In this document: positions 1 to 43,917 of the stretch, one piece after another
How positions within the stretch are numbered: the stretch's first letter is position 1
Layout: each line of letters opens with the position of its first letter
NCBI GenBank assembly: GCA_016196035.1
Contig: JACPYM010000026.1
Span: forward strand, 1 to 43,917
Reading direction: 5' to 3'
Length of the DNA stretch: 43,917 nt
DNA from: Acidobacteriota bacterium
GTDB taxonomy: Bacteria > Acidobacteriota > Blastocatellia > RBC074
The notes under the pieces: model-generated
Databases searched by the model: none
What the model was told of the DNA's origin: nothing
Seen by the model: only the letters and a program-made list of their open reading frames with translations
Position numbers and translations under genes: made by a program

Positions 1-151
1 GCTTCGGTCAGCAGGTTCGATTAGTCTCCTTTACGTGGTCAATCGCCACAACGAGATGATTCAACCTCTGACCTATCTACTCCAGCTACTTTCGCAACTG
101 GAGTTTACCGCCGCACCTCTTACTCATCATGCCGTCTCCTATAAAAAATCC

Positions 152-264
152 GGTGATGACAATGTAGGGGCAGACCTGGGTGTCTGCCCCGGTCGCTTTT
201 GCGGCCTTCGATGCCGTCTGCGGCCACCTGGGCAGACACCCAGGTCTGCCCCTACATTGTCACC
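152..264. repeat. Long palindromic intergenic repeat (MITE/REP-like)
   Basis: Arms at 152-189 and 230-264 are inverted copies of one another, about 35 bp each. They differ only by a 3-nt insertion near the outer end of the left arm. The core reads AGGGGCAGACCTGGGTG. The loop is about 40 nt. No transposase is linked to it, so a non-autonomous or REP-type repeat is the best description. Confidence 0.8.
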
Positions 265-338
265 GAAAAATTTACAGCAAGAATTGTTTTGTTAAGCTGG
301 GAAACCGGGCTGAAATTACCTGATCTGTAAAACCCTAG

Positions 339-397
339 TCTGGCCTAGCGGAATCGTCCCCATACGTTGCCACGCTTAACGATTCCGCTAGACCAGA
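339..397. repeat. Inverted repeat, 19-bp arms
   Basis: Arms 339-357 and 379-397 (core CTAGCGGAATCGT) are inverted with a single mismatch around a 21-nt spacer. The sequence is unrelated to the palindrome at 152-264. Confidence 0.7.
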
Positions 398-543
398 AAG
401 GGTGCGACTTAAGCTCGTAGGACGAACCCGCGAAGTTCGTAACTACCCACAGCGCTTGTGCATCTTCCACGCTATCCCCAGATGCACCGGCTGTCCGTCC
501 AAAAGCCGCACCCATCCGATAAACTTGCAAAGATCTGCCGCGC

Positions 544-957
544 TTAACCGGCGGCCGAGAAAGCCGGCGCGCCGTCCTGCTCCGGCTGTTTACACCGGCT
601 CAATTGGCGCAGGGTTTCGCTGACCAGTTCCAATTCTTCCGACTTGTCGAAAAAATAATCCGCCCCTGCCGCTAGGCAGCGTTCGCGATATTGCGGGTAA
701 GGAAAACTGGTCAGAATGATAACTTTCAACTTCCCGCCGTCTTGCCGAATCTGTTGCAAGACCTCAATGCCGCTCCCGCCCGGCATCCGTAAATCCAGAA
801 TGAGTGCATCGGGCTTGATCACCTGCGCCAGTTGCAGCGCGGTCGCGCCATCGGGCGCCTCGCCTGCTACTTCGACTCCCTCAATCGCCGACAATAACCG
901 CGTCAGCCGCTCGCGCAGCAGCGCCGAATCGTCAGCAATCAACACCTTTAAGCTCAT
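544..957 (-). CDS. Stand-alone response regulator receiver protein
   Basis: This 137-residue protein is one CheY-like receiver domain with a short tail. The acidic pocket (IADDSALL), the phosphoacceptor Asp in ILDLRMPG, the conserved Thr in IILTSF and the Lys in FFDKSEE are all present, so phosphorylation by a histidine kinase is expected. There is no DNA-binding output domain, so it should act by protein contact or as a phosphotransfer intermediate. The start chosen is MSLKVLIADD; an ATG three codons upstream is also possible. Its start overlaps the 3' end of the upstream receiver gene by 26 nt, which indicates one transcript. No histidine kinase is visible in the window. Confidence 0.88.
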   Translation of the reverse strand: MSLKVLIADDSALLRERLTRLLSAIEGVEVAGEAPDGATALQLAQVIKPDALILDLRMPGGSGIEVLQQIRQDGGKLKVIILTSFPYPQYRERCLAAGADYFFDKSEELELVSETLRQLSRCKQPEQDGAPAFSAAG

Positions 958-1570
958 CTTGCACATAACGATTCATTTCCCGGGCGGGTCGCCTTGCACG
1001 AGGCTGACTCTCTGCCTGACAGATCAGCCGCACGGCCGTGGGAATCAGGTGGTAGGGGTCCACCGGTTTTTTCAACAGCCACTGCGCGCCTGACCGTAAC
1101 GCTTTGTTAAATGAAACAGTATTGATCTCTTCGGCAAACAACAGAATCGGCGTTGCCGAATCCAGCAGCCGGAACGCCTGGCACATTTCCAAGCCCGTAT
1201 CGTCTTGCTGCGCTTCATCGAAGATAAAAAGATCAAACTGTTTTGTCTGTGCTTCACGTACTGCCGTCGCGGGGTCGGCGGCGTAGATGACGTGATAACC
1301 AATTGAATGCAATTTGTCGGTCACCAGGCGAATCAACGCCGCTTGGGAGCCGACCAGCAATACCTGCTTAAGGTCGTCTTTCATTTGTGCTTCGTCCACG
1401 CTTGCCTCACCGCTGAACCCGCTGCCTGGCAAGCCGCCATGCTGTTTTCGCCAAACGCGCGGCGTCAAACTCAAGCTCCCGGTCAGCTCTCCTATTTGCC
1501 TCATCACCAGTTCCGAAAGACGTGGAGAAGAATTCGGATCTGACACGCACAAAATAACAATGTGGCTCAT
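932..1570 (-). CDS. Receiver-domain protein with degenerate acidic pocket
   Basis: A CheY-like receiver fold starts near residue 67 (QVLLVGSQ). The phosphoacceptor-like Asp (FIFDEAQQDD) and the conserved Lys (LLKKPVDP) are present. The acidic pair that binds Mg2+ is replaced by Gly-Ser, and the switch Thr/Ser appears to be Ala. It may therefore signal without classical phosphorylation. The first 62 residues match no domain I recognise and the ATG at 1570 has no clear ribosome binding site. An internal ATG at 1384 would give a plain 150-residue receiver. It lies just upstream of, and overlaps, the canonical receiver gene. Confidence 0.72.
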   Translation of the reverse strand: MSHIVILCVSDPNSSPRLSELVMRQIGELTGSLSLTPRVWRKQHGGLPGSGFSGEASVDEAQMKDDLKQVLLVGSQAALIRLVTDKLHSIGYHVIYAADPATAVREAQTKQFDLFIFDEAQQDDTGLEMCQAFRLLDSATPILLFAEEINTVSFNKALRSGAQWLLKKPVDPYHLIPTAVRLICQAESQPRARRPAREMNRYVQDELKGVDC

Positions 1571-1701
1571 GTTCTACTATCGGACGATGGATGAAAATCT
1601 TAGTAGGTGTTTGTCTTATAACCGAATGAGCACTGAGCCATCGGTCGGTGGCAGGCTGGCCGGACAAGCGTCAACAAATTGCCCGCGTAGTCAAGCGTGC
1701 A

Positions 1702-2861
<1,160 letters not shown>

Positions 2862-2865
<4 letters not shown>

Positions 2866-3134
2866 AACTTGCCCCAAAGCATCAGCGCACCTATGAAAAT
2901 GAAGGCGACTGCCGCAGCTTTGTGCAGGTATTCGGCGTTGATGTAATTGGCCAGCACACTGCCCGCCGCCACGCCCAGCAACGAGACCGCCGTCAGGGCC
3001 AATGAAGCGCCGATAAAAACAGCCAGCGGTTTGCGGGTTTGCGCCGCCAGCGTGATCGCCGCCAACTGCGTCTTGTCGCCCAATTCGGCCAGGAAGATCG
3101 CGCCGAAGGTTGTCAGAAAAACTTTCCAGTCCAT
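2862..3134 (-). CDS. GDT1/UPF0016 family cation transporter, single-repeat form
   Basis: This 90-residue membrane protein has three hydrophobic segments and the family signature E-L-G-D-K-T near residue 18. The UPF0016/GDT1 (TMEM165, MneA) family exports Mn2+ or exchanges Ca2+/H+. Most members carry two inverted copies of the motif; this one has only one, so it would have to work as a dimer. The ATG at 3134 starts directly before the first helix; earlier in-frame codons run into a palindromic repeat. It is coupled by an ATGA overlap to lpxB. Ion specificity cannot be read from the sequence. Confidence 0.85.
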
Positions 3135-3177
3135 AGGTTTTATCCAGTTGAGCGGAGTCTTCGCGGCGAAAAAAGGA

Positions 3178-3266
3178 TTGGCCACAGAGGCACGGAGTCA
3201 CAGAGGTAGAACGAGCGTCATCAAAGGTAAGAATTCCTCTCTGTGACTCCGTGCCTCTATGGCCAA
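3178..3266. repeat. Palindromic intergenic repeat
   Basis: Arms 3178-3206 and 3236-3266 are inverted copies (core GAGGCACGGAGTCACAGAG) with one mismatch and a 2-nt length difference. The element fills the gap between the acyltransferase and the GDT1-like gene, so it would be transcribed and could form a strong hairpin upstream of the GDT1-lpxB pair. Confidence 0.8.
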
Positions 3267-3276
3267 CCTCAGGTGA

Positions 3277-4257
3277 TTAATAGATTTCTGGCGCACCAAC
3301 TGGACGTGTGCGCCAGCGACGGTGAATCCACAACCATTGATCGGGATGGCGGCGAATTACGGCTTCCAGCCGCTGCGTATAGCGGGCCGTATTGGCTTGC
3401 ACATCTTCTTTCTGATTGCCGGTGTTGATGGTTTCGACGGGCGGCTCGAAATGCAGCCGGTGAATCTGCGTCGCTTCGTCCCAGAGCAAATAACCAGGCA
3501 AAACAACCGCGCCCGTGCGCAAGGCCAGCGTCGCCACCCCCGCCGTCGTGCAGGCCGGGCTGCCAAAGAAATCGCAAAACACGCCTTCTTCGCGCGAAGC
3601 ATTCAAGTCAGCCAAAATGCCGACCACGCCGCCCGCTTTGAGCGTTTTCAAAACCTCGCGCACCGAACCACGTTTATCAATGCCGCGATTGCCGAAATGC
3701 GCGCGGCGGCGTTCAGCCAGCGCTTCGACGAGCGGATTGTCCACGTTGCGTTTGAGAAAGGACATTGGGTAGCCGTAGACCGAATGCGCATAAACCGACA
3801 GCTCCCACGCGCCGATGTGCCCTGTCAGCAGGATCACGCCGCGTCCCTGGGCGACGGCGTCCAGATAGTTTTGCAGCCCTTCGTAAACGACGACTTGTTC
3901 GATGTTCGCACTTGTAAGTTTAGGGAATTGGCTGACTTCACCCAGCAGGCGGCCCAGATTGCGAAAGACGCCGCGCTGAATTTGTTGCCGCTCGGTTGCA
4001 TCGAGACCAGGCAACGCCAAGCGCAGATTCGTTTCGGCGTGGCGGCGCAAATGGGGCAAGACCCGCTGCGCCAGAGCGCCGACCGCCTGGCCAACTTTGA
4101 GCGCCAACGCGCGCGGCAAGGCGCCTAACACGTGCAGGATCACCCAGGCGACGGCAAATTCGGTATAGCTGCGCAACCTGCCGCGTTGGGCAATGTGTTC
4201 CGCCAAAGTCTGTGGCTGTGGGGGTGTTTGATTGTGCTCGTGAACCGCTTGATACAA
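3277..4257 (-). CDS. Lipid A biosynthesis lauroyl/myristoyl acyltransferase (LpxL/HtrB family)
   Basis: The 326-residue protein belongs to the lysophospholipid acyltransferase superfamily that adds secondary acyl chains to lipid A. It has an N-terminal hydrophobic segment (about residues 33-60) and the catalytic H-x4-E motif in TGHIGAWE (His147, Glu152). The conserved C-terminal signature is HPDQWLWIHRRW. The frame has no ATG near its 5' end; the 5'-most start is TTG at 4257 without a clear ribosome binding site, so the exact start is uncertain. With lpxB two genes downstream on the same strand it forms a small lipid A cluster. Confidence 0.92.
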   Translation of the reverse strand: MYQAVHEHNQTPPQPQTLAEHIAQRGRLRSYTEFAVAWVILHVLGALPRALALKVGQAVGALAQRVLPHLRRHAETNLRLALPGLDATERQQIQRGVFRNLGRLLGEVSQFPKLTSANIEQVVVYEGLQNYLDAVAQGRGVILLTGHIGAWELSVYAHSVYGYPMSFLKRNVDNPLVEALAERRRAHFGNRGIDKRGSVREVLKTLKAGGVVGILADLNASREEGVFCDFFGSPACTTAGVATLALRTGAVVLPGYLLWDEATQIHRLHFEPPVETINTGNQKEDVQANTARYTQRLEAVIRRHPDQWLWIHRRWRTRPVGAPEIY

Positions 4258-4513
4258 AACGGCGCGAAGCTAGCACGCGATGTGAAAGGCTGTCAATTTG
4301 CTGAAATTACGTAAGAGTGTGCGCAATTCGGCTGGCCCGTAGGCCTTTCAGCAAAGCATTCTTCATTTTCAATTCTCCATTCTGAGGCAGAGGCAACACT
4401 GGCGCAGGAACTCTTTGCCCAAGCATGGAGAATGGCGAATGGCGAATGGCGTTAGCCCAATGCTGACAAGGCTGCTGCATTCCGCACGCTCCTCAATTAC
4501 GTGAACGGCGTCT
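4258..4513. other. Intergenic spacer, no gene seen
   Basis: The spacer contains a short tandem repeat of GAATGGC at about 4433-4450 and a weak imperfect palindrome around TTCTCCATTC. There is no open frame with support and no clear promoter. Confidence 0.4.
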
Positions 4514-5158
4514 TTACAGATAAGCCGCCGTGGCTTGTTGATAGGCGGGCCAGAGCGCGTCGCGGCTGCCGATAGTGACTTGCATGTCGCGCACGAGGCC
4601 GTCCTGCAAACCGTAAATCCAGCCGTGAATGAAAAGCTCTTGTCCGCGCGTCCAGGCGTCCTGCACGATCGTGGTTTGGCATACGTTGATGGTCTGTTCA
4701 ATAACGTTTAACTCACAAAGCCGGGCGAGTCGTTGCTCTTCATCCGCCGTTTTGTGCAACGCCGCTGCGTGCTTTTCGGCAATGTCTTGCAGGTGGCGCA
4801 ACCAGTTGTCAATCAAGCCGAGCCGCTGTGCCTGTAGCGCGGCCTTGACACCGCCGCAGCCGTAATGGCCGCACACGATAATGTGTTTGACCTGCAAAAC
4901 CTCGACGGCGTATTGCAACACTGACAGGCAATTGAAATCGGTGTGCGTGACCAGATTGGCGACGTTGCGGTGCACAAACATTTCGCCGGGATCGAGTCCG
5001 ACCAGTTGAGTCGCGGGGACGCGGCTATCCGAACAGCCGATCCAGAGGTAAGGCGGCGTTTGTTGCTGCGCCAGCTTGGCAAAGAAATCCGGCGTCAGAC
5101 GGGTCATTTGGTTGGCCCAGTCGCGATTGTTTTGCAATAAGTGTGTCAGGGTTTTCAT
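4514..5158 (-). CDS. can: Beta-class carbonic anhydrase
   Basis: The enzyme interconverts CO2 and bicarbonate in the cytoplasm. The 214-residue length fits the beta class. Zinc ligands are visible as Cys42 in GCSDSR, His98 and Cys101 in GHYGCGG, with the catalytic Asp44/Arg46 dyad in the first motif. FVHRNVANL follows as in Can/CynT. It starts at the ATG at 5158. The downstream neighbour on the same strand is the lipid A group; the upstream gene is the DUF2227-like protein, separated by an inverted repeat. Confidence 0.95.
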   Translation of the reverse strand: MKTLTHLLQNNRDWANQMTRLTPDFFAKLAQQQTPPYLWIGCSDSRVPATQLVGLDPGEMFVHRNVANLVTHTDFNCLSVLQYAVEVLQVKHIIVCGHYGCGGVKAALQAQRLGLIDNWLRHLQDIAEKHAAALHKTADEEQRLARLCELNVIEQTINVCQTTIVQDAWTRGQELFIHGWIYGLQDGLVRDMQVTIGSRDALWPAYQQATAAYL

Positions 5159-5175
5159 AGGCTCCGGTTTTCCTT

Positions 5176-5226
5176 GTGGGGGTGAATTTATTCGTGCCGC
5201 GCTCGCACGAGCAGATTCGCCCCCAC
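5176..5226. repeat. Inverted repeat between two minus-strand genes
   Basis: Arms 5176-5187 (GTGGGGGTGAAT) and 5215-5226 (ATTCGCCCCCAC) pair with one G-T wobble. They lie in the 109-nt gap between the DUF2227-like gene and the carbonic anhydrase gene. It could slow or stop transcription from the former, but no U-run follows. Confidence 0.5.
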
Positions 5227-5267
5227 GAGGAATGGAGTTGCTTCTCTTGATTGACCGGCAGCCAGCG

Positions 5268-5801
5268 CTAACGCCGCGAGCGCCGCATGGTTCTTTTCAA
5301 TGACGACCAGATAATGTCCGCCGCCGTATGCGTCAGCGCGCCAAAACACATGCCGACAAAGCCCGCCAGCAGGTATTGCCGGTCGGCACCGCGCCAATAA
5401 TCGAACACATCGTTGCGCAACAGCAGGTATTGCTGCTGCCACGTCGTTTGCACGCCGTGGATGTAGCTTTGTTGAATGTACAGCACGATGCTGCCGACAA
5501 AGGTGAAGACGCCCAGGAAATAAACGATGCGAACGATGGTGCCCAGGATAGGGCCGTGCGAAAACTTGGAGCGGTGTTGCAGCGCGGCCTGATACGGTCG
5601 CCACATAAACCGTAGCGGCCCCCAGCGGCGATAGGGGCGGCTATGCAAATCCAGATCGGGGCCGAACATCAGTCCGGCGAAAAGCATGGCGGCGGTGGCA
5701 ATCAGCGCCAGCAGGGGCGCTTGCCAATACCACTGCGCCGTGATGAAGGTGACGGGGGCGAAAAGATAAGTGATGCGATCGTGCGTGTCCGCGTTTGGCA
5801 T
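5268..5801 (-). CDS. DUF2227-like predicted metal-binding membrane protein
   Basis: The protein is 177 residues from the ATG at 5801, which opens with MPNADTHDRIT, the type of N-terminus seen in the DUF2227 putative metal-binding family. It has about four hydrophobic segments. His and Asp clusters (GPDLDLHSRPYRRWGP, KFSHGPILG, ALTHTAAD) resemble the metal-site spacing of this family and of YdjM/phospholipase-C-like hydrolases. Substrate is unknown. An upstream in-frame start would add 13 residues with no domain value. Confidence 0.8.
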   Translation of the reverse strand: MPNADTHDRITYLFAPVTFITAQWYWQAPLLALIATAAMLFAGLMFGPDLDLHSRPYRRWGPLRFMWRPYQAALQHRSKFSHGPILGTIVRIVYFLGVFTFVGSIVLYIQQSYIHGVQTTWQQQYLLLRNDVFDYWRGADRQYLLAGFVGMCFGALTHTAADIIWSSLKRTMRRSRR

Positions 5802-5949
5802 AGGGTTCGAGCGTGGCAAAACAGTTGCTGGACGGCACACACGCGGCGCAACAGCGGCGCGACGGTGTGCGTGAATTGCGAGCTATTTTGCTTCCCTTGA
5901 ATAGTCAGATACCACGCGGCTCGTGCGAGTGTCAATTTGTGGAAATAGC

Positions 5950-5988
5950 AAAAGGCGCACAGAGGAGTTGGCTCCCTGTGCGCCTTTT
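5950..5988 (-). terminator. Rho-independent terminator-like hairpin
   Basis: AAAAGGCGCACAG (5950-5962) pairs with CTGTGCGCCTTTT further right, giving a 13-bp stem rich in GC at its centre. Read on the minus strand it is followed by CTTTTGCTATTT. It lies 44 nt past the stop of the lipoprotein gene at 6032, which it probably terminates. Confidence 0.75.
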
Positions 5989-6031
5989 GGTTACCAGACC
6001 GACTTCAGTCTAGGTTTGAGAGCCGCTTCTT

Positions 6032-6580
6032 TCAGTGCTTCTTCGGTGCCGCGTCTTTGGCGGCCCCAGCGGCTTTGTCCATCATGCCGCCAGCGGCGCT
6101 GGCAGCACCCGTCATTGCGCCTTTGGCGGTGTCGGCCATGGCGCCCGCCTTCTTCGCCGTTTCGGCCAGCGAAGTCACGGTTGCGGCCAGATTGCTCAAG
6201 GTCTTGTCGGTGCCGGGGGCTTTGATGTCCTTAATCCCCGCGAGGCTGGCGACAACTTTGTCAATGCCCGCTTTGACGGGGGCCGGCGCCGTGGCCGCCG
6301 CTTCGGTCAAATGCGTTTTCGTTGAGGTGAGCAAATCCTGCGCGCCCTGATAATTTTTCTCTTTCAATTCGCCGACCGCTTTGGTCAAGCTGTCTTTGGC
6401 GCTGGTCAGATGATCAGCGGCAGTCAATTTAGGCGCTTCGGTGGGGGCGGGTGTCGCGGCGGCAGGTGAAGCCGCCGGAGCCGGTGCGGGTTTGGGCGCT
6501 TCAGGTTGTGCACAACCTGAAAGCGTGAGCGCTGTGCCGATTAAACCGCTGGCAAAGACGATTGCGAGTGCTTGTTTCAT
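6032..6580 (-). CDS. Putative lipoprotein, Ala/Lys-rich helical
   Basis: The 182-residue product has a lipoprotein signal peptide with lipobox LSGC (Cys23), so it should be acylated and held in a membrane. A Pro/Ala-rich linker (about 25-50) is followed by amphipathic helices with many Ala, Lys and Thr. The last 40 residues are low-complexity (GAMTGAASAAGGMMDKAAG) and resemble LEA-like or apolipoprotein-like sequence. No enzyme motif is seen. A terminator-like hairpin follows the gene and the upstream region holds a separate spacer, so it is likely monocistronic. Confidence 0.8.
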   Translation of the reverse strand: MKQALAIVFASGLIGTALTLSGCAQPEAPKPAPAPAASPAAATPAPTEAPKLTAADHLTSAKDSLTKAVGELKEKNYQGAQDLLTSTKTHLTEAAATAPAPVKAGIDKVVASLAGIKDIKAPGTDKTLSNLAATVTSLAETAKKAGAMADTAKGAMTGAASAAGGMMDKAAGAAKDAAPKKH

Positions 6581-6728
6581 TGAATTCCTCCGAAATTTAG
6601 TGAGTTGCGGTTGCAGTGAGCTGCATAACGCAGTGTTATGTCACCCGCTGTGAAACCGTCGAGGCTGCGGCACATATTGATACAGCGTGTGGGGTCAGTG
6701 TTGAGGCCGCTTTGGTGGTAAATCAGTG

Positions 6729-6759
6729 GGCCTGCGGCGCGTTTTTCACGCCGCAGGCC
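6729..6759. repeat. Strong GC hairpin downstream of the Lys-rich protein gene
   Basis: GGCCTGCGGCG (6729-6739) pairs perfectly with CGCCGCAGGCC (6749-6759) around a 9-nt loop. It sits 29 nt past the stop at 6788. There is no downstream U-run on the minus strand, so it may stabilise the mRNA end instead of acting as a classical terminator. Confidence 0.6.
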
Positions 6760-6787
6760 AGTTGGTAAATAATGCTACGTCGCCGAG

Positions 6788-7108
6788 TTAATCGGATTTC
6801 TTTTTCTTGCTGGATTTTCCTTCAGTCGGGGCAGGCGTTGAGTCTGTCGTTTCGTCCGACTTCTTAGACTTTTTCTTGGTGGACATTGCTTCAGCCTGTG
6901 CCTGTTGGCTTTCAGCGGGAGCCGCTGTCGGGGCAGCCTTTTTATCGTCTTTTTGGGAGTTCTTCCGGGCTTTCTTTTTCGGCTTTTTCTTGGACATCAT
7001 CTCGCCGCCTGCCGCCGCTGTGGCGCCGCCCGCAAAGGGAGGATTATGGCCAAAGGCCGCGCCGCACATAAAGGCCGCCAGCACGAGCATCACGATGGTT
7101 TTCTTCAT
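6788..7108 (-). CDS. Small exported Lys-rich protein of unknown function
   Basis: The 106-residue product starts MKKTIVMLVLAAF with a clear Sec signal peptide (cut after about AAFG). The mature part is highly basic, with KKK clusters (SKKKPKKKARKN, STKKKSKKS, KSSKKKKSD) separated by Ala/Pro/Thr. It looks disordered and may bind anionic envelope polymers or nucleic acid; that is inference. The start at 7108 is preferred over the ATG at 7117 because AAGGAG lies 10 nt before it and only 1 nt before the other. Confidence 0.75.
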   Translation of the reverse strand: MKKTIVMLVLAAFMCGAAFGHNPPFAGGATAAAGGEMMSKKKPKKKARKNSQKDDKKAAPTAAPAESQQAQAEAMSTKKKSKKSDETTDSTPAPTEGKSSKKKKSD

Positions 7109-7362
7109 AGTTGTCATTCTCCTTCAAGCAAGGTCGTTGAAATGTGGGGTGCCAGGTTTGCTCGGAGGGCCGGCGCTTGCCGCTAAGCTTACCGGGCGTG
7201 AATGGTGCAACCAGTATGCCAGCTTGCAAGCCCGGGCTGAAAGGCTGAATTACGGCCTGCGTCTGCCGTGTCGGTAAGGACCAGGATTTTCTTCAGACGT
7301 TTTGTGGCGGATTGGCCGTGGCGGTTTTGCGGGTTGGCGCGCAGAAGCGCCACGTTGCGGCC

Positions 7363-8220
7363 TCAATCTTCAGCGGCGTTTTTCGCGGCATTCCCGGAAC
7401 TGGTAGTCGGATTGGCGGGGCGGACGGGGCGGCGGAAAAGATTGTCCATCTGTTCCAGGTCTTTATTGCAATCCGTAATGAGCGCCGCCAAATCGGGGAC
7501 GGCGGTTGTATTGCTGCTGCCCGTGACGATGCGTTCGACCAGCGTGTCGAAATGCGCGGCGGTCTCGCGCCCGTTGCGGCGCGCGGCGATGACTGGGCGT
7601 AAATCTTGCCAGGTTTCGCGCAGGGCGTTGACGCGCTCGCGTAAGAGCGCCTCGTTATTCAACTGGCTCCAGAGTTCAACCTCGCGCACCAGAAAGTTGA
7701 GCCGCACGATTTCCAGCGGCATGCCGTGTGAACCTAAGCGGGCGCGCAATTCACTGACAATGGCGTAAAGTTGATTGAGCGCAAAGCGCGCATTGCCCGC
7801 GTGCTGTTCGTTCAACGCCCGCGCCAATTCCACGCGATAAAGCGCGAGAAAGTCCGGCCAGAGCGGCGAGAGTTCGGCCTGATTCAATTGCGGCGCGGGC
7901 AACTGCCGGGTCTTATTCGTAAATTCTGCAAAGCGGGTTTGCGCCGCGGCCCAGTCGCTCGCCAACACCGCGTCGCGCAACTGATCGAGCAGTGCTACGG
8001 CCTGGCCCATATCTTCGTACATGCGTTTTTCCGCCGTCGGTTGGCGGCTGGGTGTGGCAGCGGCCACGGCGGCCGGTGCGGCAGCTTGTGTTGGACTTGG
8101 GGCGATGGCCGTCATCCCTGGGCGATTGGGTTTCTTGCTGATATAGCTCGAGACGAGCGCGAAGCTACCTAGCGTTAGCCCGGCCAAAACAACCGCCGTG
8201 ATGGAAGATTTATGCGTCAC
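7363..8220 (-). CDS. Unknown membrane-anchored helical protein
   Basis: I do not recognise this 285-residue protein. Residues 8-27 form a hydrophobic segment that may be an uncleaved signal anchor, followed by an Ala/Pro-rich linker to about residue 60. The rest is predicted all-helical with many Leu, Ala, Arg and Glu. The C-terminal 25 residues are disordered. It is transcribed divergently from the deacetylase-family gene with 139 nt between starts. Confidence 0.7.
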   Translation of the reverse strand: MTHKSSITAVVLAGLTLGSFALVSSYISKKPNRPGMTAIAPSPTQAAAPAAVAAATPSRQPTAEKRMYEDMGQAVALLDQLRDAVLASDWAAAQTRFAEFTNKTRQLPAPQLNQAELSPLWPDFLALYRVELARALNEQHAGNARFALNQLYAIVSELRARLGSHGMPLEIVRLNFLVREVELWSQLNNEALLRERVNALRETWQDLRPVIAARRNGRETAAHFDTLVERIVTGSSNTTAVPDLAALITDCNKDLEQMDNLFRRPVRPANPTTSSGNAAKNAAED

Positions 8221-8359
8221 TCTTATTTACTCTGTTGAACGCTTGACGAGGAACGCTGCGCCAGCGTGCGTTGCGTAACCGATAAAAGACCGTCAAACCA
8301 GCAAACCGCATACCAGCCAACTATTGCCCACCGCGCCAAACATGCTTAACATCCGCGCT

Positions 8360-9289
8360 ATGTCCACCGCAATCATTTATTCCGACGACTATTTGCGCCA
8401 CGATACGGGCGATCACCCCGAACGGCAAGAACGCTACAGCGCCGTGCTCGGCGGGTTGCAGGCCGACGCTGGTTTGTGGTCGGCGTTGCACAAACTCGCG
8501 CCGCGCGAGGCGACTCTCGCAGAATTGTTGCGCTGTCACACCGAACAAACGATTGCGCGCGTCGGGCGCGCCTGCGAATTCGGCTACGCCGCGCTGGATG
8601 CCGACACGCAGGTTTCGCCCGAATCCGAACGTATCGCGCGGCTGGCGGCGGGCGGCGCCTGTCGCGCCGTGGATGCCGTGCTGACGGGCGAGGCCGCCAA
8701 TGCCTTTGTCGCCTGCCGTCCGCCGGGGCATCACGCCACAGTGGGCCGTTCAATGGGCTTTTGTCTGTACAACAATGTCGCAGTGGCGGCGCGTTATGCG
8801 CAGGACAAATACCCTGAACATGTCAAACGTGTGCTCATCGCCGATTTCGACGTGCATCACGGCAACGGCACACAGGACATTTTTTACGATGACCCCTCGG
8901 TTTATTTTTTCAGCCTGCACCAATATCCCTGGTATCCCGGCACCGGCGCGGCCAACGAACGCGGCGCGGCGGAAGGCACGGGGTTCAATCTGAATGTGCC
9001 CGTGCACGCGGCCACGCCCGTGGAGGATTATGTGCGGCTGTTTGAAGACGGATTGGCGCAGGTCATGAAGAGCTTCGCGCCCGATCTGGTCGTCGTTTCG
9101 GCTGGCTTTGACGCGCATCGCGAAGACCCGCTGGGACAGTTGTTGCTGGAAGACGCGACCTACGCACGGCTGACGCAGCGCTTGAAAGAAGCCGGACAGG
9201 GGCGTGTCGTGGCCTGTTTGGAAGGCGGCTACAACCTGCACACGCTGGGCGCGACGGTGCGGGCACATGTGGCGGCGCTGGCGGAATAG
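8360..9289 (+). CDS. Histone deacetylase family hydrolase
   Basis: This 309-residue zinc amidohydrolase belongs to the HDAC/AcuC/acetylpolyamine amidohydrolase superfamily. Visible motifs are PPGHHA (His124, His125, the charge-relay pair), DFDVHHGNGTQ (Asp164 and His166, zinc ligands) and SAGFDAH (Asp251, third ligand), followed by LEGGYN. It should remove acetyl or other acyl groups from Lys side chains or small amines. The start at 8360 (MSTAIIYSDDYLRHD) matches family N-termini; upstream in-frame codons extend into the promoter region. The ECF sigma gene follows 81 nt downstream on the same strand. Confidence 0.93.
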   Translation: MSTAIIYSDDYLRHDTGDHPERQERYSAVLGGLQADAGLWSALHKLAPREATLAELLRCHTEQTIARVGRACEFGYAALDADTQVSPESERIARLAAGGACRAVDAVLTGEAANAFVACRPPGHHATVGRSMGFCLYNNVAVAARYAQDKYPEHVKRVLIADFDVHHGNGTQDIFYDDPSVYFFSLHQYPWYPGTGAANERGAAEGTGFNLNVPVHAATPVEDYVRLFEDGLAQVMKSFAPDLVVVSAGFDAHREDPLGQLLLEDATYARLTQRLKEAGQGRVVACLEGGYNLHTLGATVRAHVAALAE

Positions 9290-9370
9290 CGTCCTGATTG
9301 GAAATCGCTTGGGCCAGCGACGGCTTGAGCAACTGCCCTTCTGCCCCGGCAAAGGAAGGATAATTCGAAT

Positions 9371-9940
9371 ATGGCTACTTCATCTTCGCACGCAGTCACA
9401 CAATTGTTATTGGCCTGGGGCCAGGGCGAAGAAGGCGCCTTGGCGCAGTTGGTGCCGCTGGTCGAAACCGAATTGCATCGGCTGGCGGAATTGTATTTGC
9501 GGCGCGAGCGGCCCGGCCATACCTTGCAACCCACCGCGCTGGTCAATGAAGCGTTTGTTCGGTTGATTGACGGCGGGGCGGTGCAATGGCAGAACCGCGC
9601 GCAATTTTTCGGCATTACCGCCCAAGTGATGCGACGCATTTTGGTGGATCACGCCCGCCGCAGGCAGCAACAAAAACGTGGCGGCGATATGTTGCGCGTT
9701 TCGCTCACTCAAGCCGAAAACGCCGTCCAGGAACAGAGTGCCAGCGTCATTGCGCTGGATGACGCGCTGGCCGCATTAGAGGCTTTCGATCCGCGCAAGA
9801 GCCGGCTGGTCGAATTAAAATTCTTCGGCGGGTTGAGCGAGGAAGAGATCGCCGAAGTCATGAATCTGTCATTGCGCACCGTGCAACGCGATTGGAATCT
9901 GGCGCGCGCCTGGCTCTATCAAGAGCTGGCTAAAAAGTGA
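9371..9940 (+). CDS. ECF-type RNA polymerase sigma factor (TIGR02999-like)
   Basis: The 189-residue protein has sigma region 2 (LQPTALVNEAFVRL, FFGITAQVMRRILVDHARRR) and region 4 with its helix-turn-helix (LVELKFFGGLSEEEIAEVM, SLRTVQRDW). The pattern fits the TIGR02999/Sigma70_ECF group (PF07638), which in Acidobacteria and Planctomycetes usually sits next to Ser/Thr kinases and lacks a classical anti-sigma factor. Here a TolB-repeat kinase begins 872 nt downstream on the same strand, with one opposite-strand gene in between. AAGGA lies before the ATG. Confidence 0.93.
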   Translation: MATSSSHAVTQLLLAWGQGEEGALAQLVPLVETELHRLAELYLRRERPGHTLQPTALVNEAFVRLIDGGAVQWQNRAQFFGITAQVMRRILVDHARRRQQQKRGGDMLRVSLTQAENAVQEQSASVIALDDALAALEAFDPRKSRLVELKFFGGLSEEEIAEVMNLSLRTVQRDWNLARAWLYQELAKK

Positions 9941-10075
9941 GCGCCTCGGCAGCGGCGGTCAACCTTACGAAAAAACTTTCCCAGGGGTGCGTGTAGTGGC
10001 TGAAGCCACCGTATGGCGCCGCCGCTGCGTGCGCTGGCTGAGTTGCAAGCACGCGGCGGCAGGTGTGGGGAAGGT

Positions 10076-10519
10076 TTATTCCACCGTGATGGTGACGGTC
10101 TCAGGGACGGCCTGATGGCGCGCCAGGTTTTTTGCGGCCTCGGCGGTCTCGCGTTCGCGGCGCGATTTGGGCGCTTCAAAATAGTTCCCCGTGAAGGCTT
10201 GTTTGACGCTGCTCAAAAAATACTGGTCACCGTAGCGGCGAAAATCCAGTTGGGCTTTTTCATTCGGCGTGCTGCGTTGACCCGCATTGGTGATCACCGC
10301 CACGCTTTTGGCGGTCTGGTCATTGCGCACGATCAAGACGCCCGCCGCATTGGCGCGGCTCACGGTGTAAGTGCCTGCCGGAAGCCGCTGGCTGCCGATA
10401 TTGAAGTCGAACGGAATTTTCGCCGTCATCAAATTCGTTCCCAGGGCGGCCACGGCCACGGCGGCCAACACAGCGGTGCAAACCAACGTCAGCATCATGT
10501 TCAAAGCGGTTCTTTTCAT
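10076..10519 (-). CDS. Small exported protein of unknown function
   Basis: The 147-residue product has an N-terminal signal peptide or anchor (about residues 7-27). It then carries IPFDFNIGSQRLPAGTY, a segment typical of short exported hypothetical proteins in Acidobacteria. The middle is probably a beta-sandwich (TYTVSRAN, VLIVRNDQ, QLDFRRYGDQYFLS). The C-terminus is charged (SRRERETAEAAKN). Function is unknown. GGAGG lies before the ATG. It sits, oppositely oriented, between the sigma factor and the kinase. Confidence 0.8.
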   Translation of the reverse strand: MKRTALNMMLTLVCTAVLAAVAVAALGTNLMTAKIPFDFNIGSQRLPAGTYTVSRANAAGVLIVRNDQTAKSVAVITNAGQRSTPNEKAQLDFRRYGDQYFLSSVKQAFTGNYFEAPKSRRERETAEAAKNLARHQAVPETVTITVE

Positions 10520-10812
10520 ACTGTCCTCCTTGTGAATCCAACATTCTTTGATTGCCGGGCAGCGTTTTCCACGCTTGTGTTTGCTGTCCGTCTGTCCTCA
10601 CTGGGTAATGCGCCGAGACCGCCGCAAACCCGCCAAACAGTACAAAACTTTTTTGTGAGCGCTTGGGCGAAAATGGCTAGAACGCGACTGGTGTGCTAGA
10701 TTCCGCGCGCAAAACCATCGCGCAAGCAGAATCAAAGGGGTAAGCGGACTGGGTTATTCGTCCTGTAACCAGGTCTGCCACGTGTGCGATTTGCCCCTAG
10801 GCTTTGTCCCCT
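10520..10812. other. Divergent promoter region of the exported protein and the kinase
   Basis: This 293-nt gap has to hold promoters for both flanking genes. I see no repeat and no operator symmetry that stands out. A TAGATT hexamer near 10697 could be a -10 element for the kinase, without a convincing -35. Confidence 0.35.
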
Positions 10813-13800
10813 ATGACCCCTGAACGCTGGCAACGAATCGAACAGCTTTATCACGACGCGCTGGAGTGCCCGGCCAATGAGCGCGCTGCTTGGTTGGTGT
10901 CCGTCTGTGGGGACGATGCCGAGGTGCGGCGCGAAGTCGAGTTGCTGCTGGCTGCCAACGATCAGGCCAGCGGGTTTTTGACCGCGCCCGCCCTGCAACT
11001 GGCCGCGCAAAGTCTGGCCGCTGACGAAAAGCCAACCAAGCCGCTGGGTGCGGCCATCGGGCAACAACTCAGTCATTACAAAATCCTGGCGCGCATCGGT
11101 GCCGGCGGCATGGGCGAAGTTTTTTTGGCGCGCGATGCCAGTCTGGAACGCCGCGTCGCGCTCAAGTTATTGCCGCAGAAATTCACGCAAGACCCCGAAC
11201 GCCTGCAACGCTTCATCCGCGAAGCCAAAGCCGCCAGCGCGCTCAATCATCCCAACATCATCACGATTTATGAAATTGGCGTGGCCGCTTCTGAACACGG
11301 CCAGACCCATTTCATCGCCACCGAATACATCGAGGGCGTGACCTTGCGCGATTGGAAGCCGGACGAAGAAAGCAAACGCCTGCACCGGACGCTCGAACTC
11401 GGCTGCCAGATCGCGTCGGCGTTGGACGCGGCGCATCACGCGGGCATCGTGCATCGTGACATCAAACCCGAAAACCTGATGGTGCGGCCCGATGGCCTGG
11501 TCAAGGTGCTGGATTTCGGCTTGGCCAAACTGACGGCGACGAGCAATTCCGGCGACAACCAAATTGACACCGACGCCCAGACGACGCCCGCTGAGATGCA
11601 AACACTGCCGGGCATGATCCTGGGCACGCTGCGTTACATGTCGCCCGAACAGGCGCGCGGACGGGCGCTGGATGCGCGCACCGACATTTTCAGTTTGGGC
11701 GTGGTGCTTTATGAATTGCTGACCGGCAAGCCGCTGTTTGAAGGCGAGACGACCGCCGACGTGATCGCGGCGATCATCCACAAAGAAATGCCGCCCTTGA
11801 ATGTGTACCTGCCCGACACGCCACCCGAACTGGAACGCATTCTGCGCAAGGCGCTCGCCAAAGACAGCCGCGACCGGTATCAGACCGCGCGCGATGTGCA
11901 GATTGACTTGCAGGCGCTCAAGCAGGAATCCGCAATGAGCGCGCGGCTGGCGCGTTCGGGGCAGGCGCAGACCTCCGGTTCAGCAGCCGCGCAAGTTGTG
12001 CTGCCAACCACCCCACGGTTCCCCTTCAAGCGGGCCAGGTGGGCTTTACCGGTGGTGGCGTTGCTGGGCGGCGCGCTCTGGTGGTGGTCGGCTGAACGCG
12101 GCAGGTCAGTCGAAGCTCCGCCGCCGGCCTCGCTGAAGACGGCGGAGGTCTTTACCTGGCAGAGCGCGATTGGCGAAGTGAACAGTCTGGGTTCGTTCTC
12201 GCCGGATGGGAAATGGGTGGCCTTTACTTCGTTCAAAGGCGGAACCAGCAGCGTGTGGGTCAAACAGGCGGCGGCGGGCGGGGCCGAACAAAGCACCAAA
12301 GACGAGTTTTACAATCGCAACCCGATCTGGTCACCGAATGGAGAAGAGCTGGCCTACATTTCGATGCGTCCCAATCAGCCGGGGATTTGGCGCAAACCTC
12401 CGCTCGGCAATACGCCGACCTTGCTCAAGGCACTGGCGGCGAATGAGATTGGCGTCCAATTACGGACGTGGTCACGCAGCGGCGCAACGCTCTATTACGA
12501 GGTGAATCATAATCTTTATGCGCTCGATCTAAGGACGGGGGCGGCCAAACAGTTGACCAATTTCACCGCCGCGCAAGTCGTGCAAAATACGATCAGCATC
12601 TCGCCTGACGAATTGCAGATCGCCTATGGCGGCAGGGTTGATCAGGAGGATGCTATTTTCACAATGCCTGTCAGTGGTGGCGCGCCCAAGCGTGTAGCCA
12701 AGCTGGCGGCGAGAGCCTCAAAAACGGTTTGGCATCCCGATAACAAGCGCATCTTTTTTAGCGCGAGCAGCGGGGGCGCGTCACAAATCTTCGTGGGTGA
12801 CCGGGCAGGCCACCAAGCCGTACAGCTCACGTTCGGCGATCAGGACATCCGGGTGTTGGATGTTTCGGCGGATGGCACGAAGGTGCTTTACGGCTCGTCA
12901 TTGGAAGAGTCGGACCTTTGGGGCGTGCAGGTGGCCAAGGCCGAAGAATTTGCCGTGGCCTCAGAGATCGGCTTTGAAAGCTGGCCTGACGTTTCACCCA
13001 CTCGGCCCATCGTCGCCTATCAGAGTGTCAGGAATTTCAACCAGGCGAACAATCTTTATCAGAGTTCGATTCTGACCAAATCCCTCAGTTCAGCAGACAG
13101 GCCGGTGGTGCTGGCAAAAGAAGCCGTTTGGCCCAAATGGGCGCCCGATGGCAAGCGGCTGGCCTTCAGACGCAGGCAAGGCCGCGAAGATAGCCTTTGG
13201 ACGATCACTGTCAGCAGTGGTGAAGAGAATCAATTAGTGAAAGGCGCTTTGTCCGGGATCAATGCTACTCCCTTGCCCTACAATCGTATGCAAGCGACTA
13301 ACTTTGATTGGTCGTCGGATGGCAGCAGGCTGGCGTATAGCAAGGAGACAAATGGGCTGTTCAATCTTTGGGTAGTTGCCGCTGACGGTTCAAGTAATAC
13401 ACAAGTCACGAACCATAGAGAGCCGGGCGTGAATGCCGATAGCCCGTTTTGGTCAGCAGACGGCAAGCGCTTGGCTTATTTGATCGCAACCCCTAAAGCA
13501 GTGGCTGGTCTCTGGGTAACCGAAGCCGGAACAAAAAACTCGCGGGCTGTTTTGCCAGAAAACAATTTAGTACGCTTGCTAGGTTGGTCGCAGCAAGACA
13601 AGGAATTGGTCTTCGCCAGACGGCCACGGGGCAATGATCACCTTTCTCCCTCAGAAATTAGTTTGCTGCGTATTTCAGTCGCCACGGGCGAACAGAAAGT
13701 GATCGCTGTTTTGCCAAATACCTATTTGCATAACATTTATCTCTCCACAGACAAGCAAACGATTGCCTATGTCGCGCGGCAGGATGGGAAAGATAACGTC

Positions 13801-13962
13801 TGGGTGCTGCCGGTCGTGGGTGGCGTTGCGAAGAAACTGACCAGCAACAACGATCCACAACTCTATCTTTCCAGCTTGGCTTGGTCGCCGGATGGCCGTG
13901 CCGTCTTTTTTGGCAAGCAGACCAAGCATAATGTGATTGCGATGCTGACCAACTTTGAATGA
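10813..13962 (+). CDS. Transmembrane Ser/Thr protein kinase with TolB/PD40 sensor repeats
   Basis: The 1049-residue protein has a short helical N-terminus (MTPERWQRIEQLYHDAL). A Hanks-type kinase domain follows at about residues 88-365: GAGGMGEV loop, ALKLL Lys, HRDIKPENLM catalytic loop, DFGLAK, and SPEQARG activation segment. All catalytic residues are present. One membrane helix lies near 406-425. The extracytoplasmic half is a TolB/PD40 beta-propeller with repeats such as FSPDGKWVAF, WSPNGEELAY and WSPDGRAVFF. The ATG at 10813 is preferred over a TTG three codons upstream. Together with the nearby ECF sigma factor it is likely a signalling unit. The ligand is unknown. Confidence 0.95.
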   Translation: MTPERWQRIEQLYHDALECPANERAAWLVSVCGDDAEVRREVELLLAANDQASGFLTAPALQLAAQSLAADEKPTKPLGAAIGQQLSHYKILARIGAGGMGEVFLARDASLERRVALKLLPQKFTQDPERLQRFIREAKAASALNHPNIITIYEIGVAASEHGQTHFIATEYIEGVTLRDWKPDEESKRLHRTLELGCQIASALDAAHHAGIVHRDIKPENLMVRPDGLVKVLDFGLAKLTATSNSGDNQIDTDAQTTPAEMQTLPGMILGTLRYMSPEQARGRALDARTDIFSLGVVLYELLTGKPLFEGETTADVIAAIIHKEMPPLNVYLPDTPPELERILRKALAKDSRDRYQTARDVQIDLQALKQESAMSARLARSGQAQTSGSAAAQVVLPTTPRFPFKRARWALPVVALLGGALWWWSAERGRSVEAPPPASLKTAEVFTWQSAIGEVNSLGSFSPDGKWVAFTSFKGGTSSVWVKQAAAGGAEQSTKDEFYNRNPIWSPNGEELAYISMRPNQPGIWRKPPLGNTPTLLKALAANEIGVQLRTWSRSGATLYYEVNHNLYALDLRTGAAKQLTNFTAAQVVQNTISISPDELQIAYGGRVDQEDAIFTMPVSGGAPKRVAKLAARASKTVWHPDNKRIFFSASSGGASQIFVGDRAGHQAVQLTFGDQDIRVLDVSADGTKVLYGSSLEESDLWGVQVAKAEEFAVASEIGFESWPDVSPTRPIVAYQSVRNFNQANNLYQSSILTKSLSSADRPVVLAKEAVWPKWAPDGKRLAFRRRQGREDSLWTITVSSGEENQLVKGALSGINATPLPYNRMQATNFDWSSDGSRLAYSKETNGLFNLWVVAADGSSNTQVTNHREPGVNADSPFWSADGKRLAYLIATPKAVAGLWVTEAGTKNSRAVLPENNLVRLLGWSQQDKELVFARRPRGNDHLSPSEISLLRISVATGEQKVIAVLPNTYLHNIYLSTDKQTIAYVARQDGKDNVWVLPVVGGVAKKLTSNNDPQLYLSSLAWSPDGRAVFFGKQTKHNVIAMLTNFE

Positions 13963-14400
13963 GCAACGCCCATTTGTGTTGAGGCAGCTTCTCCAAAAAA
14001 AATATTTTCGGATGGCGGTTTTCAGTCACTTTTTGCGCATGGCTTAAATGAAGAGTATGCGTAATTCAGCAGGTTCCGCATCCGGCTCTGTCGGAGCCAA
14101 ATGTTTATAGAAATCGCGTGGTCATTGTTCCCAAGCTCCGTAGGAGCGGCCTGTACCAGATGTCGCTCCTACGGAGATTGGGAACAATTGCTCGCCAAAA
14201 CTATAAACAGGCCGCGCCGCTGGCGCTAAAACCGTTGGAAGCATAGGTCGTGAATTACGCATAGGCTCCACCTAAACAAGGGCCAACTGTGTAAAGAGTG
14301 GCTTCAGATCAAAACAAGTAGTTTTACACACCCATTGACCAGCATGGAGCAATGCGCAGTTGCAGCGTCTGTGCCGGTCGTGATTGAAGGAGAACACACG
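13963..14400. other. Intergenic region with palindromic element and BON gene promoter
   Basis: No protein gene is seen. The middle is taken up by the palindromic element at 14056-14263. Between it and the BON gene an 8-bp inverted repeat, TGTGTAAA (14288-14295) and TTTACACA (14323-14330), could be an operator, but this is only a pattern. Confidence 0.4.
14056..14263. repeat. 208-bp MITE-like element with perfect 13-bp terminal inverted repeats
   Basis: The outer ends are TATGCGTAATTCA (14056-14068) and its exact reverse complement (14251-14263). Inside is a second palindrome containing CTCCGTAGGAGCGG, itself inverted as CGCTCCTACGGAG. The inner 160 bp (about 14080-14242) recurs after the BON gene at about 14949-15111, without the outer terminal repeats. 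No coding capacity is seen, so it is probably non-autonomous. Confidence 0.75.
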
Positions 14401-14892
14401 ATGTCCAAGAAATTTACGCTGGCCAGTCTCACGCTGATTGGTTTGCTGGTGTTGGTCTTTGGTGACGGGTCTTTTGCCGCGCGCCGCCACACCGCCCTTA
14501 GCAACACTCTGAAAGCGGGGCCGCAAGCGGTTGCCAGCCAACCGCCAAGCGATGCCGAACTGTTGAAAGCCGTGATGGCGAATATCCGCAAAGGGATGAC
14601 CGACGCAAAACTAAAGGCCTTCAAGGACGCAGGGTTCAGGTTCGGGATTAGCTGCCAACAGGGAGTGGTTACCTTAAGTGGCAGGGCTCCAGGAAAAGCC
14701 AACCGCGCTAAGATTGTTGCTCTCGTCGGAGCGACCAAAGGCGTTAAGCGGGTGATTCGCAAAAACTTTACCGGCCTTATCGGTCACTGTCCGGCAGGCA
14801 CGATTGATTGTTTTGGTGATGGGTCGGTATGTGCCGCAACTCAGGCGGAGTGTGGCACTGAGTGTTGTATTCCGCCGGGAGAGGGGAATTAG
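14401..14892 (+). CDS. Exported BON-domain protein with Cys-rich tail
   Basis: The 163-residue protein has a Sec signal peptide (about residues 1-26) and one BON domain at about residues 52-123 (SDAELLKAVMANIRK, GVVTLSGRAPGKANRAKIV, GVKRVIRKN). BON domains occur in periplasmic stress proteins such as OsmY and are thought to bind phospholipid. The last 40 residues are Cys-rich (HCPAGTIDCFGDGSVC, ECGTECC) and may form disulfides. AAGGAG lies 8 nt before the ATG; an upstream in-frame ATG at 14335 lacks one. The gene is bracketed by two copies of one intergenic repeat. Confidence 0.85.
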   Translation: MSKKFTLASLTLIGLLVLVFGDGSFAARRHTALSNTLKAGPQAVASQPPSDAELLKAVMANIRKGMTDAKLKAFKDAGFRFGISCQQGVVTLSGRAPGKANRAKIVALVGATKGVKRVIRKNFTGLIGHCPAGTIDCFGDGSVCAATQAECGTECCIPPGEGN

Positions 14893-14948
14893 TCTGTCGG
14901 CAAAGCGGGTGGCCTGTATTCAGTGAAGGGAGCGTGTTCGCATGTCCC

Positions 14949-15111
14949 GAATCCGGCTCAGCAGGAGCCAAATGTTTAGCGCACCCGTGTGGTTTATTGT
15001 GCTCAAGCTGCGTCGGAGCGGCACGTGTCAAATGCCGCTCCGGCGCGGAGCTTATGAACAGGCGCGCCAAAACTAGCAAGAGGCCCCGCCGCTGGCACTA
15101 AAACCGTTGAA
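14949..15111. repeat. Second copy of the GTAGGAGCGG-type intergenic repeat
   Basis: This segment is a diverged direct copy of about 14080-14242. Shared blocks include ATCCGGCTC, GGAGCCAAATGTTTA and CTAAAACCGTTG in the same order and spacing. Its right end supplies the AAGGG that stands before the start of the papain-like peptidase gene. Confidence 0.7.
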
Positions 15112-15125
15112 ATCAAGGGCCGTCA

Positions 15126-16805
15126 ATGATGAAAAAAACTAAGCCGAACCCTTCTTCTGAAAAACAGAATGACAGCAATAAGCAAGCAGAACTGACTGAA
15201 GAAGAGGGATTCCAGCGACTGGAACTTGAGGAGCTTAATCAGCCGCCCAAACTGGTTCCGAACGAGGGGGTGCGCGGGGCGGAATTAAGCCAAAAGGTCG
15301 AGCAGTTTCGCCAGCAATTGCAGGGGCGATACGACACGGCGATGGCACAGGGCGCGCGCCGCCTCGTCAGCCAAACTGTCAAAGAAACGGTCGTTGATGA
15401 CATCGTCCGGCGCGGAGCTTCCGGCCAAAGCCGCAGCCAACTCGAACAGCTTCCCATCGGTGAGTTGCATAAATTTTTGCCGCGCTTCGATTGGCGGATC
15501 AAGGCAGTCGTGCCAGCGGTGCGCGATCAGGAGAAGTGCGGTTCGTGCTGGGCGCATACGGCGACGGCGGTGTTGGAAAGCAATTTGCGGATTCAACTGG
15601 CGAACTTTGCGACGAACAATATGGATTCACGTCCCGACACGTTTTTTGTTTCCTGGGTTGATCTGAATGTGCACAGCACGTTGCATTGCGTGGCGCCGCG
15701 CAACTGTAACGGGGGCGGGCGGTATGAAACGGCGTTCAACTATTATTTCAAACGGGGCATTCCGCATAGCGAGGTCAGCCTGAACGGCACACCGCTCGAT
15801 CAGCCCGCGCCCGCGCAACCTGTCGCTAAAATTCCGGAACGGGATAGGCCCCTGCCCAAAGGACATTGTCAGAACCAGACCACCGACAGAATCAAAATCG
15901 TCGGTTGGGATTATGTGAATCAGGCCAAGCCTTTTGCCATTCCGCCCGTTGAAGATTTGAAAAGCGCCTTGCTGGAACACGGCCCGTTGGCGGTGGGCAT
16001 CAATACGAAGGGGTTGGAAGAGTACGGCGATTTGCGGCTGCTTGAGCAAAGCGAAGAACTCGGCAGGAATGCCGACACGGGTATTAGTTTCAAGCGCGAG
16101 CAGATAAGCGGCGGCTTGCTTGTTTGTATTCCCGCCAAACTGGTGCGCAAGCAAGCGGTACCCTCTCTGAACGGCGAGTTCTTCAATCTGAATCTGCCCA
16201 AGGGCGGGGATCGCCGTTACCAGTTTTTGCCAGAGGCTGCGGCGATCTTCACGCAAGGCACACATCTTCGTGCCGCTCAAAAAGACCTGGATGTGGCGGA
16301 GTTTAATCACATAAACACAGATGTTTTTGGGGGGCCTGGCAAAGATTCTATACGCGAGACTGAAACCTTTATTTTGCATTTCCCCGCCAGCAATGCGGTG
16401 AACCTCGAACAGGATTCCGCCACCAGCAAGTTTGCGCTGCGCTTGCCCCAAAACACGGACGCGAAAATGCGCCTGAACGCACGGGGTGAACTGACGCTGG
16501 TGATTCCCTGGCAACCGCCGGAAAACCTCACGCCGGTTTTTGAGGCCAGGGCCGATTTGCCGTTCAATCATTACGTTTTGGTGGTTGGCTGGGACGACCG
16601 CAAGCAAGCCTGGATCATGCAAAATTCATGGGGCGAAGCTTGGGGATTCCCTTGTGGCTTCTCCAGTGACAGTGCTGGAAAAACGGTTAACGGCGGCTAT
16701 GCCTACGTCCGCTATGGCACGTTCGGGCAGTTTGCCGCCTGGGTTGAAGCTCCCTTGATTGAGCAGCGGCTGGCCGAGAGACTCAAGCGCGTGCCAGCAC
16801 GGTGA
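15126..16805 (+). CDS. Papain-like (C1 family) cysteine peptidase with large insertion
   Basis: The 559-residue protein has the C1 peptidase triad: Gln135 oxyanion residue and Cys141 in RDQEKCGSCWAH, His482 in NHYVLVVGWDD, and Asn500 in IMQNSWGEAWG. A charged helical N-terminus of about 115 residues could act as an inhibitory propeptide. The spacing from Cys to His is about 340 residues, far more than the roughly 130 of papain. The extra segment (about 300-465) is unlike anything I know. No signal peptide is visible, so it would act in the cytoplasm or leave by a non-Sec route. The start is ATG 15126, with a second ATG at 15129. Confidence 0.9.
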   Translation: MMKKTKPNPSSEKQNDSNKQAELTEEEGFQRLELEELNQPPKLVPNEGVRGAELSQKVEQFRQQLQGRYDTAMAQGARRLVSQTVKETVVDDIVRRGASGQSRSQLEQLPIGELHKFLPRFDWRIKAVVPAVRDQEKCGSCWAHTATAVLESNLRIQLANFATNNMDSRPDTFFVSWVDLNVHSTLHCVAPRNCNGGGRYETAFNYYFKRGIPHSEVSLNGTPLDQPAPAQPVAKIPERDRPLPKGHCQNQTTDRIKIVGWDYVNQAKPFAIPPVEDLKSALLEHGPLAVGINTKGLEEYGDLRLLEQSEELGRNADTGISFKREQISGGLLVCIPAKLVRKQAVPSLNGEFFNLNLPKGGDRRYQFLPEAAAIFTQGTHLRAAQKDLDVAEFNHINTDVFGGPGKDSIRETETFILHFPASNAVNLEQDSATSKFALRLPQNTDAKMRLNARGELTLVIPWQPPENLTPVFEARADLPFNHYVLVVGWDDRKQAWIMQNSWGEAWGFPCGFSSDSAGKTVNGGYAYVRYGTFGQFAAWVEAPLIEQRLAERLKRVPAR

Positions 16806-16922
16806 AGCCGGACTGGTACGCGCTTGGCTTACCCGCTTAACCTTTACAACAGCGGTTGGCAGGCCGCACGCATTCGAGTTGAAGTAGATTGGGGGAACGC
16901 CAGACGGCCTGGCCGTTTGTAC

Positions 16923-17717
16923 CTATTTCTGCGCTTCAGGCCGGATGCTCAGTTCCGGCACGTAGCGCACGGTCAGCATTTCCGAATGCGCCACGACGCC
17001 AGCGGGCGCCGCCGTCGCCAGATTCAATTCGGCCTTCGCCTTGCTCGAGGCCTGCGCAAACCTGAACCCGTCGGCATAGGAATCGAAGAGCAGCAACGTG
17101 CGGTATTCATTGGTGTCGCCGCCCACGGCAACCTTGCCCACCAATACGCCTTTGATACCGGCTTTCTTCGCCGCCGGCAGGTTGCTTTCCTTGACATATT
17201 TTTCCCATTCCGCCGCGCGACCAGGCGTCACGGTTGTGCTGATCGCCGACGCCAGTTTGATCGGCTCGTTCGAGGTCGGCGCAATGCCCAAGTCGGGCCG
17301 GCCTTGCGCGACGTAGCTATGCCATTCCGCCAGCAGCCGTCCCTGTTTGTTGTTCAGCGCCCGCGCGCCTTCTTCGCCCAACGCCTTGACGAGCGGCGTG
17401 GGTTCATCGAGTTGGGCAAAATTCTCCAGCGCCGCCGAGATGATGACCCACTGGCGCACATCGCCCTGGACGACCTGCAACACGGTGTGCTGTTTGACGC
17501 CGGCTTTCTTCAAGGCCGGCAGCACTTCGTTTTTGTAGAGGGCTTGCCATTCGGCGCTCACGCCCGGATTCGTTTTGAGCACTTGCACGCGGAAAAACTG
17601 CGGCGCGGGCGGCGCGGTTTGCGCGAACGTGAAGGACGCGAGCGCGGCAGCCAGCAGCAGGCTGCATAGCGCGGCGCGCGTGAATTGCGAAGTGGATTGG
17701 TGAACGACGTGTGTCAT
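16923..17717 (-). CDS. Paralog A: exported protein with two ABM/NIPSNAP-like repeats
   Basis: This 264-residue product has a signal peptide (QFTRAALCSLLLAAA, cut near SFTFAQ). Two ferredoxin-like (beta-alpha-beta-beta) halves follow, at about residues 38-125 and 150-245. They share the pattern PG-x(4)-W/E ... LPA-x-KKAG ... N/GEY. The C-terminus is VRYVPELSIRPEAQK, nearly the same as in paralog G. NIPSNAP/EthD/ABM folds bind small hydrophobic molecules or heme, or act as oxygenases; no catalytic residues can be assigned here. The start at 17717 follows AAGGAG-AAAACC, which is also the leader of the giant gene upstream. Confidence 0.8.
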   Translation of the reverse strand: MTHVVHQSTSQFTRAALCSLLLAAALASFTFAQTAPPAPQFFRVQVLKTNPGVSAEWQALYKNEVLPALKKAGVKQHTVLQVVQGDVRQWVIISAALENFAQLDEPTPLVKALGEEGARALNNKQGRLLAEWHSYVAQGRPDLGIAPTSNEPIKLASAISTTVTPGRAAEWEKYVKESNLPAAKKAGIKGVLVGKVAVGGDTNEYRTLLLFDSYADGFRFAQASSKAKAELNLATAAPAGVVAHSEMLTVRYVPELSIRPEAQK

Positions 17718-17826
17718 GGTTTTCTCCTTGTCGGTTGTGGTTGATGTGCTGCCGCAGGCGACGCAAGCCAGCGGCAAATTGCGTTAGACCAGTTTGCAAT
17801 TGAATGTACGGGCAGCGCGGCTAAGA

Positions 17827-17914
17827 CAGTACCGCGCGCGTGAGCAAGCGGGACGTCAACGCTGGCGCAATACGGTCTACCTTGAGTCTCCGCTTGCTCA
17901 CGCGCGCGGTACTG
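17827..17914. repeat. Perfect 25-bp inverted repeat
   Basis: Arms 17827-17851 and 17890-17914 are exact reverse complements (core ACCGCGCGCGTGAGCAAGCG) around a 38-nt spacer. The element fills the gap between the giant gene and paralog A. Transcribed, it would form a very stable hairpin that could separate expression of the two genes. Confidence 0.85.
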
Positions 17915-17997
17915 CCCCGGAGCGCGCTTTTTCCCGTACACTGATCTGCAACCCGATCTAACGCTAGATTCGTCCCAGCTCAGCCAGCGCGCCTGGC

Positions 17998-20900
17998 TCA
18001 TTGGCGCGGGGCCGGCAGTGGGGCCTCGCCCGGTTGCCCTTGCGCCTGCACGTGAATGCTTTGATCGGTTGAATAGCGGACGTACCAGCGGCTCTCGCGC
18101 AAACGCCAGACGGTGAGGTCGGCTTGCCCATCGCCGTCGTAATCGCCCGTGACCGGCACATCCCAATACGGCGCATAGCCCGCGCCCCAGGGCACGATTT
18201 GCGCCGCGCCATCCGCTGAGCGCCGGATGTACCAGTTGCCCTCCGACCCGCGCCAGACGGCGATGTCAGTCTTGCCATCGCCGTCGTAATCGGCGGCCAC
18301 CGGCGTGTCGCTGCCCAGGCCCCAGGCTTTCACCAGCGGCGTGCCCGTGCGGCTCAGCTTGACGAACCATTCCCCGCTGCCGCGCCGGAAGACAGCCAGG
18401 TCGGTGCGGCCATCACCGTCGTAATCGCCGGGCACGGGCACGTCCAGATAAGGCGCGGCAGCCGCGCCCCAGGCTTCGATCTCATACGCGCCGTCGGCGC
18501 TGCGCGCGATGTACCAGCGGCCTTCGCCGCCGCGCCAGACGGCCAGATCGGTTCGCCCGTCGCCGTCGTAATCGCCGGGCACGGGCACGTCGGAAGCCAT
18601 CCCCCAGGCCTTGACCAGAGACTGCCCGCTCGCGCTGAGCCGCGCGTACCACGTGCCGTTGGCGGGGCGAAAGACGGCCACATCGCATTGGCCGTCGCCG
18701 TCGTAATCGCCCGGCACGGGCACGTCGCCCGGCGCGCCGAAATCAATGGCTTGCGTCGCGCCGTCGCTGCTGCGCGCGATCAGCCAGCGTCCGTTCTTGT
18801 CGTTCCAGGTGAAGAGGTCGCTGCGGCCATCGCCGTCGAAGTCGTTGCGGGCGTCTTGCTCCATCTCGCAACTGTCGTCGTCGCCCTGGTGGATGACGAT
18901 GCTGCCGCCGCCCAACACAGTCGCGGGGGGGGCGTTGTCGGGCGCATTGAGTTGCGTGTCATAAACCAGCGCGCCACTCGGCTGATTCCAAACCTTGAGG
19001 CGGAGCTTGTCTTGCCCGCCGCCACCGGGCTGTTGCCCGTCAATGACAGTCAGCAGGAAACGATAGTCACCGGCGTTGTTGACCTTGCCTGTGCCGCGGT
19101 ATTGCGCCCGTGCGCCCGCGACCACCAGCCATGCGTAGCTTATGCTCTTGAATTTGAAATTGGCCGCGCCGAAGCTGAATTCGGTCGCCCCCTCTGGAAG
19201 GGCGCGCCTCTTTTTGTACTTGGCCGAGAAACTGAATTCGGCTTTGCCGATCAAAGCCGGGTTCGACGTATAAGCGCCCGCCGGTGAATTGATCCAGCCG
19301 CCGCCGGTGACAAAGCCGGCGCAGGGGTCGTAAATCACGACTTGCGCCATCAACCCGCCGATGGTAGTGGCCGTGCCTTGCTGGCCGCATTGGTTGCCCA
19401 CCGTCAGCAGCACCGGATAAACGCCCGGCTGGGTGAAGGTATAACTGGCGCTCACCGTGCCCGCGCCCTCATTCACCACGCCGGGCCGCGTCAGCGCGCC
19501 GAAGCTCCAGGTCGCGGTATGCGGCGCGCCGCCGCTATCCGTGAACGCGCCGCTGAAGCTGACCGCCGCGCCCACCGCATAGACCGCTTCGCTGGCGGGC
19601 GCGCTCAGGCTCACGACCGGCGCGGCGCACGCGCCGCCGCCGACGGTCAGCACGGCGACGCCGGACGTGACGCTGCCGCACGCGCCGCCGACCATCACGT
19701 CGTAATTGCCCGCGTCGCCGTTCGTGACCGCAGCGATGGTATAACTGCTGGCCGTGGCGCCGCTGATGTTGTTGCCGTTCTTGCGCCATTGGTAAGTCAG
19801 ACTTGCGCCCGTGGCCGTGACCGTGAAGCTCGCGCTCTGGCCCACAGTCCTGGTCAGACTGGCGGGTTGCGTGGTGATCGCCGTTGCCGGATTGACTGTC
19901 AACGCGGCAACCGTCGAGGTCGCGCTGCCGCACGCGCCGCTCACGACGACATCGTAATTGGCGGCATCGGCTGCGGTGGCCGCTGCAATCGAATAGCTGC
20001 TGCCCGTCGCGCCGCTGATGTTCACGCCGCCCTTGCGCCATTGATACGACAAGCCCGTGCCCGTCGCGGTTACGCTGAACGTCGCGGCGGAACCCGCGCA
20101 CGCCGTTTGATTGGTTGGCTGCGTCGTGATGGCCGTTACCGCATTGACCGTCAACGATGCCGCCGTTGAAGTCACACTGCCGCACGCGCCCGTGACTAGC
20201 ACATCGTAGCTCGCGGCTTCCGCCACCGTGATTGCGGCAATCGAGTAACTGCCGCCGTTTGCGCCGCTGATATTCACGCCGCCCTTGCGCCATTGATAGG
20301 TCAAGCTTGTGCCCGTGGCGGCGACGTTGAAGGTTGCTGACGCGCCGGTACACGCGGTTTGATTGACGGGCTGCGTCGTGATGGCCGTCGTCGTGTTGAC
20401 GGTCAATGTTGCGGCGCTCGAAGTCACGCTGCCGCAGGTGCTGTTCACGACCACCTCGTAATTGCCCGCGTCGGCTGCGCTGACAGGGTTGATGGTCAGG
20501 CTGGCGGCGTTTGCGCCGCCGATGCTGACGCCGCCTTTGCGCCATTGATAGCTGACCGCGCCCGCGCCGCTGGCCGCGACGCCGAAGGTCGCCGCACCGC
20601 CGGGGCAGGCCGTTTGATTGGCCGGTTGCGTGTTGATGGCCGTAGCCTCGCTAAGCGTCAGGCTGGCCGGAGAGGAAGTGACGCTGCCGCACGCGCCGCT
20701 GACAATGACGTCATAGCTCGCGGCATCGCCCGCCATCACGGCGGCAATTGTGTAACTGCTGCCGTTCGCACCGCCGATGCTCGCGCCGCCCTTGCGCCAC
20801 TGATAGCTCAGGTTCGTGCCGGTCGCGTTGACCGCGAACGTGACCGCACCGCCCGGACACGACGCCTGATTGGCGGGCTGTGTGTTGATGGCCGTCGTGG

Positions 20901-23900
20901 CGTTGATCGTCAATGTGGCCGGGGATGAAGTCAGCGCGCCGCACGCGCCGCTGACGACGACATCGTAGCTCGCCGCATCCGCCGCAGCGGCTGCGGCAAT
21001 GGTGAAGCTGTTGCCGTTTGCGCCGCCGATGCTTGCGCCGTCCCTGCGCCATTGATAGCTCAGGTTCGTGCCAATCGCCCCCACGCTGAACGTCGCGGAC
21101 GCGCCCGCGCAGACGGGTTGACTGGCGGGCTGTATGTTGATGGCCGTTGTTGCATTGACGGTCAGCGTGGCCGCGCTGGAAGTCGCTGTACCGCACGCGC
21201 CGCTCACCACGACATCGTAGTTGGCGGCATCGGTGGCGTTGTAACTGCTGCCATTCGCGCCGCCAATGTTCGCGCCGTCCTTGCGCCACTGATAGGTCAG
21301 GCTCGCGCCCGTTGCCGCAACGCTGAAGGTGGCGGACGTACCCGCACACACTGTTTGACTGGCGGGCTGTGTGTTGATGACTGTCAGCGCGTTGACGGTC
21401 AAGGCCGCCGCGCTCGAATTCACCGTGCCGCACGCGCCGCTCACGATGACATCGTAGCTGCCAGCATCCGTCGCCGTGTAGCTGTTGCCGTTTGCGCCGC
21501 CGATATTCACGCCATCTTTGCGCCACTGATACGTCAAGGCTGTGCCGCTGGCCGCTACGCTGAAGGTTGCGGCTGTGCCCGCGCAGACGGTTTGACTCGT
21601 TGGTTGCATGGCGATGGCGGTTGCCGCGTTGACTGTCAACGTGGCAACCGCCGAGGTCAGGCTGCCGCACGCGCCAGTCACGACGACATCGTAATTGGCG
21701 GCATCCGCCGCAGTGGCTGTGGCAATCGTGAAGCTGCTGCCCGTCGCGCCGCTGATGTCCACGCCGTCCTTGCGCCATTGATAGCTCAGGTTCGTGCCGG
21801 TCGCGCTCACGGCCAAGCTCGCCGCGGCGCCGTTGCAGACGGTTTGACCGGCGGGTTGCGCGGTGATGGCCGTCACGGCATTGACGCTGAGCGCCGCCGC
21901 GCCGGAAGCCGTTGTGCCGCAGCCGTTGCTGACATCCACCGTGTAAGCGCCCGCGTCAGCCGCCTGCGCATTGCTGATGGTCAGCGTCGCGGCGGTCGCG
22001 CCAGTAATGGAGCTGCCGTCTTTCTTCCACTGATAGCCGGTCGCGCCGAGGGCCGTGACGCTGAACGTGGCCGTGCCGCCCGCGCACAGCGTTTGGCTGG
22101 CGGGTTGCGCGCTGATGACCGGTGCAGTGTTGACGATCAAGGTTGCGGCGTTCGATGTGATCGTGCCACAGGCGTTGACGGCATCCACCGCGTAAGCGCC
22201 CGCGTCGCCCGGTTGCGCGTTGTTGATGATGAGCGTGGCGGCGTTTGCGCCGCTGAGGGGCGCGCCGTTCTTGCGCCATTGATAGCCGGTCGCGCCGGTC
22301 GCGCTGACGCTGAAGCTGGCCGTGTCGCCGGCGCAGACTGTGGCGGCAACGGGTTGCGCGGTGATCGTCGGCGGATTGTTGACCGTCAACGTGGCCGCTG
22401 TTGAAACGACGCTTGCGCCGCAGGCGTTGACCGCGACGAGATCAAAGAGCGCGCCGTTGTCGCCGAGAGTCACGGCCGATGTGGTGTAACTGCTGCTGGT
22501 CGCGCCCGCGATATTCGCGCCGTTCTTGCGCCATTGATAGCTGAGCGTGCCGTTGCCGCCGCTGACGGCGGCGGTGAATGTCGCGGGTTGGCCCGGACAG
22601 ACCGTTTGATTGGCCGGTGGCGTAGCGATGACCGCCGTGCCTTCGCTGTAGTGCGCAAAGAACTGCGCCTGTTGGCCGCCCGCCGTGGTGAAGTTGCCGC
22701 CGAGATAAAACTGCCCGCCCGCCGCCGCCAGCGCCGTGCCGAACGCGCTTGAATTGAAACCGCCGCCCAGTCCGCTGCCCACGGCTGACCAGGTATTGTT
22801 GACGGCATCCCAGCGCGCCAGTTCGTTGACGCCGGTCAAGCCGCCGGCATTGACGAAATCGCCGGTTGCGTAAATTGAATTCCCGCTCACGGCCAGCGCA
22901 TTGACATTGTGGCTGGGGATGCCGCTGCCCAAGGCCGACCATGTTGAAGTGCTCTCGTTCCATTTGGCGATGCTGTCGGCTGGCACGCCGCCCGCGCTGG
23001 TGAAGAGGCCACCCACGTAAAGCTCGTTGCCGCGCACGGCCAGCGCGCGCACAGTGTTGGACTGCAAACTGGGGCCGATGCCACTGCCCAGCGCCGACCA
23101 CGCGCTGCCATTCCATTTGGCGATGCCGTTGGCGGTGACGCCGCCCGCCGTGTCGTAACGCCCGCCCAGATAGAGGTTGTTCCCGCTCACCGCCAGCGCA
23201 AACACAAAGCTAATGCTGCCGCCGATGCCGCTGCCCAGCGCCGACCAGGCGCTGCCGTCCCATTTGGCAATGCCGCTGGCCGGAAAGAAGGTAGTGCAGG
23301 CGGCATTGCTGCAAGCCGTGGTGAAACTGCCGCCGGCATAAACGTCATTGCCGATGATGGCGATGGCATTCACGGTGCCGCCGCCGCTGCTGAGACCGCC
23401 CGACAGCGCCACCCAACTTGTCCCATTCCATTTCGCGATGCCTCTGGTCGCCACGCCGCCGACGGTGATGGTGAAATTCCCGCCCGCATAAACGTCGCCG
23501 TTGGCGCTCACTGCAATGGAGCGAACCTCAGAGCCAGCGCCGCCCGCGAGGCCGTTGCCGAGCGCCGACCATTGCGTGCCATCCCATTTGACGATGTTGT
23601 TGGCGGTCACGCCGCCCGCCACGGCGAATTGGCCGCCGACATAAACATTGTTGCCCTGCACTGTGACCGCCGTGATGTAGGGCGGAATATTGCTGCTGCC
23701 GTAGGAAGTGAAGATCGCCTTGCCGCCGCCGCCCAGCGCCGCCCACGCCGCGCCATTCCAACGCGCCAGGTTGCTCACATTCGGCCCGCCCACGCCGCGG
23801 AAATCGCCGCCCACATACACGTCGCCGCCCGTGGCCGCCAGCGCATAAACAGCCACGGTTAAGTTCGTCCCGCTGGCCGCCACACCGTTGCCCAGCGCCG

Positions 23901-25095
23901 CCCAGCTTGTGCCATTCCACTCCGCGATGTTGTTCACGGTGATGCCGCCCGCCGTCACAAACTTGCCGCCAGCCACGAGATTGCCGCCGCGCACCGTCAG
24001 CACTTTGACCGAACTGCTTGCGCCACTCGCGCCACTGCCAAGCGTGGCCCACGTGCTCCCGTTCCAGCGCGCCAGCAGATTGGCGCTGACGCCGCCCATC
24101 GTCGTGAAAGCGCCGCCCGCAACCAACTCGCCGCCATACCAGGCCAGTGCATTGACGGTGGTGTTCGCGCCCGTGCCCAGCGCTGTCCACGCGCTGCCGT
24201 CCCAACGCGCCACGCGATTCACCGTCACGCCGCCCGCCGCCGTGAAATCGCCGCCCGCATAAAGCTCCGTGCCGTTGAGCGCCAGCGCGAAGACCTGGCC
24301 CGCAAATGGCGGCGCGGTCAGGCCCGGGCCGAGCGCCGCCCACGTGCTGCCGTTCCAGACCGCGACGTTGTTCACGGTCACGCCGCCCGCCGTGCTGAAG
24401 ACGCCACCGACATAAACATTGGCGCCGCTGATGGCGATGGCGCCGACGTTCGGATTGAAAGCCGAACTCAGACCTGTGCCCAAAGCCGACCACGCGCTGC
24501 CGTTCCATTTCGCCACGCCTTTGATATTCGCGCCGCCCGCCGTCGTGAACGTGCCGCCCGCATAAACATCATTGCCGCTGACAGCCAATGCCAGTACGTC
24601 GCTGTTGAGGCCGCTGCCCAGCGCCGACCACACGCTGCCGTTCCATTTGGCGATGCGATTGGCGCTGACAGTGCCGACGAGTGTGAACGTCCCGCCGACA
24701 TAAACGTCGCCCGTCGCGCTGATGGCTACGGCATTGACCTGGCCGACGGGGCCGGGCGCGTAAAATTGCGTGTCCCAGTTTTCATCGCAAGTGACGGCCG
24801 GAGCCAGAAAGCGCGGCGCGCCATTGGCTGCCGTCGCCATACGCCAGCCGCGCGCGTCGAAGCTGCCGCGCAAGTCCGGCGCGCTTTTCAGCGTGCCATC
24901 CGCATTGAGCAGGCTCGGATTGAGCGCGCTTGGCGAGGGTGCGGGCGCGCCGGGCCACAGTGACGGCGCGTTCTGTGTCGCCACGGCCTGGCGCGGCGTG
25001 AAGCTGAAGAGCACGAAGACGGCGGCGAGCAGCAGCAGGCCGAGCAGCGCGGCGCGTGTGAATGGCGCGGGGGGCTGGCGAAATGCGGGTGTCAT
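17998..25095 (-). CDS. Giant exported multidomain protein (propeller, Ig-like, PKD, post-COAP-1, FG-GAP)
   Basis: This 2365-residue protein starts at the ATG at 25095 after AAGGAG-AAAACC. Residues 1-40 form a signal peptide. About 115-820 hold 14 repeats of roughly 50 residues (VYVGGTFTTAGG ... IAKWNGSAWSALGSG), a number that would fit two seven-bladed propellers. About 822-1818 hold 12 Ig-like domains of about 83 residues (QTVCAG ... YQWRKDG ... GACGSVTS ... TLTVN). About 1820-1915 is PKD-like. About 1920-2070 resembles the post-COAP-1 domain (FVTGGGWINSPAGAY). About 2078-2365 hold six FG-GAP-like repeats with the calcium-binding type motif DYDGDGRTD. It is probably secreted or surface-bound, for adhesion or polymer binding. 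No catalytic domain or sorting signal is seen. Confidence 0.9.
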   Translation of the reverse strand: MTPAFRQPPAPFTRAALLGLLLLAAVFVLFSFTPRQAVATQNAPSLWPGAPAPSPSALNPSLLNADGTLKSAPDLRGSFDARGWRMATAANGAPRFLAPAVTCDENWDTQFYAPGPVGQVNAVAISATGDVYVGGTFTLVGTVSANRIAKWNGSVWSALGSGLNSDVLALAVSGNDVYAGGTFTTAGGANIKGVAKWNGSAWSALGTGLSSAFNPNVGAIAISGANVYVGGVFSTAGGVTVNNVAVWNGSTWAALGPGLTAPPFAGQVFALALNGTELYAGGDFTAAGGVTVNRVARWDGSAWTALGTGANTTVNALAWYGGELVAGGAFTTMGGVSANLLARWNGSTWATLGSGASGASSSVKVLTVRGGNLVAGGKFVTAGGITVNNIAEWNGTSWAALGNGVAASGTNLTVAVYALAATGGDVYVGGDFRGVGGPNVSNLARWNGAAWAALGGGGKAIFTSYGSSNIPPYITAVTVQGNNVYVGGQFAVAGGVTANNIVKWDGTQWSALGNGLAGGAGSEVRSIAVSANGDVYAGGNFTITVGGVATRGIAKWNGTSWVALSGGLSSGGGTVNAIAIIGNDVYAGGSFTTACSNAACTTFFPASGIAKWDGSAWSALGSGIGGSISFVFALAVSGNNLYLGGRYDTAGGVTANGIAKWNGSAWSALGSGIGPSLQSNTVRALAVRGNELYVGGLFTSAGGVPADSIAKWNESTSTWSALGSGIPSHNVNALAVSGNSIYATGDFVNAGGLTGVNELARWDAVNNTWSAVGSGLGGGFNSSAFGTALAAAGGQFYLGGNFTTAGGQQAQFFAHYSEGTAVIATPPANQTVCPGQPATFTAAVSGGNGTLSYQWRKNGANIAGATSSSYTTSAVTLGDNGALFDLVAVNACGASVVSTAATLTVNNPPTITAQPVAATVCAGDTASFSVSATGATGYQWRKNGAPLSGANAATLIINNAQPGDAGAYAVDAVNACGTITSNAATLIVNTAPVISAQPASQTLCAGGTATFSVTALGATGYQWKKDGSSITGATAATLTISNAQAADAGAYTVDVSNGCGTTASGAAALSVNAVTAITAQPAGQTVCNGAAASLAVSATGTNLSYQWRKDGVDISGATGSSFTIATATAADAANYDVVVTGACGSLTSAVATLTVNAATAIAMQPTSQTVCAGTAATFSVAASGTALTYQWRKDGVNIGGANGNSYTATDAGSYDVIVSGACGTVNSSAAALTVNALTVINTQPASQTVCAGTSATFSVAATGASLTYQWRKDGANIGGANGSSYNATDAANYDVVVSGACGTATSSAATLTVNATTAINIQPASQPVCAGASATFSVGAIGTNLSYQWRRDGASIGGANGNSFTIAAAAAADAASYDVVVSGACGALTSSPATLTINATTAINTQPANQASCPGGAVTFAVNATGTNLSYQWRKGGASIGGANGSSYTIAAVMAGDAASYDVIVSGACGSVTSSPASLTLSEATAINTQPANQTACPGGAATFGVAASGAGAVSYQWRKGGVSIGGANAASLTINPVSAADAGNYEVVVNSTCGSVTSSAATLTVNTTTAITTQPVNQTACTGASATFNVAATGTSLTYQWRKGGVNISGANGGSYSIAAITVAEAASYDVLVTGACGSVTSTAASLTVNAVTAITTQPTNQTACAGSAATFSVTATGTGLSYQWRKGGVNISGATGSSYSIAAATAADAANYDVVVSGACGSATSTVAALTVNPATAITTQPASLTRTVGQSASFTVTATGASLTYQWRKNGNNISGATASSYTIAAVTNGDAGNYDVMVGGACGSVTSGVAVLTVGGGACAAPVVSLSAPASEAVYAVGAAVSFSGAFTDSGGAPHTATWSFGALTRPGVVNEGAGTVSASYTFTQPGVYPVLLTVGNQCGQQGTATTIGGLMAQVVIYDPCAGFVTGGGWINSPAGAYTSNPALIGKAEFSFSAKYKKRRALPEGATEFSFGAANFKFKSISYAWLVVAGARAQYRGTGKVNNAGDYRFLLTVIDGQQPGGGGQDKLRLKVWNQPSGALVYDTQLNAPDNAPPATVLGGGSIVIHQGDDDSCEMEQDARNDFDGDGRSDLFTWNDKNGRWLIARSSDGATQAIDFGAPGDVPVPGDYDGDGQCDVAVFRPANGTWYARLSASGQSLVKAWGMASDVPVPGDYDGDGRTDLAVWRGGEGRWYIARSADGAYEIEAWGAAAAPYLDVPVPGDYDGDGRTDLAVFRRGSGEWFVKLSRTGTPLVKAWGLGSDTPVAADYDGDGKTDIAVWRGSEGNWYIRRSADGAAQIVPWGAGYAPYWDVPVTGDYDGDGQADLTVWRLRESRWYVRYSTDQSIHVQAQGQPGEAPLPAPRQ

Positions 25096-25140
25096 GGTTT
25101 TCTCCTTGGTGGGGTTGTGATTGAAATTGAAAGTAGTGAA
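25096..25140 (-). promoter_or_regulatory. 5' leader of the giant gene, shared with paralog B
   Basis: On the minus strand the leader contains TTTCAATTTCAATCACAACC before AAGGAGAAAACC-ATG. Paralog B has the same block at 26240-26280 with only a few differences, and paralog A a shorter match. Conservation in a non-coding stretch beside otherwise unrelated proteins suggests a copied 5' module or shared mRNA-level control. Confidence 0.45.
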
Positions 25141-25185
25141 GGTGCGGCGACACGCGGTGAGCCGCCACGCAAATTGATCTTCCTC

Positions 25186-25335
25186 GCTCCGTAGGAGCGC
25201 AATGTTTATAGAATGCGGCGCAAACACAGCCGCTAGCTCGGTAGGAGCGGCATCTGAGACGCGCACATGCCGCTCCTACGAAGCTAACGGACTTTTGCTG
25301 TACGGCTTCTATAAACAGGCCGCTCCTACGGAGCT
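25186..25335. repeat. Nested palindrome of the GTAGGAGCGG family
   Basis: Outer arms 25186-25212 and 25307-25335 (core CTCCGTAGGAGCG, then TGTTTATAGAA) and inner arms 25234-25253 and 25267-25286 (core GGTAGGAGCGGCAT) are nested. It belongs to the same family as the elements at 14080-14242 and 14949-15111. It occupies most of the 301-nt gap between paralog B and the giant gene. Confidence 0.8.
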
Positions 25336-25396
25336 AAAGCTGAAAGCCGCACTGGCAAACACCCGCTCGATCTCAATGCCATTCGCAAGTGGCCAT

Positions 25397-26239
25397 TCAT
25401 TGCACCTGATCCACCAGCGTCAGCACTTGTGTGCGCACGGTTTTGCGCGTGGCGTTGAGTTGCGTGATGACATCGGCGCCGTTCACGCCCGGCAGGACTT
25501 TGCTCAGCAGGTCGGGCGGATTTTGCGTTTCGAGGTGCTCGAATTTGGCAATGAAACTGAGCGTGATTTGCCCGTATTCCCGCTCCGTCCCGCCGGGATA
25601 CCGCACGCCGAAACGCTGCCAGCCGTTGAGTGTGCCGCGCTTGATACGCTCCTCGTAGAGCGGCTTCAAGTATTTGCCGATCAGCGCGGTGTACTCAGGG
25701 CCCTTGCCCGGTTCCACCTTGTGAAAACTGATCTCGGCAAACGGCGCCGGCGGCAACGGTTGCGGATTGAGTCCGACGCTGTCGAGCAGCGTGACCATCT
25801 CTGAGCGCACCAGTCGGATCAGTCCCCGCGAACGCGCCAGGAGTTCGGCAGCGGTCGTGTTGGGAAAGACCTTGGTGAAGATCGCCGTTGGATAGGGCGT
25901 TTCGACAGCGGCGAACTTGTCGAAGGTGGTGATGGTGAGCCGGTCATATTCGCGGGCGGCGCCGCCGGGGAAGCGCACGTTCCACACCGACCACGATTTG
26001 ATGATGCCCTGTTTGACGCGCTCGCGCTGGATGGGCACATAGGCCTCCTGTTCCAGCTTGCGATACTCCGGCCCTTTGCCCGGTTCGAGTTTGAAATACT
26101 CGAACAAGGCGTATTGGGGCGCGGCGGGTGGCGCTTGCGCCTGCGCGCGTTGCCGCAGACTCGGCGCACAGAGCGCGAGCAGCACGAACAGCGCGAGACA
26201 AAACGAACGCAGCGAGCATTGGTGAATTCTGTGTGTCAT
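25397..26239 (-). CDS. Paralog B: exported protein with two ABM/NIPSNAP-like repeats
   Basis: The 280-residue product has a signal peptide (MTHRIHQ..., hydrophobic core at about 12-25). Its two halves are the most alike in the family. The first has LEPGKGPEYRKLE and FPGGAAREYD; the second has VEPGKGPEYTALI and YPGGTEREYG. This internal symmetry supports an origin by duplication of one domain. Unlike the other six members it lacks the terminal Y/F-x-P-[DE]-[LI]-S-I motif and ends TLVDQVQ. The start at 26239 follows AAGGAG. An upstream in-frame extension is the shared leader read as codons. Confidence 0.8.
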   Translation of the reverse strand: MTHRIHQCSLRSFCLALFVLLALCAPSLRQRAQAQAPPAAPQYALFEYFKLEPGKGPEYRKLEQEAYVPIQRERVKQGIIKSWSVWNVRFPGGAAREYDRLTITTFDKFAAVETPYPTAIFTKVFPNTTAAELLARSRGLIRLVRSEMVTLLDSVGLNPQPLPPAPFAEISFHKVEPGKGPEYTALIGKYLKPLYEERIKRGTLNGWQRFGVRYPGGTEREYGQITLSFIAKFEHLETQNPPDLLSKVLPGVNGADVITQLNATRKTVRTQVLTLVDQVQ

Positions 26240-26280
26240 GGTTTTTCTCCTTGTTGGGTTGTGATTGAAATTGAAGGTGC
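26240..26280 (-). promoter_or_regulatory. 5' leader of paralog B, near-copy of the giant gene leader
   Basis: The block TTTCAATTTCAATCACAACC and the following AAGGAG correspond closely to 25096-25140. See that entry for interpretation. Confidence 0.45.
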
Positions 26281-26378
26281 GTGAAACTGGCGCGCCTGGT
26301 TGTGCGCGCCACGGAATCACGAGGTTGTCCACACGCCGCGCTCGCTGATTTCTAGTCGGCGGTCGTGTCGTGACAACC

Positions 26379-26735
26379 TCAAGACAGCCAGACCAAAGCG
26401 AGCGCGACCGCCCCAGGCAGCGCCTGCGCCAAGAGTATTTTTCGATTGCTCGTGAAGCCTCCGAACAGGCCCGCGATGATGACGCAAATCAAAAAGAAGA
26501 CCTGGATGGCGGTGTCGTGGCTCAGCAGTCCCCAAGCCAGCCCCGCCGCCAGAAAGCCGTTGTACAGCCCTTGATTCGCGGCCAGTGACTTTGAAGCAGT
26601 GGCGAACTGCTGTCTGTCTTGCATCTCAAAAATCTGTAGGCCGGGAAACTTGTCCCAGAAAAACATCTCCAGGATCAGGAAGCCGACGTGCAGTGCGCTG
26701 ACCAGCCAGACGCAGAAATTGGTGATGGTGCTCAT
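26379..26735 (-). CDS. DUF1304 family integral membrane protein
   Basis: The 118-residue protein has four hydrophobic helices. The N-terminal stretch (VSALHVGFLILEMFFW) and the following ASKSLAANQGLYNGFLAAG segment fit the DUF1304 (PF06993) family, whose function is not known. AAGGAG lies 6 nt before the ATG. It sits between paralogs C and B on the same strand, with gaps of 86 and 139 nt, so it may share their transcript. Confidence 0.88.
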   Translation of the reverse strand: MSTITNFCVWLVSALHVGFLILEMFFWDKFPGLQIFEMQDRQQFATASKSLAANQGLYNGFLAAGLAWGLLSHDTAIQVFFLICVIIAGLFGGFTSNRKILLAQALPGAVALALVWLS

Positions 26736-26821
26736 TGGTTGCTCCTTTTACTATTGTTTTGAGGTTTACCTGCCGGCCACGCTGGCGCGTGACACACGAA
26801 ACGTTCCAGGTGCCGCCCGCG

Positions 26822-27577
26822 TCACTTTGCCTGCGCCGCTGGCTGACCAGCCACGATGCTCAAATCGGGGCGGTAACGCAGCCAGTAATCGGTGTCGCAC
26901 ATCACGACGCCCGCCGCCTGCAACTGCGCGGTGGCCTGCCGGTCAAAGGCCGCGTCGAGATCGGCGAAACGCTCGCCCATGCGCCACGACAGAAAAGTGT
27001 TCACCACATCGCCGCCATAACGCAGCTTGGCGAACCATTCCGTCGCCGCCCGGTTTTGCGCCGCGTGCGGCAGCAATTCGCCTTGCACCCATTGCGCGAA
27101 AGCGCCGTCGCGTTGGGGCGCGGTCGTCGTGATGCGCAAACGCAGCAGGCGCGGCCAAGCGTGGACAGGCAATGGTTGCGCGCTCAATGCCGGGTGCGTG
27201 ACGATGACGTAAGCGAGCCGCTCTTCGTAAAGTCGTGTGAAGGGCGGCCACAGGGCCGCCGATCCCGACTCGTTTTCCGGCTGGGTGAATTGCTCTAAGG
27301 CGTCCGCCTCCGCCAGCGGTTGCAACGTGATGAGTTCTTTCAGATCGCCCCACGCCGTAGACCAGGCGTACAGGGTTTTCACTCCGTCCCGGCGGCGCGC
27401 GGGGGTGAGTTCCTGCCGGATGAAGGCCGCGTAACCGGGCTGCAAATTGCGATACACCACCAGCAGAAAAAACTGCGGTTGTTCGGCGGATGGCGTTTGC
27501 GTTTGCGCGGCGGGCAACCACGCGCAGGCGCAGAGCAGCGCCAACCAAAGGAACCCTGACAGCCGTTGTGTAAGCAT
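26822..27577 (-). CDS. Paralog C: exported protein with two ABM/NIPSNAP-like repeats
   Basis: The 251-residue product has a signal peptide ending near LPAAQTQ. Half one contains NLQPGYAAFIRQELTPARR; half two contains ITTTAPQRDGAFAQWVQ and KLRYGGDVVNTFLSW. The C-terminus carries YWLRYRPDLSIVAGQ. It is closest to paralog F, judging by RLYEERLAYVIVTHPALS against RFYEERLAYVVRYDPALS. The start at 27577 is chosen because AGGAG lies before it; the open frame reaches 16 codons further up without support. Confidence 0.8.
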   Translation of the reverse strand: MLTQRLSGFLWLALLCACAWLPAAQTQTPSAEQPQFFLLVVYRNLQPGYAAFIRQELTPARRRDGVKTLYAWSTAWGDLKELITLQPLAEADALEQFTQPENESGSAALWPPFTRLYEERLAYVIVTHPALSAQPLPVHAWPRLLRLRITTTAPQRDGAFAQWVQGELLPHAAQNRAATEWFAKLRYGGDVVNTFLSWRMGERFADLDAAFDRQATAQLQAAGVVMCDTDYWLRYRPDLSIVAGQPAAQAK

Positions 27578-27685
27578 AGTGTGCTCTCCTGTGAATGATG
27601 CGTTCAGAGCGCCGCGCCGCGTCAACGGTCTGCTGAGGCGGCAAATGAGTTTGTGTTCCGGCGCCGCGCGCCGCGTTTGCGGCGG

Positions 27686-28186
27686 TTACGGATCGCCTTC
27701 GCCGCCGCCACCGCCGCCGCCCGGATCAGGCGGTGGAATCACGGTCAGTGTTTCGATGCGCCGCGCCAGCAGGTTGAGCGGCTCCACCACCACGCTGGCA
27801 ATGGGGCCGATGGCGTTGCCGAATACTTCCACCGCGCCGCCCGCGCTCAGGTTGACCGCCAGGCCCAAGCGGACGCTTTCAAAATGCTGCGGCGGCACGA
27901 ATTGGTTTCTGGCAAACGTGAACCTCAGCTTGTCTTGCGCCGTTCCCGCCGTCAGCCGGCAAATGACGAAGCCGAAGGAATCCTCTGGCGGCAAGCCTTG
28001 CACGAGCAGGCAACTGAAAACGGCGCGCGCTTCGACGAGATAATTACCGGCGGGCAATTCGATGCGAGCGAGCGAGGCCTCGGTACCCTTGGCCGGTAGC
28101 TCGGCAAACGCGATCTGGTGCGCGAAGTATTCATTGTCGGCTGCGGTGCCGACTGCTTCACTGGTTGCATAGTTGGTTTGTGTCAT
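27686..28186 (-). CDS. Unknown protein with Gly-rich C-terminus
   Basis: I do not recognise this 166-residue protein. It starts MTQTNYATSEAVG after GGAGG and has no signal peptide. The centre is probably a beta-sandwich (IELPAGNYLVEARAVF, FGFVICRLTAGTAQDKLRF). It ends in a Pro/Gly run (IPPPDPGGGGGGGEGDP). It lies between paralogs D and C with gaps of 78 and 108 nt on the same strand. Confidence 0.7.
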   Translation of the reverse strand: MTQTNYATSEAVGTAADNEYFAHQIAFAELPAKGTEASLARIELPAGNYLVEARAVFSCLLVQGLPPEDSFGFVICRLTAGTAQDKLRFTFARNQFVPPQHFESVRLGLAVNLSAGGAVEVFGNAIGPIASVVVEPLNLLARRIETLTVIPPPDPGGGGGGGEGDP

Positions 28187-28220
28187 AGCGTTTGTCCTCC
28201 GGGCGCCGGCGCTGAGGTAG

Positions 28221-28239
28221 GGCGATTTGGCAAATCGCC
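28221..28239. repeat. Short hairpin between paralog D and its downstream gene
   Basis: GGCGATTT and AAATCGCC pair around a 3-nt loop in the 78-nt gap. No U-run follows. It may be a processing or stability element. Confidence 0.45.
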
Positions 28240-28264
28240 CCGCCCTGCACCAGCGCAAATCGAG

Positions 28265-29086
28265 TTAGGGATTGATCGCCTTGCCGTCTACCTTGCCGTC
28301 AATGATGCTCAGGTCGGGACGGAAGCGGATCAGGTAGGCTTCGTCTCGTGCGAGTACGCCCGGCGCAAGCTGGTTGTAAATCTTGCGCGCCTCGGTTTCA
28401 CCGAGCTTGTTGATGAGTGGATCACCCGCATCCAGTTCAGCCGTGCTCGCCAGCGGTCTGAGCATCAGATAAGTGGTCGTGTCGCCGCCGAAACGCAGCC
28501 GAAAGCGCCATTGGCCGAGCATCTCGCTTTGCGACACGCTCTTGATGTAACTCTTCAGGAAGCTTTCGTATTCACCGGCGCGGCCAGGCGCGGCGTGTTG
28601 CCAGCGCATAATCGCCAGTTGCGGTTGACCAGTCAGTTTCGGGTTTGTCCAACTCAGGTCGGGTTGCGCCTCGACGGTCAGAATCTCTGTGCCCGTCAGA
28701 AACTTGCGCGAGGTCTGATAGTAAAGGGCCGTGGCGGCATCGTTGCCCAACGCCGCGCGGATCGAATCGGGCACCGTGCCGATGGTGGCGTAGCTTTCCA
28801 TCGGCACAAAGGTGAGGAAGTCAAACCGGTCGCCACGCTCCGAGCGCCAGACGTATTTGGCTTTGAGTCCGCCTTTGAGTTGGAGCGGCAGCGTGGTGTT
28901 TTTGGTGAAGTCGCTGAATTCAGCGAATAGCTCCGGCTTGACGTGTTGGATCGTCAGATTGAGCAACTGCTTCTTCTCCGCGCGTTGCGCCGTTGCCAGC
29001 CTGGTCAGTGGCGCGAATGAAGATAGCAGCAGGCTTGCCAGCGCGACGACGCCAGCGGCGCAGATCACTTGCGTGATTCGTTTCAT
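28265..29086 (-). CDS. Paralog D: exported protein with two ABM/NIPSNAP-like repeats
   Basis: The 273-residue product has a signal peptide (MKRITQVICAAGVVALASL). Half one (about 40-120) begins QLLNLTIQHVKPELFAEF; half two (about 155-245) begins AIMRWQHAAPGRAGEYESF and includes LGQWRFRLRFGGDTTTYLML. The C-terminus has YLIRFRPDLSIIDGK. Paralog E, 87 nt upstream on the same strand, shares LGQWR, FGGD and YNQL/YSQL stretches, so D and E look like a tandem duplication. AAAGGAG stands before the ATG. Confidence 0.8.
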   Translation of the reverse strand: MKRITQVICAAGVVALASLLLSSFAPLTRLATAQRAEKKQLLNLTIQHVKPELFAEFSDFTKNTTLPLQLKGGLKAKYVWRSERGDRFDFLTFVPMESYATIGTVPDSIRAALGNDAATALYYQTSRKFLTGTEILTVEAQPDLSWTNPKLTGQPQLAIMRWQHAAPGRAGEYESFLKSYIKSVSQSEMLGQWRFRLRFGGDTTTYLMLRPLASTAELDAGDPLINKLGETEARKIYNQLAPGVLARDEAYLIRFRPDLSIIDGKVDGKAINP

Positions 29087-29173
29087 TGTCGGTCTCCTTT
29101 GTGAAAGTTGGTTGGTGGACGGCGGGAGCGCACACTGTGCGGCTTGCGTTCCCGCGTATGGCCTAAGTGAAGC

Positions 29174-30010
29174 TCACTTCGCCGCTAGCAGCTTGCCCTC
29201 AGCGATGCTCAGTTCCGGGCGATAACGCAGCAGACAGGCTTCATCCGCGACCACCACGCCCGGTGGCAATTGGCTGTAAAGTTTCTGCGCCGCCTCCGCG
29301 CCGAGCAGTTCGCGCAAACCTTTCGCATCGTCCAGTTCGGCGAAATTCATCATGGGCCGCAGCATCACGTAGCTGTAACTGTCGCCGCCGAAACGCACGC
29401 GGTAACGCCACTGGCCGAGCATGGTGGTTTGCGCGACGAGCTTCAGCCGCGCGGGGATTTCGACGTTGCGGAAGTAATTCTCGTACTCGCGCTCGCGGCC
29501 CGGCGCGACCTTGATGAAGCGCAGTACCGCCGCCTTCTGCATCCCCGCTTTGTAATTCGGACTGGTCCAACTCAATTCCGGCAGATGCTCCAGCGTGTAG
29601 GCTTCATCGTTGGCCAGCATGCGCCCGTGCTTTTGCCAGAAGGCCGCCGCCGCTTTCGCGTCGAGCACGCGACTGATGCCAGCCGGGTGATCCAGATCGG
29701 CAAACTTTTCGATGGGGTGCATGAAGATGCGCCCGCCCATGCCGCCCCGCGTCAGGTTCCAAACATCCATTTGCTGAATGCCGCCCTTGATGCGCAGCGG
29801 GTTTGCCTCAGTGCGGACGAAGTTGTCGTAGTCATCGCCCAGGCCGGGTTGTGGGCGACGAATCATCAGGTTGTACAACTGATGTTTCTCCGCGCTGGGC
29901 GCGGCGGTTTGTTGCGCCGCGACGGTTTGCGTTGTTGGCGCGGTGGTGGATTGACAGGCCGTCAACGCGCAGGCGCAGGCGGCGAGAATGATGGGGAGTA
30001 CTCGGTTCAT
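29174..30010 (-). CDS. Paralog E: lipoprotein with two ABM/NIPSNAP-like repeats
   Basis: The 278-residue product has a lipoprotein signal (ACACALTAC, lipidated Cys19), unlike the plain signal peptides of its paralogs. Half one has LMIRRPQPGLGDDYDNF; half two has RFIKVAPGREREYENYF and RVRFGGDSYSYVMLRP. The end is CLLRYRPELSIAEGK. AGGAGG lies 7 nt before the ATG. It is divergent to the first DUF5678 gene, with 91 nt between starts. Confidence 0.82.
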   Translation of the reverse strand: MNRVLPIILAACACALTACQSTTAPTTQTVAAQQTAAPSAEKHQLYNLMIRRPQPGLGDDYDNFVRTEANPLRIKGGIQQMDVWNLTRGGMGGRIFMHPIEKFADLDHPAGISRVLDAKAAAAFWQKHGRMLANDEAYTLEHLPELSWTSPNYKAGMQKAAVLRFIKVAPGREREYENYFRNVEIPARLKLVAQTTMLGQWRYRVRFGGDSYSYVMLRPMMNFAELDDAKGLRELLGAEAAQKLYSQLPPGVVVADEACLLRYRPELSIAEGKLLAAK

Positions 30011-30036
30011 GATTTTTCCTCCTAGCGATTGATTGA

Positions 30037-30047
30037 GTTAGAATCCG
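30037..30047 (+). promoter_or_regulatory. Candidate -10 region of the first DUF5678 gene
   Basis: GTTAGAATCCG contains the -10-like TAGAAT. An almost identical GTTACAATCCG stands upstream of the second DUF5678 gene at 32900-32910. No good -35 is visible here. Confidence 0.3.
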
Positions 30048-30101
30048 CCCGCTGACCAAACCAGCTCAGTAAACGCCAGTTCAGCAAACGGAGGTTGCCA
30101 A

Positions 30102-30470
30102 ATGACAACGTTGGAGCAAGTGATCGAAAGCGCGAAAACCCTGCCGCCCGCCGACCGCCAGCGCTTGCAGCTTTTCCTGCAAGAACAGGCCGCGTGCGAC
30201 GCCACTGCCGCACAAGCTGACAGCGCCGCGCAGGCCAAAGCCGAACGGTTGCGGCAGGAACTGGACGAGTACCGGCGCGCCAAAGCCTGGATCGCCGCGC
30301 ATCGCGCCGAATATCTGGGCCAATGGGTCGTGCTCGCGGGTGACCGGCTTATCAGCCACGGCTTTGATGGCCATCAGGTTTGCGATGAAGCCAGAACCGC
30401 TGGCATCAAAGTTCCTTTCCTGGTTTGGCTCCATGAAGAACCAGCGGCTTTTATGACGGGGCTTTTGTGA
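30102..30470 (+). CDS. DUF5678 domain protein (copy 1)
   Basis: The 122-residue protein has a helical N-terminal half (MTTLEQVIESAKTLPPADR, coiled-coil-like to about 60). It then carries the DUF5678 core: YLGQWVVLAGDRLISHG, EARTAGIKVPFL. Proteins of this family are small, of unknown biochemical role, and in several phyla are encoded directly before retropepsin-like proteases. Here the stop TGA overlaps the ATG of such a gene by one base, but the protease has been cut short. GGAGG lies 7 nt before the start. Confidence 0.85.
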   Translation: MTTLEQVIESAKTLPPADRQRLQLFLQEQAACDATAAQADSAAQAKAERLRQELDEYRRAKAWIAAHRAEYLGQWVVLAGDRLISHGFDGHQVCDEARTAGIKVPFLVWLHEEPAAFMTGLL

Positions 30471-30550
30471 TGGCCTATCAACTCAACTTCACCGCCAGAC
30501 ACGCTTACGACACACGGGCGGAGGGCATCACACTTTCGCGCTCCCGCTAA
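30470..30550 (+). pseudogene. Remnant of a retropepsin-like protease gene
   Basis: Directly after DUF5678 copy 1, an ATG opens a 26-codon frame (MAYQLNFTARHAYDTRAEGI) that stops at 30550. It lines up with the first residues of the retropepsin-like gene after DUF5678 copy 2 (SHTLTFATLYEYDSRREGI). The protease body, with its catalytic Asp, is missing, and the oxidase gene ends only 7 nt further on. I read this as a truncated gene, although a functional small peptide cannot be ruled out. Confidence 0.6.
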
Positions 30551-30557
30551 ACAGCTT

Positions 30558-31835
30558 TCACCGCAACTGATTGATCACGTGCGCCCGTGTAATCTTGTCT
30601 ACCGAAGTTGCCCCAGCCTGCCGCATGATGGTTAGCAACTCACGCCGCAAGATTTCCAGCACCGTCTCGACGCCGGGTTGCCCGAACGCCGCCAACCCCC
30701 AGGCGTAAGGGCGGCCGATGCAAACACCGTTCGCGCCGAGCGCCAGCGCCTTGAAAATGTCCGTGCCCCGGCGAAAGCCTCCATCAATCAGCACGGGAAT
30801 CCTGCCGGCCACGCCCTCTACCACTTCGGGCAGGCTCTCAATCGTCGAGCGATTGCTTTCTTCGCCGCGCCCGCCGTGGTTCGAGACGATGAGGCCATCC
30901 ACTCCGTGTTCGACCGCGAGTTGAGCGTCTTCGCGCGTGACGATGCCTTTGACGACCAGCTTCATGGTGGTCGTGTCGCGGAGCCGCTTGATGAAGTCCC
31001 AGGTCATATTCAGCGGAATCAAGGCAGAGCTTGGTGACCGGTTCAGACCCGCAAACATGGGCCTTTGCGTGCCCACGCTGGTGGGAGTGACCCGGATGTG
31101 GCAATCGCTGCATTGGCGTGAGTCCATGCGCCTGAATTTCAACAACGTTTCCCGGTTGGTGCCGCCCTGCGTGTCTACGGTCAGCACGAGCGCCGGGCAG
31201 CCCGCCGCTTCGGCGCGTTTGGTCACCGCACGTGTGATGTTCCATTCGTCGGTCGGATAAAGCTGGAACCAGACCGGCGCGCCGCGCGCCTCGTTGACCG
31301 CTTCGACCGGCGTGGAGGTCACGGTGGAGAGCACTTGCAAGTGGCCTTTCGCACGCGCGGCTTTCGCCACTGCGATTTCTCCATCGGGATGGAAAGCCTT
31401 CTGGCTGCCCATCGGAGCCAACACGATGGGACTGTCCCAGGTGACGCCAAACAAGCGGACGGACATGTTAATCTTCTCCACATCAATCAGCCGGCGGGCG
31501 CGAATTTGCAGTCTGGCAAAGCCCTCGCGGTTGGCGCGCAACGTGGCGTCTTCGTCCACGCCAGTCGCCAGATAGCCAAAGTGTGCGGGCGGCAGTTTCT
31601 TGCGCGCGACCGCCTCGAACTCCATCACGTTGAGCGCTTGTTCCGGCACGGCAAGCAAAGCTTCGCCTTGCGCAAGGCCCTCAAGCGCGGCGAGCGCAGC
31701 GGTGGTTTTCCCGTTGCCAGACAGCAGCTTCTCCATTGGGGTAAACGAAAAGCCGGAGCAAGCCAGCAGCGGACTCGCCGCAAGCAAGCGTAAGAACCTG
31801 CGGCGACTGGCCGCTTCCTCGACAAGATTTCGCAT
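30558..31835 (-). CDS. Tat-exported FMN-dependent alpha-hydroxy-acid oxidase/dehydrogenase
   Basis: The 425-residue protein starts with a twin-arginine signal (SRRRFLRLLAAS). It then shows the lactate/glycolate oxidase family fold: FGYLATGVDEDATLRAN, IVLAPMGSQK, WFQLYPTDEW, VKGIVTREDA, SNHGGRGEESNR with catalytic His320, DGGFRRGTDIFKALALGA and GRPYAWGLAAFGQPG. It should oxidise a 2-hydroxy acid in the periplasm. The Tat signal fits export of a folded flavoprotein. The ATG at 31835 is preferred over one six codons upstream because AAAGGA is well spaced from it. It lies inside the paralog cluster. Confidence 0.92.
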   Translation of the reverse strand: MRNLVEEAASRRRFLRLLAASPLLACSGFSFTPMEKLLSGNGKTTAALAALEGLAQGEALLAVPEQALNVMEFEAVARKKLPPAHFGYLATGVDEDATLRANREGFARLQIRARRLIDVEKINMSVRLFGVTWDSPIVLAPMGSQKAFHPDGEIAVAKAARAKGHLQVLSTVTSTPVEAVNEARGAPVWFQLYPTDEWNITRAVTKRAEAAGCPALVLTVDTQGGTNRETLLKFRRMDSRQCSDCHIRVTPTSVGTQRPMFAGLNRSPSSALIPLNMTWDFIKRLRDTTTMKLVVKGIVTREDAQLAVEHGVDGLIVSNHGGRGEESNRSTIESLPEVVEGVAGRIPVLIDGGFRRGTDIFKALALGANGVCIGRPYAWGLAAFGQPGVETVLEILRRELLTIMRQAGATSVDKITRAHVINQLR

Positions 31836-31874
31836 CGCTAGTTTTCCTTTCATTGCTCCCACATTCGCGGCCAG

Positions 31875-32012
31875 CCGTAGCGCAAGTGGGCCGAGGTTGC
31901 GCCGCTCCGTCATCCGACCCATTCCGGGAACCAGACGCACTGCTGAAGCCGCACCGTTGCCCGCACTGTTCGTCCTATCCACCGGCGCAACCTCGGCCCA
32001 CTTGCGCTACGG
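31875..32012. repeat. Perfect 29-bp inverted repeat
   Basis: Arms 31875-31903 and 31984-32012 are exact reverse complements (core AGCGCAAGTGGGCCGAGG) around an 80-nt spacer. The element lies between paralog F and the oxidase gene, both on the minus strand. Confidence 0.88.
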
Positions 32013-32033
32013 TTGCCGCGTTCTCGGTGTCGC

Positions 32034-32855
32034 TCAATTCGCCGCCACCACGACCGGCTTGCCGTCAAAGATGCTGATGTCCGGGCGATAGCGCACCAAG
32101 CGCCGCTCCTGGCGCGCGACCGTACCTGCGGGCAGTTTGTCCATGGCGGCTTGCACTTGCGCGCCCTGCGGCGTGGTTTGATCTATCTCCGCTGGCGACG
32201 TGAGCAGGCGCAGTTCAAGGTAAGTGCGGGTGATGTCGCCGCCGAAGCGCACCTTGGTGAACCAACGCGCCAACGCACTGCCTTGGCGGTCTGCCGGGAT
32301 AAATTCGGTTTTGCGCCAGTCTTCATAGGCTTTCGTCTGCCCCGGCGCGATTTCGAGGAAATTCAAAATCGCCCAGTCCGGCTTGCCCTGAAACTTCGCG
32401 CTGGTGTGGCTGAGCGCGGGGTCGTAGCGGACGACGTAAGCCAGCCGCTCTTCATAGAAGCGTGCGGCCCTAGCAAACAAAGCGGCGGCGCCGTCACCCA
32501 ACGCTTTGTTAATTGCGGTAGGTTGTCCGATCTGGGCATACCCCTCCGGCATTGGGTTAATGGCAATGAGTTCGGTCGTATTGCCGTAGACCGTCGCCCA
32601 ATAGTCGAAGCGTTTCGTGCCGCCCTTAATGCGCGCGGGATTCAACTCATGTTTGAGGAAGCTGGTGAGCTCCGTCATGTTCGCCGGTTTCACGCGGTAA
32701 ATCTGGATTTGCCAAAGCTCTGTTTTGTCGGCGGGCGGCGCGAAGCTGTTGGGGCTTTGCGCGGCGGCTGGCGGGAACGCTTTGTGCATGAGCGCGGGCG
32801 TGGCGAGCGCGAGCAGCAGCGCGAGAATGATGAACAAGCTGCGATAGGGTTTCAT
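32034..32855 (-). CDS. Paralog F: exported protein with two ABM/NIPSNAP-like repeats
   Basis: The 273-residue product has a signal peptide (about residues 1-30). Half one begins LWQIQIYRVKPANMTEL; half two has ILNFLEIAPGQTKAYEDW and TKVRFGGDITRTYLEL. It ends LVRYRPDISIFDGKP. It is most like paralog C. AAGGAG stands 8 nt before the ATG. It is divergent to the second DUF5678 gene with 83 nt between starts, the same arrangement as paralog E and DUF5678 copy 1. Confidence 0.8.
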   Translation of the reverse strand: MKPYRSLFIILALLLALATPALMHKAFPPAAAQSPNSFAPPADKTELWQIQIYRVKPANMTELTSFLKHELNPARIKGGTKRFDYWATVYGNTTELIAINPMPEGYAQIGQPTAINKALGDGAAALFARAARFYEERLAYVVRYDPALSHTSAKFQGKPDWAILNFLEIAPGQTKAYEDWRKTEFIPADRQGSALARWFTKVRFGGDITRTYLELRLLTSPAEIDQTTPQGAQVQAAMDKLPAGTVARQERRLVRYRPDISIFDGKPVVVAAN

Positions 32856-32899
32856 GATGCTTTCTCCTTTTGCCGATAGTGACCGGCGGGTCGTTGTCA

Positions 32900-32910
32900 G
32901 TTACAATCCG
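32900..32910 (+). promoter_or_regulatory. Candidate -10 region of the second DUF5678 gene
   Basis: GTTACAATCCG contains TACAAT. A weak -35-like GTGACC lies at 32879-32884, 17 bp upstream. The matching motif before copy 1 is GTTAGAATCCG. Confidence 0.35.
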
Positions 32911-32938
32911 GCAGACCATGCAACCGGAGGAAAATGTG

Positions 32939-33316
32939 ATGATGACGTATGAACAAGTGCTTGAAACCATTGGTACGTGGCCGCGCGCCGCGCGCCGCCA
33001 ATTGCGCGAACAGTTGCAGACGCTGGAACAACAGGACGCCGCGCCTGCACCGCCAGTCGAACAACCTGTCAATGGTGTGCACCAAAGCGAGACCGTCGAA
33101 GAACAAATCGCGCGCTTCAACAAAGCGCTGAACTGGATTCGTGAACACCGCGCCGAATACCTGGGCCAATGGGTCGTGCTGGTCGGCGACCAACTCATCA
33201 GCCACGGGCCTGATGCCGCGGCGGTCTTTGCGCAAGCGAAAGCTGCCGGCATTGAAACGCCGTTCCTCGAACAAATCCGCGCAGAAGAACCGGCTTACTG
33301 TGGAGGCTGGTTGTGA
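32939..33316 (+). CDS. DUF5678 domain protein (copy 2)
   Basis: The 125-residue protein has a helical first half (TYEQVLETIGTWPRAARRQ), a Pro/Gln linker, and the DUF5678 core EYLGQWVVLVGDQLISHG, AAGIETPFLEQI. The block EYLGQWVVL is identical in copy 1. Two adjacent ATGs (32939, 32942) follow GGAGG; the upstream in-frame extension is not supported. Its TGA overlaps the GTG of the next gene by 4 nt (GTGA), which suggests translational coupling with the retropepsin-like gene. Confidence 0.88.
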   Translation: MMTYEQVLETIGTWPRAARRQLREQLQTLEQQDAAPAPPVEQPVNGVHQSETVEEQIARFNKALNWIREHRAEYLGQWVVLVGDQLISHGPDAAAVFAQAKAAGIETPFLEQIRAEEPAYCGGWL

Positions 33317-33716
33317 GCCACACGCTGACGTTCGCCACGCTTTATGAATACGACTCCCGCCGCGAAGGCATTGAGTTGCCGGTTGTCCTGCGTTCCGGCG
33401 CGCGCTCGGTGGCGTTGCGGGCCCCGGTTCCACCTTTTGCATTTTCCGGCGCGACCTCGGCGAGCAACTCGGCTTCGACATCGAACGCGGCCTGCCGCAA
33501 TGGATCGGCACGGCAACGGGCCGCTTTCTCACCTATGGCCACGAAGCCCTGCTAACGGTGCTCGGCTTGGAAATCGTCGCCACGGTCTATTTCGCCGCCA
33601 GCGTAGACATTCCGGTCAACGTGCTGGGCCGCGTCGGCTGGCTCGACCGCGTGCGCCTGGGTTTGGTGGATTACAACTGCCACCTTTATCTGAGCGCGAG
33701 CGGCGACCCGGCCTAA
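33313..33716 (+). pseudogene. Retropepsin-like aspartic protease, frameshifted
   Basis: The gene begins GTG (SHTLTFATLYEYDSRREGIE) in one frame. From about 33426 its expected continuation is in another frame (GSTFCIFRRDLGEQLGFDIE, then LGRVGWLDRVRLGLVDY), ending at TAA 33714-33716. The joined product would be about 134 residues, the size of bacterial single-domain retropepsins. The shift falls where the catalytic D-[ST]-G should be; the second frame shows G-P-G-S there. Either the gene is inactive or there is a sequencing or assembly indel. It is coupled to DUF5678 copy 2. Confidence 0.7.
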
Positions 33717-33724
33717 CCCTTCCT

Positions 33725-34201
33725 TTACTGCGTTGCGGGAGGCCCGGCTGGTTTGATCGCGGTGAATTGCGAAGCCGCCAGCCGCCATTGCCCGCGCTCT
33801 TTCAGCCAGACGCTGGTGCTGCGCCAATCCGCTTCGTAACTGCCCCGGCTGTTATGGGCTTTGACCTTGTAACGGCAGAGCACGATGGCTGTGTCGCCGT
33901 GCACATTGGCTTGGCGTTCCACCTGCTGCCAGTCGTCCCAGCCGCTGGTTTCCGATTTCAAACTGTTGACCAGACGCGCGCGGTCACCGACCCCGCCGCC
34001 GTCATACACCGTGAAGTAATCGTCGGTGAAGACGCGTTCGATCAGCGCGCCATCGCGTTTGACGAGCGCGGTCAAGACTTCGTCAAGCCGCTTGAGCACG
34101 GCTTGCGCGTCTTTGCTCAGCGCGGGTTTGGCGGACGTTTGCGCGAACGCGGGCAGTGCCGCAACGCAGACGAGCAGGGTGATGAACAGGATGCGTTTCA
34201 T
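33725..34201 (-). CDS. Exported NTF2-like protein (SnoaL/DUF4440 type)
   Basis: The 158-residue protein has a signal peptide (MKRILFITLLVCVAALPAFA). One NTF2-like cone fold follows, with the usual helix-then-sheet pattern: LDEVLTALVKRDGALIERVFTDDYFTV and, at the end, SVWLKERGQWRLAASQ. DUF4440/SnoaL proteins bind small ligands or serve as enzymes or scaffolds; no active site is evident. It is downstream of paralog G, separated by 173 nt holding an inverted repeat. Confidence 0.85.
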   Translation of the reverse strand: MKRILFITLLVCVAALPAFAQTSAKPALSKDAQAVLKRLDEVLTALVKRDGALIERVFTDDYFTVYDGGGVGDRARLVNSLKSETSGWDDWQQVERQANVHGDTAIVLCRYKVKAHNSRGSYEADWRSTSVWLKERGQWRLAASQFTAIKPAGPPATQ

Positions 34202-34244
34202 GATTGATCTCCTTGTGAATGGGTTATGGCGCGCGCCGGGTGTA

Positions 34245-34368
34245 CCTGGGTACGCAGCGCTTCCAGCGTGCGGGCTTCAAAGGGGACGCCTTGGTTCCGG
34301 CAGGGTTTCCCTCCGGCATGCATTCGTCCGATTGAAAGCCCGCCTGCTGGAAGCGCTGCGTACCCAGG
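34245..34368. repeat. Imperfect 35-bp inverted repeat
   Basis: Arms 34245-34279 and 34334-34368 share CCTGGGTACGCAGCGCTTCC and CGGGCTT with about four mismatches. The element lies between paralog G and the NTF2-like gene. Confidence 0.75.
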
Positions 34369-34374
34369 CTGCGC

Positions 34375-35211
34375 TTACTTCGCGGCCTTCTGCGCTTCGG
34401 GCCGGATGCTCAGTTCCGGCACGTAACGATAGACCGCCGATTCCTGCGACAGCACAACACCTGCCAGCTTTGGGGCTGCGCCGCCGCTGCCACCAGATGT
34501 ACCAGCCTTGACCAGCGATATTCCCCATTTGTCAATGCCCGCGAAGGAATCCAGGAAGAACATGCCGAAGTACTCATTGTTGTCGCCGCCAAGCCCAACC
34601 TTGCTCATCAAGAAGCCATTCGACTCGCCCTTGCGCAGCCACGACAGCGTGAAGTTTTTGAAAATGTCTTCGTACTCTTGCGTGCGGAAAGGCGCGATCT
34701 TCGTGCGGTAAACGACGGCCAGCTTGGGCTCCGCGTCGCGTTTCAGCGGGATGCACAACTCAGGCCGCAGTTGCACGCTGAAGCGGCGCGTGTCGGCGAC
34801 GAGTTGGCTCCACTTCGCATTCAAGGCGCGCGCGCCCTCCGCGCCCAGGGCCTTCGTCATCGGATTGGGTTCATCGAGATTCGCCAGCCCGCGTGACGGT
34901 TCAACCGAGATGTATTCATAGCCTTCGCCGAAAACGGCGGTGTTCCACACGTTGTGTTCTTTCACGCCGCCTTTCTTGAGCGCGGGCAAGGCTTCGTTGA
35001 TTTGTAAGTCTCTGAACGCGCCTTCCATGCCGGGTTTCACATGCGTGATGCGCACCCAATAAGACGGCGGCGTGGCGGTGGGTTGCGCGGTGGCGCCTTG
35101 CGTGGCGGCGACCGGCACGGGGGTGAATTGGAAGAGCGCGCATACGGCGACGGCCAACAACAGGCCGCCCAGCGTGGCGCGGGTGCATGACAAAGTGGCT
35201 TGGGGTTTCAT
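34375..35211 (-). CDS. Paralog G: exported protein with two ABM/NIPSNAP-like repeats
   Basis: The 278-residue product has a signal peptide (TRATLGGLLLAVAVCALF ... PVAATQ) strikingly like that of the giant protein (TRAALLGLLLLAAVFVLF ... AVATQ). Half one has THVKPGMEGAFRDLQ and LPALKKGGVKEH; half two has TKIAPFRTQEYEDIF and GLGGDNNEYFGMFFLDSF. The end is YRYVPELSIRPEAQKAAK, as in paralog A. The ATG overlaps the TetR stop as ATGA and AAGGAG lies just upstream, so the two are co-translated. Confidence 0.83.
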   Translation of the reverse strand: MKPQATLSCTRATLGGLLLAVAVCALFQFTPVPVAATQGATAQPTATPPSYWVRITHVKPGMEGAFRDLQINEALPALKKGGVKEHNVWNTAVFGEGYEYISVEPSRGLANLDEPNPMTKALGAEGARALNAKWSQLVADTRRFSVQLRPELCIPLKRDAEPKLAVVYRTKIAPFRTQEYEDIFKNFTLSWLRKGESNGFLMSKVGLGGDNNEYFGMFFLDSFAGIDKWGISLVKAGTSGGSGGAAPKLAGVVLSQESAVYRYVPELSIRPEAQKAAK

Positions 35212-35954
35212 TGTTGCGATCTCCTTGCGGGGGAAAGTTCGTTGAAGGGTTGGCGTCGCTGGCCGCCGCGTCCGTTGGCGCGTGGCACGGCGAGTTGGGT
35301 GGTTTCGTGTTGGGACGGGCATAGCAGCCCGCCCAGCACGAGGTTCAGAATCTCTTCGGTCAGCGCGGCGGCGCTCAGGCGGCCATTGGGGTCGTACCAG
35401 CGCGCGACCCAGAGCATGGTGCCGAGCAAGCTGAAGGCGGCGACGGTTTCATCCAGCGCGCGCAGCTTTCCTTCGTGTTTCAGTTGCCACAGCGTGTCGC
35501 GCAGCAGCTCAACATAGGCGCGTTTGCGTTCGTCAATCCGGCGGCGCTGCGTTTTGTTGAGACCGCCGGTTTCGTCCACGACGATGGTGACGGGGTTGCC
35601 GCGCCCAGCGCTTTTGCCAGGGCTGTTTGTGGAGGCCCCGGCGGTGATGAGGGCAACGTGGTTGCGGATGATGCTTTGCAACCGCGTTTCGGCATCGGCG
35701 CAGGCGCGCGCGGGCGTGCTGACGTGCTCTTCCAGCCGATCAAGCCCGAAGCTCATCACGGCATAGAGCAATTCCTGTTTGCCGCCGGGGAAGAAGTAAT
35801 ACAGCGCGGCTTTGGTGACGCCGACGGCGTCGGCGACGGCGCTCATGGTCGTGGCGTCGTAACCGCGCGCGCAAAACAGCGTGGCTGCCGCGCGGTAAAT
35901 TTGCGTATGGCGCGTGCCCTCAGCCGCTTTGATTTTTTTACGCAATGTTTTCAT
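35208..35954 (-). CDS. TetR family transcriptional regulator
   Basis: The 248-residue protein has a TetR N-terminal DNA-binding domain at about residues 10-65 (IYRAAATLFCARGYDATTMSAVADAVGVTKAALYYFF). The ligand-binding half is longer than usual and contains VDETGGLNKTQRRRIDERKR and a disordered C-terminal tail rich in Arg, Gln and Ser. Most TetR proteins repress their own operon until a small ligand binds. Its stop codon overlaps the start of paralog G. The ATG at 35954 is used; a TTG four codons upstream is possible. The TPR gene lies 23 nt upstream. Confidence 0.92.
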   Translation of the reverse strand: MKTLRKKIKAAEGTRHTQIYRAAATLFCARGYDATTMSAVADAVGVTKAALYYFFPGGKQELLYAVMSFGLDRLEEHVSTPARACADAETRLQSIIRNHVALITAGASTNSPGKSAGRGNPVTIVVDETGGLNKTQRRRIDERKRAYVELLRDTLWQLKHEGKLRALDETVAAFSLLGTMLWVARWYDPNGRLSAAALTEEILNLVLGGLLCPSQHETTQLAVPRANGRGGQRRQPFNELSPARRSQQ

Positions 35955-35977
35955 GGCGGGCCGCAAGGAACGTCGAG

Positions 35978-36934
35978 TTAGGGTTTGTCCGCCTTGACCG
36001 CTTCCAGCGGCGGTTCGAGTTGGGCGGTCGGGTTGTCGCTCATGGTCAGACTGCGGTTGAAATCGGCTTCGGCCTCAAAGCCTTTGCCCAAGGCTTTGTA
36101 AACGGCGCTGCGATTGAAATAGGCCAGGCCGAAGGTGGGCCGCAGTTCGATGGCGCGGTTGTAATCGGCGAGCGCGCCTTGCAGTTGGCCGAGTTTCTTA
36201 CGTGTCACGCCGCGATTGTTGAAGACGAACGCTAGTGTCGCGTCAAGCGCAATGGCTTGGTCATAATCGGCGAGCGCGCCGCGCAAATCGCCCCGGTCGT
36301 GTTTGATGCCCGCGCGATTGTTGAACGCGACGGGCAAGCGCGGTTCGAGCTTGAGCGCCTGGCTGTAATCGGCGAGCGCGCCCTCGACATCGCCTTGCTG
36401 CTGCCGCGCGAGGCCGCGATTGTTCCAGGCCAACACGGCGCGCGCGTCGTGTTTGAGGGCTTGATTGAAATGACTGATGGCCGCGTCCCACTCCTCGCGC
36501 TTGAGACACAGATTGCCGAGTTTGATGCGGGCCGAGACATAGGCCGGGTTGCGTTGGAGCGCCGCTGCAAAATCGAGCCGCGCGGCGTCCCATTCGGCGC
36601 GGTCGTAATGCACGACGCCCCGGTTGTAAAACAGCGGAGCCTCTGCCGGCGTCAGCACACCGATGTTGCTGGGAGCCACCGTGTCGGGCGCAGCGGGCGC
36701 GAGGCGCGTCGCCAGTTCGATGGCGCGGTCGAACTCGCGCAAGGCATCGTCCAACTCGCCGTGTTGATAAGCAACCACGCCGCGTTTGAAAAAGTCTGCG
36801 GCTGAACGCGGCGTGGCCGTTGGTGACGGCGCGGCTGGGCGGCTGGGCGGCGGTGCGCTTTGGCCGTAAAGCAGCGTGGCTGCGGCGCACGTGACGCTGA
36901 GGATAGTGCTGGCAATCGGGAAGAGGCGTTTCAT
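35978..36934 (-). CDS. Exported tetratricopeptide repeat protein
   Basis: The 318-residue protein has a signal peptide (MKRLFPIASTILSVTCAAATLLYG), a Pro-rich linker, and seven TPR units between about residues 46 and 300 (for example NNRGLARQQQGDVEGALADY, NNRAGIKHDRGDLRGALADY). TPRs mediate protein-protein contacts, here in the periplasm. AAGGAG lies 8 nt before the ATG at 36934. It is the first gene of a likely operon with tetR and paralog G (gaps of 23 nt and a 4-nt overlap). Confidence 0.9.
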   Translation of the reverse strand: MKRLFPIASTILSVTCAAATLLYGQSAPPPSRPAAPSPTATPRSAADFFKRGVVAYQHGELDDALREFDRAIELATRLAPAAPDTVAPSNIGVLTPAEAPLFYNRGVVHYDRAEWDAARLDFAAALQRNPAYVSARIKLGNLCLKREEWDAAISHFNQALKHDARAVLAWNNRGLARQQQGDVEGALADYSQALKLEPRLPVAFNNRAGIKHDRGDLRGALADYDQAIALDATLAFVFNNRGVTRKKLGQLQGALADYNRAIELRPTFGLAYFNRSAVYKALGKGFEAEADFNRSLTMSDNPTAQLEPPLEAVKADKP

Positions 36935-37191
36935 TGGCTTGGCTCCTTCTGAAGTAACTGCTGGTTGAATTGGACTGGCGCAGCAAACGGGTTGGCGCAG
37001 CGCGCACTTCGACGCACGACAGCGCTGGTGGCCTTGCTGCACCGCAACGTTTTTTCTGGCTCTATTGGTAAAGGCGTCGAACGCGGCGAAAACTGGACAC
37101 GCGGGCTAAAAAATCTTTGCGGCCCAGCTTCGCGAACGCGGGCAGGGCCTGTCACCGTGCCCGCTGGGTGTGGCGAAACGCCCTTGACGGA

Positions 37192-37659
37192 CTATTCGGC
37201 TGCCAGGAAATGCTGTAACTCCGACGGTTGTTGCAACAGCGTTTCGGTCGCACATGCGAGCGCGCCCGCGCCCGCGCCGGTGATGCCGCCCGTGATGTTG
37301 CGGCCCCGGCCCAGACCTGCATAAGCGCCGAAAAGGGCGCCCAGCAACGCTTCTTTTTGCCCTGGGGCGGCCAGCACGATGTCGGCCAGCGCCACGGCCA
37401 GCGGGCTGGCGGTCGGGCGTTCTTTGATTTGCTCGGCGGCTTCCAGCACGGCGGCTTCGGCTCCGGCACAAGCCAGCCGCGCCAGTTGGCGCAATTGGTG
37501 CTGCTCTTCGTGGCTGAGACCGAGCAGGCTCAACCGCAAGAGCATGTATTTCAGCCCGCGCCGCGCGTCGTCGAGCGCGAGCCGATGGGCATTGGCGTAC
37601 TGGTTGCCCGCCGCTTGCGCGAGGTCTTGTTCTGCCGGGGAAAAAACGGTTTGATTCAT
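37192..37659 (-). CDS. Unknown protein with glycine-rich hydrophobic segment
   Basis: I do not recognise this 155-residue protein. It starts MNQTVFSPAEQDLA after GGAGG. The first 95 residues are helical and charged (SHEEQHQLRQLARLA). Residues of about 105-140 form a Gly/Ala-rich stretch (LGALFGAYAGLGRGRNITGG) like a glycine zipper, which might insert into a membrane. No signal peptide is seen. It is on the same strand as the TPR-tetR-G group but 257 nt away. Confidence 0.68.
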   Translation of the reverse strand: MNQTVFSPAEQDLAQAAGNQYANAHRLALDDARRGLKYMLLRLSLLGLSHEEQHQLRQLARLACAGAEAAVLEAAEQIKERPTASPLAVALADIVLAAPGQKEALLGALFGAYAGLGRGRNITGGITGAGAGALACATETLLQQPSELQHFLAAE

Positions 37660-37799
37660 AGCATCCTCCAAACACACTTTCACTGGTACGCCGAATAAAG
37701 CGGCGTAGGCTTCGCCGATATGTAAATTGACGGCGCGGCTGTGTGGCTATTCCCACACCCAAACGGACGACAAGCGGTGCGCCTGCGTGTGCGCGGTGT

Positions 37800-38090
37800 T
37801 TACTTCGCCGCCGGAACGCTCCGCGTGGTGTCAAACTCAAAAACACCGTCTTGGGGATTGAACGCACCGAAGCCAGGCCAGGGGGGATTCAAAATAGGAT
37901 CCAAAGTCGGGGTGTCTTGGGGAATCAGGATGAACACCTTGAAGTTGCCTTTAACCGTGGTTGTTCTTACGTCGGCAACTTTGATGTTGAAGTCCTTCAA
38001 TTTTTTCGCGACTAGCCCCAGCAACTCCTTTTTTTTCGCCGGGGCGTCCGCCGTTTCATAGCCCAGTATCCGCAGAAATTTCTCTTGCAT
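37800..38090 (-). CDS. Small unknown protein, tandem paralog 2
   Basis: The 96-residue product starts MQEKFLRILGYET after AAGGAG. It has a helix-rich first half (KKKELLGLVAKKLKDFNIKV) and a strand pair (NFKVFILIPQDTP), then a Pro-rich segment. It lines up with the 94-residue protein just upstream: LRVLVVFHKTDPKALD against FKVFILIPQDTPTLD, and ARPWPTLAAL against NPPWPGFGAF. The two are probably an old tandem duplication. Function is unknown. Confidence 0.68.
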   Translation of the reverse strand: MQEKFLRILGYETADAPAKKKELLGLVAKKLKDFNIKVADVRTTTVKGNFKVFILIPQDTPTLDPILNPPWPGFGAFNPQDGVFEFDTTRSVPAAK

Positions 38091-38157
38091 GTTTTGCTCC
38101 TTACTTGAGAAGTGGGGAAGCAATTTGCTGGCCGCCCCACGGAATTTTCAGCGCTGT

Positions 38158-38442
38158 CTATTTCGCGTCATCGCCTAAAGCGGCGTTTAACTGGAATTTC
38201 TCGCTGTCTTTTTTCAGCAACGCCGCGAGTGTGGGCCAGGGTCTGGCATCCAGCGCTTTGGGATCGGTCTTGTGAAAGACAACCAGCACCCTGAGCGTGC
38301 CGCCGGAATCGCTAGCCAAGACGTGCGCCTGACTGACTTTTGCCGCTTTCTTGAGATCCGCAATTAGCTTGGGGGTCTCAGTGCGAAGTGTGGTCTGATC
38401 CGCAGCGTTCGTAGCCACGTAATCAAAAACTTCAATGTTCAC
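38158..38442 (-). CDS. Small unknown protein, tandem paralog 1 (GTG start)
   Basis: The 94-residue product is best started at GTG 38442 (MNIEVFDYVATNA), which has AGGAG 7 nt before it; a longer frame from 38490 has no such signal. The pattern is helix (LIADLKKAAKVSQ), strand (HVLASD) and strand (LRVLVVFHK), with a charged tail. It is a likely paralog of the gene 67 nt downstream. No known domain. Confidence 0.65.
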   Translation of the reverse strand: MNIEVFDYVATNAADQTTLRTETPKLIADLKKAAKVSQAHVLASDSGGTLRVLVVFHKTDPKALDARPWPTLAALLKKDSEKFQLNAALGDDAK

Positions 38443-38745
38443 GTCATTGCTCCTGGAAATTTCAGCCGCCACCTTTTTGCCGTCCGGCAACCGGTGTGAC
38501 TGAGCTGTAAATTTATTTGATGCCGTATTGTCGCGGCTTCAACGCTTGGCATAGAATGCCGCCCCGTTGAGTTCAGCCGTGAGTCCTGCAATGACTCACG
38601 TCCTTGGTTTCGCCCTCCATACGGCATCGAGTACGGTTGTTTGTTGTTGCGCAACATAAACGAAGCCTGCTTTGACAGTCTTTAAGGTTTGGAAAAATTC
38701 CGGCTAAAGTTCGCTGAAATTTTTCCCGGCCAGGGGAGTGACTCG
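38443..38745. other. Divergent intergenic region with small inverted repeats
   Basis: No gene is seen. GATGCCGTAT (38519-38528) and ATACGGCATC (38619-38628) are perfect inverted repeats about 90 nt apart. Between them CGTGAGTC (38578-38585) and GACTCACG (38593-38600) form a tight hairpin. The region carries the promoters of the small protein gene (-) and the winged-helix ATPase (+). Confidence 0.55.
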
Positions 38746-40140
38746 ATGAACACACGCCCGCGCCGGATTTACGAATTCGGGCCTTACCGCCTGGAACTGG
38801 CTGAATGCCGGTTGTGGCGCGGCGGCCAGGAACTAAAGCTCAGACCGCGCCTGTTCGATCTGCTGGCCGTGCTGGCACAGCGCGGCGGGCAGATGATCGA
38901 AAAGGACGAACTGCTGCAAACCGTCTGGCCCGACAGCGCCGTCGAAGAGAACAATCTGACCGTCAGCATCAACGCGCTGCGCAAAATCCTCGGCGAACAC
39001 TACATCGAAACCGTCTCGAAACGCGGCTATCGGTTCACCGCGCCGGTCACCGTGCTGGCTGGCGAAACGCCGAACGCTGCGCCGCCGCTTGCTCAAACCG
39101 CCGCGCCCGGGCTGCCGACGGCTGAATTGCCGCCGCCGGGTGGGGCGCTGCCGCTGCATTCGCCGTTGTATCTCGCACGCCGCACCGATGCCGAATTCAA
39201 CACGGCCATCGCGCGGCGCGACAGCATCGTGCTGGTCAAAGGCGCGCGTCAGGTGGGCAAGACTTCGCTGCTTGCGCGCGGCTTGCAAGAGGCGCGGGCG
39301 GCAGGCGCGGCGGTGGTGCTGACCGATTTTCAGCACCTCAACGCCGAAGCCTTTGCCACTGTCGAAAAGCTGTTGCTGACGCTGGCCGAATTGATCGCCG
39401 ACCGGCTTGATCTCGACACGCCGCCGCACGAACACTGGAACAGCTTTCTCAGTCCGAGCAGCAACTTCGAGCGCTATTTGCGGCGGCAGGTGCTGGCGCG
39501 GCTCACCACGCCGCTGGTGTGGGCGCTAGACGAAGTGGACAGGCTTTTCAGCTTTGCTTATGCCAGCGAAATTTTCGGGTTGTTCCGTTCCTGGCATAAC
39601 CTGCGCGCGCTCGAACCTGACGGGCCGTGGCCGCGCTTGACGCTGGCGCTGGCTTACGCGACCGAGGCGCACCTGTTCATTAGCGACCTCAACCAATCCC
39701 CCTTCAACGTCGGCACGCGCCTCGTGCTCGAAGATTTCACGTGCGACCAAATCGCCGAACTGAATGAACGCTACGGCGCACCGCTCGGTGATGAGGCCGA
39801 AATCGCGCGCTTCTTCGCCTTGTTGGGCGGGCATCCGTATCTGGCGCAGCGCGGCCTGTATGAACTGGCGCAACATGGCCTGGCGTTGACGGCGCTCGAA
39901 GCGCAGGCCGACCACGATGAAGGGTTGTTCGGCGATCATTTGCGGCGGCTGCTGGTTTCGCTCGAACGCGACGCGGCCCTGTGCGCGGCCTTGCGCGCCT
40001 GGTGGCGGGAACAAACCCCGCTGGCGAACGCGGAGTTTTACCGGCTGCGCAGCGCGGGCGTGCTGGCGGGCGAAGCAGCGACGGAAGCGCGGCCTCGCTG
40101 TGAATTGTATGCGCGCTATTTGCAGCCGCGGTTGTTGTGA
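38746..40140 (+). CDS. OmpR-type winged helix fused to an AAA-like (STAND-type) ATPase
   Basis: The 464-residue protein has a Trans_reg_C winged helix at about residues 8-102 ([34 protein letters not shown]). A Pro/Ala-rich linker leads to an AAA-like NTPase domain: Walker [10 protein letters not shown] (166-174), Walker B LVWALDE (Asp262, Glu263), and [16 protein letters not shown], which is typical of the AAA_35-like group. It probably switches transcription in response to nucleotide state and an unknown partner. The ATG at 38746 has AGGGGAG before it; a TTG 19 codons upstream is less likely. The downstream gene carries a related ATPase domain. Confidence 0.88.
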
Positions 40141-40146
40141 ACGACC

Positions 40147-40315
40147 GGAGATTGGAGATTGGAGATTGGATTTATGGTTTGATGATCGGGTTTTGGTACT
40201 TGGGCGTTGGTGCTTGGGCGTTGATGCTTGGGAATTATCAGCGGCTAGCTCTGTCAATCAATAGGTGACGGACTTTGCCTGATCTCCAATCTCCAATCTC
40301 CAATCTCCAATCTCC
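40147..40315. repeat. Inverted tandem heptamer arrays (GGAGATT / AATCTCC)
   Basis: At 40147-40170 GGAGATT is repeated about three times; at 40282-40315 its complement AATCTCC is repeated about five times. The two arrays can pair into a long stem around a 111-nt loop that itself carries imperfect GGGCGTTG/TGCTTGGG repeats. The element fills the gap between the two ATPase genes. A slipped-strand origin is likely. Confidence 0.8.
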
Positions 40316-40394
40316 GATTCAAACTTGATTGGCAGAAGAGACGCGCACCCGGTTGTAACGTTCGCTATCCAGCTTGCAGTATCGGCTTGCACCA

Positions 40395-43300
40395 ATGGAC
40401 ACATTGCAACCCCAATTCGCCCCCGGTTTTTACGTGGTCGGCGGCACGCTGCGCCACGATGCGCCGTCCTATGTCGAGCGGCGCGCCGATCATGAATTGT
40501 TCGAGGCGCTGGCGCGCGGCGAATTTTGTTATGTGTTGACGGCGCGCCAGATGGGCAAATCGTCGCTGATGATTCGCACGGCGCGGCGGTTGCGCGCGGC
40601 GGGTTGTGGCGTGGCGGTGCTCGATCTGACCGCCGTGGGCCAGAATCTGACGGCGGAGCAGTGGTACGGCGGGTTGCTCTTACAAGTCGGCCAGCGGCTC
40701 GAACTGGAAGACGAATTGATCGAGTTCTGGCAAACGCAAACGCTGCTCGGCCCGTTGCAACGCTGGCTGGCGGCGTTGCGCACGGTGGTGTTGCCGCGTT
40801 ATCCCAGCGCGCGGCTGGTGATTTTCATTGACGAGATTGACGCGGTGCGCAGCCTGCCGTTTTCGACCGATGAGTTTTTTGCCGGGTTGCGCGAATGTTA
40901 CAACCTGCGCAGCGCAGACGCGGAACTGGAGCGCCTGAGTTTTTGCCTGTTGGGTGTGGCGACGCCAGCCGATTTGATCCGCGACATGCGCATGACGCCT
41001 TTCAACATCGGTCGCCGCATCGAATTGCACGATTTCACTGCCGCCGAAGCCGCCCCACTGGCGCAAGGCTTGGATTGTCCTACGCACATTGCCGATGTCT
41101 TTCTAGCGCGCATTCATTACTGGACAAACGGCCATCCTTACCTGACGCAACGCCTCTGCCAGGCCGTCGCCGAAGCCAACCTGCAAGCCGCCAACCACAC
41201 ACCGCAATTCGTGGATGAATTGTGCGTCGAGTTGTTTTTCACGCGGCGCGCGCAGGAACGCGATGACAATCTGCTGTTTGTGCGCGAACGCCTGTTGTGC
41301 CACGAGGCCGATGTGGCGAGCCTGCTCGACCTCTATGCCAAAGTGCGCAAGGGCCGCCGCGTCGCCGCTGACGAAGCCGCTCCGCTGGTGAGCGCGTTGC
41401 GGCTGGCGGGCGTCACGCGCGGCGCGCCGGCGGGGTTGGCGCCAGCAGGATTGATGGAGGCTGGCTTGCAGGTGCGCAATCGCATTTACGCGCGCGTGTT
41501 CGATGCGGCCTGGATCGCGGCGAACATGCCGCAGGCCGAATTGCGGCGGCAACGCGCGGCCTATCGGCGCGGTATCGTGCGCACGGCGTTGCTGAGCGGT
41601 TTGTTGCTGGCGCTGGTGAGTTGGCTGGCCTTTACCGCCATCGGCCAACGCAACCGCGCCGAGCAGGAAGCCGAAGCGCGGCGGCAATTGCTTTACGATT
41701 CGCAACTGCGCTTTGCCTGGCAGGAGTGGGAGACCAACGCCAACACCGACCGCATCGAAGAGTTGTTGAACAGCACGCGCCCGCAACCGGGTGAGAGCGA
41801 TCTGCGCGGCTTTGAGTGGCAGCAACTCTGGGCGCTCACGCATGGCGAAGTGTGGCGCTGGCAGGAAGCGGATAAAGTCGTCGCCACGGCCTTTGCGCCC
41901 GACGGTCGGACGCTGGCCATCGGCACCGCCAGCCGGGCAGGCGCGCGCGGCGAGAATCAATATCTGGTGAAACGCTACGACCTCGACACGCGGCGCGAGT
42001 TGCATTCTTTCCGCGCGCCCGCCGGCAATGGTTTTGACTTGATCGTCTTTGCGCCGGGCGCACAGCACGTGGCGACGGACAGCCCTGATAACAACGTCGT
42101 TTTGTGGGATGTGCTGACAGGGCAGCCGCTGCAAGTCTTCAAAGGACACACCGACTTGCTGAAAGTCATCGCCTTTGCGCCGGACGGCCGCCAACTGGCG
42201 ACCGGCGATGCGACCGGCGTCGTGAAGCTGTGGGACACGGCGACGGGCCGCGAACGTTTGACGCCGGGGCAAAACAAAACAGGCCCGCCGCCGCCGCACG
42301 ACATCACCTGGCTCGCGTTTGCGCCGGATGGCCGTTGGCTGTTGGCCGCCGACGGCACAGCAACCGCGCGCTGGTGGGAAACCGCGACGGGCCGCGCGCT
42401 GCCGCCCTTCGTCTTGCCGGATGGCTTTATTCAAAACGCCGTCTTTCTGCCCGACGGCAAACAGTTGTTGACGGGCGATAAAGACAGCGCCTTTCACCTA
42501 TGGGATGTCACAACGCGGCGGCATTTGCTGCGTTGGAACGGCCACACCGGCTTTATCCAAGCCTTCGCTTTTGCGCCCGCTGGCCGCACGCTGGCGACAG
42601 GCAGCTATGACCGCACGGTCAAACTCTGGCCGTTGACCATGCCGCTGAAGCAAGTGCCGCAACCCGTCACGCTGCGCGGCCACGGTTCGGCGGTCTATTG
42701 CTTGGCTTGGTCGCCGGATGGCCGCTGGCTGGCGACGGGCAGTTTGGACAACACCGTCAAACTGTGGGACACACACGCGCCGCCCGCATTACGGTTGCCA
42801 GCGGAAACAATGGTTTCCTGGCAGGCGACGGCCTTTACCGCCGCGCACGAATTGCTGGCGCTAGGCGTCACCAAAGACAGCCAGGTGAAGCTCTGGAATC
42901 TTTCTAAGGAGCAGGCGCCGGGGCAGGCAACCGGACAGGGGGTGGCGCAATTCACCGGGCTGGAACCGGACAAGCAGTTGTTGTGCGCTGTTTTCTCGCC
43001 TGATCAAAAGCTGGTGGCGACCGGCGGGATGGACACGCTGGTCAGACTTTGGGACACGGCCAGTGGGAAGCTGCGGCAAACCTTGCGCGGGCACGTTTCG
43101 ATCGTGAAGGGCCTCGCCTTTTCACCCGATGGGAAATTGCTGGTGTCAGGCGGCGACGACCTGACCCTACGGCTCTGGGAGGTGGCGACAGGGCATGAAT
43201 TGGGGCAATTCAAAAGTGAAGTGGAGAATGCCTGGCGCGCGGCCTTTGCGCCGGATGGCCGCACCCTGGCCGGGGCCAGTCGCGACGGCAGCGTGAAGCT

Positions 43301-43706
43301 CTGGGAGGTGGCGACGCAACAACTCTTGCGCGGCTTCAACGGGCATACCGACAAAGTCAAAGCCCTGGCTTTCTCGCCCGACGGCCACTGGCTGGCGACG
43401 GGCGGCGATGACGGCGTCATCAAACTGTGGGAAGTCGCCACGGGCCACGCATTGAAAACATTGGGGCGCACCGACAAGCTGCAACGCCTTGCCTTTGCGC
43501 CCGACAACAAACGGCTGCTGACGGGCGGGGTGGACGGCACCGTCAAACTCTGGAATGTCACCACGGGACAGGAATTGCTGACGCTGCCCGGCCATCAGGA
43601 CGAAGTGACGTCGCTCACCTTTGCCAGCGACGGGCTGAGCCTGGCCACCAGCGGCGGCGACGGTACGGTGCGCTTGTGGCGCGCTCGCACGGCCAGCCCC
43701 GAATAA
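40395..43706 (+). CDS. Membrane AAA-like ATPase with 14 WD40 repeats
   Basis: The 1103-residue protein has an AAA-like (AAA_35/STAND-type) NTPase: Walker A ARQMGKSS (50-57), Walker B LVIFIDEID (Asp146, Glu147) and NGHPYLTQRLCQ (near 245). A helical region leads to one membrane helix at about 396-416, then a short helix and 14 WD40 repeats from about residue 486 to the end (FAPDGRQLATGDATGVVKLWDTATG and similar). Fourteen blades suggest two seven-bladed propellers. Such proteins are seen in cyanobacteria and Acidobacteria and are thought to be ligand-gated switches. The ATG at 40395 is preferred over a TTG 7 codons upstream. Confidence 0.92.
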   Translation: MDTLQPQFAPGFYVVGGTLRHDAPSYVERRADHELFEALARGEFCYVLTARQMGKSSLMIRTARRLRAAGCGVAVLDLTAVGQNLTAEQWYGGLLLQVGQRLELEDELIEFWQTQTLLGPLQRWLAALRTVVLPRYPSARLVIFIDEIDAVRSLPFSTDEFFAGLRECYNLRSADAELERLSFCLLGVATPADLIRDMRMTPFNIGRRIELHDFTAAEAAPLAQGLDCPTHIADVFLARIHYWTNGHPYLTQRLCQAVAEANLQAANHTPQFVDELCVELFFTRRAQERDDNLLFVRERLLCHEADVASLLDLYAKVRKGRRVAADEAAPLVSALRLAGVTRGAPAGLAPAGLMEAGLQVRNRIYARVFDAAWIAANMPQAELRRQRAAYRRGIVRTALLSGLLLALVSWLAFTAIGQRNRAEQEAEARRQLLYDSQLRFAWQEWETNANTDRIEELLNSTRPQPGESDLRGFEWQQLWALTHGEVWRWQEADKVVATAFAPDGRTLAIGTASRAGARGENQYLVKRYDLDTRRELHSFRAPAGNGFDLIVFAPGAQHVATDSPDNNVVLWDVLTGQPLQVFKGHTDLLKVIAFAPDGRQLATGDATGVVKLWDTATGRERLTPGQNKTGPPPPHDITWLAFAPDGRWLLAADGTATARWWETATGRALPPFVLPDGFIQNAVFLPDGKQLLTGDKDSAFHLWDVTTRRHLLRWNGHTGFIQAFAFAPAGRTLATGSYDRTVKLWPLTMPLKQVPQPVTLRGHGSAVYCLAWSPDGRWLATGSLDNTVKLWDTHAPPALRLPAETMVSWQATAFTAAHELLALGVTKDSQVKLWNLSKEQAPGQATGQGVAQFTGLEPDKQLLCAVFSPDQKLVATGGMDTLVRLWDTASGKLRQTLRGHVSIVKGLAFSPDGKLLVSGGDDLTLRLWEVATGHELGQFKSEVENAWRAAFAPDGRTLAGASRDGSVKLWEVATQQLLRGFNGHTDKVKALAFSPDGHWLATGGDDGVIKLWEVATGHALKTLGRTDKLQRLAFAPDNKRLLTGGVDGTVKLWNVTTGQELLTLPGHQDEVTSLTFASDGLSLATSGGDGTVRLWRARTASPE

Positions 43707-43815
43707 CGTAGGCCAGACAGTGCGGCGTGACCGCGCCCCGTCCATAACGTAGACCAGCGGCGTGCTTCTAACTGATGTTACGCAGGCGAAGAATTGCAAG
43801 AAAGGTTGACACCCT

Positions 43816-43911
43816 CTGTGTGCCGGAGGCACAGCGGATTTTAGCCGGTGGTGGAGGCCTCGCCGCAACCACCGGAAGCAGGCGCACACGCCCCGCGCCC
43901 CGGGAGGGGCG
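43816..43911. repeat. Multi-hairpin intergenic repeat
   Basis: Three hairpins follow in a row: CTGTG/CACAG (43816-43834), CCGGTGGT/ACCACCGG (43845-43852 and 43868-43875), and CGCCCC/GGGGCG (43889-43911). The whole looks like a structured mobile or REP-type repeat. A structured RNA is an alternative. It is close to the window edge and may continue. Confidence 0.5.
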
Positions 43912-43917
43912 CAGGAC

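What the first reader, a model, noticed from the sequence alone, without database searches (positions are those of the whole stretch)
33313..33716. Retropepsin-like gene broken at its catalytic motif, next to DUF5678
The N-terminal part and the rest of the protease lie in different frames, and the switch falls at about 33395-33426, where D-[ST]-G is expected. The residues there in the second frame are G-P-G-S. The rest of the protein is well preserved and the gene is still coupled (GTGA) to DUF5678, so the break looks recent. If DUF5678 and the protease form a functional pair, loss of activity may have been selected.
Basis: partly seen in the sequence, partly recalled or inferred. Interest (0 to 1): 0.6.

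Follow-up and report, generated by a model that had tools for sequence, protein, structure and literature searches.

The report
Broken protease in an antitoxin-like pair
A small HIV-protease-like gene in an unnamed bacterium has lost its cutting residue through a 10-base deletion; related genomes show that this gene is almost always tied to a small partner gene, and that the partner usually survives when the protease breaks, as in poison-and-antidote gene pairs.

Summary
The gene at 33313-33716 is a retropepsin-like protease split over two frames. Aligned with four relatives, the window alone lacks 10 bases at the catalytic motif, so the aspartate codon is gone, not just out of frame: a pseudogene. 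The lost motif was probably D-P-G, as in the nearest relative, not D-[ST]-G.

The pair is more telling than the break. In my census all 105 full-length proteases of the main family have DUF5678 directly upstream (104 uninterrupted), and 27 of 32 broken proteases still have it intact. In this genome 10 DUF5678 genes have a protease or remnant behind them; 5 of the 10 proteases are broken, two of them in this window. A few DUF5678 proteins carry N-terminal antitoxin-type domains (RelB-like and AF2212-like over curated cut-offs; ParD-like and RHH below).

Best reading: a type-II toxin-antitoxin-like module whose effector is a retropepsin and whose neutralising or regulating partner is DUF5678; here the effector has decayed. 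Toxicity and binding are untested, and a predicted joint structure was inconclusive (pTM 0.71). Selection for the loss is not shown.

The parts
32936..33316 (+). DUF5678 protein (in-frame starts GTG 32936, ATG 32939, ATG 32942); variable helical N-terminus, DUF5678 core at about 33123-33302
   Evidence: PF18929 26.3 bits over cut-off 23.2; own profile 85 bits, positions 3-61 of 61 (L001 coordinates); protein
33313..33316 (+). GTGA: start of the protease overlaps stop of DUF5678
33313..33555 (+). Protease frame A; homologous to the family only up to about 33422
33422..33426 (+). Junction of the 10-base deletion that removes the catalytic Asp codon and shifts the frame
   Evidence: 10-column gap in the window only, among five sequences
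33420..33716 (+). Protease frame B: rest of the retropepsin domain (98 codons and stop)
   Evidence: 126 bits with the family profile; 8 places in own genome at E <= 1.5e-6, itself included
30102..30470 (+). Second DUF5678 gene in the window
   Evidence: PF18929 23.9 bits in the genome search; own profile 77 bits; protein
30470..30550 (+). Remnant of a second protease: about 20 family positions, then a stop; its ATG overlaps the DUF5678 stop
   Evidence: 12.8 bits over profile positions 1-20

Best explanation
The window holds two copies of a chromosomal two-gene module, DUF5678 followed and usually overlapped by a retropepsin-like aspartic protease, and in both copies the protease is dead. In the copy at 33.3 kb a 10-base deletion removed the catalytic aspartate and the frame (shown); no aspartic protease can be made from it (follows). 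The module most likely works like a type II toxin-antitoxin pair: DUF5678 is made first, binds and restrains the protease, and in versions with a DNA-binding N-terminus represses its own operon; the free protease would cut some host protein (all inferred). Losing the effector is then harmless or favourable, losing the partner is not, so broken proteases with intact DUF5678 accumulate.
For: Pairing: 105 of 105 full-length main-family proteases have DUF5678 upstream; 79 of 80 named loci from Acidobacteriota, Chloroflexi, Patescibacteria and one Woesearchaeote have it, the exception starting at its contig edge. Coupling: start within 6 nt of the DUF5678 stop or overlapping it by up to 10 nt in 99 of the 111 open proteases then classed full. 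Asymmetry: 27 of 32 broken proteases keep a complete DUF5678 core, against 1 interrupted DUF5678 beside 105 full proteases; one-sided binomial 3e-4 after allowing for target length 61 against 131. DUF5678 profile scores are the same beside broken and full proteases, median 80 and 80. N-terminal domains: RelB-like 38-43 bits over cut-off 27 in 3 proteins (3 of 87 scanned), AF2212-like over cut-off in L171 and L173, ParD TIGR02606 E 5e-7 and 5e-8 in L167 and L169, below cut-off, FitA-like RHH E 1.6e-4 in L006, below cut-off. Copy number: up to 16 matches per genome. Fold: confident AlphaFold2 model (pLDDT 95.4) matches HIV-type and Rickettsia retropepsins.
Against: No toxicity, binding or proteolysis is shown. 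The linked-pair model reached pTM 0.71, not a confident interface. Most DUF5678 proteins, the window's included, have no recognised DNA-binding domain. Retropepsins with no DUF5678 hit upstream occur in the divergent group: L119, L275, L276, 3 of 51. No match on plasmids, phages or viral contigs, where many toxin-antitoxin pairs are found. One intact-looking protease, L036, sits behind a DUF5678 with a nonsense codon, though it lacks two near-invariant glycines. The census was seeded with the protease, loci are related by descent, and many genomes are drafts.
Confidence: 0.5

Rival explanations
1. DUF5678 is a dedicated chaperone, substrate adaptor or activator of the protease, in an ordinary regulatory proteolysis pathway; there is no toxin. 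The protease is lost when its pathway is not needed.
For: Strict pairing and coupling fit an obligate partner. In Patescibacteria and other divergent hits the partner is a bare domain of about 60-75 residues without a DNA-binding part. Known bacterial retropepsins such as RimB act in regulation (passages of PMC11957791).
Against: An adaptor or activator should decay with its enzyme, yet DUF5678 is intact in 27 of 32 broken pairs and scores no worse there. Antitoxin-type N-termini in several members are not expected.
Confidence: 0.25
2. Plain pseudogene decay in a multicopy family with no special logic; DUF5678 survives because it has a separate function such as transcription control, and the protease is merely dispensable.
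For: Many copies per genome. Breaks of many kinds: 10-base deletion, 14-base insert in L023, tandem duplication in L007, about 0.8 kb insert in L092. Own genome has three DUF5678 matches with no protease hit beside them.
Against: Does not explain why no full-length main-family protease was found without DUF5678 in 105.
Confidence: 0.2
3. Assembly or sequencing error in the window.
For: No reads were available; the junction lies in a run of C.
Against: Ten bases including a whole codon for Asp are missing, not one homopolymer base; DUF5678 next door and long ORFs elsewhere in the contig (1052, 1110 and 2422 codons) are open; a second pair in the same contig is also broken.
Confidence: 0.05

Closest known systems
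Bacterial retropepsin-like proteases: Rickettsia APRc (PDB 5c9b/5c9f), RimB of Pseudomonas fluorescens, the P. aeruginosa enzymes of PMC12239564
   Same: Single-domain clan AA fold; model matches 5c9f at TM 0.66 (query) and 0.70 (target), E 3.7e-5; D-x-G and hydrophobic-hydrophobic-G motifs
   Different: None of these is described, in the passages (PMC11957791) or abstracts in the listings (PMC4140852, PMC12239564) that I saw, with a DUF5678 partner; position 2 of the motif is often not Thr/Ser here; near-invariant Cys and His after the motif
Prokaryotic single-domain clan AA peptidases COG3577/COG5550 and NCBIfam TIGR02281, TIGR03698
   Same: Weak similarity: L025 to TIGR02281 E 4.1e-5 and TIGR03698 E 6.2e-4; PF13650 over cut-off in 4 of 8 intact or nearly intact members plus 1 divergent one tested
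   Different: Far below NCBIfam cut-offs of about 57 bits
Type II toxin-antitoxin modules (RelBE, ParDE, VapBC, Phd-Doc types)
   Same: Small overlapping gene pair, partner first, many copies, swappable N-terminal antitoxin-type domains, effector decays first
   Different: Effector is a retropepsin; neutralisation and toxicity untested; no plasmid or phage copies found
PF18929 DUF5678
   Same: Member over cut-off
   Different: The family has no described function; one paper in the library holds the name and from its title and abstract is unrelated

Membership tests
Retropepsin-like aspartic peptidase (window gene) | Catalytic Asp in D-[ST]-G | tested here: not met
   Asp codon lies in the 10-base gap
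Retropepsin-like aspartic peptidase (window gene) | Profile match of the predicted product | tested here: not met
   No Pfam hit for either fragment at E <= 10; relation is by family alignment
Retropepsin-like aspartic peptidase (intact relatives) | Asp and D-[ST]-G | tested here: met
   Of 111 open proteases, first residue D in 109; DTG 81, DSG 8, DPG 9, DCG 5, ETG 2, DRG, DYG, DMG, DTV, DTS, DTA 1 each, three of these counted by eye
Retropepsin-like aspartic peptidase (intact relatives) | Retropepsin fold and hydrophobic-hydrophobic-G motif | tested here: met
   Gly invariant in 72 of 72
Retropepsin-like aspartic peptidase (intact relatives) | Homodimer and proteolysis | not testable with these tools
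   Bench work
DUF5678 (PF18929) | Score over curated cut-off | tested here: met
   26.3 against 23.2 bits
Type II toxin-antitoxin module | Tightly coupled two-gene operon, partner usually upstream | tested here: met
Type II toxin-antitoxin module | Antitoxin-type DNA-binding N-terminus on the partner | tested here: inconclusive
   Over curated cut-offs in 5 named proteins, not in the window's
Type II toxin-antitoxin module | Effector not found without its antitoxin | tested here: inconclusive
   0 of 105 in the main family (L036's DUF5678 interrupted); 3 of 51 in the divergent group
Type II toxin-antitoxin module | Direct binding and neutralisation | tested here: inconclusive
   pTM 0.71 for the pair read as one chain
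Type II toxin-antitoxin module | Effector arrests growth | not testable with these tools
   Bench work

The most novel reading that the evidence does not exclude
DUF5678-retropepsin is a widespread, undescribed kind of toxin-antitoxin module in which an HIV-protease-like enzyme is the toxin and DUF5678 its dedicated inhibitor, with DNA-binding parts borrowed from RelB, AF2212, ParD and RHH antitoxins; and some copies, through D-P-G motifs or outright breaks like this one, have become stand-alone antidotes.
Probability: 0.35. Interest if true: 0.8.

Novelty: new variant of a known kind. Interest (0 to 1): 0.5.

Why it matters
If the pair is a toxin-antitoxin module, a retropepsin as the toxin would be an unusual effector, and DUF5678, a family without a described function, would get one that can be tested in a simple growth assay. 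It would also explain why these genomes carry many copies with frequent breaks. My searches for print: 'DUF5678' gave one unrelated paper, 'toxin-antitoxin' with 'retropepsin' none, two wider searches nothing on this; the library lacks most subscription papers. The broken gene alone is an ordinary pseudogene.

Tried and rejected
Natural single-chain fusion of DUF5678 and protease: no frame held both among the loci checked (loci L109-L218). Mobile origin: no tblastn match on plasmids or phages at 1e-3, none confirmed in viral contigs. Defence system: PADLOC gave only hits at E 0.014 or worse. Non-canonical motif linked with breakage: 8 of 21 broken against 20 of 108 full, p 0.078, not significant; D-P-G alone 6 of 21 against 9 of 108, p 0.017, picked after seeing the data. 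Co-variation of the two proteins: distance correlation 0.48, 0 of 999 permutations as high, but linkage and descent alone predict this. DUF5678 in solved structures: best match an amidophosphoribosyltransferase at E 0.01, not pursued.

Census limits: 195 distinct places. Dropped before the 105/32 count: 5 at contig edges, L165 (edge), L172 (Ns at the junction), and 51 divergent places below 95 bits or only partly matched by the profile. Breaks L023, L080, L095, L098 (lost C-terminal end) and L007, L166 first copy, L169, L173 (N-terminal frame change) were moved to 'broken' by hand. L080, L095 and L098 rest on profile ends alone. The remnants L011 and L017 were found through DUF5678 and are not in the 32. 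In one search the L011 piece was cut in a wrong frame; its score (12.6 bits) is.

Full report
What is there. DUF5678 (32936-33316) overlaps by GTGA a second gene starting at GTG 33313. That gene's first about 36 codons match the N-terminus of a retropepsin family, and from 33420 the rest matches in another frame. Aligned with four relatives the window alone lacks 10 bases at about 33422. The loss covers three codons and one base, including the catalytic Asp. The nearest relative, L023 from the same genus (68% identity over the C-terminal part), has D-P-G-S at the motif; the window keeps P-G-S, so its ancestor probably had D-P-G. L023 itself is broken elsewhere by a 14-base insert. Eleven of 12 near-invariant positions after the gap are kept and the frame is open for 98 codons, so the break is young compared with the divergence of the family. 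Assembly error is unlikely but reads were not available.

What family. Intact relatives match PF13650 over its cut-off in L003, L025 and L027, with the divergent L044 and with L096, that is 5 of the 8 proteins tested; L002, L023 and L053 fall below. AlphaFold2 on one member with 72 relatives gave pLDDT 95.4 and pTM 0.87, and Foldseek found HIV-1 protease and the Rickettsia retropepsin first. By sequence alone the best solved structures are weak, E 0.14 or worse. In 72 full members the catalytic D is kept in 71, its G in 71, a Cys six residues on in 70, a His in 71 and the LG-R glycine in 72. Position 2 of the motif is not Thr/Ser in 17 of 111 (nine P, five C, one each R, Y, M); what this does to activity is unknown.

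The organism. A genome called 'same class' (G017) carries a protein 100% identical to one of Blastocatellia bacterium SSF51 (L139), so the class is probably Blastocatellia, Acidobacteriota.

The pair. In the first census every one of 72 proteases then classed full had DUF5678 upstream. Among 80 named loci found through the protease, 79 have it; L165 begins at the contig edge. They come from Acidobacteriota, Chloroflexi, many Patescibacteria and one Woesearchaeote. In the final census of the main family, 105 of 105 full-length proteases have DUF5678 directly upstream, one of these (L036) with a nonsense codon at the edge of the DUF5678 core; that protease lacks the near-invariant Gly at positions 73 (W) and 112 (E). 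Of 32 broken proteases 27 keep a complete DUF5678 core and 5 have none (L026, L087, L102, L108, L115). Taking one DUF5678 break against 27 protease breaks and target lengths 61 and 131, the one-sided binomial is 3e-4. Loci related by descent make this too sharp; the search through the protease works against the result, since badly decayed proteases are missed, while breaks in the variable N-terminus of DUF5678 were not counted. Beside broken proteases DUF5678 scores as well as beside full ones, median 80 bits in both (23 and 109 places as classed then). Among 51 divergent places 3 have no DUF5678 hit (L119, L275, L276), so the rule is not absolute.

This genome. One search found 14 DUF5678 matches. 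Ten genes have a protease or remnant behind them: open in five (C81, C10, C107, C7, C100), broken in five: this gene; a second gene in this window, where about 20 family positions follow DUF5678 before a stop (30470-30550); C130 (frame change); C6 (remnant, 12.6 bits); and C33, with an exact tandem duplication of 32 bases that shifts the frame (counted by eye; frames). The two remnants score weakly and are accepted because of their place right behind DUF5678. Three DUF5678 matches (C85, C30, C33 at 1.7 kb) have no protease hit beside them, and C53 has a protease remnant without DUF5678.

Antitoxin-type N-termini. Of 87 DUF5678 proteins scanned, 3 match RelB-like PF18506 (38-43 bits against 27). 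L171 and L173 match AF2212-like PF01954 at 35.9 and 28.7 bits against 21.6. L167 and L169 match the ParD model TIGR02606 at E 5e-7 and 5e-8, below its cut-off; L006 matches FitA-like RHH at E 1.6e-4, below cut-off. L004 looks AbrB-like to me, from memory; no model matched. Most members, the window's too, have a short helical N-terminus that no Pfam model names.

Mechanism. Shown: the pairing, the coupling, the asymmetric decay, the fold, the break. Inferred: that DUF5678 binds and restrains the protease, that the free protease harms the cell, that the DNA-binding versions autoregulate. A joint AlphaFold2 run on 22 pairs read through their stop plus single proteins gave a well-folded DUF5678 domain (helix-strand-strand-helix-strand, pLDDT mostly above 92) but pTM 0.71 with a weak linker; this neither shows nor excludes an interface. 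The protease would probably act as a dimer, which was not modelled.

Verdict. The finding as given is a genuine, recent pseudogene. Its wider meaning is a strictly paired, often broken two-gene module that behaves in its evolution like a toxin-antitoxin pair. I give that reading 0.5. Literature: 'DUF5678' one paper, unrelated by title and abstract; 'toxin-antitoxin' with 'retropepsin' none. I read passages of PMC11957791 and PMC2642776 and only listings of the others. In those passages PMC2642776 names COG3577 and COG5550 as the prokaryotic single-domain families and has no occurrence of operon or antitoxin.

Noticed in passing
window 30102-30550: A second DUF5678 gene with only a short protease remnant behind it, 2.8 kb from the first, so both pairs of this contig have lost the protease.
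   Followed up: yes
window 34245-34368: Inverted repeat, two 44-nt arms 86% complementary with 36 nt between them, between two genes downstream of the pair; could be a small repeat element.
   Followed up: no
window 32034-32855 and 34375-35322 (and L023 flank): Two minus-strand genes on either side of the pair encode related-looking secreted proteins without a Pfam match; L023 has a similar protein nearby, suggesting a shared neighbourhood.
   Followed up: partly
window 38689-40140 and 40374-43706: AAA_35 with a transcription-regulator C-terminal domain, followed by AAA_35 with a long WD40 array.
   Followed up: no
window 17998-25266: 2422-codon protein with many Ig-like, FG-GAP and PKD-like repeats.
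   Followed up: no
L025 and family (protein positions 46 and 80): A Cys six residues after the catalytic Asp and a His in the following hairpin are kept in 70 and 71 of 72 full members, nearly as well as the Asp itself; not explained.
   Followed up: no
L026 (minus strand, about 635-1051 of the reverse complement): A deletion seems to have joined the N-terminal part of a DUF5678 protein to the middle of the protease, removing the DUF5678 core and the protease start (by eye).
   Followed up: partly
L002, L052, L068: Two DUF5678 domains upstream of one protease.
   Followed up: no
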